A stretch of DNA of 64,000 bases from Acidobacteriota bacterium (lineage in GTDB: Bacteria; Acidobacteriota; Blastocatellia; Pyrinomonadales; Pyrinomonadaceae). The notes beneath the pieces were generated by a model. That model did not search any database and was not told where the DNA came from. It worked only from the letters and a program-made list of their open reading frames with translations. The stretch covers positions 1 to 64,000 of the forward strand of contig JAFDVK010000012.1 in NCBI GenBank assembly GCA_018269005.1. Direction: 5' to 3'. Positions 1-64,000 of this stretch are shown here, one piece after another. Position numbers and translations under genes: made by a program. Numbering within the stretch: position 1 is the first letter of the stretch; the number at the start of each line of letters is the position of its first letter.

Positions 1-1056
1 GTCACGCTCGGTGCCATGGGCCGCAACGGACTCTTGCCTCACACGGACGGCCTAACGGGTAAGAAGTTCGGATGGTTCGGCAAGGAACTGCCAAAGAACG
101 CGGGCAGCACCTGGAACCCGTTCGCCGCTCCTCTGCCGACGCCGACACCGCAGCTTGCGAAAGAATACATTTACGCGGGTTCGCGGCTATTGGCGGTCGA
201 GGATGCAAATGCCAATGCCGCGCCGCCTACAGATCTCGCTGTCTGGAGACCGTCTTCCGGTGTGTGGTGGATCATGGCCGGAAATGGTTCTCCTCAAGTC
301 GTACAAGGCTGGGGAATGCAGGGCGACATTCCGGTTGCGGGCGATTACGACGGCGATGGCAAGACGGACTTTGCGGTCGTAAGGCCGGGAGCGAGTTCGC
401 TCGACTGGTACGTGATCAATTCGAGCAGCGGAGCCTCGACCGGCGGCAGCTTTGGCCTTAAGACAGACAAGGCGGTTCCGGCCGACTACGACGGTGATGG
501 AAGGACGGATTGGGCGGTCTATCGTTTTTCGAACAACACCTGGTACATCTTGCAAAGCTCCGATTCGCAGACGGTCTACCTTGCTTATGGCACCTCCGGT
601 GATGAGCCTGCTCCTGCCGACTTCGACGGCGACGGCAAGGCGGATCCGACGGTTTGGCGCCTCAGCAACTCGACCTTCTACACGGCTCGCAGTTCCGATA
701 ACACAACGCAGTCGATGAATATGGCTCTCGCGGGCTACACATACGCCTCGGGAGACGTTCCGGTTTCGGGTGACTACGACGGTGACGGAAAGGCGAATGA
801 CGCCATCCGCAACGGTGCCTCCTGGCTGATCGCAAACGGCTCGCTCTCATCTGTCACCGCCAACACGCCTTCCGGCGATCAGGCCTCTGACAAGCCCGTT
901 CAGAACGACTACGACGGTGACGGCATCTGCGACATTGCCGTCTGGCGTGACTCAAACGGCACCTGGTACATTCGCCAGTCGTCAAACGCCACAACCCGCA
1001 CCGTCCAATGGGGCACCACCGGCGACACCCCCGTCCCCGCAAACTGGAGAAGGTAG
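1..1056 (+). CDS. VCBS/FG-GAP repeat protein, C-terminal part
   Basis: The reading frame is open to the window edge, so the N-terminus is missing; the ATG at 16 is probably internal. After a Pro/Thr linker and a segment resembling RHS-type 'KEYIYAG' ends, about six repeats of roughly 45 residues follow. Each has a calcium-loop-like D-x-DGDGK motif followed by 'WYI.SS'-like strands. Such repeats build integrin-like beta-propellers in exported proteins. No enzymatic motif is visible. The protein stops at NWRR, 39 bp before the RHS gene on the same strand, so it could be part of the same transcription unit. The repeats are of the same type as the C-terminal half of the protein at 43392-45554. 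Seen: repeats and truncation. Inferred: extracellular location, since the signal region lies outside the window. Confidence 0.85.
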   Translation, partial: VTLGAMGRNGLLPHTDGLTGKKFGWFGKELPKNAGSTWNPFAAPLPTPTPQLAKEYIYAGSRLLAVEDANANAAPPTDLAVWRPSSGVWWIMAGNGSPQVVQGWGMQGDIPVAGDYDGDGKTDFAVVRPGASSLDWYVINSSSGASTGGSFGLKTDKAVPADYDGDGRTDWAVYRFSNNTWYILQSSDSQTVYLAYGTSGDEPAPADFDGDGKADPTVWRLSNSTFYTARSSDNTTQSMNMALAGYTYASGDVPVSGDYDGDGKANDAIRNGASWLIANGSLSSVTANTPSGDQASDKPVQNDYDGDGICDIAVWRDSNGTWYIRQSSNATTRTVQWGTTGDTPVPANWRR

Positions 1057-1095
1057 TTTCCCGACATAAGTCGGCTTCTTCTTGATTGGAGATAA

Positions 1096-4000
1096 ATGAT
1101 GAACTCACGTATCATTCACATCGCAGAAAGGATCTTGATCGCCGCACTACTTTTCGTGTCCTTCGCCCTCGCGGTAAATGCTCAACCGACCGGCGCTGAC
1201 TCGCCCCAGAGTGGCCATGAAACGAGTGGAAGGGCCGATCAGAACAATAAGAGCATCTCGCGCGTGAATCCAAATACACTCGCGATGGAGCTTGAGCTGC
1301 CGATCCTCTCGTATCCGGGACGTGCAGGCAACGGCTCGTCGATCTCCTACTCTTATTCTTCGAAGGTATGGCGGATGAGTCCCGGAGAACCGTGGTGGCG
1401 ATGGGTCAACTCTCACAAAGTTTACATAACTGACCTTTCTCCGATATTCGGAGAAAATACAGCCGGAGGCTGGACGACGAGTCTTGCACCTCCACGAATA
1501 GAATACAAATACGAAATCTACGATCAAGACGGAAGTTCGTACACTTCGCCGATCGACGGTTTGTACCGCGATCAGCAATGGAATAATTTCATCGAATCTT
1601 TGACAACCATCACCCCAAACTTTGCTCAGCTATTATGTACGGCTGGTGGCTTTTGTTGCACGCTTTATATTTGTCATGCGCCGGATGCGAACCACCAGAT
1701 AAACTGTAACTGTTACAATTGGATACCAAACCCAGGAGTCTTTCCATTTCCTGAGAACCCACCCCCACCGGAACCTCCCGGTCCACCACCACCCGGAGGT
1801 GGATCGCCTACGCCCGCCCTCTACTACGTGCGACGATATACTGCCTACCTGCCTGACGGTTCGCAGCATGAGTTCCGATCGACCACCGGACCGACACAGT
1901 GTGGGAGCCAGAACGGATGCCCTGAAACGGGTGATGGTTATGGGACTTATCTCTCGGTGGACGACTCTGGAACAAGGTTAGAGAGAGACGCGGGGGGATC
2001 AACGATCTACATGCCGGACGGCGGCAAGTATGTCTTTCCCGCAACGCCTACAAACAATCTTGCAGGAAACCTTCCGAGCAAGTATGTTGATGCGGATGGC
2101 AACGTAACCACGTATTCGACTACCAACGACACAGTATCGAGTGTAACGACTGCGACTGTTACCGATACCTTTGGGCGACAGGTTCACGATGTCATGCCGC
2201 TCAATACCAGCATGCAGCGGCACTCGGCTGGAACTGAAATAATGGATCTTGACGGCATCGGGTCGGCGAAGCAGCATTATGAAGTAACGTGGAAGAACCT
2301 AAAACCATTCGATTGCGAAACCGACACGACCGGAACGTGTGGCGGGGGCGATGGTGCCCTTGAGGATCAAACCCAAAAGTTGTTTTACCCTGGTAGATAC
2401 AAGAGGGTTAACGGCTCTACGTATGTCGATCTGTTAACCAATCCCGGTAATATCAATGACCCGGCCAACGAAGTACTCTTTCCGAACAACGGATTATTCG
2501 GGCTTGCTTCAGTAACTGGTCATGCGGGCGTTTATGATGCGGATGGAAACATTATGCTCGACGGGGACGGCCGTGCACTGGTCGCGCCGAGCCGTTTCAA
2601 TCCGGTCGTGCTCTCGAAGGTGACGCTTCCGAACGGCAAATCCTACGAATTCAAGTACAACCGTTATGGAGAGATCACGAAGATCCTCTACCCGACTGGC
2701 AAGGTAGAGGAGTTCGATTATGGTTACATCGCGCCCATCGACGGTGCCGATGAGATGGCGTATGCACAGACGAACCGGGGCGTGATCGAACGCCGAGTTT
2801 ACGCGTCCGAGGGATCGACTCCCGAACAGGTTTGGAGGTACTCTGCGGGCATTGATCCTGTATCGAACGCCTATACAGTCACCACTATCGCACCAACCGG
2901 ATCTGAGGCCGATGGCCATGGAATCAAGACCGAGCGGCGTCTCATCTCGGCTTGGATCAACGATAACTTCGGCTATCATGATCCGTTACAAGGCAAAGCA
3001 TACGACGAACGCGTATTTTCCGAGGGTGCCAACGGCACGCTCCGTTCCCGCACGCTTACCGATTGGTTCGCAAAAGAGGTCGACGGTCGAAAGTCCGATG
3101 CACGCGTTAAACGGACGATTACGATCTCGATCGAGAATGGCCAGGCTCTTGCGACGATGAAGGAGAACGAGTACGCGGTGCCGGGACAGGCCGGAGCGCC
3201 GTCCGGTGCCGACTACTTCGCTCAACTCAACGTCAAATCCGTCAAGACACATCACTTCCGCACGATTCCGGTATCGTTGGCCGAGACGGGGACGATCGAC
3301 CAGATCGCGGCGTATTTTAGCTCAGCGACGGTGGCTACGAAGGAAGAAACCGACTACCTTTACGACGACGACTATCATGCCCGCGGCATCAATGCTCTGC
3401 CCTTGGAGACACGGTCGATCGATCCTGCTACCGGCAACGTGTTGGCGAAGGTACAAACCGTTTACGATAATGAACCCCATCACGCTAGCTATCCCTTTAC
3501 GTATCTGAGCCAAAAATACGACCTCGCAACGAGCTATAACTGCAACCCAACAACACCCTGTTGGGAAGACCCGGATACCAAATATCGCGGGCATCCTACG
3601 ACGACGCGGGTTTGGGACAGCGACAACAGCACGTGGATCGAAACGCATACGAACTACGACATTTTCGGCAATGCAGTAAAGGTAAGGAATGCCGTAGGTA
3701 ATGAAGTTACGACCGAGTTCGCGGCTACCTACAACTATGCGTATCCTACCAAGGTAACCACATCTGCGCCCGATCCTACGAATACTACGGGCACGGATCA
3801 GACATCCTCGGTCGAAACAACGTATGATCCTAATACGGGCTTGCCTGTCACCGTCAAGGACGATTTCGGGCAGATAACGGCGACGGAATACAACGATCCG
3901 CTGCTTCGGCCGACGCGTGTTTACGGGCAGAATTTCACTGCGCCGGAAAGCCAGACGATCTACGACGACAACGCCCGCACCGTAAAGGTGCGCAAGCAGC

Positions 4001-6975
4001 TTGACGCCAATAATTGGGACGAGGCGACGACGTTTTTCGACGTTTTTGGGCGCCCCATTAAGACGCAGGCAAAAGACAGCCAGGGCGATGTTTTTGTTGA
4101 GACGCATTACGATCATCTTGGGCGTGCAGACCGGGTAACAAGCCCGTATCGCTCTACGGATACGCCCCTTTGGTCGAAGACCCGCTTCGACGATCTCGGC
4201 CGAGCCGTCGAGACGTTCGCGCCAACGGAATTGTCCGGTCTTGCCAATGCACAAAGCCTCGGCGTGACTTCGTATGATATTTCGTCAGCGCCGGGATATT
4301 TTGGGGTTGCGGTAAAAACGACCGATGCGTCGGGGCGTGAGTCCTTAAGCGTCACCAACGCGCTCGGCCAGCTCATAGTTGTCGAAGAACCCGACAGCGA
4401 CGGGCACGCCGTTCCGTTGCCGACATCGACTCCACAGCCTCAACCTTCGCCTGGCGGTGGAGGCGGGACAGGCCAATGCGTCATCCCCGAAAACTGTCAA
4501 GGCAGCTTTGCCGGCGGCAGCTTCCCTTCCTACGCGACGTACTACAAATACGACGTTAAGGGCCATATGGTCGAGGCCATTCAGGGCGATCAGCATCGTT
4601 ACTTCAAGTACGACTCGCTTGGACGTATGATCCGCGTGCGGCAGCCGGAGCAGGAGGTGAACGCATCCTTGAACATGACGGACGCGTATAATACTTCGGG
4701 GCAGTGGACGGCCGGGTTTACGTACGACGTTATGGGCAACGTTTTGACAGCGACGGACGCAAAGAACGTTACGATCACGAACACCTATGACAAGGCCAAC
4801 CGCGTCACTTCGCGCACGTATTCGAACGAGCCTCAGGGCGTAACGACGCCTCCGGTTCATTTTTACTACGACGGCAAAGGCCTCGCCCAGCCGCAGTCGC
4901 CGAATTTCGCAAAAGGCAAGCTCACGAGGGTCGAGAACGGGATATCCGCGACCGAATATATGACGTTCGACAATTTCGGGCGTCTGACGCGTTCGCGGCA
5001 GATCACCGACGGCGTCGTTTACGGCGACGACGCCCACCCGATCACCTACACATACAACCTCTCCGGTGCCTTGGTGCAGGAAACTTACCCTTCAGGCCGC
5101 GTCGTCAAGAACGACTTCGAATCCGATGGCGATCTTGCACGGATCTATGGGAATGCGGCGGTCGCTGCTCCGGAACGGACGTATGCGAACTCGTTCAGTT
5201 ACACGACGGACGGCAGGATAGAGAGTCTCAGGCTTGGGAACGGTCTGTGGGAAAAGGCGGTATTCAACAGCCGCCGACAGGTGACGGAGCTGAATCTCGG
5301 ACACGGGCTTGACGGCGATCTGTGGAAGCTTGGCTACGAATACGGTGAATTGCGAACCGACGGGACGGTCGATACGGTGAAGAATACGGGTAACATCGCG
5401 CGTCAAGCCGTCAGCTTTAACGGCCTCCCGCAGCCATTTGTCCAGTCTTACAGATACGATTCCCTGTTCCGTTTGACCGAAGCGACCGAGACCCAGAACG
5501 GAACACAGACCTGGACACAGCAGTTCGGATACGACCGATATGGCAATCGCGTTTCGACGGCACAGAATATTTCAGGGATCGCAAACAACACGACACCGGC
5601 GGTCGATCCTTTGACCAACCGTTTTGTCACTGCGGGGACGACGTTCCAATACGATCTTAATGGAAATCTCGTGCAGGATCAGGAAGGCCGCCAATTTACA
5701 TTTAATGGTGATAACAAGCAATCGGTCGTGAAGGATGCGAATGGCAACAAGATCGGAGAGTATTTCTACGATGGCGAAGGCCGCAGAGTGAAGAAACTCG
5801 TTTACGACCCCAATGGCGTCTTGCAGGAAACCACTATTTTTGTTTATTCCTCAGGAAAGCTCATTGCCGAATACTCAACTGCTGCACCATCGGCGAATCC
5901 GACGACGAACTACACCGCGACGGATATGCTTGGGAGTCCGAGGGTGCTGACGGATAGTCTCGGGAATGTTGTTTCGAGACGCGATTTTCTGCCCTTTGGC
6001 GAGGAAATTTCACCGGATGGAAGTCATCGAACATCGAGCCTTAACTACGATTTCGTTGATGGCATCAGACAGAAATTCACGGGCTACCAGCGTGACGAGG
6101 AAACCAATCTCGATTTTGCGGAAGCCAGATACTATAGCAACCAACACGCGAGATTCACTGCCGTTGACCCATTGTTGGCGTCCGGCAAATCCGCCAACCC
6201 ACAGACTTTTAATCGGTACGTGTATACCATGAACCGACCGCTTGTACTAACGGACGCTAAAGGTCTACAGGCAGGTTGTCCCCCAGGTGTACCTGGCACC
6301 GGTTGCGCTGAAGAAGTAGTCGCCGTAATCGTGATCTGGGTACGGACAATTAATAACTATTTGAACTATAAAGACGGAGCTTTCGAGCTAGATCAACTAC
6401 CGGAGGGTACCAGGTACCGAGAGCGATTTACCTCTCATGGCCCGATAGGGGAATTCATCCAGCCGGGCCAGCCAGTTGGAGATGCTATTAAGGCGGGAAA
6501 TAAAGCAATGGATGATTTGAATACACATGTAATTCAGAAGATTCCATTGATGAACAATTTAGTGAACGCCCAGATGAACGGGGTAAAGGGCGACAATGCC
6601 GGTGTGGTTAAGGAAATGGGCCTGTTTGGTTTCGATCTAGGTACGACGCTTTTTACAGGTGGTACGGGTAAGGCAGTTACAAAAGCCGGAACGACGGTGC
6701 TGGGAAAGTTCCCGAAATATCTTGAAGTTGCTTCTGAACTTGGCGCCAATCGATTTAATATACCTGGCAAAATATGGAAAGGCATGAGCGCTGTAGAACA
6801 ATGGGCTGCCAATCGGAAGTTTCTTGATCGAGCGATAGCCCGCGGTGATCAAATTCTACTCTCTGATCCAATTTCGGATCTGTCAAAGGTCACCGGAAGC
6901 CTGCGAAAAGAGATAGATTACCTAATCAGTAAGGGCTATAAATTAAGCGAGGATGGTAAAGAGTTGATCAAATAA
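1096..6975 (+). CDS. RHS repeat protein with C-terminal polymorphic toxin domain
   Basis: This 1959-residue protein starts with a clear Sec signal peptide (residues 1-29, ending NA|Q) after GGAGA at a good distance. YD-type RHS repeats fill most of the length, broken by proline-rich segments near residues 215-235 and 1110-1130. The conserved tip ('DMLGSPRVLTD', then 'ARFTAVDPL') ends near residue 1707. The remaining ~250 residues are unrelated to RHS. They end in a domain with 'FNIPGKIW.GMS..EQWAANRKFLDRAIARGD' spacing and a final EI.YL...GYKLS.DGK, as seen at the C-termini of many RHS and haemagglutinin-type contact toxins. RHS shells encapsulate and deliver such toxins. The candidate immunity gene starts 3 bases after the stop. 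The toxin activity is inferred from family resemblance only; a nuclease is likely but its catalytic residues are not assigned here. Confidence 0.93.
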   Translation: MMNSRIIHIAERILIAALLFVSFALAVNAQPTGADSPQSGHETSGRADQNNKSISRVNPNTLAMELELPILSYPGRAGNGSSISYSYSSKVWRMSPGEPWWRWVNSHKVYITDLSPIFGENTAGGWTTSLAPPRIEYKYEIYDQDGSSYTSPIDGLYRDQQWNNFIESLTTITPNFAQLLCTAGGFCCTLYICHAPDANHQINCNCYNWIPNPGVFPFPENPPPPEPPGPPPPGGGSPTPALYYVRRYTAYLPDGSQHEFRSTTGPTQCGSQNGCPETGDGYGTYLSVDDSGTRLERDAGGSTIYMPDGGKYVFPATPTNNLAGNLPSKYVDADGNVTTYSTTNDTVSSVTTATVTDTFGRQVHDVMPLNTSMQRHSAGTEIMDLDGIGSAKQHYEVTWKNLKPFDCETDTTGTCGGGDGALEDQTQKLFYPGRYKRVNGSTYVDLLTNPGNINDPANEVLFPNNGLFGLASVTGHAGVYDADGNIMLDGDGRALVAPSRFNPVVLSKVTLPNGKSYEFKYNRYGEITKILYPTGKVEEFDYGYIAPIDGADEMAYAQTNRGVIERRVYASEGSTPEQVWRYSAGIDPVSNAYTVTTIAPTGSEADGHGIKTERRLISAWINDNFGYHDPLQGKAYDERVFSEGANGTLRSRTLTDWFAKEVDGRKSDARVKRTITISIENGQALATMKENEYAVPGQAGAPSGADYFAQLNVKSVKTHHFRTIPVSLAETGTIDQIAAYFSSATVATKEETDYLYDDDYHARGINALPLETRSIDPATGNVLAKVQTVYDNEPHHASYPFTYLSQKYDLATSYNCNPTTPCWEDPDTKYRGHPTTTRVWDSDNSTWIETHTNYDIFGNAVKVRNAVGNEVTTEFAATYNYAYPTKVTTSAPDPTNTTGTDQTSSVETTYDPNTGLPVTVKDDFGQITATEYNDPLLRPTRVYGQNFTAPESQTIYDDNARTVKVRKQLDANNWDEATTFFDVFGRPIKTQAKDSQGDVFVETHYDHLGRADRVTSPYRSTDTPLWSKTRFDDLGRAVETFAPTELSGLANAQSLGVTSYDISSAPGYFGVAVKTTDASGRESLSVTNALGQLIVVEEPDSDGHAVPLPTSTPQPQPSPGGGGGTGQCVIPENCQGSFAGGSFPSYATYYKYDVKGHMVEAIQGDQHRYFKYDSLGRMIRVRQPEQEVNASLNMTDAYNTSGQWTAGFTYDVMGNVLTATDAKNVTITNTYDKANRVTSRTYSNEPQGVTTPPVHFYYDGKGLAQPQSPNFAKGKLTRVENGISATEYMTFDNFGRLTRSRQITDGVVYGDDAHPITYTYNLSGALVQETYPSGRVVKNDFESDGDLARIYGNAAVAAPERTYANSFSYTTDGRIESLRLGNGLWEKAVFNSRRQVTELNLGHGLDGDLWKLGYEYGELRTDGTVDTVKNTGNIARQAVSFNGLPQPFVQSYRYDSLFRLTEATETQNGTQTWTQQFGYDRYGNRVSTAQNISGIANNTTPAVDPLTNRFVTAGTTFQYDLNGNLVQDQEGRQFTFNGDNKQSVVKDANGNKIGEYFYDGEGRRVKKLVYDPNGVLQETTIFVYSSGKLIAEYSTAAPSANPTTNYTATDMLGSPRVLTDSLGNVVSRRDFLPFGEEISPDGSHRTSSLNYDFVDGIRQKFTGYQRDEETNLDFAEARYYSNQHARFTAVDPLLASGKSANPQTFNRYVYTMNRPLVLTDAKGLQAGCPPGVPGTGCAEEVVAVIVIWVRTINNYLNYKDGAFELDQLPEGTRYRERFTSHGPIGEFIQPGQPVGDAIKAGNKAMDDLNTHVIQKIPLMNNLVNAQMNGVKGDNAGVVKEMGLFGFDLGTTLFTGGTGKAVTKAGTTVLGKFPKYLEVASELGANRFNIPGKIWKGMSAVEQWAANRKFLDRAIARGDQILLSDPISDLSKVTGSLRKEIDYLISKGYKLSEDGKELIK
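5893..6216 (+). repeat. RHS tip repeat, resident copy
   Basis: This segment of the large RHS gene encodes the conserved tip from the 'ANPTTNY' stretch to 'NPQTFNR'. It recurs at nearly identical DNA level at 7458-7781 (same length, 324 bp) and 9085-9414 (6 bp longer). The three copies point the same way and each leads into a different C-terminal sequence. They are natural substrates for recombination that would exchange the toxin end of the resident protein. Confidence 0.92.
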
Positions 6976-6977
6976 TT

Positions 6978-7352
6978 ATGGAAACGAATAAAATCGCCAA
7001 AGCGGTAGTTCAAATACCAAAAGTGTTGTACACGGAGTATCACGAGAGCGTATCTTTCCGCGACCTAATTTTGAACAGCACTTACTGTGGTTCTTCCGAA
7101 CGTGTTTCTGTAGAGATGCTCGCGAATGCGCTTAGCGAACATCCGGAAAATGTAGAAAACTGGCTCGCCTGGTCGGATAACAAACGAACAGACTCAGGTT
7201 GGTTCTTTCGGCGTCAGCTTGCGGGCGGTTTTGAAGTGGGCTATTTTCCTCATACCGAGGATCGGCCGAGCCTGCGATACGCTGAAACTGACATTTTTCT
7301 TGCGTGCGCGAAGTTCATCAAATATGAGATCGATGATGTATGTAGTGGGTGA
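6978..7352 (+). CDS. Candidate immunity protein for the RHS toxin
   Basis: A 124-residue acidic protein without signal peptide or membrane segment starts 3 bases after the RHS stop codon, the position expected of a cognate immunity gene. Its middle has a 'VENWLAWSDNKRTDSGW' stretch and its end an aromatic, acidic 'ACAKFIKYEID' helix. This overall pattern recalls small immunity proteins paired with contact-dependent toxins. Its stop (7350-7352) is followed at once by the frame of an orphan RHS tip, so the gene sits exactly between two RHS tips. A cytoplasmic location fits a toxin acting on nucleic acid. The role is inferred from position and size, and no named family is claimed. Confidence 0.75.
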   Translation: METNKIAKAVVQIPKVLYTEYHESVSFRDLILNSTYCGSSERVSVEMLANALSEHPENVENWLAWSDNKRTDSGWFFRRQLAGGFEVGYFPHTEDRPSLRYAETDIFLACAKFIKYEIDDVCSG

Positions 7353-7379
7353 GTCCCAGGAGGGCATCGGGTCAAGAAG

Positions 7380-8537
7380 GTGACGCAGACCGAGACGATC
7401 GTCTATGTTTACTCGAACGGGAAGCTTGCGGCTGAGTATTCGACCGCTGCGGCGCCTGCGAATCCGACGACGAACTACACCGAGACGGATATGCTTGGGA
7501 GTCCGAGGGTGTTGACGGATAGTCTCGGGAATGTCGTTTCGAGACGCGATTTTCTGCCATTCGGAGAGGAAATTTCACCGGATGGAAGTCATCGAACATC
7601 GAGCCTCAACTACAATTTCGGCGACGGCATCAGACAGAAATTCACAGGCTACCAAAGGGACGAAGAAACACAACTGGATTTCGCCGAAGCGCGAATGTAC
7701 TCGAATGGGCTTGGAAGATTCACCGCCGTCGACCCACTCCTCGCCTCCGGCAAATCCGCCAATCCCCAAACCTTCAACCGGTATCTCTATGTGGTAAATA
7801 ATCCAACGAGATACGTCGATCGAGACGGAAAATGTCCTAAGCCAGCGCTTAGCCCAGGCCAAGTTGGGATTTGCATAGAAGCGTTTATCGCTGCGAAAAA
7901 AATCAATGGAATCGGTAATGGTGACGGACGGACACACAGTTCAGATTCAGATGCCTCCGCTCGAATGAGAGTGTCCTTCATTCTCACCGCAACTGCTGAC
8001 AATATCCATCGTGAGGTGACCGAAAGCCTGATAACAAACAGCACTGTGTCGATTCCTGGCACGGTGACAACATTGGTTCCCGTCCCCACTGGAGAGTCAA
8101 CCGGTGAAATAAAGATTGGTGGCTATACAACAGCCGCCAAAGGAACGGCGGGTTTTGGTAATGGGCGAACCACCGAGACCATTCTCGACGTTGGTCTAAG
8201 AAATGGAAAGAATGGTGCGCAAGCTACCGCTGAGAGCGCGGTCGGAAGCGGCCTTTCTAGGGCTGCGGAGGCTATTGGAGGCGTACCAGCAGCCGCGGTG
8301 AAGATTGCTGAGGCACAGGTACCGAAAGGAACTATCGATGTTCAAGCTCGCGTGAAGCTTACGGGTAGCGGTGATAAGACTTCGGTTACAGCTAGAGCAC
8401 GAGCAAGACCATTTCCATCGGCGACTGGCTGGGCTTATATTGGGATGTCAGACGGTACCGTTAAAACTGTTCTGCTATTTCGCTACGACGAAACCAAACC
8501 ATCCGACCTTGTAAAGCCGATGCGGAGGATCAATTAG
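7380..8537 (+). CDS. Orphan RHS tip 1 with unrelated C-terminal domain
   Basis: The homologous frame opens right after the previous gene's stop, at 7353, and matches the parent RHS protein from its 'G.RVKK' position on; the first usable start is GTG 7380. It lacks the signal peptide and repeat shell, so it cannot be exported by itself as the parent is. Residues 1-135 are the conserved tip. From 'RYLYVVNNPTRYVDRDG' onward the sequence departs completely. About 250 residues follow, rich in Thr, Ala and Gly, with no motif I recognise; this is where a toxin would be. The next gene, 14 bp downstream, is a small lipoprotein that could be its partner. This matches displaced orphan tips known from other rhs loci. 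Whether it is expressed is not evident: no good ribosome-binding site precedes the GTG. Confidence 0.75.
   Translation: MTQTETIVYVYSNGKLAAEYSTAAAPANPTTNYTETDMLGSPRVLTDSLGNVVSRRDFLPFGEEISPDGSHRTSSLNYNFGDGIRQKFTGYQRDEETQLDFAEARMYSNGLGRFTAVDPLLASGKSANPQTFNRYLYVVNNPTRYVDRDGKCPKPALSPGQVGICIEAFIAAKKINGIGNGDGRTHSSDSDASARMRVSFILTATADNIHREVTESLITNSTVSIPGTVTTLVPVPTGESTGEIKIGGYTTAAKGTAGFGNGRTTETILDVGLRNGKNGAQATAESAVGSGLSRAAEAIGGVPAAAVKIAEAQVPKGTIDVQARVKLTGSGDKTSVTARARARPFPSATGWAYIGMSDGTVKTVLLFRYDETKPSDLVKPMRRIN
7458..7781 (+). repeat. RHS tip repeat, orphan copy 1
   Basis: Direct repeat of 5893-6216 with the same length and only scattered differences. Recombination between the two copies would delete the resident toxin end and its immunity gene and attach the C-terminal domain of orphan tip 1 to the full RHS protein. 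Confidence 0.92.
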
Positions 8538-8551
8538 GGAGCCCCTTTTGT

Positions 8552-8971
8552 ATGAAAAAACTACTATTCGTTTTAGTATCGCTGATGATCTTCACGGTTG
8601 GATGCCGCTCCCAGGAATCGAAGCCGCCCGACGACTATCGCATAAAAATGGGGCCGGACGTTAAAGCCAACCTTGTCGTATTTTTTAAGAAGGAAGCTAC
8701 TTGGAAAGAAATCCTCGACTTTCAAACAAGCGTGATTGGGACACCAGATGAAACGGGCACTGGGTTCGAATCCCTGCCCGGAATGATGAGTGTTGTTCGG
8801 GTAGAAATTGACGGATTCGAAGGAGTTGCTATCAATTTCAAACCGTCTGCGACAGACGAGCAGCGTTCGTTCGTGCTTCAGCGCATTCGCGACTCTCAAA
8901 TCGTTTATAAGACTTATGTGAACCGTGTTCCTAGCGGTATAACCGACTTGGCTCGCCATGTGCCAGGATAA
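8552..8971 (+). CDS. Small lipoprotein between two orphan RHS tips
   Basis: A 139-residue protein begins MKKLLFVLVSLMIFTVGC, a type II signal peptide with lipobox TVGC, so it should be lipid-anchored in the cell envelope. The mature part (about 120 residues) contains no motif I recognise. It starts 14 bp after orphan tip 1, and its TAA stop overlaps the ATG of orphan tip 2 (TAATG). By position it would be the immunity or partner protein of orphan tip 1. If so, the toxin would act outside the cytoplasm, which is unusual for RHS toxins. Other small exported proteins follow RHS scraps in this window (15045, 15754, 16580, 17367, 37783). The function is unknown. Confidence 0.7.
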   Translation: MKKLLFVLVSLMIFTVGCRSQESKPPDDYRIKMGPDVKANLVVFFKKEATWKEILDFQTSVIGTPDETGTGFESLPGMMSVVRVEIDGFEGVAINFKPSATDEQRSFVLQRIRDSQIVYKTYVNRVPSGITDLARHVPG

Positions 8972-9426
8972 TGGTTCTAAAGGGAAAGCGTGTCAAAAAG
9001 GAAGTCATCGCGACCGGCGAGACGACCGTGTTTGTGTATTCGAGCGGCAAGCTCGTTGCCGAATACTCGACCGCTGCACCATCGGCGAATCCGACGACGA
9101 ACTACACGGCGACGGATATGCTTGGGAGTCCGAGGGTGTTGACGGATTCGTTCGGGAATGTTGTTTCGAGGAGAGATTTTTTGCCGTTCGGTGAGGAGCT
9201 TTATGCGGATGGCGTGCACCGCAGCGTCGCGGGCAAGTATTCGCAAACCGGTCAGGACGGCGTGCGCCAACGCTTCACGGGCTATCAGAAGGACGTCGAG
9301 ACCTCGCTCGACTTCGCCGAGGCCCGTATGTACGCCAACACCTACGGCCGCTTCACAGCAGTTGATCCGTTGCTCGCCTCAGGAAAGTCTGCCAATCCCC
9401 AAACCTTCAACCGCTTGGCAGGATGA
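8971..9426 (+). pseudogene. Orphan RHS tip 2, truncated at the element junction
   Basis: The frame starts at the ATG overlapping the lipoprotein stop and matches the parent RHS protein from the same 'G.RVKK' position as tip 1. It then runs through the conserved tip ('GNVVSRRDFLPFGEEL', 'FAEARMYANTYGRFTAVDPL'). After 'NPQTFNR' (9414) RHS similarity stops and the frame ends four codons later. The expected 'Y.Y..N.P....D..G' and toxin domain are absent. The sequence from about 9415 on belongs to the integrative element. It is therefore a decapitated cassette. Confidence 0.85.
9085..9414 (+). repeat. RHS tip repeat, orphan copy 2
   Basis: Third copy of the tip repeat found at 5893-6216 and 7458-7781. 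It is near-identical over its first ~80 bases, then more diverged, and 6 bp longer. The repeat stops exactly where the integrative element starts. Confidence 0.85.
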
Positions 9427-10486
9427 TGGCGGCGTTAGCTTCTTGTTCGGTGAGGCGGCCGTCGAAGATGATGATGGCGAGTCGTTCTTCGATCAGGTCG
9501 CGGAGATCGTCCGGATTCGCGGGATCGTTGAGTTCTCGTTGCCGGGCGATCAAGAAGTCGGCGAGGTCGCAGCCTTCTCGCTTGTCGGCATTGTTCGCGT
9601 AGCGTTCGATCAGGGTTGAGATCGAGATATCAAGGCCGTCCCGCCTTGCCGTGTCTCGAATATCCTTCCAACGCCCAAAGCCGTCCGCGTCGGGATAAAG
9701 AATGATCTTGCGTAGGTATCCGAGTGTTCTGAGCCTTTCGATGTTCAGGTTGCTTTTGCCGCCAGTGGCAAGCCATACGAGATCAGGAAAAACTTCATTG
9801 CAGATGGACGCAATGACGGCGGACTTTTCGCTTTCGACAATAGCAACGGGTAAGCCGGGCCGGTCGCGGAGAAGGTGTTCGCCGAAAAAGCATTGTTTCA
9901 GCTCGAAGGATCCCGGAAGCTTTCCGGCCTGCCTCAAGGTCGAATGTATCCAATTCGGCGATCTATCCTTTCGCCGCTTCCCCGTCTTCGAATCGTAGGC
10001 GATCAGCTTTCCCGTGCGTATGTGTTGCCGTCTGTCTATCTGCCAAAAGATCGCTTCACCGTTGCGGCCCGTGCCGATCTTGTATTCACTCACCGCCGCG
10101 AGAACGGCTTCAGGATCGAAAGGAAAGAGTCCGAGAAGGAATTGCACAAAGGCGTTTCGGTCGTAATCTCGAAGCGTCTCGATCAAGAGATGCCGCTCCA
10201 GATAGCTTGTCTTTGGCGTTTGCTTGGCGTTTACGGCATCGGAAGGCCGCTTCGCTTCTCTGTATGCCTTTGATCGAAATGAAGGCTTAAAGGCGTGATT
10301 CTCAGCGAAGTATTCGCTCGGCTTTCGATGATAGCCGCAAGATGATTCCCGGTCGCAGCGTCCGACATCTTCGGCGAGATACTCGCCCGTCTCGGTGTTG
10401 ACATACCGTGTGAACCGCTTGTTCGCTCCACAAGCCGGGCAACTATGCCGTGATCCCTTTCCGCCGTATCTTTCGAGTGAGAACAT
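9407..10486 (-). CDS. Zinc-finger/Toprim primase-like protein (DUF6371 type)
   Basis: This 359-residue protein opens with a CPACG...GRCDRESSCGYH zinc-binding region (residues ~15-52), as in DNA primases and in the DUF6371 proteins of Bacteroidota mobile elements. A Toprim-like core follows: 'VAIVESEKSAVIAS' near residue 215, then 'KIILYPDADGFGRWKD' near 270. It probably makes primers for replication of the excised element. It is downstream of the helicase gene on the same strand, separated by the repeat array. The last codons and TGA stop (9407-9409) read into RHS-derived sequence, so the natural C-terminus may have been altered when the element was joined here. Family assignment is from memory of the characteristic N-terminus. 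Confidence 0.8.
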   Translation of the reverse strand: MFSLERYGGKGSRHSCPACGANKRFTRYVNTETGEYLAEDVGRCDRESSCGYHRKPSEYFAENHAFKPSFRSKAYREAKRPSDAVNAKQTPKTSYLERHLLIETLRDYDRNAFVQFLLGLFPFDPEAVLAAVSEYKIGTGRNGEAIFWQIDRRQHIRTGKLIAYDSKTGKRRKDRSPNWIHSTLRQAGKLPGSFELKQCFFGEHLLRDRPGLPVAIVESEKSAVIASICNEVFPDLVWLATGGKSNLNIERLRTLGYLRKIILYPDADGFGRWKDIRDTARRDGLDISISTLIERYANNADKREGCDLADFLIARQRELNDPANPDDLRDLIEERLAIIIFDGRLTEQEANAAIILPSG

Positions 10487-10494
10487 TTCTATTC

Positions 10495-10638
10495 GGTGTT
10501 CACGGTGTTCACGATGTTCACGATGTTCACGGTGTTCACGATGTTCACGGTGTTCACGGTGTGAACGCTATGAACGCTATGAACGCTATGAACGCTATGA
10601 ACGCTATGAACGCTATGAACGCTATGAACGCTATGAAC
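10495..10638. repeat. Two opposed 9-bp iteron-like arrays
   Basis: Seven tandem GRTGTTCAC units (10495-10557) are followed by one hybrid unit GGTGTGAAC (10558-10566) and eight perfect GCTATGAAC units (10567-10638). Both unit types share a TGAAC core in opposite orientation (GTTCA on the left, TGAAC on the right). At the switch lies a perfect inverted repeat, GTTCAC-GGT-GTGAAC. The array fills the gap between helicase and primase genes, and the helicase stop codon lies inside the last unit. Tandem short repeats beside replication genes are typical of Rep-binding iterons, so this is a candidate origin. A simple-sequence expansion is the alternative. Confidence 0.9.
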
Positions 10639-11710
10639 GCAGATACTTGTTGACCGTTCCAAGTGCTACGCCAAGTTCAAACGCGATCTCTCGTTGTGAT
10701 CTTCCTTCCGCCGAAAGTTCTCTCGCTTTCGCGATCAGCCCTTCGCGGTCGCCGTCTGAAAGCTCGCGCAAGTGTTCGCGTTCCCTTCCGTAGCCGACAA
10801 ACTCGAAATGAAGGAAGTTACTTGGCTTTGCTATCTGGCAAAGCAGAACGTTGTCCGAATCGAAGCGCATTTCCGCATTGCGGACTTTGATCTGCTTCAA
10901 ATAGCGAAGGCCCTGCTCTTTGCAGCTCTCACCTATCGCAAAGCTCGAATCGCAGAAATTGATCAGCATCTTCGAGCCTTGCAGGTCATTCCGGCTTATC
11001 GGCTTTGCGTGATCGCGTTTTGGCGTATGAGCTAAGGCAAGGATCGAAAGGCCGTATTTCTGCTTTAGGCTCTTTAAGAATTTCATCAAAGGCAATGCAT
11101 CTTTCGCCCGTTCGGTCTCATTCTTGAGATAGGTCAGGTTGTCGATAACTAGAACCTTCGCACCGCTCGAAGTGATCTCTCTCTCAAGTGAATAGTTCAG
11201 ATAAGCCTCGAAGCCCTCGAAACCGTGATCTATCTCGCCTTCAGGATCGATCTCGGCCCGTAGTAGATTCGGGTGAAACGCGAAAGGGTTATCGAAGTAA
11301 GCCGCATTGAGCTGCTTCTCCGAATACCTTGCCTCGAATTGCTTGTCGGAAAGCTCGAAGTCGAAGTAGATAACCTTTTGCGGTTCGGCTTCGAGTGTCA
11401 GCTCTAATATAGAACGGCCGATCGATATAGCGTCTGCGATCTGAACCGCAAGGATCGATTTGCCTACGTTCGTATCCGCGAATAAGATGCAAATCTCGCC
11501 CTCGAACCAAAACTCGCCGAACAGCATCTTCGGCGCAGGCCGCTTCTGCGCGTCCGCGATCCATTGGCCCGCCGTCTGTATCTTGAATAGGCTTTTGAAG
11601 CCGTCCGGTTCGGGATCGCTTTCAGGGCCGGGCCGCGCAAGCATCGCTTCGGCATCGGCCCGAATGGCGTCCTCATCGATCTGAAACCGGTTCGACACCT
11701 CGTAGGTCAT
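10631..11710 (-). CDS. RepA-like AAA/RecA-fold ATPase with C-terminal helix-turn-helix
   Basis: A 359-residue protein. Walker A is in 'FADTNVGKSILAVQIAD' (residue ~90) and Walker B in 'AKVLVIDNLTYL' (residue ~185), followed by 'LALAHTPKRD', in the style of the RecA-fold ATPases (AAA_25, RepA-like helicases) carried by plasmids and integrative elements. The last 25 residues, 'REIAFELGVALGTVNKYLRS', form a helix-turn-helix that could bind the adjacent repeats. The ATG overlaps the stop of the zinc-ribbon gene by 4 bases (translational coupling), and the stop codon lies within the iteron-like array. Likely role: loading or acting as helicase at the element's origin (inference). Confidence 0.85.
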   Translation of the reverse strand: MTYEVSNRFQIDEDAIRADAEAMLARPGPESDPEPDGFKSLFKIQTAGQWIADAQKRPAPKMLFGEFWFEGEICILFADTNVGKSILAVQIADAISIGRSILELTLEAEPQKVIYFDFELSDKQFEARYSEKQLNAAYFDNPFAFHPNLLRAEIDPEGEIDHGFEGFEAYLNYSLEREITSSGAKVLVIDNLTYLKNETERAKDALPLMKFLKSLKQKYGLSILALAHTPKRDHAKPISRNDLQGSKMLINFCDSSFAIGESCKEQGLRYLKQIKVRNAEMRFDSDNVLLCQIAKPSNFLHFEFVGYGREREHLRELSDGDREGLIAKARELSAEGRSQREIAFELGVALGTVNKYLRS

Positions 11711-11943
11711 GCTGCCCTCCTGCGTTCCAGGAGCCGCTCACGCCTAATATATTCAACACGCTGTTGGCATCTCTGGCAGTAGCCGTCGAAGGCGAACCGC
11801 ATATAATCGGACCGGCATTTTCGGCATTGAATCGGGAAGGCTTCCGGCGTATAATGACCAACAGAAAACCTATCATTTGAATTCCACTTCAAGTTTGGTT
11901 TTGAGCCGATGTGTCCAGCATCGGCTTTTCTATTTCGTCTCAT
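11707..11943 (-). CDS. Small zinc-ribbon protein of the element
   Basis: A 78-residue basic protein with two C-x2-C pairs, 'CRKC' and 'CQRC', about 16 residues apart, followed by an arginine-rich tail 'RRERLLERRRAA'. This is a zinc ribbon probably binding nucleic acid. Both ends overlap neighbours by ATGA: the start with the excisionase-like gene and the stop with the ATPase gene. It is therefore the middle of a coupled three-gene unit. No specific family is recognised. Confidence 0.7.
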   Translation of the reverse strand: MRRNRKADAGHIGSKPNLKWNSNDRFSVGHYTPEAFPIQCRKCRSDYMRFAFDGYCQRCQQRVEYIRRERLLERRRAA

Positions 11944-12164
11944 CGATCCCTGCCCTCCCTTTTGTTTGGTTCAGCCGGAGCTTTCCATGACCGAGGCTTG
12001 CTAAAGAATGCCTCAAGGTCTTCCGGCTTGTAGCAGACATACGCTCCCAGCCGTACGAACGGCAAGCCCTTCTTCCTAGCCCTTATCAAAGTTGCCTTGC
12101 TCATCGGCCATTCTTGCAGAACATCGATCTCGCGTATGTAGTCAGTCAGCTTCGTTGATCTCAT
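11940..12164 (-). CDS. Excisionase-like helix-turn-helix protein
   Basis: A 74-residue protein with a MerR/excisionase-type winged helix: 'LQEWPMSKATLIRARKKGLPFVRLGAYVCYKPEDLEAFF'. The pattern of helix-turn-helix, 'GLP.VRLG', then 'Y...DLEAF', is that of HTH_17 proteins that help excision or regulate element genes. The start has an AAGGAATT ribosome-binding region. It is the first gene of the unit running through the zinc-ribbon, ATPase and primase genes. Upstream (12165-12390) lies an AT-rich stretch with repeated TTCGTGT and CGTGAAA words that may hold its operator. Confidence 0.8.
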   Translation of the reverse strand: MRSTKLTDYIREIDVLQEWPMSKATLIRARKKGLPFVRLGAYVCYKPEDLEAFFSKPRSWKAPAEPNKREGRDR

Positions 12165-12390
12165 AATTCCTTTTTCCTTTTACTTCCTTGCGTAATCCTG
12201 CACATTTTGCCGTGAAACAACGTGAAATCCTCGGTATGTGCGTGTTCGTTTCGTGTTCATTTTCGTGTAAGTTTTGTGTTGCTGTCCGTGTCAACCTCGT
12301 GTCTTTTTCTTGTGCATTTCTGACTCCACTTCTCTTCGTATTTGGTTGTCATAGTGCAATGTTCCGTATTTCTATCGTGATATGGAATGC
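12165..12390. promoter_or_regulatory. Putative control region of the element's replication unit
   Basis: No gene is visible here. On the plus strand the words CGTGAAA (twice, at about 12211 and 12221) and TTCGTGT/TTTCGTGT (several times between 12244 and 12275) recur at short spacing. The region is AT-richer than its surroundings and lies directly upstream of the excisionase-like gene. A regulator binding region is plausible; no clear -35/-10 pair was identified. Confidence 0.35.
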
Positions 12391-12423
12391 AAAAAAAACA
12401 CCATGGCAACCTGAGCCATGGTG
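12391..12423 (-). terminator. Intrinsic terminator after the 333-residue cargo gene
   Basis: Perfect 8-bp stem CACCATGG/CCATGGTG (12399-12406 with 12416-12423) and a 9-base loop. On the minus strand it is followed by eight T residues (12391-12398). It ends the transcript of the recombinase and cargo genes and separates it from the replication unit. Confidence 0.85.
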
Positions 12424-12463
12424 CTAATTGAATACTATTTCCGAATTCTTACCCGAATTTGTA

Positions 12464-13465
12464 CTAGGTACAACTTTTCTTGCGCCCTCGACCGCTTTTC
12501 ATAAACCTCTGCTTCCAGTACTCCACGAGCCCTTCGTACTCGGACATCCTCAAATGACTGAACTCCTGTGCGATGTTCTTTCCACCAGTATGGGGCGTAA
12601 GCCGTACAATGAACTCAGCCTTGACGGTATTATCGGCTTCTCGGAATTGGGGGATGAATGCGGTAAGCAAGGCCATTACCTCCTTACGTTTGAATTTCGG
12701 GGCGGCCATTGACGTAACTTTGCCCATAGCGTTTTCTGGGGCCATCTCTTTCTCTAATCCCAAAATGAGTTTTTCGTGTGCTCTATAAAAAAGTCCGCCC
12801 CCTGGTTGTGTATAGACCTTTCTTCTTTTAAGCTCTGCGATCTGGTCGACCAGTGGAAGGCTCGTGAATTTTTTTCCAAGTGCAAGTCCAATACGTGCAA
12901 TCGTGTTCCGCAAGAGTACGTTAAGGAACTTCTGTTCAAGCAGCGAAGCTACACCCTGTTCAGATCGAGGCTCTAGGTGTGCATACAGGCGCTCCCAAAC
13001 CACGTTCGAAGCCGTTTCATCGAAGTTGCTCAGAGAGAGAACCACGTTCATGCTGTGAAACAAGTTAACCGGAGACAGCTTGCCTGATTGATCAGAATCC
13101 AGCTGCGCAATCACTGACTCAACAATAATATCTGCTCGTCCAATTGCCTTGGTGCCGACATTTAGGGGCGTGTCGTCGGGCATGAGCAGAATTCGATCAA
13201 GTACCTTCTTGAATTTGCCAAGATCAGTCCCATTCAATTCAGCAAGGTTTACTTGAGTTCCATTTGTCAGTTCCTTTTTTTGCGACCGCCTTGGCTTATT
13301 GGAATCTGACGACGCCCCCTTTGAAGGCACCGTTGCCTTGTCGCCGTTTCCAAGGCCCCTCTTGCGTGCTTTTTTCGTCATATTCTGGAGCTCCTGTTGC
13401 AGGTTCTCGTCAAACCTGCAAGCAGATTCAGCAAGTTTCCGAGTAATCCTGTTGTAAGTAGGCAT
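12464..13465 (-). CDS. Unknown 333-residue cargo protein of the element
   Basis: Not recognised. The first ~65 residues are basic and probably disordered (KKARKRGLGNGDK, KPRRSQKKE). The rest looks mostly helical, with no membrane segment, signal peptide, zinc site or Walker motif, and ends in a basic tail 'SGRGRKKSCT'. It starts 23 bp after the recombinase stop on the same strand and has its own terminator, so it is co-transcribed with the recombinase. Its DNA looks AT-richer than neighbouring genes. Accessory genes placed next to an integrase often serve defence or element stability, but nothing in the sequence shows which. Confidence 0.65.
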   Translation of the reverse strand: MPTYNRITRKLAESACRFDENLQQELQNMTKKARKRGLGNGDKATVPSKGASSDSNKPRRSQKKELTNGTQVNLAELNGTDLGKFKKVLDRILLMPDDTPLNVGTKAIGRADIIVESVIAQLDSDQSGKLSPVNLFHSMNVVLSLSNFDETASNVVWERLYAHLEPRSEQGVASLLEQKFLNVLLRNTIARIGLALGKKFTSLPLVDQIAELKRRKVYTQPGGGLFYRAHEKLILGLEKEMAPENAMGKVTSMAAPKFKRKEVMALLTAFIPQFREADNTVKAEFIVRLTPHTGGKNIAQEFSHLRMSEYEGLVEYWKQRFMKSGRGRKKSCT

Positions 13466-13488
13466 GAGTAATGCTGCTCAAGCCGCTC

Positions 13489-14715
13489 TTAATTCACGAA
13501 CTCTCCGTCTGTATCGACCGCTCTGGTCGGTGTATCGAGCCTTTCTCTCACTTCGTCGATGATCGCAAGGTCGTCGGTCGAAACGTAATGCTTCTGCGTC
13601 GTCGCAAGGGTGCTATGGCCCGCGAGCTTTCCGGCAACCGCAAGCGGCACGCCCTTGACACTCAATCGAGTTACGAAGGTTCGCCGCAGGTCGTGAAAGG
13701 TCAGCCCTTCGATCCCTGCAAGCCGCAAGGCCGTCGCCCAACTCCGCTTGAAGTCATTGAACGGGAATATCCGCCCTTTCTCGCCGAAGTTCGGCAATGC
13801 CAGAAGCTCAGCTTTGAGCCTGTCCCGGAGCGGAACATTGCGGCCTCGCTGCGTCTTTGTATGAAGGCTTTGAACGTGTATGAAGTTCCGGTCGAAATCG
13901 ACGTTCTGCCATTCGAGCGTCAACACTTCATTGCGCCGCAAGCCTGCATCAAGCCCAAGCAATATCGCGGCCTTTAGATGCGGATTGTTGACGTTTATCG
14001 CCGCTGTAACGGGCTTTCCGCGTCGAAGGTATGTAACCGCTCGCATTCCCTCGCAGGACGCTAAAAGAAGCGTTTCTTCGCTCTCGGTGAGAGTTCGCGT
14101 CCGGGCCTTTTCCGCATCGGGGTCGATCGCCTTCGAGCCAAGCGTTATGTCTCGGCTTATCCAGCCTTCCGCGTATGCGAATTTGATCAGGTGTTTGAAG
14201 ATCGCAAGCGTCCGGTTGACGGTCGAAAGTGATACACGCTTTCGCTCGCTCGGCTTCAACTCGCCTGCCTTTCCGCGTCTATCGCCCTGCTTCAACCGCC
14301 AGGTCTTGAAACCGTTAAGATCGTTGCGCGTGATACTCGCCAAGCGTTTCTTGCCGAAGTATTCTTCCAGCGTGTCCATAGCTGTATAAACCGGCTTAGT
14401 TGATCGAATGCCAGCAACCTTTCGCCCTTCTGCGATCTCTGCCGGACGGTAGAAAGTTCGCTTGGCATACGCCGCTAGATCACTGAATGTCATTTTGTCG
14501 CCAACGACACTCTGCCCTTGCGTCTTGGAAAGTTTGCCTTCGAGTCTCGGCCTGGCATCAAGCGCGTCGTTTCTTGTGGCGAATTGGTAGGTCTTGCGTC
14601 GGGTGTTACCGTGTTCGTCCGAAAAGGTAAAACGTAGCGTCCAACGGTTCTTGTATGATCCGGCGTCGTCGGCTCCCTTCTTCCCACGTCGGAAGATAGA
14701 ATGCTTGATTTCCAT
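13489..14715 (-). CDS. int: Tyrosine recombinase (phage-type integrase)
   Basis: A 408-residue site-specific recombinase that should integrate and excise the element. The core-binding domain lies around residues 60-200. The catalytic domain has 'LGLDAGLRRNEVLTLEWQNVDF' (first Arg), 'FHDLRRTFVTRL' (H-x-x-R), 'AGHSTLATTQKHYV' (His, then the nucleophilic Tyr). The ATG at 14715 has an AGAGG ribosome-binding site 5 bases upstream and is preferred over an in-frame start at 14760. The gene reads away from the tRNA-Thr remnant 180 bp to its right, the usual place for an attachment site. Confidence 0.93.
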   Translation of the reverse strand: MEIKHSIFRRGKKGADDAGSYKNRWTLRFTFSDEHGNTRRKTYQFATRNDALDARPRLEGKLSKTQGQSVVGDKMTFSDLAAYAKRTFYRPAEIAEGRKVAGIRSTKPVYTAMDTLEEYFGKKRLASITRNDLNGFKTWRLKQGDRRGKAGELKPSERKRVSLSTVNRTLAIFKHLIKFAYAEGWISRDITLGSKAIDPDAEKARTRTLTESEETLLLASCEGMRAVTYLRRGKPVTAAINVNNPHLKAAILLGLDAGLRRNEVLTLEWQNVDFDRNFIHVQSLHTKTQRGRNVPLRDRLKAELLALPNFGEKGRIFPFNDFKRSWATALRLAGIEGLTFHDLRRTFVTRLSVKGVPLAVAGKLAGHSTLATTQKHYVSTDDLAIIDEVRERLDTPTRAVDTDGEFVN

Positions 14716-14898
14716 AATTCCTCTTTGAAAAAAATTAGGACTCAAATTAGGACTCGCCACTAAGTCCTAGTGGGAAAAAGTATGCCATGCGAGGAGAATT
14801 GATGCAAACCTGTGATTTAAGTAGACGCTAATGTTTATGGGACTTGGGCGAGCTTCCGATCAATGTTTTCGGGCGCAGTTGTGAGTTAGGGCAACTCT

Positions 14899-14943
14899 TT
14901 CGTAATCGAAAGGTCGTCGGTTCAAATCCGACGGGTGGCTCCA
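14899..14943 (+). other. 3' half of tRNA-Thr(CGT), element attachment site
   Basis: From the anticodon loop on, the sequence is a perfect tRNA. It has TT-CGT-AA (anticodon CGT at 14901-14903), the 3' anticodon strand TCGAA, a GTCGG/CCGAC T-arm with loop TTCAAAT, acceptor strand GGGTGGC, T and encoded CCA. Upstream, the matching anticodon 5' strand (TTCGA), D-arm and acceptor 5' strand (GCCACCC) are absent. A tRNA cut in the anticodon loop next to an integrase is the displaced attachment half left by integration. The intact tRNA expected at the other end is not in view. Confidence 0.8.
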
Positions 14944-15044
14944 TAATATCCCTGATCTTTACAATTGGTTACGATAGATCTCACAGGACCACTTTGACCA
15001 ACAATGCTTTCTGTTGGGCTCGACGTTGGACCGTTCCGGATACT

Positions 15045-15551
15045 ATGAGACCGATCGTTCTTAGTTTCCTATTGATATTTCAATCAGTCGGCTGTGCTGT
15101 GCCGTCATCGCCGAAACCGGGTGCACTTCCAGATGGTTGGGTTGAAGTCAGCGAGGTCGGTTTTCGGCTTTCCATCCCCGCAACCCTTCTAAAAGAAGAT
15201 GTTACGGGCATCGATACTTTCTATCAAAGATATTCGGACGCAAATATGTCTCTCACAATAGAAGCCGAAACTGGCTTTGCGGAACTGGATAGACGGTTGA
15301 CCGGAAAGGATGTAACCGATGTCAAACGAATGGTCGTTGAGAGCATTGGCGAGAAAAGCCTCCTCGCAAGCTACACTTTCGTGTCCGATCGCACCAACTT
15401 CCAAGATCCCGACAAACATTTTGCGATGGAACTCGCGTTTAACTGTAGACTGCAAAGCCGAAATATGTCATTCCTCGTCCTTTACTCGACTCCGGAACAA
15501 GCCTCCGTCGCCGAGAAACTTCTGCGGTCAGTTATCGTAGACTGTGGTTAG
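15045..15551 (+). CDS. Small lipoprotein of unknown function
   Basis: A 168-residue protein. ATG 15045 is chosen because it gives a clean type II signal peptide, MRPIVLSFLLIFQSVGC; the frame extends further upstream through the tRNA remnant, which is not coding. The mature protein reads like a small globular domain ('GWVEVSEVGFRLSIPATL', 'YQRYSDANMSLTIEAETGF'), similar in feel to exported proteins that bind at the membrane, but no family is recognised. An RHS scrap begins 20 bp after its stop. It is the first of several exported proteins in this region. Confidence 0.7.
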   Translation: MRPIVLSFLLIFQSVGCAVPSSPKPGALPDGWVEVSEVGFRLSIPATLLKEDVTGIDTFYQRYSDANMSLTIEAETGFAELDRRLTGKDVTDVKRMVVESIGEKSLLASYTFVSDRTNFQDPDKHFAMELAFNCRLQSRNMSFLVLYSTPEQASVAEKLLRSVIVDCG

Positions 15552-15570
15552 AACACGTCCTTGATCCAGG

Positions 15571-15729
15571 GAAACAACCGTTTTCGTGTACGACGCATCT
15601 GGTAGACTGGTGGCAGAATATTCTACGAACATTGCGGCGGCACAATACGCAAAAGTGAGTTATCTGCCGGCGGATCACCTCGGTAGCCCGCGAATTAACA
15701 CCGACGCAACCGGCGCCGTCATCGCCTGA
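15571..15729 (+). pseudogene. RHS scrap A
   Basis: 52 codons in frame read 'ETTVFVYDASGRLVAEYST', then 'YLPADHLGSPRINTDATGAV', ending at TGA 15727-15729. This is the segment just before and at the RHS tip, as in the intact RHS protein at 5839-5970. There is no start codon and no continuation into a toxin. The next exported-protein gene follows at once. Confidence 0.88.
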
Positions 15730-15753
15730 GGGAGGTTGGAAATAAGAACGTCG

Positions 15754-16413
15754 ATGGTGAAACTTTCTGTAGTTTTCATAATAGTGTTAATTAGAAGTGT
15801 TGTTCTCGCCCAAGATGGCCAGGCAGATAGAGTTTCTGTGTTCCAATCTGATAGGTCGAAGCCATCGGTCTACTTGACGTTTGAGAGCGCGGGTGGAAAA
15901 CGTCCGAACTTTCCGGATATGTACTCTGATGCCGACCGAATCACGCTGCGATTCCACAATAATTTTGATCGACCCTTAGCTGTTGATGCAAATTTTTTGG
16001 TTGCTGACGTCAAGTTAACGTCATTTCGCTTGAAAGGTGGGGTATTAGGCTCGGCGCTGCCGGACAATGCGACAGTAGAGGTTTGCTACGAGGCGGAGGC
16101 TCAACCGCAAATCACGGTAGAAGCGTTCGACGCCATCGAAGTTCCAAAGCAATACCCGTCATCCTACAGCTGTAAGTGGACTAAAAAAAGACGCGGCCAT
16201 CGGGCTCTATGGGTTCTACCCGGCAATTCTTTTGTCTTTAGCGTCCCACGCATTTTTCTGGGCGAGAGCATGCTGGTTTTTACGGCTTTCAATTATGACT
16301 GGGAAATTGATGACAACGGATACGTAATGCCGGATGCACCCGTTCATCACGTTTATTTCTATTCAAATGACCTGCCGTACGCCCTCAGGAAGCGATTTAA
16401 ACAAAGGCTTTGA
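15754..16413 (+). CDS. Secreted protein of unknown function
   Basis: About 219 residues. ATG 15754 gives the signal peptide MVKLSVVFIIVLIRSVVLA|QD; a TTG at 15736 directly behind GGGAGG is an alternative. The mature part is predicted beta-rich, with 'VYLTFESAGG', 'ITLRFHNNFDRPL' and two cysteines, suggesting a periplasmic or secreted beta-sandwich. No family is recognised. It lies between RHS scraps A and B; its stop TGA (16411-16413) shares its last base with the first recognisable codon of scrap B. Confidence 0.68.
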   Translation: MVKLSVVFIIVLIRSVVLAQDGQADRVSVFQSDRSKPSVYLTFESAGGKRPNFPDMYSDADRITLRFHNNFDRPLAVDANFLVADVKLTSFRLKGGVLGSALPDNATVEVCYEAEAQPQITVEAFDAIEVPKQYPSSYSCKWTKKRRGHRALWVLPGNSFVFSVPRIFLGESMLVFTAFNYDWEIDDNGYVMPDAPVHHVYFYSNDLPYALRKRFKQRL

Positions 16414-16502
16414 CCGAAACCAATCGAGGTAACGTTGCGCAGCAGTTCGGGTATGATCGTTTTGGGAATCGGACGAGTTTCAGCCAGACGTCTGTGTTGT
16501 GA
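16413..16502 (+). pseudogene. RHS scrap B
   Basis: 29 codons ending at TGA 16500-16502 encode 'TETNRGNVAQQFGYDRFGNR' and 'TSFSQTSVL'. This equals the intact protein's 'TWTQQFGYDRYGNRVSTAQN' region (5500-5570). There is no start codon. It is wedged between two exported or membrane protein genes. Confidence 0.85.
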
Positions 16503-16579
16503 ATAGATCCATAGAATGCAGGAGCCCTACAGGGAAAGAGGCTCGAGTAAATGGTTCTGATGCGGAGATTGCTAGTTGC

Positions 16580-17083
16580 ATGCAGATCACAAACAGTCCA
16601 TCAAATGGCAACCTAGTATTAAGGTTAAATCCGGCCGCAGTATTTTTTGGCTTGCTCGGAAGTGCATTTGCTCTTGCTATCGGGCTGTACCTGATCATCG
16701 GAGGATTCGGCGAGTCGATGAGTTGGATATATCTTATTTGCGGCACGGTCTTCTCTTTGATGGCTGTAGCATATCTTTATAGCGTCGTGCGTACAATTAG
16801 GATAACGTTCTACGACGAAGCTTTTGTTGAAGTGAATTGGTTGGGGAGAGCCATCCCAAGGACTTATAGCGAGATCCTTTACATCGATGGTGAACCGGAA
16901 AATGCAATTCACATACATTTAAAGGACGGGAGCCGCGTCAATATCCACGAAAGCTTGTTATGTTTTGAGACCTCGCCCGTCATTGCAAAGCAAAAAGTTC
17001 TCAAGAAATTGGAAGCCTCTTGTTCCGCGGCAATCACTCATGATCGCGACAGCATGGAGGCCATAGAACCCGAGATCAAATAG
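16580..17083 (+). CDS. Membrane protein with two transmembrane segments and PH-like domain
   Basis: About 167 residues from ATG 16580, which has GGAG 12 bases upstream; a GTG at 16499 overlaps the stop of RHS scrap B and would add 27 unconvincing residues. Two hydrophobic helices lie close together near the start ('AVFFGLLGSAFALAIGLYLI' and 'WIYLICGTVFSLMAVAYLYS'). A cytosolic beta-rich part follows ('IRITFYDEAFVEVNWLGRAI', 'HIHLKDGSRVNI') and a C-terminal helix. This layout resembles small bacterial PH-domain membrane proteins. The function is unknown. Confidence 0.65.
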   Translation: MQITNSPSNGNLVLRLNPAAVFFGLLGSAFALAIGLYLIIGGFGESMSWIYLICGTVFSLMAVAYLYSVVRTIRITFYDEAFVEVNWLGRAIPRTYSEILYIDGEPENAIHIHLKDGSRVNIHESLLCFETSPVIAKQKVLKKLEASCSAAITHDRDSMEAIEPEIK

Positions 17084-17220
17084 ATGGTCGGTTTTACTAA
17101 AGACAACGCCTTTCAGCTCGACCTAGTAATGAGTAGCGATTTCCCTTGGTCTTGAACGTCGAGTACGAATCTGACAGATTGAATTGTAATCATGGGACGG
17201 TATTGCAATCTTCTAAGCAG

Positions 17221-17364
17221 GCGTTTACGTTCGACCGATATGGCAATCGGAAATTCGACGAGGCGAATACAGCGACCTTGCCGAAGAACTGCGGCACGGC
17301 ACCGAGCTTTTCAGGGACTTTGACGGCGGCAAGAATACTGAAGAAAGAAACTCCGAAATATTAA
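17221..17364 (+). pseudogene. RHS scrap C
   Basis: The open frame encodes 'AFTFDRYGNRKFDEANTATL', then 'PKNCGTAPSF', typical of the 'FTFDRYGNR' segment of RHS proteins. It drifts into unrelated residues before stopping at 17364, two bases before the next gene. Like scraps A and B it comes from just upstream of the RHS tip. Confidence 0.75.
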
Positions 17365-17366
17365 TT

Positions 17367-18176
17367 ATGCGAAGAGGTGCAGCGCTGGTTACATTTTTAC
17401 TTTTACTTTGCGCGACCGGTTACAGCCAAGGATGCATTTGGAAGGACTTTCCTATAAATCGGATCGCCGGACGAGTTATGTATAGAAACTTGATCGTTGC
17501 GGACGCAGAACTCGATCTGCTTCGGGAAAGCGGTACTACAAAGGCGATCTTAAAGGTCCGTAGCGACGCCAGCGGGAGGTTTTCTTTCCCAGCGGTTCGA
17601 CCTGGCAAGTACGTGCTCAGTGTACACGCTCACGACATGATGCCCCTTAGGTTCGCATTCACGCTATCGAAACGAATCGAGAAAGATGTTGAGCGCGGAA
17701 TATTGATCCGGCTTACGATAACGTCTAACGATGGCTGTGCGCAACCCGAACCGCTAGAAATTCCGAACGCCTCGGCCCGGAATGAGACAGATCTAAGGAT
17801 TCCTCTTGCATTTGAAATCGACGGAACTAGAATAGCTGCGAAGCCTAAGGTCTGGTTCGTTGTAGGCAGTCGTCAATTCAAGGCTAGAGTGGAAAATGGT
17901 GTCCTCGTTGTGCCCATGAACGTTGTCCAACAGGACGAATTCGGTTTGAGAGTTACACTCAAAGGCAATGAAATGTCTTTCAAGGGACTTACCGCTAACG
18001 ACTTGAACGCGTCTTGGATTATTGGAATCGATAACCGTCCTTTTGAAAAAGATGACATTTCATTGTCATACGACTACACAGGGTTGTCTCGGGTCTATTT
18101 GCTTAGTATCAAGCCTGTCGGGGAAGGAATCGGTTGGGTTTTGATCTCAAGACCTAGGCGAGAAGCCTATAAGTAG
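17367..18176 (+). CDS. Secreted protein with carboxypeptidase-regulatory-like fold
   Basis: 269 residues. The signal peptide is MRRGAALVTFLLLLCATGYS|QG. Residues ~30-95 ('INRIAGRVMYRNLIVADAEL', 'SDASGRFSFPAVRPGKYVLS') have the pattern of a transthyretin-like/carboxypeptidase regulatory domain: G.V......A.V.L, D..G.F.F..V..G.Y.L. The C-terminal ~150 residues are beta-rich and unrecognised. It is the last gene of the RHS-scrap-punctuated string. Confidence 0.7.
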   Translation: MRRGAALVTFLLLLCATGYSQGCIWKDFPINRIAGRVMYRNLIVADAELDLLRESGTTKAILKVRSDASGRFSFPAVRPGKYVLSVHAHDMMPLRFAFTLSKRIEKDVERGILIRLTITSNDGCAQPEPLEIPNASARNETDLRIPLAFEIDGTRIAAKPKVWFVVGSRQFKARVENGVLVVPMNVVQQDEFGLRVTLKGNEMSFKGLTANDLNASWIIGIDNRPFEKDDISLSYDYTGLSRVYLLSIKPVGEGIGWVLISRPRREAYK

Positions 18177-18271
18177 TTGTTGAAGATTGAGGAATTTCTT
18201 CGAGGCCGGTAGATCAGGGAGTGCAGACGTGCATATTCGCGCATAATTCGCTTTCGGTAGATAAAATAAAG

Positions 18272-18298
18272 GCTGCCGGCGAGTGTTTCACCGGCAGC
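18272..18298. terminator. Bidirectional terminator between 17367 gene and sigma factor
   Basis: Stem GCTGCCGG/CCGGCAGC (18272-18279 with 18291-18298), 11-base loop. The plus-strand side continues TTTAAA; the minus strand continues CTTTATTTTATC. It suits both converging genes. Confidence 0.75.
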
Positions 18299-18333
18299 TT
18301 TAAAGAGACGTTTCAACAGGAGATGTTTGACGG

Positions 18334-18999
18334 TTAGCTAAAGGCGACGAGGCGTGGATTCGCCCTTTTCTTCAAAAGACGCTGCAGTTTTAGCCTCGCC
18401 TTGTGCAGCTGTGATTTCGACGTGCCGACCGAGCAGCCAAGGATCTGTGCGACCTCTTCGTGCTCGAAGCCTTCGACATCGTGCAGCACGAATACGCTCT
18501 TGTATCCATCCGGAAGCTGTTCGATCGCGGCCTCGAGGGCGATCTTGTCAACGACCTGCATCTTCATCGGGTTCGATGTGCCCATGACGATCTGATCGGG
18601 CGTTTCGCCTTCTTCGGTGACCTTTTCGAACTTCACGGTTCGCTTTCTAAAGTGCATCAGGACCTGGTTAACGGTCATACGATGCAGCCAAGTCGTGAAG
18701 GCGGAATCACCGCGGAAACTGCCGATCTTACGATAAAGCTGAATAAAGACGTCCTGCGTAAGGTCTTCGGCCTCGGAAGCGTTCTGGAGCATCCGCAAGC
18801 AGATCGCATACACTCTGCGATGGTGGCGGTTATAAAGCTCTTCGAAGGCCGGCATGCCGCCCTCGGCCGCTTCCTGCGCGAGGTCAAAATCCTTCGCTTT
18901 CTTGAGACTCGCGGCCGGTGCCGTGTCAAACACCACATTGTCCGCGCTTACGCCGTTGTGACTATGAAAAACCGGAAAGTTTAATGCTTCTGTTGTCAT
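18334..18999 (-). CDS. ECF-type RNA polymerase sigma factor
   Basis: 221 residues. Region 2 covers ~55-120 ('[20 protein letters not shown]', '[18 protein letters not shown]', '[20 protein letters not shown]') and region 4 ~155-205 ('[20 protein letters not shown]', '[20 protein letters not shown]'). There is a ~45-residue N-terminal extension. It directs polymerase to a specific promoter set. An AGGAGG ribosome-binding site precedes the ATG. No anti-sigma gene follows: the next gene on that side is convergent, so its control is not evident here. Confidence 0.93.
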
Positions 19000-19027
19000 T
19001 GCTCTCCCCTCCTGACCTATTCCGTAA

Positions 19028-19042
19028 ACAATTGCCGTGCCA
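19028..19042 (-). promoter_or_regulatory. Possible sigma-54-type promoter of the ECF sigma gene
   Basis: On the minus strand TGGCACG-N4-TTGT stands about 30 bases upstream of the ATG, close to the -24/-12 consensus TGGCACG-N4-TTGC. The one mismatch is in the important -12 GC. Transcription would start near 19016, just ahead of the AGGAGG. A chance match is possible. Confidence 0.3.
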
Positions 19043-19301
19043 AACCGAGCATTCTTGCCGTCAATTCACTTAAACACGCCGTTTTGCCTGATTTGTTCAA
19101 CTTTTTAGGCATATTTTTTGTATTCGCCGCGCATCAAATATCAGTTTCGGCTGTCTATTGAACGAGCGAATTCGACGAAACTTGCACGAAATGGTGCATT
19201 CGGGTCAAATTCGGCGGCGAGGCTCGCTAATTCGCGTGTAAATGCTAGAATCTGCATATTAATTGGACACCGCCGACACGAAACGGTTCGTTCGAAAAGC
19301 C

Positions 19302-20036
19302 GTGAAGAAGTTTTACCGACCAGATCTTATATTTTCCCTTCTGCTCCTACTGTTTGCGGGCATACACGCGCACGCACAGGAAGCAAAGAAGCCTGCTGAA
19401 CCCGCCGAAGAAAAGACTCCGGCCGTTCTGCTGCACCTTCCTGAATGGGACACTGTTCGAAACTCGGCGGTCTATGCCCGCAATGCGGCCGAACTCACGA
19501 AAGCGACCGGCGAAAGGCCCGAGCTCGCCGTGATAGATTTTACGAACGGTGTTGAGGCGGCAACGGCGATGTATCCGGCGGGAAGGCTCGTGATCGTTGA
19601 GTTTCCGACGCCGCAAGTTTCGGTCTTTGAGGATCAAAAGATCACCGAAGCACTCGCTTCCGGAAGTGCAACCGCCTATCGCCGAATCGGCAATTACAGC
19701 GTGTTCGTCCTGGACCCGAGTGACAACGCGGCCGCGAACGCCTTGCTAGATCAGGTCAAATATCAAAAATATGTGCAGTGGTTAGGCGAGGCTCCTGACC
19801 TTCCGACGGCCGCCGAACGCGAATTCACGATCACGACGGCCGGCGTCTTCCTCTCAACATTTTATGCGATCTTGCTCGGGATCCTGTTTGCAGCTGTTTT
19901 CGGACTTTTCTGCGGGCTGCTTTACTTTCGCTATCGGGAGCGCGAGCGAGCCCGAATGCCCACATTCTCCGACGCGGGCGGAATGATCCGGCTCAACCTC
20001 GACGGCCTCACACCGGAGATCGCCGGCGAAGAATAA
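19302..20036 (+). CDS. Secreted/membrane-anchored protein of unknown function
   Basis: About 244 residues from GTG 19302; a TTG at 19263 would add 13 residues, and neither has a good ribosome-binding site. A signal peptide ends near 'HAHA|QE', followed by a Pro/Glu/Lys-rich linker. A globular part contains 'RNAAELTKATGERPELAVID' and 'LVIVEFPTPQVSVFEDQKIT'. One C-terminal membrane helix (near 'FLSTFYAILLGILFAAVFGL') is followed by a short basic cytosolic tail. This is the topology of an envelope protein. No family is recognised. It is convergent with the aminotransferase gene, the stop codons being one base apart. Confidence 0.72.
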   Translation: MKKFYRPDLIFSLLLLLFAGIHAHAQEAKKPAEPAEEKTPAVLLHLPEWDTVRNSAVYARNAAELTKATGERPELAVIDFTNGVEAATAMYPAGRLVIVEFPTPQVSVFEDQKITEALASGSATAYRRIGNYSVFVLDPSDNAAANALLDQVKYQKYVQWLGEAPDLPTAAEREFTITTAGVFLSTFYAILLGILFAAVFGLFCGLLYFRYRERERARMPTFSDAGGMIRLNLDGLTPEIAGEE

Positions 20037-20037
20037 G

Positions 20038-21162
20038 TTAGATCAAAGCGTCGATCAGCCGGTCGATATCTTCCTTGTTATTGAAGAAATGCGGCGCGAT
20101 GCGTATGCGGTCGAGCCTCGGGCTGACGACCACTCTCTCTTTTTCCAACTGGGCCGCGATCTCATTCGGTGAAAGGCCGCCTTTGTGGCGAACGCAAACG
20201 ATCGCTGAACGTTCACCTTCTTTTCGCGAACTCAAGATCTCGTAATCCTTCGAAGCGATCCTCTCACAAAGATACTCCGAAAGTTCGTCAAGATAGGCTT
20301 CGACCTTCCTTAGATCTGCGTCGATCAGGAGCTTCAAACTCGCCTCAAGGCCGTAGAACAGGGCTGACGGACCCGTTCCGGTCTCCCAAGCAAGGGCGTT
20401 CGGTTTGTAATTCTGCTCCCGATCGGCGAAATCCCACGCATCCTCGACACTGATCCAACCGACGAGTGTCGGCGAAATGAGTTCGCGCGCCCGGTCGGAA
20501 AGGTAGATGTAGCCGATACCTTCCGGTGCGCAGAGCCACTTATGCGATGCTCCGCACGCCGCATCGACGCCCAATGCCGGTAGATCATAGCCATGAGCGC
20601 CGAGCCCCTGTATCAGATCGACACAAAAGAGAGCGTCCGCCTTGTGAGCTGCCTCAGCGATCCGCGCAAGGTCGCTGCGGAAACCGGAGGCGAACTGAAC
20701 GGAACTAATAGTGACGAGGCGGGTGTTCGAGTCTATCAGGGAGATGAGTTCGTCGAGGTCGATACGCCCATCGCGCTCTGGGGCGAGCCGCATTTCAACG
20801 CCGTGACGCTCGCGAACGTCGCGCCAAGCATAGAAATTTGCCGGGAACTCATCGGCGAAACTGACGATGTTGTCGCCGGCCTTCCATTTAAGACCGTTAG
20901 CGATGGTTGAAAATCCGTCCGACGTATTTCGCATAAAAGCGACCTGCTCGTCTTTGACACCAAGGATGTCGGCCATCAACGTTCGGCAGCGTTTCTTCGT
21001 GTCCACCCAAGCTCCGAAGCGAAGGCCGGCGTAAACTGCCGCATCCTCAAGCTGTGATAGGATCGCGTCGATCGCGGCCCTTGGCGGAGGTGCGACGGCG
21101 GCACTGTTCAGGTATGCAAAGGTCTCTGTCGCGGCGAATTGGGATCTGATCGTGGGATTCAT
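20038..21162 (-). CDS. Class V PLP-dependent aminotransferase
   Basis: 374 residues. PLP-binding lysine in 'GASHKWLCAPEGIGYIYLS' (residue ~215), with the family's preceding Asp/Gln in 'ALFCVDLIQGLGAHGYD'. The N-terminal 'YLNSAAVAPPPRA' and 'FMRNTSDGFSTIANGL' are typical of the cysteine desulfurase/isopenicillin-N-epimerase-like branch. The substrate cannot be told. It lacks a C-terminal Cys loop of the classic IscS kind, so a role in Fe-S assembly is unlikely. Monocistronic, divergent from the signal peptidase gene. Confidence 0.88.
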   Translation of the reverse strand: MNPTIRSQFAATETFAYLNSAAVAPPPRAAIDAILSQLEDAAVYAGLRFGAWVDTKKRCRTLMADILGVKDEQVAFMRNTSDGFSTIANGLKWKAGDNIVSFADEFPANFYAWRDVRERHGVEMRLAPERDGRIDLDELISLIDSNTRLVTISSVQFASGFRSDLARIAEAAHKADALFCVDLIQGLGAHGYDLPALGVDAACGASHKWLCAPEGIGYIYLSDRARELISPTLVGWISVEDAWDFADREQNYKPNALAWETGTGPSALFYGLEASLKLLIDADLRKVEAYLDELSEYLCERIASKDYEILSSRKEGERSAIVCVRHKGGLSPNEIAAQLEKERVVVSPRLDRIRIAPHFFNNKEDIDRLIDALI

Positions 21163-21333
21163 TTTTTGGTTCGGCTCCTCGGTCTAATGCGTTTGGCTGC
21201 TGGTTTTGTCAAAGATTTCCTTTGACAACCCGTATCCTCTACCTTGATTATAAATACTTGTGAGGCTATCTCGATAGCGGGGAGCCTAGACGAGTGCAAC
21301 TTTTTCGCGCGCTTCTACCGTCCAAAGCTTGGC

Positions 21334-22044
21334 ATGTTCGATTCGGGAAAGAATAAACAGATCGCGTTCGGCGAGGTCCATCCGCAAGATGACCCCGATA
21401 TCGCCGTTACGTCACTAAAGCGCGAATCGCGGCAGGGCCTCCTTTCGGAAGGCTTTAAGCTCGCTCGCGACATCTTCCTGATCATCGTCGTTTTCATTTT
21501 ATTTGGAGTATTTTTTGTCCAGCCTGTGGTCGTTGAGGGCACTTCGATGCTCCCCGAACTGCACGACGGCGAGCGACTGCTCGTCAATAAGCTCGTTTAC
21601 TACAAGATCCAGGGTTACAGTTGGGGCCATATCGAACGCGGAGACATCGTGGTTTTTTGGTATCCGAACGACCCTGACAAGAGTTTCGTCAAACGCGTGA
21701 TCGGACTGCCGGGCGAAACGGTCGAGATACGTTCCGGAAAGGTGATCATCAACGGAAATACGTTGAATGAAGACTATCTGGATGCGGCGCACAACAGTTC
21801 GTTCCCGAACCTTTCGCCGCGAATCGTCGAAAAACATCATTATTTTGTGCTCGGCGACAATCGCGATAATTCGCTCGATTCCCGCTCTTGGGGCCTTGTG
21901 CCGGAGAAATATATCTACGGTAAGGCATTTTTCCGCTACTGGAAGCCTGCAAATATGGGCTTTCTGGAACACGGCGAGTACCCGAACCCAATTCCTTCCC
22001 CAACGCCGGCTTCACCGGTGGATGACGACGAGCTAAGTCGATAG
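21334..22044 (+). CDS. lepB: Signal peptidase I
   Basis: 236 residues from ATG 21334 (an upstream TTG at 21244 gives an unlikely extension). One membrane helix near residues 45-67 ('DIFLIIVVFILFGVFFVQPV'). Then 'VVEGTSMLPELHDGERLLVN' with the catalytic Ser, 'DKSFVKRVIGLPGE' with the catalytic Lys, and 'YFVLGDNRDNSLDSRSWG' (boxes C-E). It removes signal peptides from exported proteins such as the many secreted ones in this window. A TTGACA at 21222-21227 with AT-rich sequence ~18 bp on may be its promoter. carA follows after 64 bp. Confidence 0.95.
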   Translation: MFDSGKNKQIAFGEVHPQDDPDIAVTSLKRESRQGLLSEGFKLARDIFLIIVVFILFGVFFVQPVVVEGTSMLPELHDGERLLVNKLVYYKIQGYSWGHIERGDIVVFWYPNDPDKSFVKRVIGLPGETVEIRSGKVIINGNTLNEDYLDAAHNSSFPNLSPRIVEKHHYFVLGDNRDNSLDSRSWGLVPEKYIYGKAFFRYWKPANMGFLEHGEYPNPIPSPTPASPVDDDELSR

Positions 22045-22108
22045 CTTTCGCAAATTCTAAACCTCAGCTTCGCAAAGAATCACCAAAGTCAGGTAAAATC
22101 GAATTCAA

Positions 22109-23260
22109 ATGCAGGAGCAGAGTGTAAAAGCGATTCTCGTCCTAGAGGACGGACGTGTTTTTGAGGGAGTTTCGTTCGGAGCGGTCGGCGAGACATTCGG
22201 CGAGATCGTGTTCAATACCTCGATGTCCGGCTATCAGGAGATCTTGACCGATCCTTCCTACGCCGGGCAGATCGTTACGATGACGTATCCCTTGATCGGC
22301 AACTACGGAGTCAATTCGGAGGATGTCGAGAGTCGAAAGACGTGGGCAGAAGGCTTTGTCGTCCGTGAATCGAGCCGAATTGTCTCGAATTTTCGATCGA
22401 CAATGTCGCTGGACGACTACCTCAAGGCGAACAACATCGTCGGGATCGAGCATATCGACACACGTGCACTGGTCCGCCACATTCGCGACAAGGGAGCCAT
22501 GCGCGCCGGTATTTCGTCCGTCGATACCGACCGCGAAAGCCTGCTGAAAAAGATCCTCGACCAGCCCGAGATGCGGAACCGCGAACTCGCAAGCTCCGTT
22601 ACGGTCGATGCCGTATTCGCATATGAGAGCATATCCTCTGAGGCGGAAATACGACCGGTAGGGAGTGTGTCTTCTAAGACAGAACTGAAGTACCACGTTG
22701 TCGCTTATGACTTCGGGGTCAAGACAAATTCGTTACGCGAGTTCGCAAAATTCGGATGCCGAATTACGGTCGTCCCTGCCGAAACATCTGCGGCGGAAGT
22801 TCTCGCACTAAAACCCGACGGCATTTTCCTCTCAAACGGTCCGGGCGACCCATCTTCGATGACCGAGACGATCGCGGAGATACGCAAACTCACGGAAAGT
22901 AAGACGCCGATCTTCGGCATCTGCCTCGGACATCAACTTCTCGGCGAGGCCTTTGGCGGCAAGACATACAAACTCAAGTTCGGCCACCGCGGCGGAAACC
23001 AGCCGATCAAGGACCTAACGACCGGCAGGATCGAGATCGCGTCGCACAATCACGGATTCGCTGTCGATGCCGATTCCCTCCCAGCCGATATCGAGGTTAC
23101 GCACATCAACCTGAACGACCACACGGTCGCTGGCCTTCGCCATAAGACACTGCCGATCTTCTCCGTGCAGTATCACCCGGAATCCGCTCCCGGCCCGCAC
23201 GATTCTGAATATCTGTTCGAACGGTTCGTAGCACTGTTGGACACGAACGGCGGGCGTTGA
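22109..23260 (+). CDS. carA: Carbamoyl-phosphate synthase small (glutaminase) subunit
   Basis: 383 residues, full length. The N-terminal CPSase domain has '[20 protein letters not shown]' and '[20 protein letters not shown]'. The C-terminal class I amidotransferase domain has the nucleophile in '[16 protein letters not shown]' and His-Glu in '[13 protein letters not shown]'. It hydrolyses glutamine to feed ammonia to the large subunit for pyrimidine and arginine synthesis. carB is not adjacent downstream, where a repeat-bearing spacer and a membrane protein gene follow. Confidence 0.97.
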
Positions 23261-23708
23261 GCATTCTGCCTGAATCAGAAGCTTGTAACTAGGTGAAAAC
23301 AAACTAGTTATTGGTGTCAATGCAGATATAAGATCACTCGAGTGAGCTTAGTCAAGATTTTATGATTAATTTGCGAGGACAGTTAAGAACTTGGGCGCAA
23401 TCGCTCCCGGTTCTGACCTTGTGACAACGCCGTTCTCAATTCTCATTTCTGATCGCCCAACCTCGCTGGCAAGGGGCAAGCCAGGGACGAAAGTCAAACT
23501 TCAGAATTCAAGAGCCAAAAAAAGGAATGCGGAATTTCGGAATTTGAGGCCTCGGTTGCGGTGCCGGATATTTCGCTTTGCAGAACAGGGATTTGGTGCT
23601 ATTGTTCTCGAAATGTTAGCTCGGCCTGGGGGTTGGGTGAAGCTGGCCTCTTCCACGTTTCTTGCTCCGCGGGGAATGCGTGGAGTCGATTTTTTTGGAG
23701 GCTTGCAG
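23261..23708. other. Intergenic stretch with palindromes and a REP copy
   Basis: No convincing gene. An AACTAG/CTAGTT hairpin lies at about 23287-23309, a perfect 12-bp palindrome TCACTCGAGTGA at 23334-23345 (nearly symmetrical over 20 bp), and a REP-family copy at 23397-23417 (GCTCCCGGTTCTGAC type). An open frame through 23391-23708 joins the next gene but has no coding character. The next gene's GGAGG lies at 23697-23701. Confidence 0.6.
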
Positions 23709-24437
23709 ATGGCGATCAACAACGCTCTTGAACGCCGCACATTCGAACGAAGGTTCTTTCTCGCGGTCGCGATATTCTTCCCAATAACCGTCTTCATTGG
23801 CTTCGGGCCGACCTATTACGTTAAAGAATTCTTCCCAAAACCGCCGCTTCCGAGCCGTTTGCTGCACATTCACGGCGCGTTGATGACAAGCTGGGTCTTG
23901 CTTTTTATCGCGCAGGTCTATCTGATCTCGTCAAAAATGATTCGCATCCACCAGAAACTTGGCCTGGCGTCGGTCGCTCTCGCAGCATTGATCGTTGTCG
24001 TCGGGACAATGACCGGGATCGAGGAAGCACAGCGTGAAATTCGCGACCCGAACGTCCAGGTGCTTTCATCCCTCGTAATACCGCTCGGCGACCTACTTAC
24101 ATTTGCGGTGCTTTTTGCCGCCGCCGTCTATTATAGAAAGAAGGCTGCGGATCACAAACGGCTGATCGTTCTTACGATATTGAGCCTCTTACCGCCGGCG
24201 TTAGCTCGCTTTCCTTTCGGACTTTCTGATGCTTTCGGGCCGCTTTGGTATTTCGGAACGCCCGACCTCATGGCGATAGGCTTTGTCGCGTTCGACGCCT
24301 GGCAGAATAAGAAGGTCAATCCCGCGTTCCTTGCCGGAGCAGCTTTTATGATCGCATTGCACTGGCTGCGGTTCCCTCTCTCGACGACGACCGTTTGGCT
24401 CAACTTCGCGTCGTGGCTCACCGGCATACCAATGTGA
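23709..24437 (+). CDS. Multispanning membrane protein of unknown function
   Basis: 242 residues. ATG 23709 follows GGAGG at the right distance. About seven hydrophobic helices; helix 1 starts at 'FFLAVAIFFPITVFIGFGPT'. 'RLLHIHGALMTSWVLLFIAQ' (two His in helix 2) and 'RIHQKLGLASVALAALIVVV' recall small integral membrane proteins with conserved histidines, such as DUF2306- or cytochrome b561-like families. Haem binding is only a possibility. No operon partner. Confidence 0.78.
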   Translation: MAINNALERRTFERRFFLAVAIFFPITVFIGFGPTYYVKEFFPKPPLPSRLLHIHGALMTSWVLLFIAQVYLISSKMIRIHQKLGLASVALAALIVVVGTMTGIEEAQREIRDPNVQVLSSLVIPLGDLLTFAVLFAAAVYYRKKAADHKRLIVLTILSLLPPALARFPFGLSDAFGPLWYFGTPDLMAIGFVAFDAWQNKKVNPAFLAGAAFMIALHWLRFPLSTTTVWLNFASWLTGIPM

Positions 24438-24560
24438 GTCCAAATTCCAATGTCAGAGCGTTGCAGCAAGGCGGTGTCCCCGTTGGGGACGACAGAATGT
24501 AGCCTAGGGTGAGGCTGTCAAGCCCCACCCTGGGAACACGTCGCGAAAACGATCCTGGAG

Positions 24561-24592
24561 CTCGGCCCCGATTCATCGGGGCATCGAGCGAC
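24561..24592. repeat. Dispersed repeat, CTCGGCCCCGAT family
   Basis: A 32-bp element with a CCCCGAT..ATCGGGG hairpin, repeated with two differences at 40984-41015. It lies in the 250-bp spacer between the membrane protein and pyrophosphatase genes, which also holds a GGGGTGGGG-type palindrome. Confidence 0.7.
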
Positions 24593-24659
24593 AAAACGGC
24601 CTACGGAGCCAGACGATCCCCGCTTTCGCGTCCCGAAGTCTCGGCGGTGCAATGATTCT

Positions 24660-24688
24660 GATCACCCGCTCACGCAGGCGGTTCTGAC
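24660..24688. repeat. REP-like palindrome (GTCAGAACCGCC family)
   Basis: A 29-bp element whose core folds as CCGCCTGC-GTGA-GCGGGYGG, adjacent to the hppA stop. The same element in opposite orientation is at 37485-37513. Related shorter copies (GTCAGAACCGGGAGCG type) lie at 23397-23417, 30861-30884 and 38594-38617. This is a REP/extragenic palindrome family of the genome. Confidence 0.75.
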
Positions 24689-24689
24689 T

Positions 24690-26810
<2,121 letters not shown>

Positions 26811-27105
26811 AGTATGCTCTTAAAAGATCGGCGTCTTGCCGCCCTCAAAACCGCAGCGGGCGAACTTCGCTTTCGTTGCGCACCGCTCAATTTTACGCAA
26901 TGCGTAACCGGATCTTCTTCTCTTTTATATCGATGTTCTTACGCCGCTCAACGACGCGATTCTCAAAACCAATAATTATCGAATAATCGAGCAAAAATCG
27001 CAATTTGACGTGCAAGAAATGTGCCGAGGCCAAATGATCCGTCGTTGCAGACGCGCCGCACTAGATAGGCCGGTCAGCTCTCAGTTCTGTTGTATAATCC
27101 TTCGA
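26811..27105. other. Intergenic region upstream of hppA and RhuM gene
   Basis: No gene seen. AT-rich segments around 26890-27000 probably include the hppA promoter. TATAAT at 27093-27098 is followed by the perfect 20-bp palindrome GAAGCGGCCCGGGCCGCTTC at 27104-27123, though no matching -35 was found. Confidence 0.4.
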
Positions 27106-27270
27106 AGCGGCCCGGGCCGCTTCCTGGAATACATCAACGGCCTCGTGCCCGCCGGCTTCGATGGCGAATGGGTCATCTATGCCGCCCGTTCGCGTTTTGA
27201 TAGAACAAAACTCTCGAAACTTGGCATCACGTTTCACCAGTTGCCATACGAGCTGGCAACGTGGTTTTAA
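27106..27270 (+). pseudogene. C-terminal remnant, possibly of a DNA methyltransferase
   Basis: The open frame ends 'EYINGLVPAGFDGEWVIYAA' then 'RTKLSKLGITFHQLPYELAT'. Composition and pattern are protein-like, resembling ends of adenine-specific DNA methyltransferases ('GI.F.Q.PYE'). Nothing matching is found upstream and no start is plausible. It sits 8 bp before a RhuM-family gene, whose relatives often neighbour restriction-modification genes. Confidence 0.4.
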
Positions 27271-27277
27271 GATATTT

Positions 27278-28288
27278 ATGACACTCGAACAACCGAAAAG
27301 CGGCGAGATCATCTTGTATCGGTCAAGCGAAAGTTCGCTTCGGATCGAAGTTACCTACGAAGATGAATCTTTCTGGCTCCCTCAACGGAAAATTGCCGAT
27401 CTGTTCGGGGTGGACGTACGTACGGTCAACGAACATCTTAAGAACATTTACGCATCGGGCGAATTAAAGCCTGAAGCAACTATCCGGAAAATCCGGATAG
27501 TTCAACGCGAGGGAAATCGAGACGTTGCCCGTGAGATCGATTTTTACGATCTGGACGCAATAATTTCGGTCGGATACCGCGTCAACAGCGTACAGGCAAC
27601 ACAGTTTCGTATCTGGGCAACTCAAACCCTAAGGGAGTTCATTACTAAGGGATTTGTTCTTGACGATGAACGGTTAAAGCTCAACAAGCGGTTCGGCCCG
27701 GACTATTTTGACGAACTGCTCGAACGCATTCGCGAAATACGTGCAAGCGAACGTAGATTCTACTTAAAGATCACCGACATTTATGAACAATGCAGTATCG
27801 ATTACGACGGTTCGGCCGAGATCACGCAGCTATTCTTCAAAACGGCCCAAAACAAACTCCACTGGGCGATAACCGGCATGACAGCTGCCGAGATCATAGC
27901 GGATCGTGCAGATGCGGAAAGGCCGTCAATGGGACTTACCAACTGGAAAAACTCTCCTAAAGGAAAGATAGTAAAGTCTGACGTTGCGACAGCGAAGAAT
28001 TATCTAACCGAAAAAGAGATAAAAGGTCTTGAACGCATTGTCTCGATGTTTCTCGACTACGCCGAGGATCAAGCTGCCCGTCAGGTTCCGATGAAAATGA
28101 CGGACTGGGTCAGCAAACTCGATGCCTTTCTCAAGTTCAATGAGTATGAGGTTCTAACTGATGCGGGCAGAGTGAAACACGAGGTCGCAAAAGCTTTGGC
28201 TGAGAAAGAATACGACAAGTTTCGCGTGATTCAAGATAAAGCCTTCGAGAGTGATTTTGAACGAAAGGTTAAGGATCTGAAAAAGTAA
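27278..28288 (+). CDS. rhuM: RhuM-family protein
   Basis: 336 residues from ATG 27278. N-terminal half is the RhuM domain: 'FWLPQRKIADLFGVDVRTVN', 'EHLKNIYASGEL', 'EIDFYDLDAIISVGYRVNSV', 'RIWATQTLREFITKGFVLDD'. The C-terminal half is helical with 'ERFYLKITDIYEQCSIDYD'-like spacing. The first part resembles the BRO/Ant-type DNA-binding domains of phage proteins. Named for a Salmonella pathogenicity-island gene, the family is widespread in mobile DNA and its biochemical role is not established. It stands alone here and begins shortly after a gene remnant, which suggests acquired DNA. Confidence 0.9.
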   Translation: MTLEQPKSGEIILYRSSESSLRIEVTYEDESFWLPQRKIADLFGVDVRTVNEHLKNIYASGELKPEATIRKIRIVQREGNRDVAREIDFYDLDAIISVGYRVNSVQATQFRIWATQTLREFITKGFVLDDERLKLNKRFGPDYFDELLERIREIRASERRFYLKITDIYEQCSIDYDGSAEITQLFFKTAQNKLHWAITGMTAAEIIADRADAERPSMGLTNWKNSPKGKIVKSDVATAKNYLTEKEIKGLERIVSMFLDYAEDQAARQVPMKMTDWVSKLDAFLKFNEYEVLTDAGRVKHEVAKALAEKEYDKFRVIQDKAFESDFERKVKDLKK

Positions 28289-28474
28289 GTGGCCGCTAAA
28301 AGATTACCAACGATCACTGCTCGATGATTACACCGCGTATCTCAAGCGGACGCGGGGATTGTCCGACCGGCTGATCGCGCAAGTTAATTCCGCCTGCCCG
28401 TAGGTATATTCATCTAAACGACTGAGGGTGCAGGCGGGGAGGCCTGCATTCCAGGCCGATCCAGATGAAAATCA

Positions 28475-28506
28475 TTGACGCAGTATTATAACGCACGTTA
28501 TAATAC
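28475..28506 (+). promoter_or_regulatory. Promoter and operator palindrome of the AbrB/Doc pair
   Basis: TTGACG (28475-28480), an 18-bp spacer and TATAAT (28499-28504) make a good sigma-70 promoter. A perfect 10-bp inverted repeat GTATTATAAC-GCAC-GTTATAATAC (28483-28506) covers the spacer and the -10. It is ideally placed for autorepression by the antitoxin. Start of transcription 6-7 bases after the -10 falls on the antitoxin ATG at 28511, so the message is probably leaderless. Confidence 0.8.
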
Positions 28507-28510
28507 AGCT

Positions 28511-28738
28511 ATGAATACGAAGCTCAAAATTACAACAGTAGGAAATTCGGCCGGCATCGTCCTCCCGAAAGAATTGCTCGAGCGAATGCGTGTTACAAAA
28601 GGCGATTCTCTATACGCGACGGAAACGCCTGACGGCATTGAACTGCGGGCGTTCGATGAGGAGTTCGCCGAAGATATGGCGGTTGCCGAACGCGTGATGC
28701 GCGAGAACCGAGACTTGCTGAGGAAGCTCGCCGAATAA
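28511..28738 (+). CDS. AbrB/MazE-type antitoxin
   Basis: 75 residues. Residues 1-45 are a swapped-hairpin AbrB domain: 'KITTVGNSAGIVLPKELLER', 'GDSLYATETPDGIEL'. The C-terminal helix 'MAVAERVMRENRDLLRKLAE' should wrap the toxin. No Shine-Dalgarno is present, in line with leaderless translation from the adjacent promoter. Its TAA overlaps the toxin ATG by one base (TAATG), ensuring coupled synthesis. It neutralises the Doc-type toxin and likely represses its own promoter through the palindrome. Confidence 0.9.
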   Translation: MNTKLKITTVGNSAGIVLPKELLERMRVTKGDSLYATETPDGIELRAFDEEFAEDMAVAERVMRENRDLLRKLAE

Positions 28739-29115
28739 TGCGTTGGCTAAAGATCGACCGAGTACTCGCGATCCATTCGCGCCAGATCGCCGAACACGGC
28801 GGCGAGGCGGGCGTGCGCGACCGTGGCCTTTTGGAATCGGCTTTGGCACGGCCGCAGAACATCGAGGCTTACGAGCCTGACGCCGATATTGCGCGCCTTG
28901 CTGCCTCCCTTGCGTTTGGCATCGTAAAGAATCACCCTTTCATCGATGGCAATAAACGAACTGGTTATGTGGTGATGGAGACGTTTCTTATCCGAAACGG
29001 CTTCGAACTGCGTGCCGATCCTGTCGATAAATACATCACCTTCCTCTCGCTTGCCGAAGGACGCATCTCCGAGGACGACCTCGCCGAATGGCTCCGAACG
29101 CGAATTGAGAATTGA
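28738..29115 (+). CDS. doc: Doc-type toxin, Fic fold
   Basis: 125 residues, the normal Doc length. The Fic motif is 'NHPFIDGNKRTGYVV' (residues ~64-78). 'EAGVRDRGLLESALARPQNI' near the N-terminus is the characteristic Doc start. Doc enzymes phosphorylate elongation factor Tu and stop translation. Pairing with an AbrB-type rather than Phd antitoxin is a known variant. The gene is coupled to the antitoxin by a one-base overlap and ends 'WLRTRIEN'. Confidence 0.93.
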   Translation: MRWLKIDRVLAIHSRQIAEHGGEAGVRDRGLLESALARPQNIEAYEPDADIARLAASLAFGIVKNHPFIDGNKRTGYVVMETFLIRNGFELRADPVDKYITFLSLAEGRISEDDLAEWLRTRIEN

Positions 29116-30112
29116 GATCGGCAAAGAAGCCGTCGTATAGCACCACAAGGAAGTCCCGTTCCGCCGGTGCGATCCGCAAAGACGTAACTTTCGCCCGACT
29201 GGCCAAATTCGTATGGTTCATGGAAACCAGAGCGGAAAAAAGCTCCCCTCCTTACGAAGGAGGGGTGGCAGCGGTTTCCGCTGACGGGGTGGTTCTCTCG
29301 TCGAGTGTAGATCAGGGAAAGAACCACCCGATCGCGATTCGTAAGTTCGAGATCGAATGAGAAGCGGCCGCTAGTTCACGAAGAGGTCCCAAAAGCCTCG
29401 TTAAGGCTGTCGCTTGTCACGCTAAATTACTGCAACTTATAGTACCTATCGCATTTCATCGCTTTTAGCACGGTTACGGTGATTTTCACGTCATTTCTTG
29501 ACGGCACCTTCAAAAATAGGCGTATTTTTGCACATGGATCCGCACAATACGTGTAAATCCCGCACGGTTTTTTCGCATTTTTTCCCGTCTTGAGGAATAT
29601 CGCCGCTCTGTCGCCGGGGTCCGCCACAGTGCCGAACTTGCCGGCCGCCGCGATTGCCGCAAACGCCGCAGGAAAAACACGATCGCCATAAATTCGCCGA
29701 AGGGTGGCCGACACGCGAATCGTCCCTTTAGGGGACTTGAGAAAATAGCCCAGGGTAAGGCCGCCTCGGCCGCCGTCCTGGGTTCGCTCGGTATCAATGA
29801 TCCTCCGGAGAGCGCGGAGCACGCGACAGAGCCTTTGTCGGCGGCACAGCCGCCTCCGAGATCGATTTTGAGAGCCGTGCCCCGGTCTTAAGACCAGGGC
29901 AATTCAAAGCGGAGGGCAGCGGCAATACTAAGAAGAATGGCGAATTGATGATGACGCGTGCCCATACTGCGTGCGGGCTTCCGCAACGGTTACTCTGTAG
30001 CTCTGTAACTCTGTAACTCTGTAACTCTGCAACTTCAGTCTCTTGACATTGGATGCAACGATGTGCTATCTATGAGACAGCGTTAAATGTTGCGTTGACG
30101 CGAACAAATGTT
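29116..30112. other. Gene-poor stretch with repeats
   Basis: No gene I would defend. Visible items: a hairpin CTCCCCTCCTT/AAGGAGGGG near 29243-29265; a palindromic repeat at 29806-29860 of the type also present at 37618-37669 and 41083-41131 (GGCGGC/GCCGCC plus GCGTGC/GCACGC hairpins); and five 8-base units CTCTGTAR at 29993-30032. Open frames on the minus strand at 29427-29822 have no start signal or protein-like pattern. Confidence 0.6.
29993..30032. repeat. Tandem 8-bp repeat CTCTGTAA
   Basis: Five head-to-tail units (CTCTGTAG, three CTCTGTAA, CTCTGCAA) stand 80 bp before the gene at 30113. Probably a simple-sequence expansion; variable copy number between strains would be expected. Confidence 0.85.
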
Positions 30113-30529
30113 ATGGGAATAGTCGATAGAGATTTTGAGAAATTCATAGGCGGGCCGACGAAGGCGTATGCCGACCGCGTCCATGTAACGATAAGCCCGA
30201 ATGGTTCGATCTTTTTGAACAGGAAGGCGCATCTCATGATGGGCAAGCCCGTGTGCGCGCATCTGTATTACAGCCGTGAAAAAGATATGATCCTGGTCGA
30301 GCCGACACAAACCACTATGTCGAATGTCGCGTTTCGGCTGAAGGAGGACGGCGCTTCGACGGGCGGACGCAGGATCTACGCGAATCCGTTCTGCAAGCAC
30401 TTCCGGATCAAGCCGCAGGAAACGCTCCGATTCGTTACTCCGGATATCGATTCCGCAGGCCGAATGTTCCTAAAACTTACCGAAACCGTCGTCGTTACCG
30501 GCCCACCAAGAAAGCGAAAGGGGAAGTAA
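30113..30529 (+). CDS. Hypothetical cytosolic protein
   Basis: 138 residues from ATG 30113; the frame extends 20 codons upstream without better signals. No signal peptide or membrane helix. 'HVTISPNGSIFLNRKAHLMM' and 'AHLYYSREKDMILVEPTQTT' suggest a small beta-rich fold like SpoVT/AbrB-type or 'knob' domains, and it ends in a basic 'GPPRKRKGK' tail. No family assigned. It is isolated between repeat-rich spacers. Confidence 0.65.
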   Translation: MGIVDRDFEKFIGGPTKAYADRVHVTISPNGSIFLNRKAHLMMGKPVCAHLYYSREKDMILVEPTQTTMSNVAFRLKEDGASTGGRRIYANPFCKHFRIKPQETLRFVTPDIDSAGRMFLKLTETVVVTGPPRKRKGK

Positions 30530-31022
30530 GTAAACCTCGATAGCGTGAAGCCGTGTCGGATCGCGCTTCCGGACACCACAAGCGTAACGATGGTCGTATC
30601 GGAGGCAGATTGTCGCCGAAGGTGACGAACAAAATAGCGTAGGGTGGAACCCTACGTTCTTACGCCGAATTGGATCTGTCCCTGAAAGGGACAAACAATA
30701 AAAGCGTTCGTTGCTCCCTTACAGGGAGCATTTTTGCTCGTCGTCCCATTCGTAGGGATGCGGCCTTCGGCCTTTCCCTACGCTATTGTATTTGTCCCTT
30801 TCAGGGACACTAGAGCAGCGGAGCCGCCGGGCTGTGCCGGCGACAGAAGAGAAGAACCCAGTCGCTACCGCTCCCGGTTCTGACTCGGCGTCTCTGCGTC
30901 CCGGCGGTTGATCTCGAGTGGATGACAACGGGACGCCTTACTCGCGTGCGGTGTTCTGCAACGAACTGACTGCTTACGGCTTACTGCTTACGGCTTACTG
31001 CTTACGGCTCACTGACCACTGC
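30530..31022. repeat. Repeat-rich spacer
   Basis: No gene seen. Small palindromes GTAGGG-TGGAAC-CCTACG (about 30640), GTCCCTGAAAGGGAC (about 30677), CTCCCTTACAGGGAG (about 30716) and GTCCCTTTCAGGGAC (about 30795) follow one another. A REP copy lies at 30861-30884, and three 14-bp units CTGCTTACGGCTTA at 30970-31011. Confidence 0.65.
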
Positions 31023-32846
31023 TCAATCACACATCCAGCGGTTGTTGATGCGTTTGGCGAAGGCGCCGTCGGAGCCCGCGCGTCCTTGGGAACATTCGCC
31101 GCCGCGTCGGCAGTCTTTGCAATAGACGAAGGCGCCGTCCGAGACGGGCGGGCGTCCGTCGCCGCCGCGGGCCCATTTTTGAATATCGCTGAACGTGATA
31201 TTCGGGTCGTATTGAAAGAGTCCGTCTGTGAGTTCGACGTTATAGCCGAAGCGGTTCGGCTTGCCGTCGATGCGCGTATCGCCCGAGCCTTCCGGCATGC
31301 GGCCGGTCTGGAACATCATTCTGCCGCCTTGGAAATTCGGCCGTCGGACGATTTGCCCGGACGTGTCCTTGCAGGCGAAGATGCGCGAATCGTAGCAGAA
31401 GCGGTCGCCCGTCGATGTGATCGAAACGCCGGGGTCGGCCTTGATCGTGTCGGCGCCGAACCAGTTGCCGGTCGAGATGAAATTCGCCGAACCGTGCAGT
31501 TCGATCGGGTCGCCGAAGACGCTGCCGATCATGATGAGATTCACGTTCGTGATCATTCCTGCGGGATTTGTATAGAGCGTGCGTTTGCCACGTTCGGAAC
31601 CGGAATTGATGACGGTCAAGGAACCGATCGTGTCCACGTTCAGGAAGGTTCCGCCGATCGCCGAAGCGTAATCGTAGCCGCCGCCGAAGGTCTGTTGCAC
31701 AAGCATCGAACCTGCGGCTTTGACGCGAATGCCGTCGCCGGGGCCGTTCGTCGCGATATAGGAAAAGACGGTGTTCGCGATCGTCCAATCCGTGTTGTAC
31801 GTGTCGATCCAGATGCCCGTCTTGTTGTTCACGAAGAATCCGTGATCGACCTTTATGTAATCGAAATGCCACGACTTGCAGACCTGCTCGTTCGCCTTGC
31901 AGTTCTCGTCGTTGGCGTTGTGGACGTAGATCCCCTTGTCGAAATCCTGGAAGGTGATGTTCTCGAATTTGAAGACCTGGCTCGAGTTCGGCGATTCTTG
32001 TCCGGTACGCGAATTCTTCGCCCATTTGCCGAGAGCCTCGACGCCGTACGTCCCGGTCGAATCGCGTTTTGCCTCGGCCATGAGCGACGAATTGCCCATC
32101 AGTTCGAGGTCCTTGACCGTAACCTGATTCGTACAGCCGCCGATGCGGAATATCGTCTGGTTCGGGTAACGCAGGCGAATGCGCGTCGGGCTAAAACGCC
32201 ACGGCAAGTTCGAATTCGCGACCGATGCGTTCGAGCCCGCACCGATAATATTCAATCCCGAAGTAAGCGTGATCGCCTGATAGTTCGGGTCGCGACGCAC
32301 GCCGTCGAGCGTTCCGACAACATAATCGCCGTCCGGCACACGCAAGGTTCCGCCCTGCCGCGACGAAATGTATTGGATCGCGTTGCGGAATGTCGAGGTG
32401 TAGTCCTTCGGCTCTTGAAATTCGTACTTGCCGAGCTGCGTTCGACGCACGGGGCGGAAATCTTTCAAGTTGTAAAAACCTGTGTTCTCGTTCGTCGGAT
32501 ACCAAAGATAGCTTGCACCGTTCGTGAGCTTTACTTCGTACATCGGCTCAGGCCCCTGAAAACACCAGCGGCCGATGCCGTTCGTGTATGTCTTGCCGTC
32601 GCGGACGTCGCTGCCGTCGCAGGGCGAGATATTCGGCGCCTTCTGCCGCAGATCCGTGCCGGCGATATAGACCTCGATCGCGTTCTTTGCTCCCGTGCTA
32701 GGAAGATACGTGATCGGGCAAGTGCCGCTGATATCGGCCTCGAGCGTGAAGGAATAACCTTCGAACTTATTCTGCGCCACAGCAATGCCGACGCTTGCAA
32801 TGAAGATCAGGGCAAAAAGGATCGCGAACTTGAACGAACTGTGCAT
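31023..32846 (-). CDS. Secreted right-handed beta-helix protein (pectate-lyase-like)
   Basis: 607 residues. The signal peptide ends at 'GIAVA|QN'. From about residue 150 ('FRNAIQYISSRQGGTLRVPD', 'GDYVVGTLDGV') it has the start of a pectate-lyase-superfamily helix. Successive 'NI.F.DF..GI.V', 'IWIDTYNTDWTIANTVFSYI', 'FISTGNWFGAD' rungs follow. Cysteine-rich ends (CKDCRRGGEC) suggest disulfides. Such proteins bind or cleave polysaccharides; no catalytic residues are assigned. The opposite strand carries a very long open frame that is a composition artefact. Monocistronic. Confidence 0.87.
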   Translation of the reverse strand: MHSSFKFAILFALIFIASVGIAVAQNKFEGYSFTLEADISGTCPITYLPSTGAKNAIEVYIAGTDLRQKAPNISPCDGSDVRDGKTYTNGIGRWCFQGPEPMYEVKLTNGASYLWYPTNENTGFYNLKDFRPVRRTQLGKYEFQEPKDYTSTFRNAIQYISSRQGGTLRVPDGDYVVGTLDGVRRDPNYQAITLTSGLNIIGAGSNASVANSNLPWRFSPTRIRLRYPNQTIFRIGGCTNQVTVKDLELMGNSSLMAEAKRDSTGTYGVEALGKWAKNSRTGQESPNSSQVFKFENITFQDFDKGIYVHNANDENCKANEQVCKSWHFDYIKVDHGFFVNNKTGIWIDTYNTDWTIANTVFSYIATNGPGDGIRVKAAGSMLVQQTFGGGYDYASAIGGTFLNVDTIGSLTVINSGSERGKRTLYTNPAGMITNVNLIMIGSVFGDPIELHGSANFISTGNWFGADTIKADPGVSITSTGDRFCYDSRIFACKDTSGQIVRRPNFQGGRMMFQTGRMPEGSGDTRIDGKPNRFGYNVELTDGLFQYDPNITFSDIQKWARGGDGRPPVSDGAFVYCKDCRRGGECSQGRAGSDGAFAKRINNRWMCD

Positions 32847-33027
32847 CAGGCAAAAATACTCCTTATTTTTTCATCCATAGGCGAGAATGCTCTCGTCAAT
32901 TTGGCGTTTTTGTTATACTCAACAAAATATCACATACGGCGATCTGAACTGTCAGCACAAGGACGAAACCGGCGAGTTGATGCGCCGCAAGCACAATAAA
33001 AATTAACCGAACTTCCAAAAAGAACCT

Positions 33028-34539
33028 ATGAGCGATCCGATCTTAGTTGCAAAGACCAAAGAGAACGAATATTTCCTTCTTCCGCAGATGGCGAACCGCC
33101 ACGGAGTGATCACCGGAGCGACCGGAACCGGAAAGACCGTAACCTTGCAGCGAATGGCCGAAGGCTTTAGCAAACTCGGCGTGCCCGTCTTTATGGCCGA
33201 CATCAAAGGCGACCTGACCGGCGTTACGCAAGCCGGCGGCGGCAATCCGAAGATAGACGAAAGGAACACGCTGCTAGGCGTGACGCCGGCATTTCAAGGC
33301 TTTACGGCGACGCTGTGGGACGTTTTCGGCAAACAAGGCAGCCCGCTTCGTGCGACCGTTTCGGAAATGGGCCCGATCCTGCTTGCGCGTCTCCTCGATC
33401 TGAACGACACGCAGGAAGGCGTGCTCGCGATCGCGTTCAAGTACGCAGACGACAACGGAATGCTGCTGCTTGACCTCAAGGACCTGCAATCGCTGATGCG
33501 TTGGGTCGGCGAAAATGCGGCGGAATTGACGACGCAGTACGGGAATGTGTCGGCGGCGTCGGTCGGCGCGATCCAACGCGGGCTGCTGCAGCTCGAGGAA
33601 CAAGGCGGCGCCATCTTTTTTGGCGAACCGGCCGTAAAGCTCGACGATTTTATCCAGACGGTCTCGGGCAAAGGTGTATTGAATCTGCTCGCCGCCGATC
33701 AGCTTATAAACGCGCCGAAGCTCTATTCGACGTTCCTGCTTTGGCTCCTGAGCGAGCTTTTTGAATCGCTACCCGAGGCTGGCGATCTCGACAAGCCGAA
33801 GCTCGTCTTCTTCTTCGACGAGGCTCACCTTCTGTTCTCGGACGCTCCGCCCGCTCTTATCGAAAAGGTCGAACAGGTCGTGCGTCTCATCCGTTCGAAA
33901 GGCGTCGGCGTCTATTTCGTAACGCAAAATCCGGCGGACATTCCCGAGAAAGTGCTCGCGCAGCTCGGCAATCGCGTCCAGCACGCGCTTCGGGCATACA
34001 CGCCGCAGGAGCAGAAGGGCGTGAAGGCCGCCGCGACCTCGTTCCGCGAGAATCCGAAGATCGATACGGAAAAGACCATCACGGAACTCGGCGTCGGCGA
34101 GGTTCTGATCTCAACGCTCGATGAGAAAGGAATTCCTACCGTGGTAGACCGCGCGTTCGTTGTCCCGCCCGAAGGCCACATCGGGCCGATCACCGCCGAA
34201 CAGCGTCAGCAGCTGATGACAAGTTCACTTGTAGCGGGAGTTTATGACACGCCGGTCGATCGTGAATCCGCCTTCGAGATGCTCACCGCAAAGGCCGAGG
34301 CAAAAGCTCAGGCACAGGCCGCCGCACAGGCGGAAGTTGACGCCGCAAAGGCCGCTAAAGAACAAGAAAAGGCCGAACGCGCCGCCGCCCGTGCCCCCGA
34401 CACGATGTGGGAGTCGATCGGCAAATCCGCCGCGCGCTCCGCAAGCTCATCCATCGGGCGGCAGATCGGAAATTCCATCGTACGCGGCGTCCTCGGCGGC
34501 ATTTTCGGCGGCGGAAAAAAGAAAGGAAGCTGGTTTTAG
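33028..34539 (+). CDS. HerA/DUF853-type ATPase (YjgR-like)
   Basis: 503 residues. Walker A in '[20 protein letters not shown]' (residue ~30), '[20 protein letters not shown]', Walker B '[20 protein letters not shown]' and '[20 protein letters not shown]', the usual sequence of DUF853 proteins. A long Ala/Lys/Glu coiled region (residues ~405-450) precedes a glycine-rich end, '[17 protein letters not shown]'. HerA-like ATPases pump DNA, but the role of this subfamily is unsettled. The stop overlaps the convergent VapC-type gene's stop by three bases. Confidence 0.93.
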
Positions 34540-34934
34540 GGGGCGATGACCTCGACGGTCGGGAAGTAGCGGCGAAACCGACGCGGATCCCTTGTAAGGA
34601 TCCGATAGCCGGCCACCAAGGCGTGAGCCCCAATAAAAAAGTCCGGTAATGTTGCTGCTCGCACTCCGCCGCGGCGTCGATACTCCATATGCGCTTTTCC
34701 CGCGATAAATGCGGCCGCGAAAGGAAGATCTTTCCGGAGAAAATCTTCCGATGGGAATGCTTCATCAAACTCTGCGGGCGTCTTGAATTTGATCGAAACC
34801 TCAGCATATATTATCGGATCGATTATCAGCGGTGCGGTGTCAGCCGCCGCTGCCAATGTTTCGACCGACCATTGATGCCACTCCGACCTAACATCATAAA
34901 GGTCAAGCAGCACATTGCTATCGATCAAAATCAT
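34536..34934 (-). CDS. vapC: VapC-type PIN-domain toxin
   Basis: About 132 residues from ATG 34934 ('[14 protein letters not shown]'). PIN acidic residues: Asp in 'LIDSNVL', Glu in '[10 protein letters not shown]', and Asp in '[20 protein letters not shown]'-'[10 protein letters not shown]'. It is a Mg-dependent RNase, probably cutting tRNA or rRNA. Its start lies inside the antitoxin gene (overlap 17 bases), so the two are translationally coupled. Confidence 0.9.
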
Positions 34935-35181
34935 CTTCGCCCCACCCACGCGTCCAAGCCATTATCTGGTCCGTAGTTAGATCGGGATTTGCCGTGCCTC
35001 TTTTTGCCATTGCACGGGCGACGATCTTTTCGCCTCTCGTCGGCCGACGGCCTTTCTTGGCCTTCTTGATCGTCACGGTATCACCACGCAATCCGAATTC
35101 GACCTCGGTGTCCGGAAAGATGCCGACTTTATTCCGTATCGCGATCGGGATCGTCACCTGGCCTTTAGATGTAACTCTCAT
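34918..35181 (-). CDS. vapB: VapB-type (AbrB-fold) antitoxin
   Basis: 87 residues from ATG 35181. N-terminal AbrB domain 'MRVTSKGQVTIPIAIRNKVG', 'DTEVEFGLRGDTVTIKKAKK'. C-terminal toxin-binding part '[17 protein letters not shown]'. A frame extension to 35373 is ignored because it crosses the operator and repeats. It should neutralise the PIN toxin and repress its own promoter. Confidence 0.9.
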   Translation of the reverse strand: MRVTSKGQVTIPIAIRNKVGIFPDTEVEFGLRGDTVTIKKAKKGRRPTRGEKIVARAMAKRGTANPDLTTDQIMAWTRGWGEDDFDR

Positions 35182-35189
35182 AAAAGTAA

Positions 35190-35209
35190 TACTCCTACCG
35201 GTAAGAGTA
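35190..35209 (-). promoter_or_regulatory. Operator palindrome overlapping the vapB ribosome-binding site
   Basis: TACTCCTACCGGTAAGAGTA is a 20-bp inverted repeat centred on ACCGGT with one mismatched symmetric pair. On the minus strand it contains TAGGAG, 10 bases before the vapB ATG. Antitoxin bound here could block both transcription and, in the RNA hairpin, ribosome access (inference). Confidence 0.65.
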
Positions 35210-35627
35210 AGACTTTTCGAGGCCGGGTGCAAGGATCTTTTTGGGATCGCGGATTCCTTTGAGCGTGCGGAGCACGCGGCAAGTTCGCTTGCTACACATG
35301 GAGCCGATAGGCGAAATGTGTAGAAAGCCGGCGCCCCCAAACCCATCGGAGCGTGTAAAACACGCAACATCAATCCAAAAGGTATCGCTCATCGAACGCA
35401 ACGATCTTTTGTGCCAAAGACTATGTGGTAGAGAAAATGCGTGTGGGACATTTCGATATTGTGTCGCGTGTTTCACACGCTCCTATTGGTTAATTGCCGT
35501 TTCCTACACATTCCGCTAGCGGCTTCATGTGTAGCTATCAAAGTTATCGTGTGCTAACGCACACTTTAAGAGACTGCCGAGACCCGAGATCGATGCACAC
35601 TCCTGCCGGTCGTTTTTCCGCCACGTA
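35210..35627. repeat. Repeat-rich spacer with nested hairpins
   Basis: No gene seen. Several hairpins of one style: GCGTG-CGGAG-CACGC near 35264, CTACACAT..ATGTGTAG at about 35291-35322, GCGTGTAAAACACGC near 35350, GTGTTTCACAC near 35467, and CTACACATT..CATGTGTAG at about 35504-35535. They are mixed head-to-head copies of short dispersed palindromes also seen at 29806 and 37618. Confidence 0.6.
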
Positions 35628-36803
35628 TCAATACAACAAATACTTCTTTCGTGCTTCGCGGAATTCGTCGAGGGCGGGTTGCCAGGCGGCTTCGATCTCG
35701 GTCAAAGCGGTGCCGTTCTCGATGGCTTTGCGGATCTTGTCGGTGCCGCAGATCACGTCGAAAGGATTCTTGTCGAATTCGTATTCGTAAGCGTTCTGCC
35801 GCCACTCAAATTTCTCGCGATACATCTCGTATGCAGACTGCGTCATAGCGATGCCGAGAAGAACGGGCGTGAACGCATCGCGGTCAGTGATGTGTATCTG
35901 GACGCCGCCGCAGGTTTGGCCTGCAAATTCGCAGAACGTCGGGCGGAAGTAGCTCTCGCGAAAGGCGACGCCCGGAATCTCGAACTCGCGCAGGCGCGCG
36001 GCCCATTCGTAAGGTTTGATGTAGGGTGCGCCGTTCAGGAAGAACGGCAGTGTCGTGCCGCGGCCTTCGCTCAATTCGGTGCCTTCGAGATGCACCGTCG
36101 CGGGAAAAACGCTGCAAGTATCGACGTCCGGAATATTCGGCGAAGGCAGGATCCACGGCAGACCTGTTTCGTCGCCCCACAGTTCGCGGCTCCAATTCTG
36201 CATCTTAACGACTTCGAGCTCGCAGCCAATGCCGAAATGCTCATTGAACATCATGGCGAGTTCGCCGATGGTCATCCCGTGGCGCGTTGCGATCGGAAAT
36301 TGTCCGACGAACGACGTGAATTCCGGTTCCGTGACATTGCCTTCGACCGCGATACCGTTGATGGGATTCGGGCGGTCGCAAACGATGACGCGCTTGCCGT
36401 ATTTCTTCGCTGCGCGCATACAGTTCGCCATCGTATAAACGAACGTGTAGATGCGGCAGCCGACGTCCTGCAGATCGATGACGATGTCGTCAACATCCAC
36501 GAGCATTTCCTCTCGCGGTTCGCGAACGTCGCTGTACAGCGAATAGACCATCAAGCCCGTGTGCTTGTCTCGGACGTGCGGCGTCTCGATCATATTGTAT
36601 TGAACGTCGCCGCGAATTCCGTGCTGCGGGCCGAAAAGAGCGGTCAGTTCAATATCAGGATGTTCGTAAAAGACATCGGCCGCGTGGCGGAAGGTTTCGG
36701 GCAAGACGGACGCCTGATTGCAGACGAGGGCGACACGTCGTGCCTCGATCATCTCAAGCAGACTTCCCGTGAGAGTTTCGATACCAAGAATTGTTCGCTG
36801 CAT
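35628..36803 (-). CDS. namZ: DUF1343 protein, NamZ-type exo-muramidase
   Basis: 391 residues from ATG 36803. Signature stretches: 'LFGPQHGIRGDVQYNMIETP', 'VDVDDIVIDLQDVGCRIYTF', 'VIVCDRPNPINGIAVEGNVT' and 'FPATVHLEGTELSEGRGTTL'. DUF1343 includes Bacillus NamZ (YbbC), which releases N-acetylmuramic acid from peptidoglycan fragments. Known NamZ is exported, but no signal peptide is visible here; an upstream in-frame extension overlaps a terminator hairpin and is rejected. It may therefore act in the cytosol on recycled muropeptides, or start elsewhere. Confidence 0.9.
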   Translation of the reverse strand: MQRTILGIETLTGSLLEMIEARRVALVCNQASVLPETFRHAADVFYEHPDIELTALFGPQHGIRGDVQYNMIETPHVRDKHTGLMVYSLYSDVREPREEMLVDVDDIVIDLQDVGCRIYTFVYTMANCMRAAKKYGKRVIVCDRPNPINGIAVEGNVTEPEFTSFVGQFPIATRHGMTIGELAMMFNEHFGIGCELEVVKMQNWSRELWGDETGLPWILPSPNIPDVDTCSVFPATVHLEGTELSEGRGTTLPFFLNGAPYIKPYEWAARLREFEIPGVAFRESYFRPTFCEFAGQTCGGVQIHITDRDAFTPVLLGIAMTQSAYEMYREKFEWRQNAYEYEFDKNPFDVICGTDKIRKAIENGTALTEIEAAWQPALDEFREARKKYLLY

Positions 36804-36845
36804 AAAATAGAAAAAACCAAATAGTGTCGATCTCGAAAAATAGAA

Positions 36846-36880
36846 GATGCCCGAGACTCTGGGACAGAGCATCGGGCATC
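36846..36880 (-). terminator. Intrinsic terminator after the DUF1508 gene
   Basis: Stem GATGCCCGA/TCGGGCATC (36846-36854 with 36872-36880) with an inner CTCTG/CAGAG pairing. On the minus strand it is followed by TTCTATTTTT. It separates the DUF1508 gene from the NamZ gene. Confidence 0.85.
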
Positions 36881-36937
36881 AGCCGGTAAATAAATTGACT
36901 TTACGTTGCGTGTGATCAATCGTTTCCTCGAACCGGT

Positions 36938-37270
36938 CTAGGTGAGGTCGCTCGTTTCTGCTTCGGGAGCGTTCTTCTTGACGGATTCGATGCCGTTGTC
37001 GCGGCCCGATTCGCTCTTATACATTTCGCTGCTGCCGATGATCTGGCCATTGCCGGCCTTCAGGTTGAAGAAAAAATCGCCCTTTGCCGAGGTCTTTTTC
37101 TCATAACGAGCGTCGTCCGCGGCGTTCTTCTTTACAGAGGCGATGCCGTTTTCGGCGGCGGCCTTCGTTTCATACATCTCGCTTCCCAAGATCTTCTCGC
37201 CGTTACCGGCTTTCAGACGAAAAAAGTATTTATCGTTACTCGATTTCGCAAGTTCAAATTTGCCTGCCAT
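36938..37270 (-). CDS. YegP/DUF1508 family protein, two repeats
   Basis: 110 residues made of two DUF1508 units: residues 1-48 ('KYFFRLKAGNGEKILGSEMY', 'AAAENGIASVKKNA') and 52-104 ('DFFFNLKAGNGQIIGSSEMY', 'GRDNGIESVKKNA'). The family is small, cytosolic, common and of unknown function. Preceded by AGGAGAA and followed by a terminator, so it is a one-gene unit. Confidence 0.93.
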   Translation of the reverse strand: MAGKFELAKSSNDKYFFRLKAGNGEKILGSEMYETKAAAENGIASVKKNAADDARYEKKTSAKGDFFFNLKAGNGQIIGSSEMYKSESGRDNGIESVKKNAPEAETSDLT

Positions 37271-37782
37271 AAGTTCTCCTTATTCTTATAAGTTCTTCAA
37301 ACACAATACATTGTGGGGAAGAGCGACCGCTTTATCAAGGCTCAACAATGTGTCAATTATTCTATCTCATATTTCAAAAAAGTGAAGCCGAAAACCGCAT
37401 GCATGAGTGAGCGACCAGCATTGCAGAAGCCCGCACTCCAGCATTGCAGACGCCCGCACGTTAGTAAGGGCGTCACGCGAATCGGTCAGAACCGCCTGCG
37501 TGAGCGGGCGGTCAGCATTGCAGAAGCCCGAACGTGAGTAAGGGCGTAACATTCAACGCAGCTTCCCGCCGAATTGCCACGGCATTTATGCCGTGGAACC
37601 GTGCCCCAAAACCAACCTCGGAGGCGGCTTGCCGCCGACATGTCTCTGTCGCGTGCTTCGCACGCTCCAGAGATCGGTTGTTGCCGAGATTCTACAGGTT
37701 CCGCTTCGCTCCACCAGTAGCTAACGAAATTGTCGTGCGCTTCGCACACTCCGGCTCGCCTTAGACTGCAGACATCCCGAGC
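37271..37782. repeat. Spacer filled with dispersed repeats
   Basis: No gene seen. AGCATTGCAGAAGCCCG occurs at about 37409 and 37514 with a shorter copy at about 37440. The REP palindrome is at 37485-37513, CACGGCATTTATGCCGTGG forms a hairpin near 37579, and the GGCGGC/GCCGCC plus GCGTGC/GCACGC element lies at 37618-37669. Confidence 0.7.
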
Positions 37783-38403
37783 CTAGAGTTCCCATGGTTT
37801 TCGTGTGCAGCGTTGGGCCGGGAACTTACCTTTGTCCGTTCGGTCTCTCCAAGGCTCGAAGCTGACGGTCGCATCGACCTCTGAAACCTTGTCTTTCTCT
37901 CGGTCCTTCCACCTAATATCCGTGACCGCGATCGTCACGACGAAATCATCGATGTGAATATTGCGGACCGTCTTTACGAACGGATATCCACGCCCTTCAC
38001 ACCACAAGGGCTTGTCGTTGCCATCGATCACTCGTGGCCTGAGCTCCGGACAGATCTTTCCAGCATAACCAAATGCGTAAGACTCAAGAAGGTTAATCCA
38101 AGGCTCTTCCGGAGTCGTGTCTATCAACTCGAAGCTCCAGACCGGAAGATCCAAAAAATCGGAAACACCACGTTCGAGCAAAAGTTCGAAGACTCTGCCG
38201 TTGTCCGCGGTCAACTTCTGTTTAAATGTGTCGGTCTTCCCGAGAGCAAAGTGAAATTCCTGCTTAGGCAGCACCGACCCAAAACATCTATCCTCGGTTC
38301 CATAAATAGCGTCCGGCGGTTTCGGAAAATCCGTGAGCTGCCCGTGCCCATACGCAGCAAATAGACACACCAAAACAGTCGCTTTTAAAAAATTGCCGAT
38401 CAT
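37783..38403 (-). CDS. Secreted protein of unknown function following an RHS scrap
   Basis: 206 residues. Signal peptide 'MIGNFLKATVLVCLFAAYGH'-'GQ'. Four or more cysteines (CFGS, CPELR, WCEGRG, RCTRK) in the mature part suggest disulfides; strands such as 'HIDDFVVTIAVTDIRWKD' suggest a beta-rich envelope protein. It starts 11 bases after an RHS scrap on the same strand, exactly as the exported proteins at 15754 and 17367 do. The function is unknown. Confidence 0.72.
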   Translation of the reverse strand: MIGNFLKATVLVCLFAAYGHGQLTDFPKPPDAIYGTEDRCFGSVLPKQEFHFALGKTDTFKQKLTADNGRVFELLLERGVSDFLDLPVWSFELIDTTPEEPWINLLESYAFGYAGKICPELRPRVIDGNDKPLWCEGRGYPFVKTVRNIHIDDFVVTIAVTDIRWKDREKDKVSEVDATVSFEPWRDRTDKGKFPAQRCTRKPWEL

Positions 38404-38413
38404 CTCTCTTTTC

Positions 38414-38510
38414 TTAAAGCGTCTCTATCAATACTCCAGATGCATCATACGCAAAAACCGTTGTTTCACCACCGTCCATCCACAGATAAAATTTTACGCA
38501 GGTTTGAGTG
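38414..38510 (-). pseudogene. RHS scrap D
   Basis: On the minus strand the frame reads 'DGGETTVFAYDASGVLIETL' and stops at 38414-38416. It matches 'ETTVFVYDASGRLVAEYS' of scrap A and the 'ETTIFVYSSGKLIAEYS' of the intact RHS protein. A one-base frameshift separates it from 'LRKILSVDG' just upstream. No start codon. Confidence 0.8.
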
Positions 38511-38791
38511 TTCGGGATAGCACATTCCGCACAAAACGACACATACCGCACAAAATGTATCAAAGTGCACGATTTGCACGATTTGCACAAAAAGTCAGAA
38601 CCGGGAGCGATAGCGACCGGGTCCTTGAACAGGAAACCGAGATACTAAATTTGAAATTTGAAATTTGAGATTAGACATTCCGCACAAAATGCACAACTTG
38701 AACGGAGAGCTGAGAATGGAGAACGAAAGACGGCGAACTGAGTTCCGAGATCCGAGATTTGAGGGGTGAGAGTTGAAAACGGAAAACGACA
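38511..38791. other. Low-complexity spacer
   Basis: No gene seen. Direct words GCACAAAA/CGCACAAAATG recur between 38528 and 38693, a REP copy lies at 38594-38617, and purine-rich 'GAGAACGAAAG'-like sequence follows. The scrap-D RHS remnant lies just left of it. Confidence 0.55.
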
Positions 38792-39454
38792 TCAGACAAG
38801 GTGGACATCGAGGAGGCGGCCCATCGAGCAAAGACGGATGTAAAGATCGGCGGCGGCGAGGATGATGAGTGTTATCGCGATAACGCGGCTTCGATTTCGG
38901 GAGAGCCGTCCGAAGCGGCCGGTCGGCCCGGAAAAGAGTGCCGTCAAGCAGATGAGGACAGCAAGGCAGTTTGCCAAGAGCAGAATCGTCCCGCCGCGAA
39001 TGCCGAACGAGTTCACGCCTAAGTTCGACAGGAACCACATCGAGCTGTATGCGTCATACAAGAGTGCCGCGAAATAGACAGTGCCCGCGAACGCAAGAAG
39101 CCGCTCGACGATCAGCAGGATGAAGCAATCACATTCTTTTATCGCACGCCTTGCGGACGTGAAAGCGATCAGCCAAAGAAGAACGAGAGCCGGCGAGCCG
39201 GGCAGCCACCACGGCATCCACGTCCCGCGGCCGCCAAAGAACCCTTGCGGCGAATCGCCCACAAGTTCCGGAGCAAAGAGCGGCGAGAGGTAATTTGCTC
39301 CGCCGCCGAGAAAATAATAGTGATCTGCCTGAAGAAGAGCCCAGATCGAATAGACGAAAAAGGCCGCAATGGCGAGCAGCGTTGCGAACGAGACCGCTCG
39401 GCGTTCCTCGCTCTCGAGAACACCTTCGGAGGGAGCGTTGGGCTTCTGATCCAT
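38792..39454 (-). CDS. Membrane protein, possibly succinate-dehydrogenase-anchor-like
   Basis: 220 residues, about five membrane helices. After helix 1 comes 'YYFLGGGANYLSPLFAPELV', then 'WWLPGSPALVLLWLIAFTSA'. This recalls a class of membrane anchors found with succinate dehydrogenases in some Actinobacteria and Acidobacteria ('NYLSPF.SP', 'PA...L..PL.FR'). No sdh genes are near, so the assignment is tentative. The N-terminus is cytosolic and polar. Monocistronic. Confidence 0.7.
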   Translation of the reverse strand: MDQKPNAPSEGVLESEERRAVSFATLLAIAAFFVYSIWALLQADHYYFLGGGANYLSPLFAPELVGDSPQGFFGGRGTWMPWWLPGSPALVLLWLIAFTSARRAIKECDCFILLIVERLLAFAGTVYFAALLYDAYSSMWFLSNLGVNSFGIRGGTILLLANCLAVLICLTALFSGPTGRFGRLSRNRSRVIAITLIILAAADLYIRLCSMGRLLDVHLV

Positions 39455-39556
39455 AAGGTTATCCTAGCGAACTTCGTGCGAAATGTCGTCTTGTGCGGCA
39501 TATTCCATTTTTGCCGGATCCAAGTGTATAATCCGCACGTCAGCAAGAAGTGAAAG

Positions 39557-39784
39557 GTGGGCAAGAGGATCTACAACAAGCTTGCGTGGCTGAACGAACT
39601 TCCGCGTGAAGAGGCGGTCTATGTCTTCACGGAGTGCAGCGGTTCGGCGCAGTGGGCAGAGGCGATGGCGGATGCACGGCCATTCCCAACGCTCGAACAG
39701 CTCTTTACACGCGCCGAAGAACTTGCGTATGGGCTCGACATTTCACAGATCGAGAAGAAACTTGAGGCGGTGCTCGAAAGATGA
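39557..39784 (+). CDS. Short OHCU-decarboxylase-like protein (N-terminal half only)
   Basis: 75 residues from GTG 39557 after GAAAG. 'LAWLNELPREEAVYVFTECS' then 'GSAQWAEAMADARPFPTLEQ' and 'LFTRAEELAYGLD' match the first half of 2-oxo-4-hydroxy-4-carboxy-5-ureidoimidazoline decarboxylase (UraD, urate breakdown). The usual continuation with the catalytic 'HPRIG' His and later Glu is missing: the frame ends after 'EKKLEAVLER'. No continuation is visible in other frames. Either a truncated gene or a stand-alone domain without that activity. Confidence 0.6.
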   Translation: MGKRIYNKLAWLNELPREEAVYVFTECSGSAQWAEAMADARPFPTLEQLFTRAEELAYGLDISQIEKKLEAVLER

Positions 39785-39914
39785 TCGTGAGGCCGCAAAT
39801 TGGCTTGTTCTGCAGATCGGAAATATCGCTAACAGCTATCGGCTGACAGCTATCAGCTAGATAATTACCTGCAAGAGAATGTTTTAGAAGCTCAGTCATT
39901 CGGCAGAAGAATCT

Positions 39915-40973
39915 ATGGATCGAAGGGAAATTTTGAAGGCTGCCGGAGCGATCGCGTTCGCGGCAGGTACAATGAGTGCGGGACAGGGACGCGATCCTCA
40001 AGATCGGTCACGTCGCATGAAACCGCGAATGATCAAACCAAAAGCGTTGAAACAAGGCGATCAGGTCGCCGTGATCGCACCTGCGAGCGGCGTTGCACCG
40101 GAATCTTTCGACCGGGCGTTGGCGAGCCTGACCGAGCTCGGCTTCAGGCCGAAGGCCGGAGAGCACGCCCGCGGACGAAAGGGTTTTCTTTCGGGAACAG
40201 ATGCCGAGCGTCTCGCCGATCTTCACGCAGCGTTTGCGGACAAAGACGTCAAGGCCGTTTGGTGCGTCCGCGGCGGAGGAGGCAGCCCAAGATTGCTGCC
40301 GTTGCTCGACTTTGAGCTGATAAAGAAAAATCCGAAGGTCTTCATCGGATTTTCGGACATCACGGCTCTGCACGTCGCGATCAGCCAGCGAACCGGGCTC
40401 GTGACATTTCATGGGCCGGTCGGGACTTCGCAATACACCGACTACACACGCGGCCGTGTGATGGAACTTCTAACCGGTTCTGCGAAGCCTCCGATCGTTG
40501 TTGAACCGTCGCCCGAAAATCTAAAGAAGGAAGCCACGCTATTTCACCCGGCGACGATAAAGGGCGGACGTGCGACAGGCAAACTTACGGGCGGAAACCT
40601 TTCGCTTCTTGCGGCGCTATGCGGCACGCCTTACGCGCTGAAAGACATCGCCGGCAAGATACTTTTTATCGAGGACATAAACGAGCCGCCGTATCGCGTC
40701 GATCGGATGCTGACGCAGCTAAGACAGAGCCTCGACCTGCGATCGCTTGCGGGCATTGCGCTCGGTGTTTTTGATGACGGTGCGAATGCGGCAAAAGATG
40801 CCGAACCGCTGCTCGATGTGTTTCGCGATCGGCTGGGAGATCTTGGCGTGCCTGTCGTTTACGGCCTTTCGTTCGGACACATCGCCGACAACATGACACT
40901 GCCTTACGGCATAAAGACTGAGCTTGATGCCGACGCGGCAAGCCTCACTTTCCTTGAATCAGCCGTTGGTTGA
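39915..40973 (+). CDS. ldcA: LD-carboxypeptidase, peptidase family S66
   Basis: 352 residues with a twin-arginine-like start 'MDRREILKAAGAIAFAAGTM', so probably exported. Catalytic Ser in 'VFIGFSDITALHVAI', Glu in 'ILFIEDINEPPYRVDRMLTQ', His in 'GLSFGHIADNMTLPYG'. 'VWCVRGGGGSPRLLPLLDF' is a family hallmark. It trims the terminal D-Ala from murein tetrapeptides; the related MccF cleaves microcin-like compounds. With the NamZ-like gene it points to muropeptide turnover nearby, though the genes are 3 kb apart on opposite strands. Confidence 0.93.
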   Translation: MDRREILKAAGAIAFAAGTMSAGQGRDPQDRSRRMKPRMIKPKALKQGDQVAVIAPASGVAPESFDRALASLTELGFRPKAGEHARGRKGFLSGTDAERLADLHAAFADKDVKAVWCVRGGGGSPRLLPLLDFELIKKNPKVFIGFSDITALHVAISQRTGLVTFHGPVGTSQYTDYTRGRVMELLTGSAKPPIVVEPSPENLKKEATLFHPATIKGGRATGKLTGGNLSLLAALCGTPYALKDIAGKILFIEDINEPPYRVDRMLTQLRQSLDLRSLAGIALGVFDDGANAAKDAEPLLDVFRDRLGDLGVPVVYGLSFGHIADNMTLPYGIKTELDADAASLTFLESAVG

Positions 40974-40983
40974 ACGCCGGCCG

Positions 40984-41178
40984 CTCGGCCCCGATCCGTC
41001 GGGGCATCGAGCGACCGTCTTGGGCTCGCCCTTTGGCAGTGCGGTCGGGCTCGCCCGACCGTGTCGCATCGAATATTAACAATGGAGGCGGCGTGCCGCC
41101 GACAAGTCCTGTCGCCTGCCTCGCAGGCTCCATCATTCATTTTTAGCCCGGGACGGTCGGGCAAGCCCGACCGCACTG
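40984..41178. repeat. Composite repeat with 26-bp terminal inverted repeats
   Basis: Starts with a copy of the CTCGGCCCCGAT element (40984-41015). 41037-41062 and 41153-41178 are 26-bp inverted repeats with one mismatch, each itself hairpin-forming (GGTCGGGC/GCCCGACC). Between them lies the GGAGGCGGC...GCCGCC, GCCTGC...GCAGGC element (41083-41131). The nested design resembles a small non-autonomous mobile palindrome. Confidence 0.75.
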
Positions 41179-41249
41179 CAATGCGGCAAGCCGCCTCCAA
41201 GATAAGTGGCTATGCTAGGCGATCTCGTGTCCCCGTCGAGTAGGAAGTC

Positions 41250-43202
41250 TCACCGAGAGCGTAGTTTCCGCCGCACTCGATTGAATTCGCCAATGCTCCA
41301 AGCTTGTGCAGCGGCGCCTTTTGCTGCGTGCGGAGCGTCACCGTCAAAGATCTCGGACAACGAACCGAGCATAGTGTCTTGCAGATGCTCTTCAAGGCCC
41401 GTCAGCATTTTTCGCGCGCTTTCGATAACGTCACCTTCATCGCCATGGACACGCAGATACGCGTCGATGAACGGGCCGATCAGCCACGCCCAGACCGTGC
41501 CTTGATGATACGCTGAATCCCGTTCGACCGGGCCGCCGACATACTTTCCGATGTATTTCGGGTCGTACGGCGCAAGTGTCCTAAGGCCCTTTGGAGTGAG
41601 AAGATCCTTTTCGACCCTATCAACGACTGCGCACGCGCGTTCGCCTTTTAAGATCGGATAAAACAGGCTAACGGCAAAGATCTGATTCGGGCGAACAGAC
41701 GCATCTTTCGTCTCGCCGTTGATCACATCGTAAAGACAGCCAAGTTCCGCGTTCCAGAATTTTTCTTCGAAGCTTTCCTTCGCACGAGAGGCGAGATCCG
41801 AAAATCTTGTTCTCGTTCGATCTTCATCAAAGCGCTCCGCGAAAGATTCCATCACGCGGAGTGCGTTGTACCAAAGTGCCTGGATCTCGACAGCTTTGCC
41901 GAGCCGCGGCGTAATCACCTTATCGCCGATCTTCGCGTCCATCCACGTGAGATTCTCGCCCGGAACACCGGCGGCAAGCAGCCCGTCGTCATCGACACGA
42001 ATGCCGTATCGCGTGCCTTCAAGATGCCATCTGATGACGTTGACGAGCTTTAGGAAAAGATCGCCTTTGATGAGGTCGAGATCGCCCGTCGCTTGCGTGT
42101 AAGCGCGTATCGCCTCGAAGAACCAGAGCGTTCCATCAACCGTGTTGTAATCCGGCGTTTCGTTTCCGCTCGTAAAGCGGTTGGGCAGCATCCCTTGAGA
42201 GATGTAATTGAAATATTCGAGGATTATTTCCCTTGCGATCTCCGGCCGGCCGTTCGCGATCGTGAGCCCGGGCAACGCGATCATCGTGTCACGGCCCCAG
42301 TCATCGAACCAATGATAGCCGGCGATCACGGTCTTGCCCTTCCCGCGGGCGACGATAACCTGATCTGCGGCGGCCGCAATAAGTTCGTCCGTTTCATCTT
42401 TTGGTTCTGAGAGAGCGAGAACCTGCTTTCGACGCTTCAGCTCATTCTGTTCAAGTTCGGCAGCGTCTTCAAAAGTGTGCTTCTCGGTCGAAGCAATGAC
42501 GACGGCGGGCTTTGCAAGATCAAAACCGAACGTACAAGGCGCAAAGACATCCTCGGTAAAATCAAAGCCGCGTTCTTTCTCGATCGTATATGCAAAGTCG
42601 CGATACCATACGCCGAGTTCGTCGATCTTGGCGGCATTGCACGCAAGATTCAACGCCGGGAAGCCGTCAAAACCGGCAAATCTGACCGTTCCGATATCGA
42701 CCTGATAGTCGTATGGAAAGTTTGCGGTTTCGTGCCGTAGATGATGATGATCGCGATAGGCGAGCATCGGAATGAGTTCGAGGCTCGCATCGGTATTCGC
42801 GTTCAGAACCGCCCAGCTCATTACGGCAGTGTTCTCGCCGTGCGGCATAAAGATACGGCGTTCTATCTCGATGCCGTCAATGGAGAAGGTCCAGATGGGA
42901 TACGGGTCGAGACGGAAATCTTTTAGGAATTTGTAGCCTTCGGGCGAGACGGCCTTCTCGTAACGCGCGGTCGAGAGCGCGAACTTTTTGCCGCCGATGC
43001 TTACCGTTTCCTCGAAGCCCGAAAGAAGGACGGCTCGTCCCAACGGCGGCCTTGTCGCCGCGACAAGCAGCCCGTGATAACGACGTGAGCGGATTCCCGA
43101 AACTGTTCCGGAGGCGTAGCCGCCGATCCCGTTCGTCTCGAGCCACTCGAGACGTTCGGACTCGGCGAGATCGATGCACCGGGACCGCGAAACAGAGACC
43201 AT
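41250..43202 (-). CDS. Glycogen debranching enzyme (amylo-alpha-1,6-glucosidase)
   Basis: 650 residues. N-terminal GDE domain (residues ~10-230, 'EWLETNGIGGYASGTVSGIR', 'SRRYHGLLVAATRPPLGRAV'). C-terminal (alpha/alpha)6 domain (~275-640: 'GYHWFDDWGRDTMIALPGLT', 'NRFTSGNETPDYNTVDGTLW', 'RDSAYHQGTVWAWLIGPFID'). This is the archaeal/bacterial type that removes alpha-1,6 branches. ATG 43202. Upstream at 43325 lies the tail of a PLP-enzyme gene, a trace of earlier gene order. Confidence 0.94.
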   Translation of the reverse strand: MVSVSRSRCIDLAESERLEWLETNGIGGYASGTVSGIRSRRYHGLLVAATRPPLGRAVLLSGFEETVSIGGKKFALSTARYEKAVSPEGYKFLKDFRLDPYPIWTFSIDGIEIERRIFMPHGENTAVMSWAVLNANTDASLELIPMLAYRDHHHLRHETANFPYDYQVDIGTVRFAGFDGFPALNLACNAAKIDELGVWYRDFAYTIEKERGFDFTEDVFAPCTFGFDLAKPAVVIASTEKHTFEDAAELEQNELKRRKQVLALSEPKDETDELIAAAADQVIVARGKGKTVIAGYHWFDDWGRDTMIALPGLTIANGRPEIAREIILEYFNYISQGMLPNRFTSGNETPDYNTVDGTLWFFEAIRAYTQATGDLDLIKGDLFLKLVNVIRWHLEGTRYGIRVDDDGLLAAGVPGENLTWMDAKIGDKVITPRLGKAVEIQALWYNALRVMESFAERFDEDRTRTRFSDLASRAKESFEEKFWNAELGCLYDVINGETKDASVRPNQIFAVSLFYPILKGERACAVVDRVEKDLLTPKGLRTLAPYDPKYIGKYVGGPVERDSAYHQGTVWAWLIGPFIDAYLRVHGDEGDVIESARKMLTGLEEHLQDTMLGSLSEIFDGDAPHAAKGAAAQAWSIGEFNRVRRKLRSR

Positions 43203-43324
43203 TTGTCTCTATTCTACAAGACCTCTTCCGAAGCGCGTAATTTGCAGCCTGCGGGAGCGGACGGTACGGCTCGACGGAAGGCGAAGCCGCAAAGACTCGA
43301 GAGACGTCAAAGCCCCGTAAGTGT

Positions 43325-43351
43325 CTATTCTCCGACGGCCTTGCTGATCGC
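43325..43351 (-). pseudogene. 3'-end fossil of a trans-sulfuration gene
   Basis: On the minus strand the frame ends 'FAISKAVGE' then TAG (43325-43327), identical in its last eight residues to the intact PLP enzyme ending at 51486 ('IAISKAVGE', TGA). Similarity fades upstream of 43351. Between it and the debranching-enzyme ATG, the block at 43191-43220 equals 51428-51457 at 29 of 30 bases. Confidence 0.7.
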
Positions 43352-43391
43352 GAAGACAGCTATTCCAGCGGAATAGACCAACACCACAGGT

Positions 43392-45554
43392 TTAGTCCAC
43401 TACCGGAATGAACGCACTCGGCAAAGGCTGATCGCCGCTTGAGCCGAATTGCTGGATCAACGTTCCGGCCGATGATCGTTGGACATACCACGTAACGTTT
43501 GACGGACGGAAAACTGCGGCGTCAAACTTTCCGTCGCCATCGTAATCGCCCGGTACCGGAATGTCGTTTGTGCCTCCAAATGGAAAAGCAAAGAACGACA
43601 GGTCTTCGCTGCGAAGTACATACCAGCTACCGTTCGCGGGACGCCAAAATGCGATGTCGGCTTTGCCGTCACCGGTGAAATCGCCGGGCACGGCCTTATC
43701 GGTCGGCGCTCCGAATTGAAATGCTGCGACCAAATTGTTCGAGCTGTTTTGCCGCCACCATTCGGCGCCGGATCCGCCGTTTGCCCGGAAAATGGCGATA
43801 TCCGAACGTCCATCTCCGTCGTAATCGGCAACTGCGGGAACATCGCCGGCGGCGCCGAATTGCTGGATCGTCGTTCCGCCGGACGACTTTGAAATGTACC
43901 AGGTTGAGTTCGACGGACGAAAAACGGCGGCATCCGCCTTTCCATCGCCGTCAAAATCCCCGACCGTCGGCGTATCGGTAGAGACACCGAACGGGAATGA
44001 GAAGAACGAGAAGTCTTCGCTCCTGAGCACGAACCAACTACCGGTCGATGGCCTGAAAAATGCGATGTCCGATCTACCGTCGCCGGTGAAATCTGCGGGC
44101 ATTATTTTGTCGGTAGTTTGTCCAAACGTTGTTGCAAAGGTCGTGGCGTTCGAGCTGCGATTGATCCACCACTGGCCGTTCGATGGACGAAAGATCGAGA
44201 TGTCGGATTTGTTGTCACCATCAAAATCGAACGGCACAGCATTGCCGACTTCAAAGATATACGCCGAGCCTTGATCAGGATTCGAACCAACGTCGTCGCC
44301 AAAGGCCCCAATGATCGCGGTCTCGCCACTTATGACTACACAACTGCCAAAATTATCTCCCGTTCCGGCGTCCCCGGCGACAAGCTTTTGCTGCTCGGTC
44401 CAAGCCGAATTCACGCGTCTGAAAATGTATCCCGAGCCGCGATTTCCGGCGAATCTCGCTCCGACCAGTATTATGTTGCCGGTTACTGAAAGGATCGAAA
44501 CACTAACTCCAAAGCCATCATTGTTGGCGCCGTCGATTGCCGTCAATTTTTGCGAAAGCGACCAAACATTCTGTGTTCGGGTGAAAACATACGCCGAACC
44601 CTGGCCGAAATTTTGTCCGATCCGATCGCGCCAGGCACCGACCACTGCGATCGGATTCGAAAGCGTGCTCACGATGTCAACACTGGTGCCAAAATATTCG
44701 TTCTGTTCGCCGTCGTCAGCGGTGAGCTTTGCCTGTTGGGTCCAAGTCGTGCCGCTTCGCGTAAAGACGTATGCCGAGCCCTGATTTGTATTCGCGCCGA
44801 TATCATCGCCGGCGGCTCCGATGATGACACTAGTTCCCACTATTGCGACGGCGCCGCCGAAAAAGTCGTCAGACGCTCCGTCACTTGCGATCAACTTGTC
44901 CTGCCGTGTCCACGTCGTGCCGTTACGCAGATAGATGTAAGCCGAACCTTGCTGTAAATTTGCACCGTTCCCATCGAAGCGTGCTCCGATAATGGCATAG
45001 TCACCAGTAATGGCGGCACTCTGACCGAAATTGTCATTTTCCTCTCCGTCGTTAGCTACGATCTTTGCTTGCTGCGACCATGATGTACCGCTTCGGGTAA
45101 AGACGTACGCAGAGCCTTGATCGGCGTTTACGCTGATATTATCGCCTTGCGCACCAACGATGATCGTTTCGGCTGAGATGGCTACACTCGTCCCCAGCGC
45201 ATCTCCGGCTGCTCCGTCAGCCGCTGTTAGTTTCGCCTGAAATTGCCAGCCTGAGCCGTCACGAATATAAACGTATGCTGCACCTTGATCATTAGCTGCT
45301 CCGAGGTCTTCGTAAGGTGAGCCGATGACCGCGGTATCACCGGAAATAGCTACGCTGTTGCCGAAATTATCTTCGGCTGCCCCATTGTTTGCGACCAGCT
45401 TCTGCCGCGAAAGAAAGAGATCATCAGCAGATCCTTCAGCACCGCTCGCTAAGGTTTTTCCTTGTCCTGTCAAGGAAGCCGAGCGTGTCATAAAAAGTAC
45501 GTGTTGTTGTGTCGCCATCGAAAAAACTACAAACACCAAACAAGCGATCCTCAT
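43392..45554 (-). CDS. Secreted FG-GAP and VCBS repeat protein
   Basis: About 720 residues from ATG 45554, preceded by GGGGG, giving a short signal sequence ('MRIACLVFVVFSMATQQ'). Residues ~45-445 are seven FG-GAP repeats of ~55 residues ('DFFGGAVAIVGTSVIIGAAG', 'DDIGANTNQGSAYVFTRSG'). Residues ~450-715 are five or six VCBS units ('DFDGDGKSDISIFRPSNGQW'). Together these form calcium-binding beta-propellers exposed outside the cell. Similar VCBS units end the protein at 1-1056. Role unknown; adhesion or matrix binding is plausible. Confidence 0.9.
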   Translation of the reverse strand: MRIACLVFVVFSMATQQHVLFMTRSASLTGQGKTLASGAEGSADDLFLSRQKLVANNGAAEDNFGNSVAISGDTAVIGSPYEDLGAANDQGAAYVYIRDGSGWQFQAKLTAADGAAGDALGTSVAISAETIIVGAQGDNISVNADQGSAYVFTRSGTSWSQQAKIVANDGEENDNFGQSAAITGDYAIIGARFDGNGANLQQGSAYIYLRNGTTWTRQDKLIASDGASDDFFGGAVAIVGTSVIIGAAGDDIGANTNQGSAYVFTRSGTTWTQQAKLTADDGEQNEYFGTSVDIVSTLSNPIAVVGAWRDRIGQNFGQGSAYVFTRTQNVWSLSQKLTAIDGANNDGFGVSVSILSVTGNIILVGARFAGNRGSGYIFRRVNSAWTEQQKLVAGDAGTGDNFGSCVVISGETAIIGAFGDDVGSNPDQGSAYIFEVGNAVPFDFDGDNKSDISIFRPSNGQWWINRSSNATTFATTFGQTTDKIMPADFTGDGRSDIAFFRPSTGSWFVLRSEDFSFFSFPFGVSTDTPTVGDFDGDGKADAAVFRPSNSTWYISKSSGGTTIQQFGAAGDVPAVADYDGDGRSDIAIFRANGGSGAEWWRQNSSNNLVAAFQFGAPTDKAVPGDFTGDGKADIAFWRPANGSWYVLRSEDLSFFAFPFGGTNDIPVPGDYDGDGKFDAAVFRPSNVTWYVQRSSAGTLIQQFGSSGDQPLPSAFIPVVD

Positions 45555-45667
45555 TTCTTTTACCCCCAAACTTGGTTCCAAATAAAGCATCTTTAACTTC
45601 AATTCCGCCGCATGTTCGTTCCGCTTGTGCCGCCATTTCCTTTGACAAATCGGCGGTAGATACTGAG

Positions 45668-48600
45668 CTAAGGTTCGGCGACGAAATCAACTTCGGTAAG
45701 GTCGTCATTCACCGCAATCACGCGCGTCGGGTTAGCAAAAACATATCGCTTCGAAGCGACTCTGACCACATAGTTTTCGCCAGCAGCGATATCGTCAAAT
45801 CGATAATATCCAAACGAACTGGTGACCGCTAACTTTGTCACGCCGTCAGGACCTGTAAGGACGATTTTGGCGTTTCGAATGCCGTAGCCGCTGGCCGACG
45901 TCACGCGTCCTGCGACCGAGACATGCGCCGCGGTCGGGTTGAGGCTCGCAAGTGCAAATGGCGAGAGGGAATCAACCGTGCCGCACACACTGCGGTGACC
46001 CTGGCCATCATCGGTTCGGTTGGTCGTACGATCGACGAACACGCCGCCTTCGCCGTGCATCAACCGCAGCGAGACAAACAGCCAATTGGGAATGACCGGC
46101 GGTACATCGAGACACACGGTAACCGGCGGAGTGTAGACGGCTGTCGTCGTAATATCGAATGCCGCACATTGTTCGCAGAGCTGGAACCCCGTGGGCATGT
46201 CGCCCTCGTTAAGCGTGATATTCGTGAACGAGGTCGTGCCAGGCTGCGTTACGCCGGCGAACGTCACCGCTGATGTTAGAGGGCCTTGGACAGCGACATT
46301 GCTGCCGGTAGGTGTGGACCGATCGAACGAACTGTCGCAGCTGTCGCCGATACCGTCCCCATCCGAGTCTAACTGATCGGGATTTGACACGAGTGCGCAA
46401 TTGTCGGAGCCATCCAAAATGCCGTCGTTGTCATCGTCGGGGTCGCAGACATCGCCCATCGAATCGCCATCATTATTTGCCTGGTTCGCGTTGGCCGTGA
46501 ACGGACAATTATCGTTGATATCTAAAACACCGTCGTTGTCGTCGTCTGGATCGCACGCATCCCCGAGAGCGTCGCCGTCGTTATTTGCCTGATTTGGGTT
46601 TGAGACGGTCGAGCAATTGTCACAGGCATCGCCAAGACCGTCGCCATCGGTGTCGGCCTGTCCGGGATTTGCGGCGGCACAGTTGTCACAGACATCGCCG
46701 ACTCCGTCACCGTCACTATCAAGTTGTGTGCCAAATGCCGGATATGTATCTGTTGCGACCGTACCGGGAATTTGGGCCAAACCTGTACCGTCGGTTTTGA
46801 CGACCGACAAACTGCCGGCAGTTATGTTCGTAAACGCGATCCTTGCTCCGTCACGGCTATAGACCGGGGTTGTTTCCTGATCACTTGAGGCCGTCAGCCG
46901 CTGCTCGAGCGATCCATCCGAGTTCATTGTGAAAATGTGCTGGACGCCGCCGACACGTCCGGACATGAACGCGATCTTTGTACCGTCCGGGCTGTAAGCC
47001 GGAAAGAAATTTGAACCGCCGGTGTCTTGCGTCAATTGCACTACATCGGTCCCATCAGTATTCATCGTAAAGACATCGCGATACGTAATTCCCGAAATCG
47101 TATAGCTCTTATCAAAAGCGATCCGCGATCCCGTCGGGTCAAAGCTTGGATTGAATGCCTGCCGTGGGAAGACATTAGTGAGCTGAACCTGATTCGAGCC
47201 GTCAGAGTTCATGATGAAAATGTTTTCACGGGCGCTTATTCGTTTCGAAACGAATGTGATCCTCGTCCCGTCCGCACTGTACGAGGGCTGCAGGTTGTCG
47301 CCGGCAATGTTTGTTATCCGTACGACGTTTGAGCCGTCGGCATCCATGGCGTAGATCTCGTAACGCGAGTTGTTTCTGTTGGAGCTGAAAATTATCCGCC
47401 GTCCATCCGGTGAAAATCTCGGGTGCTGGTCTGTGAAGGTATTGTTCGTGAGCCGCACGACATCCGAGCCGTCTGCATTCATCGTATATATCTCCGGATT
47501 GCCGCCGGCCCGACTAGATGAAAACGCAACCCGATATTGGTTAGCCGTGACCGGACAATTGTCCGAACCATCGGTAATTCCGTCATTATCATCGTCAGCG
47601 TCGCAGGCATTGCCCTGACCATCGTTATCGGTGTCGAGTTGGTCGGGGTTGTAGTGTAGCGGACAGTTGTCTGAACTGTCATCCACACAATCATGGTCGC
47701 GATCGAGCCGATGCCCGAAAGTCGGGTTTGTTGAAGAGAAAGTGGTTAGCTGGGTCGGGTTGCCCGTCCCATCGGCATTCGCCATCAGTATTCGGTATCC
47801 TTCTTCGAGGTCAGTTACGAAGGCGACACTTGCCCCGTCAGGACTAAACGAAGGACTACCGCTCACATGGAAACCATCGCCTGCGATCATATGGAGGTTG
47901 GAGCCATCAGCGTTCATGACACAAATACTTTCACTACAAGCAAAGACTATCTGCGAGCTATCTGGACTGAATTCTGGGGAAACCGCCCAGTGATCGTAGC
48001 TGGCCGTCAAATTGGTCAAGCCCGTGCCGTCAGCGTTTGTCGTATATATTTCTCGCTCATTGCTGCCGTTATGGCCGACGTCCACGAAAGCGATCTTTGT
48101 CCCATCGGGACTGAAAACGGGATCCTCTGGCGCAAATTCGTTCGGTAGAGGTACTCTGTGCTTATTGGTCCCATCAATGTTCATTTCAAACAGCCCGAAA
48201 CGCAGCGGATCAGGTGCGACTTCGTACCGGCCGGAGAAAATGATCTTTGTGCCATCCGGACTGAAGTCCGCCCCGGAGGCAAACTCGATATCAACGACCA
48301 GCGTCGTGACACCGCTGCCATCGGCATTAATTACTTTAAGGTCAAATCGAGGATGGTCAACGTCTGAATTTGGACTCTTGGTGAAGAACAATATCTTCTC
48401 CCCGTCATAACTAACCCGTTGGTCTGACACCTCGTATGTCGTTAACTGGACCTGTTCGGTGCCATCGGAATTCATCTTCCAAAGGTCTAGTACTGGCCCG
48501 TGTATAAAGACGATCTGGTCAGTAATTCGCGATAAACACTCGGTTCCTGAAACCGAAGCTTTGCTATCTTCGCTGAGAATATCGATAGCTGACCCACGCC

Positions 48601-48670
48601 CATTTAGAACAACTAGGCCCAAGGTAAGTATAAATAGATAAATTAGTGACGAAACTCTTTTACGATTCAT
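45668..48670 (-). CDS. Secreted TolB-like/PD40 protein with thrombospondin type 3 repeats
   Basis: 1000 residues. Signal peptide over ~1-30. Two PD40 propellers (~45-320 and ~385-640: '[20 protein letters not shown]', '[17 protein letters not shown]'). Acidic calcium-binding thrombospondin type 3 repeats lie at ~323-383 and ~643-783 ('[20 protein letters not shown]'). A ~120-residue segment follows, and the C-terminal carboxypeptidase-regulatory domain covers ~920-1000 ('[20 protein letters not shown]', '[17 protein letters not shown]'). No enzyme motif. Probably a large extracellular or outer-membrane-associated protein. Confidence 0.9.
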
Positions 48671-48728
48671 GATTTTTCTCCAACAATTTTGCGATTGATG
48701 GGCGCATATTGACGCCCGTTTCCCTCAA

Positions 48729-48935
48729 CTATTTCTTGGCCACCGCATTGTGATCGGCGACAATTGTTTTGCACTGCGCTCCCGTTAGCTGCCGCGGCGG
48801 AGCGAGATCGCCCGGCACAAGTTCTGCCTTACAGTTGTCGCAGTACACTTTCTGCGAACGGTCTCGGGTTCGAATGCTTGTGACGCTGATGCGTTCGACG
48901 GTGATCCGTGTGCGATTTGGTTTACTGTTTTGCAT
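48729..48935 (-). CDS. Small protein with a CxxC pair
   Basis: 68 residues, basic N-terminus 'MQNSKPNRTRITVERISVTS', then 'VYCDNCKAELV' with one CxxC and a later lone Cys. The 'RITVE...V..IR.R' start is like short proteins common in these bacteria; a metal-binding or DNA-binding role is only a guess. It is upstream of the PD40 gene on the same strand (58 bp) and divergent from the winged-helix gene. Confidence 0.5.
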   Translation of the reverse strand: MQNSKPNRTRITVERISVTSIRTRDRSQKVYCDNCKAELVPGDLAPPRQLTGAQCKTIVADHNAVAKK

Positions 48936-49102
48936 AGTAGGCTTTACGAATTTTTGTTGTTCGTGAGCATTGCTCTCTGCTATTATTCCGATATCGTTTG
49001 AGATGATATTTTTTACTTTGAACAGGTATCAGTTTGCGGCCGCTTGTTTGTAAAAGTCCTTAAAATACGGCTTAAATTTTCTGAAAAATTCCTAAAACGT
49101 GT

Positions 49103-51265
49103 ATGGACGGCGTTAACGCAGGAGAATATCGGTTCGGTGAATTCATGCTTGACGAAGCGCGACGCCGCATTTCACGAAACGGCGAAACCCTGAGCCTCAA
49201 TCCCAAGGCGTTTGATCTGCTTGTCGAATTGATCCGCTCGTCCGGCAGCGTCGTCAGCAAAGACGACCTGCTGGCACGTGTGTGGCCGGATCAGTTCGTC
49301 GAGGAAAACAATCTCTCTGTTCAGGTGTCGGCGCTTAGAAAACTGCTGGGGAATGGGAACGGTACCCAGTACATCGCGACCGTGCCCGGAAAAGGGTATT
49401 CTTTCGTTGCTCCTGTCGAGAGCAATGACGACCTCATCATCGAACAACGAACGTATGAGCGGATAACGATCGAACAGGACGATGCCAACGCCGGTTTACG
49501 ACAGCTTTCGCCGCCCAGGCCGCGCCGAAATTTCCTGCCAAAACTCGCATTCGTTGGCGTGTTGGTTGCTATCGCGTTTACTGCCGCGATGGTCTGGCGG
49601 CAGTTTTCGAGGCCAAATGCCTTTGAGCCCTCATCATTTTCCGAACGAAAACTGACAACATCGGGCCGCGTGAATATCGCCGCTATTTCGCCCGACGGCA
49701 AGATGTTCGCCTATTCGGTCATCGACGTGCCGCGTGAGCATAGTTCGATCAGGGTCGGCCAGACGAACGGTTCGAGCGATGTTGAAGTCGTTCCTGCAGG
49801 TGCGGAGCAATTCGAACTCGTGTCTTTCTCAAGCGACGGTCAATTTGTGTACTACGTGGAACATGGGCAGCGTCAGTCTGAAAATGGAACTCTCATCAGG
49901 GTGCCGGCTCTTGGTGGTGTTTCGCAGAGAGTTTTGTCAGGCATAAATATATACCCGGCAATTTCTCCGGACGAAAAGAAGCTCGCCGTAGTAAGGACCG
50001 ACAGCAAAAACAAGACCTCGACACTCGCTCTGATAAACCTTGACGGATCGAACGAACAAGCTCTCGTAACACGTCCGCTGGAAACTCCGATCCGTGCTCT
50101 GAGTCTTGCTTGGTCAAAAGATGCGTCGCTGATCGCCTTTTGCTCTCGACGAGAAAATGAAGACACCTCAGAGGTCTTTGTTGCGGATACGGCGGCGGGC
50201 AATGTGCAGCAGCTGACCGACAGCAAGATCGGAAAGATCTTTCGGCTTGGCTGGCTGGCCGATCGAACAGGCCTTATCGCGATAACGAGTTCGGTCAACC
50301 GTGCTTGGGGAGCTCTCTGGCATATCAATTATCCCGACGGAACTTTGTCTGAGATCACGAGAGATCACCGGCAATATGCGAGCGCTCTGAGCCTGTCCGA
50401 AGATGCCCGGTCTGCGGTGGCAGTCGAGGTAAGTTCCGAGAGCAATATTTGGACATCGCTGTCGCCCTCGGCCGATCTGACACAGCTCACATTTGGCGGG
50501 CTCAGCAGACAGGACGGATGGTTCGGCCTCGATATTTCTAACGACGGACGGATATTGTACACCGCAAAGACCGGCGCGAATGTTGCCCTTTGGCTGATGG
50601 ATGCCGACGGCCGCGATACGAGGCAACTAACGCCCGCCGACGCTCTCGATTTTAACCCGACATTTTCGGCGGATGGTGAATTCGTTGTTTTTGATTCTAA
50701 TCGCTCAGGCAGTTCCGAGATCTGGCGTATCCGTACCAACGGCAAAGATATCGAACAACTCACATTTGACGGCGAGAACACAAATCCGAGTTTCTTACCA
50801 AATGGCGAGACCATCGTTTACAAACATGGCGATGCAAATGGAACGAGTCTGCAGCGGTTGTCGCTAAATGGAAAGGTTGCTTCAATACTTGACCCGAAAG
50901 GCTGCACCAGTCCGCGCATCTCACCGAATGGCGAATTTGTCGCCTGCGGCCGTAGGGTTGGCGGCCAACCTTCGGTAGTAGTCATTTCGGCCTCGACCGG
51001 CGAACAGCTAAAGCAGTTTTCGGTTCCGCAGACGTTCAATTTCGATCTTGGCGGCATTCGCTGGACGCCTGATGGACGCTTTATCTGTTATCGTGATTGG
51101 ACTTACGGGCTTTGGCAGCAGTCGGTCGATGGCGGCCAACCGCAGCGAATCGAAAACCTGCCGGAAGAAAAGATCTACCAATACGTCTGGTCCCGCGACG
51201 GCAAACGCCTCGTTCTGACGCGTGGGCGCGAAATGCGCGATGTCGTGCTGTTGAGCCGCAGCTAA
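49103..51265 (+). CDS. ToxR/CadC-like winged-helix protein with PD40 propeller
   Basis: 720 residues. Residues 1-110 form an OmpR-type winged helix ('YRFGEFMLDEARRRISRNGE', 'VSKDDLLARVWPDQFVEENN', 'YIATVPGKGYSFVAPV'). One membrane helix (~150-170, 'LAFVGVLVAIAFTAAMVW') follows, then an extracytoplasmic PD40/TolB-like beta-propeller to the end ('GLDISNDGRILYTAKTGANV', 'PTFSADGEFVVFDSNRSGSS'). It has the design of one-component membrane regulators that sense outside and bind DNA inside. No receiver domain. The divergent neighbours at 45668 and 48729 are candidate targets. Confidence 0.93.
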   Translation: MDGVNAGEYRFGEFMLDEARRRISRNGETLSLNPKAFDLLVELIRSSGSVVSKDDLLARVWPDQFVEENNLSVQVSALRKLLGNGNGTQYIATVPGKGYSFVAPVESNDDLIIEQRTYERITIEQDDANAGLRQLSPPRPRRNFLPKLAFVGVLVAIAFTAAMVWRQFSRPNAFEPSSFSERKLTTSGRVNIAAISPDGKMFAYSVIDVPREHSSIRVGQTNGSSDVEVVPAGAEQFELVSFSSDGQFVYYVEHGQRQSENGTLIRVPALGGVSQRVLSGINIYPAISPDEKKLAVVRTDSKNKTSTLALINLDGSNEQALVTRPLETPIRALSLAWSKDASLIAFCSRRENEDTSEVFVADTAAGNVQQLTDSKIGKIFRLGWLADRTGLIAITSSVNRAWGALWHINYPDGTLSEITRDHRQYASALSLSEDARSAVAVEVSSESNIWTSLSPSADLTQLTFGGLSRQDGWFGLDISNDGRILYTAKTGANVALWLMDADGRDTRQLTPADALDFNPTFSADGEFVVFDSNRSGSSEIWRIRTNGKDIEQLTFDGENTNPSFLPNGETIVYKHGDANGTSLQRLSLNGKVASILDPKGCTSPRISPNGEFVACGRRVGGQPSVVVISASTGEQLKQFSVPQTFNFDLGGIRWTPDGRFICYRDWTYGLWQQSVDGGQPQRIENLPEEKIYQYVWSRDGKRLVLTRGREMRDVVLLSRS

Positions 51266-51362
51266 CTCCTCACAGTCGTGCGTAATACATCCCGATATAT
51301 ACGAGCCTGGCGGCGTTTTCGTGGTTGAGCCAACCAAACTTTTCACGGGCAGGTGGAACAAT

Positions 51363-51437
51363 CTAACTCTCGCTGATCTTGCCTTCAAGTTCCTGTTCGG
51401 CAAGATCGATGCACGATGATCGATGAACAGAGAGCAT
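51363..51437 (-). pseudogene. 5'-end fossil of a glycogen debranching enzyme gene
   Basis: On the minus strand ATG 51437 opens 'MLSVHRSSCIDLAEQELEGK', then stops. The first 14 residues match the intact debranching enzyme ('MVSVSRSRCIDLAE'), and the leader upstream (51438-51457) is also shared. It lies 48 bp after the PLP-enzyme stop. Confidence 0.75.
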
Positions 51438-51485
51438 TTGTCTCTATTCTACAAGACCGGGCCGCATAGAGCGTAATCGCAAAGA

Positions 51486-52658
51486 TCACTCACCGACGGC
51501 TTTGCTGATCGCGATGACATTCGAGCCGGACGCAAAGCGTATCGCTTCGCGAAGGTCTTCGATCACGTCTTCGACGCTTTCGATGCCGATCGAGAGACGG
51601 ATGAGATCGCGAGGCGGAGCAAGTTCATCCCGAAGGCCGGCGGGAATGCTCGCGTGCGACATATAGCACGGCAGGCTGATCGTGCTGTTGACCGAGCCGA
51701 AACTTACGGCGATAGAGCACAGCTTTGTCGATTCGACGATGCGGCGGGAAAATTCGGCGTCGCCGGTCGTGAATGCGATAACGGAGCCGCCGCCCGACGC
51801 CTGGCTCTCGTGTTTGCGGCGAGCTTCGGCGGACGCGAACGCCGGATGATATATCTCGGTAACCGCGGGATGAGTCGATAGAAATTCGGCGACCTTCAGC
51901 GCGTTCGAACACTGCTTTTCGACGCGCAGATCAAGCGTCTTGATGCCGCGAAGAAGCAGCCACGAATCGAACGGTGCAAGTGCCGTCCCTTCAGCGTTCT
52001 GAACAAACGCGATCTCCTTTGCGACCGCCTCGTCCTTTACAATGACCGCACCCGCGGTCACATCGCTGTGTCCTGAAAGGAATTTCGTTCCGGAATGATA
52101 GACGATGTCCGCACCGTGTGTGATCGGATTTTGAAGGCACGGCGACAGCATCGTGTTATCGACGACGAGCAGCGCGTCGTTCGCTCGCGTCAACTCGGCA
52201 AGAGCAGCAATGTCGGAAACTCGCTGGAAAGGATTGGTCGGCGTTTCGATCAGCAGCATCTTCGTACGACTTGTGAGCGCATTGGAAACGTTCTGCGCGT
52301 CAGTGGTGTCAACGTATCGAACGTTTATTCCGAGACGCGGAAGGCGTTCGAGCAGACGAATGCTGCCGCCGTAAAGATTGCTGCCTGCGAGGATCTCGTC
52401 GCCGGTGGTCAGGAGTTTGATGATCGCTGAAAGAGCCGACATACCGCTCGAAAAAGCGAATGCATATTCAGCACGTTCGAGTTCGGCGAGCTTTTTTTCG
52501 AGTTCGCTCCGCGTCGGGTTCCCCGAACGGGAATAGTCGTATTCACCGAATTCAACGGCGGTCGGCTGGCGGAAGGTCGCGGTCTGGTAGATGGGCGTTG
52601 AGACAGCTCCGAATCTTTCTTCTTCTGTTAGGCTAACGCATCGTGTCGCGTTCTTCAT
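51486..52658 (-). CDS. Trans-sulfuration PLP enzyme (cystathionine lyase/methionine gamma-lyase-like)
   Basis: 390 residues. Cys/Met-metabolism PLP family: N-terminal 'FGAVSTPIYQTATFRQPT', 'EYDYSRSGNPTRSELEKKLA', PLP site 'VYHSGTKFLSGHSDVTAGAV' (Lys ~200), and the end 'LIRLSIGIESVEDVIEDLRE'. The ATG overlaps the stop of the AK-HSD gene (ATGA), so it is the last gene of the riboswitch-controlled operon. Beta- or gamma-lyase versus synthase activity cannot be settled from sequence alone. Confidence 0.92.
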   Translation of the reverse strand: MKNATRCVSLTEEERFGAVSTPIYQTATFRQPTAVEFGEYDYSRSGNPTRSELEKKLAELERAEYAFAFSSGMSALSAIIKLLTTGDEILAGSNLYGGSIRLLERLPRLGINVRYVDTTDAQNVSNALTSRTKMLLIETPTNPFQRVSDIAALAELTRANDALLVVDNTMLSPCLQNPITHGADIVYHSGTKFLSGHSDVTAGAVIVKDEAVAKEIAFVQNAEGTALAPFDSWLLLRGIKTLDLRVEKQCSNALKVAEFLSTHPAVTEIYHPAFASAEARRKHESQASGGGSVIAFTTGDAEFSRRIVESTKLCSIAVSFGSVNSTISLPCYMSHASIPAGLRDELAPPRDLIRLSIGIESVEDVIEDLREAIRFASGSNVIAISKAVGE

Positions 52659-54418
52659 ATCGCTGCTCCTTGCACCCGATAGGTGTCGCTTGGCAGAGTC
52701 GCCAAAACGGGACGGTTCCTTTCAAGCGTCTCGTAATAGATGTCAAAGATGTCGCCGAGCACGGCCTCGGCGGTCGCATATCGGCCTGCACCGCGTCCGC
52801 GGACCACGTGGCGTGTTCCACCCTCGGTCTCGAATTCAAGCAGATTTTCCGCACCGTGAATGTTTGCGAGCGGGTCCGACGTGTCAAGCGAAACAGTTGA
52901 GACGTTCGCTTTGACCTCGCCGCCGTCGGCGCGAAACTCTGCGACAACGCGGAACGAACGGCCTGCATTCCTCGCTGCCAACGCATCTTTTTCGCTCGCT
53001 GCTTCGAGGCCTCGGCGTGCGATGTCATCGAAAGTAATGTCAGAACCGAAGGCCGTCCGTGCAAGAAGCACGAGCTTTTGGGCGGCATCCGAACCGTCGA
53101 TATCGAGAGTCGGATCGGCTTCGGCAAACCCGGCATCCTGAGCCGCTTTTATCGAATTATCAAAACCCTCGCCATCTTCGAGTCTTCCGCAAATAAAGTT
53201 GGACGTACCGTTTATGATGCCGCGAATGGCGGTAGGACGAGATGTTTTTGCAAGCCGGCGAGCGGTTTCGAGCGCCGGAACGACGCCGCCGACAGCCGCA
53301 CTATAACGCAGCGACACATCCGCCGAATCGGCGAGCTTGTGCAGAGCGGTATCGTTCTCAGAGATGAGTGCCTTGTTTGCCGAGACAACAGCCTTGCCGT
53401 TAGTGAGTGCATGGCGTATGAATCTGTCCGCCGCATCCTTGCCGCCGATGAGTTCGACGACGACGTCGCAATCGTCTTCTATTAATTCGACAGCATTGCT
53501 TCGGATCAGGCTCGGCTCGACACCGCGTTCGATCGCACGCTCCCGCCGCAAATTAACCACCCCGGTGATCTCGAACTTTTGCGGCATCGCACGCAGCCTT
53601 TCATACACGCCGAAGCCGACAACTCCGCAGCCGAGCAGAGCGACCTTCAGCGGACGGCGAAGGTCTTCGGTAATATCGCTTGCGAACGCGTCTTCATAAC
53701 CGCCGACGAAAGTCGCAACGCCCGAACCGAGCGATGCGATCTCGAAATCGAGCCCGGCTTTTGCGGCAAATTCGACCGCCTTCGGCTGGACGAGTTCGCC
53801 GCCGCGTTCAAGCGTGGTCTTATAGCTAACGGTCGAGAAGCGTCGCGGACGCGTCGTTGATTCTGCCGGGTTCGACTCAAAAAGGCCATCGACATCTTTT
53901 ACTAGGACACATCGGGCGGAAAGCTCGTTCGCAAGATAGAGAGCCGTGAGGTCGGTGCCGCCACGGCCAAGAAGCGTCGTATCGCCGTCGGCATTCACAC
54001 CGACAAATCCGGAAGCGATCACGATCGAATCGTCTAGCGCTCGATCGACTGTCTCTATGTTCGCACCCTTGATCTCGCCATCGAGAGGCTCACCTTCAGT
54101 GAGGATCCCGACCTGATGAGGAGCGAGTATCTTTGAGTGGATCCCAGAACGCTTTAAGGCCGAAGAAAGCAACGCGGCCGATACGGCCTCGCCGGTCGCG
54201 AGCAAGGTCGCGACGGCGTGGTCATTCCCGTCCGGGCCGTACTTTTCGGTGCGAGAGAGAAGCTCATCCGTCGTACCCTCAAATGCGGAAACAACTGCGA
54301 GCACGCGATAACCTTGCCGCCAATGCCGATAGATCTCATGCACGGCGAGCGGCAGGTCAGCCTCGCCGCGAAGGACGGAGCCTCCAAATTTCAATACGAT
54401 CGTTCGTTTGTCGGACAT
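52655..54418 (-). CDS. thrA/metL: Fused aspartate kinase-homoserine dehydrogenase lacking ACT domains
   Basis: 587 residues against ~810-820 for the E. coli ThrA/MetL type. Residues 1-235 are aspartate kinase ('VLKFGGSVL', 'SGFVGVNADGDTTLLGRGGT', 'VLVKDVDGLFESNP'). Residues ~255-575 are homoserine dehydrogenase ('KVALLGCGVVGFGVYERLRA', 'AVVSANKALISEN', 'AIRGIINGTSNFICGRLEDG', 'GFAEADPTLDIDGSDAAQKL'). Only ~20 residues separate them, with no room for the usual ACT pair, and nothing follows. Allosteric feedback by Thr or Lys is therefore not expected; control would rest on the upstream SAM-II switch. Five bases follow the upstream gene, whose end supplies AAGGAG. Confidence 0.93.
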   Translation of the reverse strand: MSDKRTIVLKFGGSVLRGEADLPLAVHEIYRHWRQGYRVLAVVSAFEGTTDELLSRTEKYGPDGNDHAVATLLATGEAVSAALLSSALKRSGIHSKILAPHQVGILTEGEPLDGEIKGANIETVDRALDDSIVIASGFVGVNADGDTTLLGRGGTDLTALYLANELSARCVLVKDVDGLFESNPAESTTRPRRFSTVSYKTTLERGGELVQPKAVEFAAKAGLDFEIASLGSGVATFVGGYEDAFASDITEDLRRPLKVALLGCGVVGFGVYERLRAMPQKFEITGVVNLRRERAIERGVEPSLIRSNAVELIEDDCDVVVELIGGKDAADRFIRHALTNGKAVVSANKALISENDTALHKLADSADVSLRYSAAVGGVVPALETARRLAKTSRPTAIRGIINGTSNFICGRLEDGEGFDNSIKAAQDAGFAEADPTLDIDGSDAAQKLVLLARTAFGSDITFDDIARRGLEAASEKDALAARNAGRSFRVVAEFRADGGEVKANVSTVSLDTSDPLANIHGAENLLEFETEGGTRHVVRGRGAGRYATAEAVLGDIFDIYYETLERNRPVLATLPSDTYRVQGAAI

Positions 54419-54423
54419 TGCGG

Positions 54424-55614
54424 CTAGACTCCTTTAACAAGTTTTTGTGAGAGTGCTCGATCGAGATCGGCGATGATATCTTCCGGATTTTCAAGACCGA
54501 TCGAGAGCCGGACAAGTCCGTCGGTGATGCCTGCTTTCTCGCGGGCCTCAGGTGCGACCGAACCATGGGTCATCGACGCCGGATGCGTTATCAGGGTTTC
54601 CGCTGAACCGAGATTTTCGGCGAGCGAGCAAAGCTTGACGTTGTTCATTAGAGCGATGCCGGAATCGATGCCGCCGTGAAGTTCGAACGAAAGAAGAGCG
54701 CCGCCGGCGGTCTGCTGCCTGCGTGCAAGCTCATATTGGGGAAAATCAGGAAGGCCCGGATAGTTCAGATTCTTTACACGCGGATGATCCTTTAGAAATG
54801 CCGCGACCGCGAGTGCGTTCTCCGATTGCTGCCAAACACGCAGCGGCAGCGTCTTCGACCCCTGCAGCGTCAGCCACGCGTCGAACGGGGCCTGTATCGA
54901 ACCGATCGTCTTTCGCGTGAACTTGAACGCTTCGTCGAGCTCTGCGTTCGAGGTCGCAAGAGCACCGCCGATCGTTGCATTATGGCCGTCAAAGAATTTT
55001 GTTGTCGATTCAAGAACGATGTCCGCACCAAGCTCGATGGGTCGCTGAAGTGCCGGAGAAAGCAGCGTATTATCGACGGCAAGCAATGCACCTGCGTCGT
55101 GTGCAAGCCGGGCAGCGAGCGCGATGTCGGTGAGCTTCAGGGTCGGATTCGCAGGCGTTTCGATAAAGACGAGAGCAGCGGGTTTTTGAAGGCTCTCGGT
55201 TAGTTTTGCTTCGTCCGACGTATCGACAAAGTCCGCCTCAACACCGAATTTCGTGAGAATCTGTTCGAGCAGCCGAACCGTACCGCCGTAACACACATCC
55301 GAGACGACGACGCGGTCGCCTGCTTTTAGCAGCGTCAGGAAGAGCGCGTTAGTTGCGGCAAGCCCAGAAGAAAAACACGTCGCATACTCGGCCTTTTCGA
55401 GCGTTGCAATGCGGTCTTCAAGGGCCTTGACCGTCGGGTTGCCCGCACGGCTATATGTGTAGCCTTTATCACTGCCGACGGCATTCTGGCGATAGGTCGT
55501 CGTTTGATATATCGGCGTCAGGATCGCGCCGGTCGTTGGATCGGGTTCAGTTCCCGAATGGAGCGCAGCGGTCTCGATCTGCGCGTCGTCTGGTACATAC
55601 GAATTCAATGGCAT
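54424..55614 (-). CDS. metB: Cystathionine gamma-synthase/O-acylhomoserine sulfhydrylase-like enzyme
   Basis: 396 residues from ATG 55614, with GAGGAG 8 bases upstream (a TTG at 55620 is less likely). Hallmarks: 'TGAILTPIYQTTTYRQNAVG', 'GYTYSRAGNPTVKALEDRIA', PLP lysine in 'LESTTKFFDGHNATIGGALA', end 'GLVRLSIGLENPEDIIADLD'. First gene of the operon, directly behind the riboswitch. It builds cystathionine or homocysteine from activated homoserine, the step just after the AK-HSD products. The exact choice between the two reactions is uncertain. Confidence 0.92.
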   Translation of the reverse strand: MPLNSYVPDDAQIETAALHSGTEPDPTTGAILTPIYQTTTYRQNAVGSDKGYTYSRAGNPTVKALEDRIATLEKAEYATCFSSGLAATNALFLTLLKAGDRVVVSDVCYGGTVRLLEQILTKFGVEADFVDTSDEAKLTESLQKPAALVFIETPANPTLKLTDIALAARLAHDAGALLAVDNTLLSPALQRPIELGADIVLESTTKFFDGHNATIGGALATSNAELDEAFKFTRKTIGSIQAPFDAWLTLQGSKTLPLRVWQQSENALAVAAFLKDHPRVKNLNYPGLPDFPQYELARRQQTAGGALLSFELHGGIDSGIALMNNVKLCSLAENLGSAETLITHPASMTHGSVAPEAREKAGITDGLVRLSIGLENPEDIIADLDRALSQKLVKGV

Positions 55615-55733
55615 TTGCAAAACTCCTCTATTTCGGCCTCGCGTGGCGCCGTTTCTAGCAGAAGAATTGCTCAGACCTCAATGAAAATTGCGTATTTGTA
55701 AGGGCGGAAGGTCGAAACCCAAAATGAAAAAAA

Positions 55734-55765
55734 GGATCCGACACCCTCGAAGAGTGCCAGGATCC
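55734..55765 (-). terminator. Attenuator terminator behind the SAM-II riboswitch
   Basis: Stem GGATCC-GACAC / GTGCC-A-GGATCC (55734-55744 with 55755-55765). On the minus strand it is followed by TTTTTTT. It lies between the aptamer and the metB-like gene, so it can act as an attenuator. A run of T on the plus side makes it partly bidirectional. Confidence 0.88.
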
Positions 55766-55785
55766 CTTTTTAAGATATCGCAGAC

Positions 55786-55842
55786 AGCTCTTTAGCAGTT
55801 TTTATCGTGGAGCAAGTTGCCTTAAATCGCCACGCTTGATTT
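55786..55842 (-). ncRNA. SAM-II riboswitch
   Basis: On the minus strand the conserved parts appear in order: P1 5' strand CGTGG (55834-55830), CGATTTAA, GGCAACTTGCT, P1 3' strand CCACG (55810-55806), ATAAAAACT, then GCTAAAG (55796-55790). This is the SAM-II pseudoknot consensus (GATTT...TTGC...TAAA...GCTAAAG), best known from Alphaproteobacteria. It precedes an operon for homocysteine/methionine synthesis, as expected. SAM binding should lower expression, here probably through the downstream terminator rather than only the ribosome-binding site. Confidence 0.88.
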
Positions 55843-55885
55843 TTCAACAACACTCAGAAGCTCCGCTCCTAAGCGTTCATTCGAC

Positions 55886-55913
55886 ATTACAGGAAAATTC
55901 TCAACCTTGTCAA
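55886..55913 (-). promoter_or_regulatory. Promoter of the methionine operon
   Basis: On the minus strand TTGACA (55913-55908), a 16-bp spacer and TGTAAT (55891-55886). It lies about 45 bp upstream of the SAM-II aptamer and just outside the stop of the convergently oriented control region; no other gene intervenes. Confidence 0.65.
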
Positions 55914-55920
55914 GGTCAAT

Positions 55921-57063
55921 CTATGAACTATGTGCAGATTCCTCGACAACGATGCCTCGCCGCTGCAGCTCGGCGAGGAATTTCTTTGGATCGACGGCCT
56001 TTTCTTGAGGCGTTGCCCCACGGGCAAGGACCTCACCTTTAGCCATCATTTGAGCGATGATCGAAGCCGGAAAGGCAGTCGTGCGCATCATTGCCGAAAC
56101 GCCGTTCGCTTCGTCCTGACGATCAACGATGTCCATTCGAAAGCGTTTTCCGCCGTCGCCGACGACATCGACGCGAACGAGCACATAGTCCGGTCCATCG
56201 GCCGGAAGGTTCAATTCGAGCAGTTTTCCGAAGGCTTTGCGCGGAACAAAACTCCCGTCCGACGTTGCAACCTCCTCGCTCGAACAGAGGCCGAGGTCGA
56301 TCATCGCTTTGAACTTCGCACAGTGCCCGGCATATCGGATCGTCTTGTAATCAAGCTCTCGAAGGCTGTCCCGGAACGTCTCCGGCAGCGTCGATGTGCC
56401 GCCTGATGTTTGAAAAGCTTCGAGCGGCGGAAAGCCTTCGAATGCAATTTCCTCGATCTCTGTCATCGATTCGACCTCGACGATCTTTCCGCCGCGTATG
56501 ACGCGAGCGGGTTCGATGTATTCATTTATCAAGCCTTCGACGCTAAAGACAAGCTGATAGTCGAGCGGCGGTTCGGGCTTCTGCGGAAGGCCGCCGACAC
56601 GGATGTGTATCTCCTCGACCTCGTCGAACTGCGCCGTGCCATGCATCGCAAGGATCGATACCATCCCCGGAGCAAGGCCGCAGTCCGGGATGATGCTGAT
56701 GCCCGCATCGCGAGCCTCGGCGTCGAGTGCAAGTTGCTGATCTACGATCGTGTTGTTGCCGCCAAGATCGCAGAAGTTTGAGCCGGCGGCGATCGCGGCC
56801 CGCGAAAGCGGAACGTTGTACCAATAGTTCACACACGAAATAACGGAGTCATGCCCCCGCATCAATTCCACCGCCGCGGTTTCGTTCGCTGCTTCGAACG
56901 CGACTGCGGCAACGGGTTTTCCCGTAAAGCCCTCGGCAATGGTCTTTGCCTTTGCAAGATCGGCGTCGGCGACCGTTACGCCATCAACTCCGGGCGAATT
57001 CCGCACGAGATCAAAAACGGCACCATGCCCCATTCGGCCGGCACCGAGAACGAGTATCTTCAT
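55921..57063 (-). CDS. Saccharopine dehydrogenase-like protein
   Basis: 380 residues. Rossmann start 'MKILVLGAGRMGHGAVFDLV', then 'HDSVISCVNYWYNVPLSRAA', 'CDLGGNNTIVDQQLALDAEA', 'IIPDCGLAPGMVSILAMHGT' and C-terminal 'TIRYAGHCAKFKAMIDLGL'. This is the saccharopine dehydrogenase/L-lysine 6-dehydrogenase group of NAD(P) enzymes acting on amino-acid-derived substrates. The substrate is unproven. Preceded by a PilZ gene 33 bp upstream on the same strand. A link to lysine metabolism would fit the aspartate-pathway neighbours. Confidence 0.9.
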   Translation of the reverse strand: MKILVLGAGRMGHGAVFDLVRNSPGVDGVTVADADLAKAKTIAEGFTGKPVAAVAFEAANETAAVELMRGHDSVISCVNYWYNVPLSRAAIAAGSNFCDLGGNNTIVDQQLALDAEARDAGISIIPDCGLAPGMVSILAMHGTAQFDEVEEIHIRVGGLPQKPEPPLDYQLVFSVEGLINEYIEPARVIRGGKIVEVESMTEIEEIAFEGFPPLEAFQTSGGTSTLPETFRDSLRELDYKTIRYAGHCAKFKAMIDLGLCSSEEVATSDGSFVPRKAFGKLLELNLPADGPDYVLVRVDVVGDGGKRFRMDIVDRQDEANGVSAMMRTTAFPASIIAQMMAKGEVLARGATPQEKAVDPKKFLAELQRRGIVVEESAHSS

Positions 57064-57096
57064 AATGATTTCAGGATATGAACTTTTGCGTGTCCT

Positions 57097-57462
57097 TTAC
57101 CAATCGTCCGAATCTTCGGGCGTCTCGGCAGCGATAACCGCTCCTGCAGCTTCCCAGACCTTTTTCTTCCAAAGACGGACTCCGGCCTCAAGCTGAAGTG
57201 CGGCCTGCGGGTGAGCAGCATTTCGCTCAAGCCGAATGACCGATGCCGTGACAGAGACCTCGTCTCCGGGATTTTCCGTAACGGTGAGCTGCACCTTGCT
57301 CCCGACGCTCGGCAGTGAACGCGGCAAATAAACAAGTGTACCCTCGGGCCCGACGTTCTCGGTCAGGCCGTCCTGGATGACTTCCTTGCCGCTCTCGTCG
57401 CGCCATTTTACGCGGATCGGGAAAGAGATAATGTATCGAGAACCGTGGCGTTTATCCTGCAT
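57097..57462 (-). CDS. PilZ-domain protein
   Basis: 121 residues. 'KRHGSRYIISFPIRVKW' contains the RxxxR motif (RHGSR) of c-di-GMP binding PilZ domains; the second motif, normally (D/N)xSxxG, appears as 'NVGPEG' with Ser replaced by Gly. Strands 'KVQLTVTENPGDEVSVTASV' follow, with a C-terminal helix. Binding of c-di-GMP is likely but weakened by that change. First gene of a short unit with the saccharopine-dehydrogenase-like gene. Confidence 0.85.
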   Translation of the reverse strand: MQDKRHGSRYIISFPIRVKWRDESGKEVIQDGLTENVGPEGTLVYLPRSLPSVGSKVQLTVTENPGDEVSVTASVIRLERNAAHPQAALQLEAGVRLWKKKVWEAAGAVIAAETPEDSDDW

Positions 57463-57833
57463 GATCTGCTCTTGGCCGGCCGCAAACGTGGGCTGCGAGG
57501 GAGCCGGTTTCGATGCAAAATATACTCGAAAACACCCTCGATTGTCCAGAAATATGCATATTTTTCGCCCTGCTAAGTGCTTTTATTCGCAAGAATTGAA
57601 CAAAATTTGCCGATTTGGGGCCTTTTCGAGCCTTGCCACCCCTATTTTGATGATGCTAGCCTTTTGAAATGTTCGCGCGCCGCGGTCGGTCGTGAAACAG
57701 GCGGAATTGGCCGCCGAAACCAACTTCGATACTGCTGTGCTTGTATCGCTTCGCGTTTTGAAGGGATGCATTGCCGAACTTGGCCGCTTATAGGTCTTGT
57801 TCAGGTTCGAAGTTTGATTTTGGAGTTTGAATA
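57463..57833. other. Intergenic region between divergent genes
   Basis: No gene or clear RNA seen. A stretch of T/A-rich sequence (57540-57660) probably holds the two promoters. TTGGAG precedes the ATG at 57834. Confidence 0.5.
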
Positions 57834-58430
57834 ATGAGAAATCTCGTTCGAGGAGGCTTGCTTCTCTTGTTAACGAGTTTGTTCGTGGTCTTTATCTACG
57901 CGCAAACCCGGAAAGAGACGCCGTCATCCGCAGCGATAGATTCGCAGTCAGAAATACAAAATAATTTAACAGCAAGTAATACAAATAAAACTAAAGCAGT
58001 AAAGAAGGTTAGAACAAAAGATGCGGCCGGTAAGACAAAAGTCGCAGCAGACAATAACGAACAGGCTACTGAAACAAACGAAGAGGAAGTAGCCGCCAAC
58101 TCGGGCGACCAGGGCAAGAAACTTGTTAAGAAGACGGCCTCGGTCAAGGCCGTGGCGACCAGCCGCGGATCGTTCTCGGCAACTGCCTATTGTCTTTCAG
58201 GTCGTACAGCAATGGGACACAGCGTTCGCCGTGGACTTATTGCGGCCGACCCGCGAGTCCTTCCGCTTGGATCGACCGTCGTTATCGAAGCCGGTCCGTG
58301 GAGCGGAACCTACCTGGTTTCCGACACAGGCGGCGGCATCAAGGGTAAGGAGATCGATATTTGGGTGGCGAGTTGCTCGGAAGCTCGCAGATTCGGACGA
58401 CGCAACGTTCAGATCTCAATTCTCAAGTAG
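57834..58430 (+). CDS. Secreted 3D-domain protein
   Basis: 198 residues. Signal sequence 'MRNLVRGGLLLLLTSLFVVFIYA|QT', then ~85 residues of low-complexity Lys/Thr/Glu/Asn linker whose DNA is clearly AT-richer. The 3D domain is at residues ~112-198: 'SFSATAYCLSGRTAMGHSVR', 'RGLIAADPRVLPLGSTVVIE', 'YLVSDTGGGIKGKEIDIWV' (the three Asp of the double-psi barrel). This is the catalytic fold of MltA-type lytic transglycosylases and Rpf/YabE/YuiC proteins. It likely acts on peptidoglycan. One-gene unit with a terminator. Confidence 0.92.
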   Translation: MRNLVRGGLLLLLTSLFVVFIYAQTRKETPSSAAIDSQSEIQNNLTASNTNKTKAVKKVRTKDAAGKTKVAADNNEQATETNEEEVAANSGDQGKKLVKKTASVKAVATSRGSFSATAYCLSGRTAMGHSVRRGLIAADPRVLPLGSTVVIEAGPWSGTYLVSDTGGGIKGKEIDIWVASCSEARRFGRRNVQISILK

Positions 58431-58453
58431 ATCTTTTCCGATACACAGCAAAA

Positions 58454-58486
58454 GGCCGCACATGGGATCAGATCCTCTGTGCGGCC
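58454..58486. terminator. Terminator after the 3D-domain gene
   Basis: Nine-bp stem GGCCGCACA/TGTGCGGCC (58454-58462 with 58478-58486) with a GGATC/GATCC upper stem. CTTTTCTT follows on the plus strand and TTTTGC on the minus strand, so it can serve the convergent VIT/VWA gene too. Confidence 0.85.
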
Positions 58487-58504
58487 CTTTTCTTGCTCCC
58501 GTAC

Positions 58505-61237
58505 CTAGTATCTGGGCAAGATTAGCTTGACCGCATCGAGCTGTGCGAGAGCCTCGATCTTATCAACGGCGATCCGCGCCTGAACCTTGTCACCGGATAC
58601 GGATACGACCTCGAGTCCTGCAGCCTTTAGCCTCTCCAACGTGCTTGCATCGGCCGGATCGACGATCACGGTAACGTCGGCACTCGATCCGTGGACATAC
58701 AAGGCGTCGAGCTCGTTAGTTGTGCTGATGCCCTTTTTCCTCCGCTCCAGAAGATCCGCGAGCCAATTATGCAGCTTCATTGTAATGCTAAGAAGCCGCA
58801 GCTCTTCCGGCGTCGCGGGGATCATCTTGATGTCGCCGATCTTTGCGCTTACCGTGTTGTCCTTGTTGGCCGAATAGTAAAGCGTCGCGGTGATTCGAGA
58901 CGGTTTATTCCTTGAGGCGACGGGAAGGAACTTTGTTGCAAGAGCCGCACGAACGGAGTTTTCGGAAAAGGCGGTGTCTCCGCCCGTACCGACGGCTGAC
59001 GCACTCACGACACGTCCGTGAATATCGACCAAGATTGCAACCTTTGCCTCCGCGACCCCGACAGTTCCGTTCGGAGCTTTCGGCCGATCCGGAAGGATAA
59101 GCTTGCTAACGAGATCGGCGAGATCAACTTTCTTGTCCCTGTAAGTTGAAACCTCCTGCCCGTCAATGACCCATACGGTCTCGGATCCGCTTGCACCGTC
59201 GATCTGAAATCCGCCTGACAGACCTTCCGGTCTTACGCGCGGAGAGACCTTCAAGAGCGACGTAAATGACGTACCCTTCGGGAGGTTATTTATGAGCTTA
59301 GACGTCAGATTCGTTTGGAGCTTGCTTTCCGTCGGGTCGATGGTGACACCGTCCCCGCCGGTCACATACACATCAGTAACGCCTGCGCCGCCTGCTGCCC
59401 CTGTCGTCCCTTCCGGAGCGGCAACGGGTACGGCCACGGAAGTTGACGTGCCGGAAGGATTCGCCAGCCGATCCTCGATCGCGACGAAAGAGGTGAAGTT
59501 GGTCACTAAGCCGAATTTGAGACCGAGATCGCGGATCTCGCTGTTGATCTCGTCTGCTTTCGACCCTTCGGCCTTCAGGGCGGTGTTGCTGAGTTCGTCG
59601 ATCCGCGTTCTTGCCCACATTGCGGCAAGCGAGTCGTTCGCAGCATCGTTTTCCGGCAAATTCACCTTTATTTCACGCTCGTAAGGCTGGCCTCCGATCT
59701 TGCCGCGGAGTTTAATGGTTCCTGTTGCAGCAGAAGCGTACCTTCCGAAGACGATGACCGGTTTTGCCGCAAAAAGGTCGGTCAGCCGCGTCGGATAAAC
59801 ATCTGAAACAGGAAGGCCGTTCCAATCTATCGACAGATCGGTCAGTATGGGCGTCCTTACGCGTTCGTAGAAACGTCGTGCGGCTGCCGAGCCATCATCT
59901 TCGAGCGAAACGTATTCCGCCTCGCCTTTGCCTTCGCTGGCCATCCGATCAAGAAGAGAGCGGTTGACAGAACTTCCTATTCCGAACGTAAAGACGCGGG
60001 CCCTCGGATGACGCTGGATCTCAGCGACGATCTCGTCGTCGTTGCCGATCTCACCATCGGTCATAAAGCACACGATACGCAAATGATCCTGAGCGTCCGA
60101 AGGGTCTAGCGATGCCTTTACCGCTTTCATCATTTCCGTACCGCCGGAACCCGACCGCCCGGCCAGGAACTTCTGGGCGGCGTCGAGATTTGCACGCGTT
60201 GCGGGAACCGGCTCCTTGAACAGGATCGCCGTATCGCCGGCGAATGTGATGAGATTGAATGTGTCCTCCGGGTAAAGGCCTTCGAGCGAAAGTGCTATCG
60301 CTTCCTTGGCCTTTTCGATCGGAAAACCGTTCATAGATCCCGATGTATCGAGCACGAAAACGATCTCCTTCGGGGTGCGATCTTCTGAGCCGAGCCTATC
60401 CGGCGGCTGGAGTATCAGACTGAAAAAGCCTCCTTTCTCGGTTCGATTTGCAAGAACCGCGTCCTCGATGCGCTTTCCCGTCACATCGTACCGCAAGACA
60501 AAGTCCTTGTTCGGTATCACGGCCTGATCGCGAAGCGAGATGCGCGCTTTCGCGGGAGAGAAGTTCGTTTGGTCTATGTCGTGAGAGTTTGAACGGATCG
60601 TCTCGATCGGGACACCGGCATCTATATTCACGCTGATCGAGATATCGTGCCCAGGACGCGATACGGCCGGAGGCGTGATCTTTGCGGCGTCCGCGACACC
60701 TGCTGGATTGTATCGGGGGCCGATCGTCATCGGAAAGACGAACTGATATTCGCCGTCCTCGTAGGCAATGGTCTCGACGTACGAGATCTCAACGACGACC
60801 GTCTCACCCGGCAGAATGTTCGCAACGGACTGCGTAAATATGTTCGCACGTTCCTGATCGAGCAACGCGGCGCGTTTGCCCTCATTGCGGGCGGCATCGT
60901 ACGCGGCTCGTGCTTCTTCGCGTTTCATTATTTTCCCGCGGATCACTCGTTCGCCAATGGTCATCGTCATTCTATCTACCGCCCCTCGTGCCGCGAGCGG
61001 AAAGACATAGACAGCCTCTATCGGCTCCGAATACGTGTTCACAAATTCCTGCCGCACGTTGACGCGGGCGATGAACCCGCTAATGTCGGCGGTAACGGAC
61101 GTACCCTTCAGCGGGCAAGGACCGAGATCTTCCCCGGTCGTGTTCGTGGCGTATAGACTTCCCTGAGTCGGGGTTTGAGCGGCTGCGGCGACGCTAAGGC
61201 ACACTAAGAGCCCTAGCAGTAATACAAACTTCTGCAT
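58505..61237 (-). CDS. VIT/VWA protein with TonB-plug-like and TonB-C-like segments
   Basis: 910 residues. Signal peptide 1-20 ('LSVAAAA|QT'). VIT domain ~25-150 ('GFIARVNVRQEFVNTYSEPI', 'EAVYVFPLAARGAVDRM'). VWA domain ~290-450 with MIDAS 'FVLDTSGSMNGFP'. At ~646-702, 'LPKGTSFTSLLKVSPRVRPE' and 'GGFQIDGASGSETVWVIDGQ' copy the plug of TonB-dependent receptors. ~712-785 ('AKVAILVDIHGRVVSASAVG', 'RAALATKFLPVASRNKPSRI') look like a TonB C-terminal domain. The last ~110 residues form a further domain. AGGAAG precedes the ATG. The mixture is unusual; secretion and calcium-dependent adhesion are likely, energy coupling is speculative. Confidence 0.9.
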   Translation of the reverse strand: MQKFVLLLGLLVCLSVAAAAQTPTQGSLYATNTTGEDLGPCPLKGTSVTADISGFIARVNVRQEFVNTYSEPIEAVYVFPLAARGAVDRMTMTIGERVIRGKIMKREEARAAYDAARNEGKRAALLDQERANIFTQSVANILPGETVVVEISYVETIAYEDGEYQFVFPMTIGPRYNPAGVADAAKITPPAVSRPGHDISISVNIDAGVPIETIRSNSHDIDQTNFSPAKARISLRDQAVIPNKDFVLRYDVTGKRIEDAVLANRTEKGGFFSLILQPPDRLGSEDRTPKEIVFVLDTSGSMNGFPIEKAKEAIALSLEGLYPEDTFNLITFAGDTAILFKEPVPATRANLDAAQKFLAGRSGSGGTEMMKAVKASLDPSDAQDHLRIVCFMTDGEIGNDDEIVAEIQRHPRARVFTFGIGSSVNRSLLDRMASEGKGEAEYVSLEDDGSAAARRFYERVRTPILTDLSIDWNGLPVSDVYPTRLTDLFAAKPVIVFGRYASAATGTIKLRGKIGGQPYEREIKVNLPENDAANDSLAAMWARTRIDELSNTALKAEGSKADEINSEIRDLGLKFGLVTNFTSFVAIEDRLANPSGTSTSVAVPVAAPEGTTGAAGGAGVTDVYVTGGDGVTIDPTESKLQTNLTSKLINNLPKGTSFTSLLKVSPRVRPEGLSGGFQIDGASGSETVWVIDGQEVSTYRDKKVDLADLVSKLILPDRPKAPNGTVGVAEAKVAILVDIHGRVVSASAVGTGGDTAFSENSVRAALATKFLPVASRNKPSRITATLYYSANKDNTVSAKIGDIKMIPATPEELRLLSITMKLHNWLADLLERRKKGISTTNELDALYVHGSSADVTVIVDPADASTLERLKAAGLEVVSVSGDKVQARIAVDKIEALAQLDAVKLILPRY

Positions 61238-61400
61238 AATCTTCCTTCCTAAAACTGATCTTGCTCGTACGGGAGAGTCGAGGCTTTTACCTCTTAGAGT
61301 CGGCAGAAGGCAAAAAGGTTACCTCGGCCGAAAAAATAATTTGTACTGAGGTAAGGGTTTTGCAGATTCTGAATGAATGCAGAGCCGGGGCGGGACAGAT

Positions 61401-61853
61401 CTAGATCTTATCCTCGAATGTTGCGGCGACGATGTTCGACATCTTCGGGCGGTGAAGGAAGATCGTCAATGCCCCAAGCACAACAAAAACAAGGAAGTAT
61501 TGATAATCGAAAACGAAGGCTGCGACCAGGCCGAGCAAGGAGACGCCGTCTGCCATAGCCATCCCGGTTACGTAGGCCGATTGGAGTTTTTGAGGATCGC
61601 GGGCAATGATCGCGGCAGAGATCATCGAGTTGCGAACGACAAAAGAAGTGACGATCACCGATACCGCTATCACCGCCATTACGATTATCGCGGTAGGTTC
61701 GCTGCCGAGAACGGGCTTGGAGACATCGACATAGAGCAGGTCAGGTTTCGACGTATACCCGATAACCAGAAAAAGAAACTGCGAAAGCAAAAGCCCGCCC
61801 CAAACAACGAACATCGTACGATACAGCTCATTGACCTTCTTTTCTTCTGCCAT
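61401..61853 (-). CDS. Small membrane protein after the ABC exporter gene
   Basis: 150 residues, four hydrophobic helices ('FVVWGGLLLSQFLFLVIGYT', 'TAIIVMAVIAVSVIVTSFVV', 'AMADGVSLLGLVAAFVFDYQ', 'FLVFVVLGALTIFLH'). No family recognised; the third helix with 'MADGVSLLGLVAAF' faintly recalls rotor-ring c-subunits but the length and topology differ. Starts 7 bp after the ABC gene's stop, so it is co-transcribed and may be an accessory subunit. Confidence 0.75.
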   Translation of the reverse strand: MAEEKKVNELYRTMFVVWGGLLLSQFLFLVIGYTSKPDLLYVDVSKPVLGSEPTAIIVMAVIAVSVIVTSFVVRNSMISAAIIARDPQKLQSAYVTGMAMADGVSLLGLVAAFVFDYQYFLVFVVLGALTIFLHRPKMSNIVAATFEDKI

Positions 61854-61860
61854 ATTCTTC

Positions 61861-63627
61861 TCAGCTTGTTGCGTCCAGTTCCTCCTCGAGCCGCTGACGT
61901 TCGTAAAGATCGGCGTATTCGCCGTCGAGCGCGAGAAGTTCCTCGTGCGTACCGCGTTCGATGATGCGTCCGTGGTCGAGCACGCATATCAGGTCTGCGT
62001 CCTTTATCGTCGAGATCCGATGCGACACGATCAGCGTGGTACGGCCTTCGCGAACATTGCGCAAATTGCTCAATATCTTGTCCTCGGTCTGTGTGTCGAC
62101 CGCAGAGAGCGAATCGTCAAGGATCAGAATGCGCGGCTCGCGCATTACTGCACGTGCGATCGCGGTACGCTGTTTTTGGCCGCCGGAGAGTGTGATGCCG
62201 CGTTCGCCGACGAGTTGTTCAAAGCCGTTCGGAAACTCGGCAATATCTTCGGTCAATGCAGCGATATCCGCTGCGTGTTCGACGGTCATCGAACCGTTAA
62301 GGTTCGCATCGCCGCTGCGTTTTATCTCTTTGACCCCGAAGGCGATATTCTCTGCAAGCGTGTCCGAGAAAAGGAATGTTTCCTGCGGAACGAACCCGAT
62401 CGCCTCTCGAAGCTGTTTGAGCGGGTAATCGCGAACTGAACGGCCGTCGATCAATACAGTACCTTCCGGAGCATCAAGCAGCCGCGGAACAAGACTTACG
62501 AGCGTGGATTTGCCGCTGCCGGTCTTCCCGACAAAAGCGTATGTCTCACCCTTCGGGATCGTGATATCGATATCCGCAAGGACAGGCTTGCCGTTATATG
62601 AGAACGTCAGGCCGCGAAACTCGATGCCGCCTTCGATCGCCGGCTGTTCCTTGGTTTCCGGAAGATCCTTGATCGCCGGTTCGGCTTCGAGCACTGTGTT
62701 GAAACGCTTCAGCGATGCCGTGCCCCGCTGCCACAGGTTCACGACATAGCCGAGCGCGATCAGATACCAGATCATCCGCTGCAGATAAAGGATAAACGCC
62801 GTAAAATCGCCCGCCGTGATCTCGCCTCGGGCGGCCATCGGTACGCCGACAGCAACGATTATCACAAATCCAAGCCCGATAAAGAACGAAAGCAGCGGAC
62901 GCATTCCGGCAGCGAACTTCACGAGCCGCAGGTTCTGCTCGGCGTATTCGAAATTGAGCACCTGAAAGCGGTCGATCTCCGCCTTTTCCTGTGCGTATGC
63001 ACGCACCACGCGAACACCGGTCAGATTCTCCTGCGCACGTGCGGTAATATCGGCGAAAAATTCTTGGATCTTCTCGAAACGCTTGTGTATCTGCCCGCCG
63101 AGATACTTGACCGTGATCGACACGAGCGGCAGCGGGATCAGCATTATCAGCGTGAGTTTGACCGAAATATGCAGCATTATCGGCAGCGATATGGCGAGGG
63201 CAAATATCGCCTGAAACGTGTAGAGGATCATCGGCCCGAGTATCTGCCGAATAGCCGCGAGGTCATTCGTCGCACGCGCCATCAGGTCGCCGACGCGATT
63301 CTCCTGAAAATATTCGAGCGGCTGATCGACCAACGCAGCATAAAAATCCTCCCGCATATCGAACTCGATATGCCGCGATGTGTTGATAAGCAGTCTTCGT
63401 TGCAGGAAGAGAAAAATGCCGCTGGCTCCGTTTATGCCGAGAATGACAAGCGGATAGAAAAGCACCTTGTTCCACGTGATGCCGCCCGTAAGATCGTCAA
63501 CTGCTTGGCCGACGAGATACGGGATCAAGAGCCCGAACGACATCGACACAAGAATACAGCCGACCCCGATCAGGATCGTGCCGCGATAGGGCTTTACGTA
63601 ACGCCAAAATTTCTTGAGCGGTGTCAT
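61861..63627 (-). CDS. ABC exporter, fused membrane and ATPase domains
   Basis: 588 residues from ATG 63627 (an upstream extension overlaps the next gene and is rejected). Six-helix ABC membrane domain ~15-300. Nucleotide-binding domain ~340-575: Walker A '[18 protein letters not shown]', Q-loop '[20 protein letters not shown]', signature '[16 protein letters not shown]', Walker B '[12 protein letters not shown]', H-loop '[10 protein letters not shown]'. It works as homo- or heterodimer (MsbA/YheI/BmrA-like); the cargo (lipid, peptide or drug) is not determined. Seven bases after a thioesterase gene. Confidence 0.93.
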
Positions 63628-63634
63628 TCGTAGA

Positions 63635-64000
63635 TCAGATGATCGTATAGGTCGAAAGTCCGGTCGCGATGAGTTTGCCATTCTCCTGCGAAAAGACGTC
63701 TGCGGATACGCTGAATATTCGTCGGCCGGCACGCACGATCTTTGCCGTACAAGTAAGCGGGCCTTCTATGTGCGGCCTTAGATAGTGAACGGTAAGATCG
63801 ATCGTCGCAGTTGCCGTCTCGGGCGCGATCCGCGTACGAACTGCGAACGCCATCGCGGTATCGATCAAGGTTGCGGTCACTCCGCCGTGCAAAATTCCAC
63901 TCGGCTGCCGAAGGTCATCCCGCATATCGAGCTCGAACGTTGCCTCGTCGAGCTTCATATCGATGAGCTTCATCCCCATCAATTTCGCGAACGGCAGTTC
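63635..64000 (-). CDS. PaaI-family hotdog thioesterase (N-terminus outside window)
   Basis: At least 121 residues; the frame continues to the window edge ('[18 protein letters not shown]'), where relatives have their first helix. Hotdog signature '[20 protein letters not shown]' and '[20 protein letters not shown]', '[17 protein letters not shown]'. Such enzymes hydrolyse acyl-CoA thioesters. It is upstream of and probably co-transcribed with the ABC exporter gene. Confidence 0.9.

Follow-up and report, generated by a model that had tools for sequence, protein, structure and literature searches.

The Rep helicase of SaPIs uses its C-terminal domain to recognize iterons located directly downstream of its own gene (PMC7581432), and PICI origins are composed of two iteron sets placed around an AT-rich region (PMC6092414). 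A further example is Cch2 of SCCmec, a candidate self-loading helicase whose C-terminal domain binds iterons of 5 nt located downstream of the gene (PMC7581432). With respect to IMEs, a review states that their replication after excision has never been studied (PMC5704250). Here, we describe a repeat array from an Acidobacteriota bacterium (contig JAFDVK010000012.1, positions 1 to 64,000; this whole 64,000-nucleotide stretch is referred to as the window). Based on sequence comparisons, we suggest, with a probability of about 0.74, that a small integrative element uses this array as its replication origin and that the element's own helicase reads it.

The array and its element in the window

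The array (10494 to 10640, assigned to neither strand) was delimited by repeat calls and by homologous arrays and consists of seven GRTGTTCA units, a hybrid unit, and eight GCTATGAA units with a 9-bp period. On the plus strand, the left run is made up of seven CGRTGTTCA units starting at 10494, 10503, 10512, 10521, 10530, 10539, and 10548, followed by the hybrid unit CGGTGTGAA at 10557 and by an expanded run of eight identical CGCTATGAA units (10566 to 10637, plus strand), the last of which starts at 10629. The orientation switches at a dyad, GTTCAC-GGT-GTGAAC or GTTCACGGTGTGAAC (10552 to 10566, no strand). The initial annotation had listed seven GRTGTTCAC units, a hybrid, and eight GCTATGAAC units sharing a core, with a dyad at the switch, and all of these are found in the sequence. 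Both "unit types" share one core; counted by this common core (GTTCA/TGAAC), there are 7 + 9 half-sites in two opposed runs with a strict and unbroken 9-bp period. Tandem Repeats Finder returned the array as two runs, 10494 to 10562 (93% match) and 10562 to 10640 (100%), together with two more short tandem repeats at 29992 to 30034 and 30969 to 31014. The array occupies the intergenic space that extends from the primase start (10486) to the ATPase stop (10631), and it is present once in the window's own genome. The ATPase stop codon, TAG, sits within a repeat unit, and on the coding strand the CGCTATGAA units read CGT TCA TAG (RS*), i.e., the end of the ATPase gene repeated.

The ATPase gene (10631 to 11710, minus strand) encodes a RecA-fold (SF4-type) ATPase/helicase of 359 amino acids with a C-terminal helix-turn-helix (HTH). 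On the other side of the array, a gene at 9407 to 10486 (minus strand) encodes a Zn-ribbon + DUF6371 protein, also of 359 amino acids, which carries VESEK and DAD motifs and is a primase candidate that we take to be Toprim-like. The earlier placement of the array between helicase and primase genes agrees with the Pfam matches (AAA_25 versus Zn_ribbon_16 plus DUF6371), and the HTH that had been proposed at the ATPase C terminus is matched, weakly, in Pfam as well; the Pfam search gave no match to a Rep_3 domain. Among the features of SF4 helicases, a RecA fold (in the structure model) and the Walker A (ADTNVGKS, residue 78) and Walker B (VLVIDN, residue 186) motifs were found in the ATPase. Its model matches RSF1010 RepA, T7 gp4, DnaB, RadA, and KaiC (Z of about 19 to 20; 19.4 for RepA), with a Z of 19.4 and an rmsd of 3.3 to 3.5 over 214 to 216 residues against 1olo/1g8y. 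A search of solved structures by sequence gave as its sole match a short stretch of a non-helicase entry, which was set aside. The HTH codons (residues 319 to 358; 10637 to 10756, minus strand) were placed by the model and by column analysis, and their residues track the array sequence.

Two more genes on the minus strand encode a small HTH_17-like protein of 74 amino acids that is a possible excisionase (11940 to 12164; a weak match, below the curated cutoff) and the element's tyrosine integrase (13489 to 14760; Pfam). Relative to the sister copy, L032, the ATPase and the integrase are under purifying selection (dN/dS of 0.075 and 0.085, respectively), and a 333-amino-acid ORF at 12464 to 13465, with no family match, has a dN/dS of 0.72, a value that derives from few changes and indicates relaxed constraint; it is possibly a cargo gene. 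Beside the integrase gene, the 3' end of tRNA-Thr(CGT) is present as a 45-nt copy (14899 to 14943, plus strand), which is the probable attachment site. The window holds just this 3' end and no complete tRNA, the intact tRNA-Thr(CGT) gene is located elsewhere in the same genome, on contig C5, and a search for a second att copy found none. By sequence, these genes and the array look like a small integrative element of ~5.5 kb. No relaxase or mobilization gene was matched among its four large ORFs or the 74-amino-acid ORF, and because no relaxase is recognized and the same flank occurs in two genomes, the element may leave rarely or never.

The left end of the element (9340 to 9470) borders Rhs-type gene fragments, and in the sister copy the same left junction (CAACCGCTTGGCAGG) is preceded by a different Rhs-like sequence. 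A second, different array (12241 to 12313), made up of six CGTGT-like pentamers and a weaker seventh at steps of 11 to 12 bp, lies upstream of the small HTH_17-like ORF; none of 200 shuffles scored as high, and no convincing counterpart was seen at the same place among 12 related loci.

The sister copy (L032, the same region as L003) belongs to genome G017, which is of the same genus as the window's genome. It is 97% identical to the window between 10616 and at least 15200, about 75 to 79% identical over the array plus ~300 bp at the start of the primase gene, and 93% identical again to 9393. The low-identity stretch spans 10200 to 10535 (array and primase N terminus), with both flanks at 93 to 97%, and by this profile a recombination tract starts at the array. 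The array of this 98%-identical homologue (L003/L032) is 3 + 3, with three GTTCA and three TGAAC units, to which one detector adds a fourth, degenerate right-hand unit. Because the sister copy has 3 + 3, we consider the window's 7 + 9 to be a recent local expansion and the two-sidedness to be older; the eight GCTATGAAC copies look like a recent local expansion of the stop-codon-bearing unit.

Arrays and HTHs across related elements

Relatives of the ATPase were drawn from genome contigs, relatives of the window's genome, viral contigs, plasmid and phage collections, and further copies. A Bacteroidota sample had ATPase matches in 14 of 395 genomes, and one viral-contig scan gave no ATPase relatives, whereas other viral-contig scans gave some. 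With six ORF rows that fell short of the HTH end left out and duplicates merged, the nonredundant set comprised 153 relatives. The array detector covered 300 nt past the HTH codons and called a convergent pair of runs sharing a 6-mer core, with a minimum of five sites, a step of 8 to 10, and a score of at least 18; it found arrays in 87 of the 153 relatives, whereas none of 612 dinucleotide shuffles and 6 of 612 stretches taken as controls from the same loci gave one. A detector with the period fixed at 9 bp found 71 arrays in 152 loci (1/608 shuffles, 4/608 controls); at other periods, it found none (6, 7, 11, and 12), 11 (period of 8), or 20 (period of 10). From the closest to the most distant group of relatives, arrays were present in 77/88, 5/17, 5/26, and 0/22. 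The detector thus called no array in 66 of the 153, including all 22 of the most distant, and the close relatives L053 and L059 had none within 891 nt. The initial annotation had proposed comparing the same spot in related elements, and what those 77 of the 88 closest loci carry there is a like architecture rather than no array or unrelated repeats. Newly drawn loci gave arrays in 21 of 26, versus 1 of 260 shuffles, under a looser minimum of four sites.

The commonest number of half-sites is six (46 of the 87 arrays, 42 of them 3 + 3), within a range of 5 to 16, and 2 + 2 is seen in some other loci; the gap between the arms is 0 to 14 bp in 85 of the 87. The joining of two unit types head to head, singled out earlier as a special feature, turns out to be two different things: the head-to-head layout is the family rule, usually as 3 + 3 with one core, and the second unit type is the local expansion. 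Gene order in the family is int-xis-helicase-array-primase, and circular records with the helicase-array module exist. Arrays are GC-richer than their own loci (AT content, −0.053) and their flanks are slightly AT-richer (+0.051 and +0.078), figures for which three TCGTAACA loci were in the wrong class (the class was right in the mutual-information analysis). An AT-rich melting region between the arms was not seen in this comparison; an obvious melting site is absent because the dyad center is usually short, in addition to the GC-richer array and the barely AT-richer flanks.

L123 (NZ_OY725959.1) is a circular 15.7-kb record with two integrative-element replication modules and two AAA ATPases, apparently fused. 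An unusual architecture is seen in L152 and L153, which are distant homologues within the genus of the window: they have a long C-terminal extension, and the coding sequence itself contains 9-bp repeats of the GACTCG type.

The cores can be grouped into classes, whose names were given after the arrays had been seen: GTAAC (32), GTTCA (22), TCGTAC (12), TCGTAA (6), TGTCCC (6), TTTCA (3), and others (6). Six unclassed arrays of the 87 were left out of class-based analyses, and L071 was put by hand, after its sequence had been read, in the class of its HTH-adjacent array. For motif similarity between arrays, the correlation is 0.55 with HTH identity and 0.26 with helicase-core identity; the partial correlation is 0.50 for the HTH when the helicase core is controlled for (0 of 1,000 permutations as high) and −0.02 for the helicase core when the HTH is controlled for. 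Among pairs with a core identity of at least 0.75, motif similarity reached at least 0.8 in 96% of the 219 pairs with an HTH identity of 60% or more, compared with 2% of the 61 pairs with an HTH identity below 30%. In leave-one-out prediction, the class was given correctly by the nearest HTH in 79 of 81 cases and by the nearest helicase core in 50 of 81; with neighbors of core identity above 0.8 barred, the corresponding numbers were 78 and 30 of 81.

The signal is concentrated in the HTH. Across 313 protein columns, the 20 with the highest mutual information with class all lie at residues 324 to 356, and the best helicase-core column scores 0.43, compared with 1.39. The strongest columns are 339, 340, 348, 350, 354, 355, and 356. 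In the structure model, which has HTH helices at 339 to 346 and 350 to 358, they map to the beginning of HTH helix 2 and to the final helix or the residues immediately preceding it. Within the first 250 nt, 449 cores were counted versus 8 expected, with little enrichment elsewhere. A second, promoter-linked copy of the site was also considered; no strong peak was seen outside the array, and smaller excesses are at −1000, −3750, and 1250 nt. It is well supported by these patterns that the helicase's C-terminal HTH reads the array, and the fact that the core follows the HTH across relatives favors the earlier suggestion of a symmetrical site read from both sides by the HTH of a Rep-like helicase.

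Forward prediction on 26 new loci (16 already-known loci excluded and one dropped) gave the right class in 12 of the 22 with an HTH identity of at least 0.5 and in none of the 4 below; at a cut of 0.6, chosen post hoc, 11 of 12 were right. The misses were mostly arrays with a core outside the predicted class (e.g., TGCCCA, GTTCCA, GCTCCA, and TGTCCA), often new to the first set. By eye, the helix end VNKY occurs mostly with TGTTCA, VNRY occurs mostly with TTCCA-type cores, and KSTV-type ends occur with TGTCC, a hint of a simple HTH residue-to-base code.

Several loci suggest that the HTH and the array have been exchanged together. In L060 and L067, which belong to one assembly (titled Azovibrio but probably misbinned Bacteroidota), the helicase cores are 99% identical in amino acid sequence, whereas the HTHs are 51% identical and the arrays are GTTTCA versus TGTCCC. 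The nucleotide identity of L051 and L093 is mostly 80 to 95% before the HTH, 36 to 58% over the HTH and array, and mostly 58 to 95% over the primase gene; since the drop is limited to the HTH and array, both appear to have moved as one piece. L071 has an HTH-matched GTAAC array at the stop codon and a TCGTAC array further down, before the primase gene, and by its sequence the latter is an older array left behind the newer, HTH-matched one. The swap pairs support the view that HTH and array are exchanged as a ~200-bp cassette. Parsimony on the helicase-core tree gives 29 class changes; as few branches of this tree are well supported, the number of swaps is uncertain.

Proposed function and alternative explanations

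In the mechanism that we propose, the integrase and the excisionase-like protein would excise the element as a circle. Judging from the covariation, each HTH tail of the helicase would bind a single 5- to 6-bp core, to the left and right of the dyad alike, and the modal number suggests that the six half-sites (3 + 3) could gather either one six-subunit ring or, for a future ring pair, one trimer on each side. The loaded helicase would then open neighboring, slightly AT-richer DNA, with melting starting in the flanks, and would recruit the zinc-ribbon/DUF6371 primase encoded next to it, whereupon a host polymerase would copy the circle, which would survive until reintegration or transfer. The HTH codons directly adjoin the array, so that one recombination tract of ~200 bp could swap both and thereby confer a new replicon specificity, with motor and primase untouched.

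In a fuller form, we hypothesize that a helicase of the DnaB/gp4 superfamily serves as its own sequence-specific initiator, placing six HTH tails on a 3 + 3 array, that its recognition helix follows a learnable code, and that elements in Bacteroidota and Acidobacteriota switch replicon identity by means of a ~200-bp cassette, which would act as an incompatibility switch. We regard the odds of this fuller form as about even.

The same HTH-array contact could instead serve an operator, at which the bound helicase represses or limits the downstream primase gene or pairs two copies to restrain copy number, with the origin located elsewhere. Autoregulation and handcuffing are common among iteron initiators, which counts in favor of such an operator, as does the position of the array between two codirectional genes; in 70 of the 87 cases, a primase ORF begins no more than 700 nt downstream. 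However, the array is inside an operon rather than at a promoter, and cores are only slightly in excess upstream of the helicase; 13 of the 87 arrays have no primase detected in the sequence covered; six loci (L069, L075, L076, L079, L106, and L109) have the array about 200 nt downstream; and circular, cfxA-bearing Bacteroides records, which appear to be Tn4555-like from their cfxA, integrase, and mobilization genes, have it within the ATPase ORF, behind the HTH. Overall, we consider an operator unlikely, although it is the main rival of an origin. The helicase might also be recruited to a site for transfer, excision, or partition (oriT-like, centromere-like, or for recombination directionality). 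This would suit the relatives, as these are integrative elements and some of them have a mobilization gene at a greater distance downstream, but we find it more improbable still, given that mob homologues occur in few relatives (e.g., L121, L124, L126, and L145) and apart from the array, which is tied to the helicase HTH rather than to int or mob.

Two further explanations dispense with protein binding to the DNA or with function altogether. The window's array folds strongly (−55.1 kcal/mol; z of −4.5), as would befit an inverted repeat that acts in RNA, as a long hairpin attenuating or stabilizing the helicase-primase transcript, but strong folding is expected of any inverted repeat. Moreover, opposed spacers are complementary at 194 of 372 positions, with no excess over the null (mean of 205.6, SD of 5.6), the array has no Rfam match, and a hairpin leaves unexplained why the core follows the HTH. 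The spacer-complementarity test rejects this as the main function, and we judge it very improbable. Hardly credible at all is a neutral minisatellite without function: copy number does change fast (7 + 9 versus 3 + 3 between copies 97% identical over the flank), yet arrays of like architecture and differing sequence occupy this position in 87 of the 153 relatives and in 21 of 26 new loci, and the tracking of the HTH by the core sequence contradicts it.

Read as an origin, the array is a widespread and concrete candidate with a built-in test, namely, the exchange of HTH and array between elements. A protein-DNA recognition code could be studied on the natural data set that the paired HTH/core variation provides, and HTH/core pairs could help to type such elements and to predict their compatibility.

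Comparison with known replication modules

The presumably Tn4555-type Bacteroides records (CP103138.1 and others) resemble the window element in having a helicase-HTH, a GTCCCA-type array, DUF6371, and integrase genes; they differ in the position of the array inside the helicase ORF and, for CP103138.1, in the presence of a mobilization gene, which the window element does not have. RSF1010 (RepA-RepB'-RepC) is alike in combining a RepA-like hexameric RecA-fold helicase, by structure match, with a separate primase. It uses, and needs, a separate iteron-binding protein, RepC, whereas here the HTH is part of the helicase. In phage lambda, the DNA-binding segment of O adjoins its iterons and is exchangeable together with them, a likeness to the adjacent and co-exchangeable HTH and array; O is not a helicase, and its four long iterons are inside the gene. 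The alpha protein of satellite phage P4 is also a helicase-primase with its own origin-binding domain, although of another helicase family. The P4 type I iteron, which we take to be TGTTCACC, presumably resembles the window core; TGTTCACC itself is absent from the window, and a literature search on the term P4-type iteron gave no result.

A classical iteron plasmid origin consists of a Rep_3-type initiator and direct iterons of about 17 to 22 bp, whereas the window has 9-bp units in two opposed runs and no Rep_3. Against such direct-repeat iterons, the statement in the initial annotation that the array is not a standard iteron layout holds; it does not hold against PICIs and SaPIs, where two sets located 3' of a helicase-initiator are known (PMC6092414, PMC7581432). 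Literature searches, limited to open-license PMC papers and hence a weak negative, found no paper whose title and abstract describe the array or an HTH-array cassette.

The rep-ori modules of SaPIs and PICIs are alike in that the helicase is the initiator, recognition of iterons is C-terminal, the iterons are 3' of the gene and in two sets, and a primase gene is part of the module (PMC6092414, PMC7581432). The helicases of SaPIs and PICIs are of the DUF927 or D5/Primase_Cterm type, whereas the one described here is an AAA_25/RecA-fold SF4 protein; their iterons flank an AT-rich region, whereas here the arms nearly touch and the array is less AT-rich than the locus; and no phage-satellite genes were seen here. 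Cch2 of SCCmec, with its putative origin, likewise is a helicase with a C-terminal domain and has short iterons downstream of its gene, but it belongs to another helicase family, has three direct-repeat iterons rather than a 3 + 3 head-to-head array, and is accompanied by a polymerase-based primase. The array and helicase would represent another SaPI-kind pairing of helicase-initiator and origin, built on an unrelated motor. By analogy, the present system would work like the SaPI, PICI, and SCCmec origins and yet be no member of any of them, as its helicase family differs and its arms nearly touch.

What the first reader, a model, noticed from the sequence alone, without database searches (positions are those of the whole stretch)
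14944..18176. String of exported proteins punctuated by RHS scraps
Seen: lipoprotein 15045, scrap A, secreted 15754, scrap B, membrane 16580, scrap C, secreted 17367. Every scrap derives from the same ~90-residue stretch just before the RHS tip, ends within a few bases of the next start, and lacks a toxin. Inference: a fossil array of immunity-like or partner genes that survived after their toxins were lost, or a distinct family of exported proteins acquired through RHS recombination. The uniform export signals are the surprising part.
Basis: partly seen in the sequence, partly recalled or inferred. Interest (0 to 1): 0.72.

Follow-up and report, generated by a model that had tools for sequence, protein, structure and literature searches.

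The report
Orphan shields left by lost toxins
Between a tRNA gene fragment and a sigma-factor gene, this bacterium (probably of the family Pyrinomonadaceae) keeps a row of exported or membrane proteins separated by scraps of a toxin gene; at least two look like antidote proteins whose own toxins are gone, a known kind of arrangement but with unusual exported antidotes.

Summary
A profile built from 39 other RHS cores finds all three scraps (A 3.7e-19, C 1.4e-6, B 1.5e-4; next window hit 0.79). They do not share one 90-residue stretch: B and C come from core positions 94-125, A from 202-252. Three genes carry export signals; the third (E3) is a membrane protein.

Two of the four look like orphan immunity genes. 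Where relatives of E2 (15754) directly follow an RHS tip, that tip is always one domain, usually with an HEGxH zincin-like motif. The C-terminal domain of E4 (17367) follows RHS tips that share a second, JAMM-like domain in three of three cases. The window's genome has no match to the first toxin. E1 has no RHS link; E3 has no homologue.

The 2.7-kb block E2-E4 with its scraps is absent from the relative that shares the site, an accretion zone beside a tRNA-Thr att fragment. Genes downstream of RHS tips in this genus are enriched in export signals (29/65 versus 14/64, p 0.009), so the export is partly expected. Verdict: an orphan-immunity locus of displaced RHS modules.

The parts
1096..6975 (+). 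Intact RHS protein, 1959 aa, N-terminal signal peptide, variable tip from about residue 1725
6978..7352 (+). I1, predicted cytoplasmic immunity of the intact RHS tip (97.6% identical copy beside the matching RHS in G083:C1)
7380..8537 (+). Displaced RHS core piece with its own tip (T2)
8552..8971 (+). I2, lipoprotein in the immunity position after T2; a broken T2 and an intact 86%-identical I2 also occur at G000:C25
8980..9417 (+). Third RHS core piece, cut off by the integrative element
13489..14760 (-). Integrase of the integrative element (98% identical in G083); tyrosine-recombinase type by sequence inspection
14901..14943 (+). 43-nt 3' fragment of tRNA-Thr(CGU), the att end of the element
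15045..15551 (+). E1, 168 aa, exported (possible lipoprotein); no RHS link found; dN/dS 0.27 against G083
15568..15723 (+). Scrap A, RHS core profile positions 202-252
   Evidence: E 3.7e-19
15754..16413 (+). E2, 219 aa secreted protein; orphan immunity for an HEGxH RHS tip
16419..16490 (+). Scrap B, RHS core profile positions 94-117
   Evidence: E 1.5e-4
16499..17083 (+). E3, likely membrane protein (two hydrophobic segments, then a soluble domain); GTG start overlaps the stop of scrap B, alternative ATG near 16580; no homologue found
17203..17292 (+). Scrap C, RHS core profile positions 96-125; its frame stays open to 17364
   Evidence: E 1.4e-6
17367..18176 (+). E4, 269 aa secreted protein: CarboxypepD_reg-like domain (about 17463-17666) plus C-terminal domain E4C (about 17781-18161) of a family that follows JAMM-like RHS tips
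18334..18999 (-). Conserved sigma-factor gene that bounds the accretion zone

Best explanation
The locus is an array of orphan immunity genes left by displaced RHS toxin modules. Older tip-plus-immunity modules were pushed downstream of RHS genes, their toxin tips and most of their core were deleted, and the immunity genes stayed; the scraps are the scars. E2 is an envelope-located antidote to an HEGxH (zincin-like) RHS tip, and the C-terminal half of E4 is an antidote to a JAMM-like RHS tip. The cell keeps them without the toxins, most likely as protection against neighbours that still carry them. They are exported because these RHS proteins have Sec signal peptides and their tips probably act in the periplasm or at the surface. 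Shown: the scraps, the pairing of each family with one toxin domain, absence of the E2 toxin from this genome, presence or absence of the block at one site. Inferred: neutralisation, site of action, the deletion history, and any such role for E1 and E3.
For: Scraps are real RHS core. Five E2 relatives lie directly downstream of RHS genes, within -41 to +24 nt of the tip stop, and all five tips are one domain. A sixth relative follows the same domain without RHS core. Two less circular checks agree: a tip found only by the tip profile (G076:C82) is followed by an E2-profile protein (E 8.7e-23), and an E2 relative in another family of the class (G154) is preceded by a tip relative (E 2.8e-19). 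E4C relatives in G019, G076 and G047 follow tips that share one domain, 38-43% identical to the first, with HEE...HxH...PSxxD. G000 lacks a match to the HEGxH tip. Elsewhere in G000 scraps also adjoin exported ORFs. Precedents: Jackson 2009 (PMC2935791), Kirchberger 2017 (PMC5361080), Zhang 2012 (PMC3482391).
Against: Sixteen of 28 stand-alone E2 relatives, including the closest (G060, 42%), show no RHS gene nearby, and E2-like domains also end some larger proteins, so the family is not only an RHS immunity family. Six of the seven strong tip hits were used to build the tip profile, so the seven-of-seven count is largely circular. E1 and E3 have no RHS association. Purifying selection was shown only for E1, on 31 changes. 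The toxin classes rest on motifs: Pfam and NCBIfam gave no convincing match for the tips, and a PDB profile search with the HEGxH tip gave none.
Confidence: 0.75

Rival explanations
1. The four proteins are ordinary envelope proteins brought together by accretion at a tRNA-Thr integration hot spot. Their neighbourhood with RHS scraps is incidental, since this genome has many scraps.
For: E1 and E3 have no RHS-linked relatives; most E2 relatives are away from RHS; the zone holds unrelated genes in other species, such as a small toxin-antitoxin-like pair in G071.
Against: E2 and E4C each pair with one specific toxin domain in several genomes, and a scrap precedes each of E2, E3 and E4. Chance does not explain this for E2 and E4; it may hold for E1.
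Confidence: 0.15
2. The whole block is a neutral wreck: immunity genes on their way to loss along with the toxins, with no present function.
For: Scraps carry stops and deletions; the block is missing in G083; the toxins are gone.
Against: E2, E3 and E4 are intact ORFs of 219, 167-194 and 269 codons with intact export or membrane segments, while the scraps are reduced to 24-52 matching codons; E1 is under purifying selection.
Confidence: 0.1

Closest known systems
Heterogeneous polyimmunity loci (Zhang et al. 2012, PMC3482391)
   Same: Same-strand run of unrelated genes without intervening toxins, small gaps, next to a site-specific recombinase
   Different: The paper reports extended loci (four or more genes) only from Proteobacteria, Bacteroidetes, Firmicutes and Actinobacteria, and nearly all immunity proteins as cytoplasmic; here genes are exported or membrane-bound, are separated by RHS scraps, and only two of four are tied to a toxin
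Displaced rhs tips (Jackson et al. 2009, PMC2935791)
   Same: Strings of partial cores downstream of an intact rhs gene; a tipless core fragment was seen in two E. coli strains
   Different: There most fragments keep their tips; here tips are gone and only the immunity genes remain, beyond an att site
T6SS orphan immunity arrays of Vibrio cholerae (Kirchberger et al. 2017, PMC5361080)
   Same: Successive displacement removes effectors and keeps immunity genes
   Different: T6SS effectors rather than RHS proteins with signal peptides
Imm65 with Tox-JAB-1 (Zhang et al. 2012)
   Same: Exported immunity protein beside a JAB-type RHS tip
   Different: E4 and its relative in G019 gave no Pfam match to any immunity family; E4 has no clear lipobox; membership not shown

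Membership tests
Heterogeneous polyimmunity locus | Several unrelated immunity genes, same strand, small gaps | tested here: inconclusive
   Four unrelated same-strand genes with gaps of about 85-285 nt that hold the scraps, but only E2 and E4C are tied to toxins
Heterogeneous polyimmunity locus | No toxin gene or toxin cassette between the immunity genes | tested here: met
   Only tipless core scraps between them
Heterogeneous polyimmunity locus | In several cases adjacent to a recombinase such as XerC/D | tested here: met
   Integrase 13489-14760 and tRNA-Thr att fragment 14901-14943
Orphan immunity gene | Family pairs with a toxin in other genomes | tested here: met
   E2: 8 of 28 stand-alone relatives directly after one tip domain; E4C: 3 relatives after another. 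Not met for E1 and E3
Orphan immunity gene | Cognate toxin absent from the genome | tested here: met
   E2: no match to the HEGxH tip profile in G000. For E4C the JAMM-like tip was not searched in G000
Orphan immunity gene | Neutralises the toxin | not testable with these tools
   Needs bench work
Tox-JAB-1 with Imm65 | Sequence match to known JAB toxin and immunity models | tested here: not met
   The G019 tip and its E4C relative had no such Pfam match; motif resemblance only

The most novel reading that the evidence does not exclude
In this acidobacterial lineage many RHS toxins act in the envelope, some as metallopeptidase-type tips, and exported immunity is common rather than exceptional; the genomes keep libraries of exported orphan immunity genes marked by RHS scraps.
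Probability: 0.45. Interest if true: 0.6.

Novelty: new variant of a known kind. Interest (0 to 1): 0.5.

Why it matters
Immunity proteins of polymorphic toxins have been described as almost all cytoplasmic (PMC3482391). Two unnamed exported families, each tied to its own peptidase-like RHS tip, point to toxins that work in the envelope and give concrete toxin-antidote pairs to test. The scraps also record how orphan immunity arrays form, in a phylum where the survey read here did not report extended arrays.

Tried and rejected
Pfam, NCBIfam and PADLOC scans of E1-E4: no family for E1 or E2, only a sub-threshold CarboxypepD_reg match for E4 and weak matches for E3. PDB profile searches with the HEGxH tip and with E2: nothing. 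AlphaFold of E2: pLDDT 31 alone and 46.5 with three sequences, too poor to use; the fold search gave no match below E 0.001. Genome-contig scans found two relatives of E2, matching places already seen in the genome searches. E1 and E3 searches at order and class level gave no RHS-linked relative. A first export test with a loose predictor had a high background (40/66 versus 48/115, p 0.02); the stricter one is reported, though against size-matched controls it is only p 0.077. The idea that scraps share one recombination breakpoint was looked at: 5' ends cluster near core position 190-205, but local alignments tend to begin at conserved islands and scraps B and C start elsewhere, so it was not adopted.

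Full report
Names used. E1-E4 are the four proteins at 15045, 15754, 16499/16580 and 17367. The closest E2 relative, in the same genus, lies in a record titled Pyrinomonadaceae bacterium, so the window most likely belongs to that family of Acidobacteriota.

The observation. I built a profile from 39 RHS cores of other loci, leaving out the loci that cover the window, and searched all 2,119 stop-to-stop segments of the window. The only matches below E 0.5 were the intact RHS protein (1096-6975), two displaced pieces (7362-7829, 8980-9417) and the three scraps: A 15568-15723 (3.7e-19), C 17203-17292 (1.4e-6), B 16419-16490 (1.5e-4). The next hit was 0.79 and the best in the reversed window 3.6. 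The scraps are therefore real. They are not from one stretch: A covers core positions 202-252 of 347, B and C 94-125. Junctions with the next gene are tight.

E2. A search of 119 genomes of the family found relatives in 15 besides G000. I fetched their surroundings. In G069, G076, G067, G002 and G052 the relative lies directly after an RHS gene, -41 to +24 nt from its stop. The five tips, chosen only because an E2 relative follows, are related to one another and share an HEGxH motif in four of five (the G052 copy reads NEGIN). In G002:C174 the same domain stands without RHS core, again before an E2 relative. A profile of these six tips found one further strong tip, G076:C82, which is followed by an E2-profile protein. 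A wider search found an E2 relative in a different family (G154) with a tip relative directly upstream. Weaker tip relatives are mostly followed by other exported proteins, among them a family whose member L044:6227-6757 has a TonB_C-like domain. G000 has no match to the tip. In total, of 28 stand-alone E2 relatives, 8 have the toxin directly upstream, 4 more lie in or beside RHS arrays (G000 itself, G083, one in G052, and G028, where upstream is cut off), and 16 show no RHS gene in the flanks fetched, some of which are short.

E4. Residues 33-100 weakly match CarboxypepD_reg. The C-terminal domain belongs to a family of small secreted proteins. Of its members in the family's genomes, three lie directly after RHS tips: G019, G076:C116 and G047:C30. 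Those three tips are one domain, 43% and 38% identical to the first, with conserved HEE, an HxH and PSxxD, which resembles a JAMM/JAB metal site. This is a motif reading; no Pfam model matched the G019 tip.

E1 and E3. E1 is 91% identical at the same site in G083 and otherwise has only remote relatives outside RHS loci. Its dN/dS against G083 is 0.27, from 16 synonymous and 15 nonsynonymous changes. E3 has no homologue in 162 genomes. Neither can be called an immunity protein on this evidence.

The site. Window 14901-14943 is the 3' part of tRNA-Thr(CGU), identical to the intact gene in G052 and G071, which lies near the same sigma gene there. Between this tRNA end and the sigma gene G052 has 148 bp, G071 a small gene pair, G083 only E1, and G000 E1 to E4 with scraps. 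Window 15554 joins 18259 almost directly in G083, with about 10 bp between, so the 2.7-kb block came or went as a unit; the direction is not known.

Export. Using one start per gene and a strict rule, 29 of 65 genes directly after RHS tips in the genus are predicted exported, against 14 of 64 control genes (p 0.009); against 33 size-matched controls the difference is p 0.077. Eight of ten genes after HExxH-bearing tips are exported. The predictor is simple and missed MalE. Four of five full-length RHS proteins examined have signal peptides by the same kind of rule. Zhang et al. state that all but few immunity proteins are cytoplasmic (PMC3482391). Toxins that leave through Sec would expose the producer's own periplasm, so a periplasmic antidote makes sense; this is inference.

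History and precedent. Jackson et al. proposed that new tips displace old ones into downstream strings, and noted a tipless core fragment in two strains (PMC2935791). Kirchberger et al. inferred effector loss with immunity retention in V. cholerae (PMC5361080). Zhang et al. defined polyimmunity loci. The window fits this kind, with exported genes and scraps as the variant. Elsewhere in G000, exported ORFs also adjoin scraps or displaced RHS pieces (L043, L044, L046, L047, L052), and some match genes that follow RHS tips in other loci.

Noticed in passing
window 14901-14943: 43-nt 3' fragment of tRNA-Thr(CGU), identical to the intact tRNA near the same sigma gene in G052 and G071; the att end of an integrative element with the integrase at 13489-14760.
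   Followed up: yes
window 9393-9427; L111 4000-4024: The shared integrative element joins an RHS core piece at the same 'CAACCGCTTG|GCAGG' point in G000 and G083, although the RHS pieces differ.
   Followed up: partly
window 10450-10650: A short in-frame repeat array (HDVHGV / NAMNAM) lies in the element.
   Followed up: no
L043, L046, L050, L052, L248: A palindromic GTCCCCGTAGGGGAC element lies at the 3' end of several RHS scraps in G000 and G071.
   Followed up: no
L048 7628-8484 (G000:C25): A second copy of I2 (86% identical) is intact while its T2 toxin is broken into pieces, perhaps an intermediate stage of toxin loss.
   Followed up: partly
L047 7484-8539 (G000:C25): A 351-aa exported protein made of two tandem copies of a domain that also follows an intact RHS gene at G000:C12 (L041 1990-2490), like a polyimmunity protein.
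   Followed up: partly
L281, L282, L285: E2-like domains at the C-terminus of larger proteins in G066, G081 and G069, with no RHS core in the flanks held.
   Followed up: no
L044, L046, L246 just upstream of the RHS pieces: The same upstream sequence (CACACCCAAACCTGCGTAAACTT) abuts RHS pieces at three loci in two genomes.
   Followed up: no
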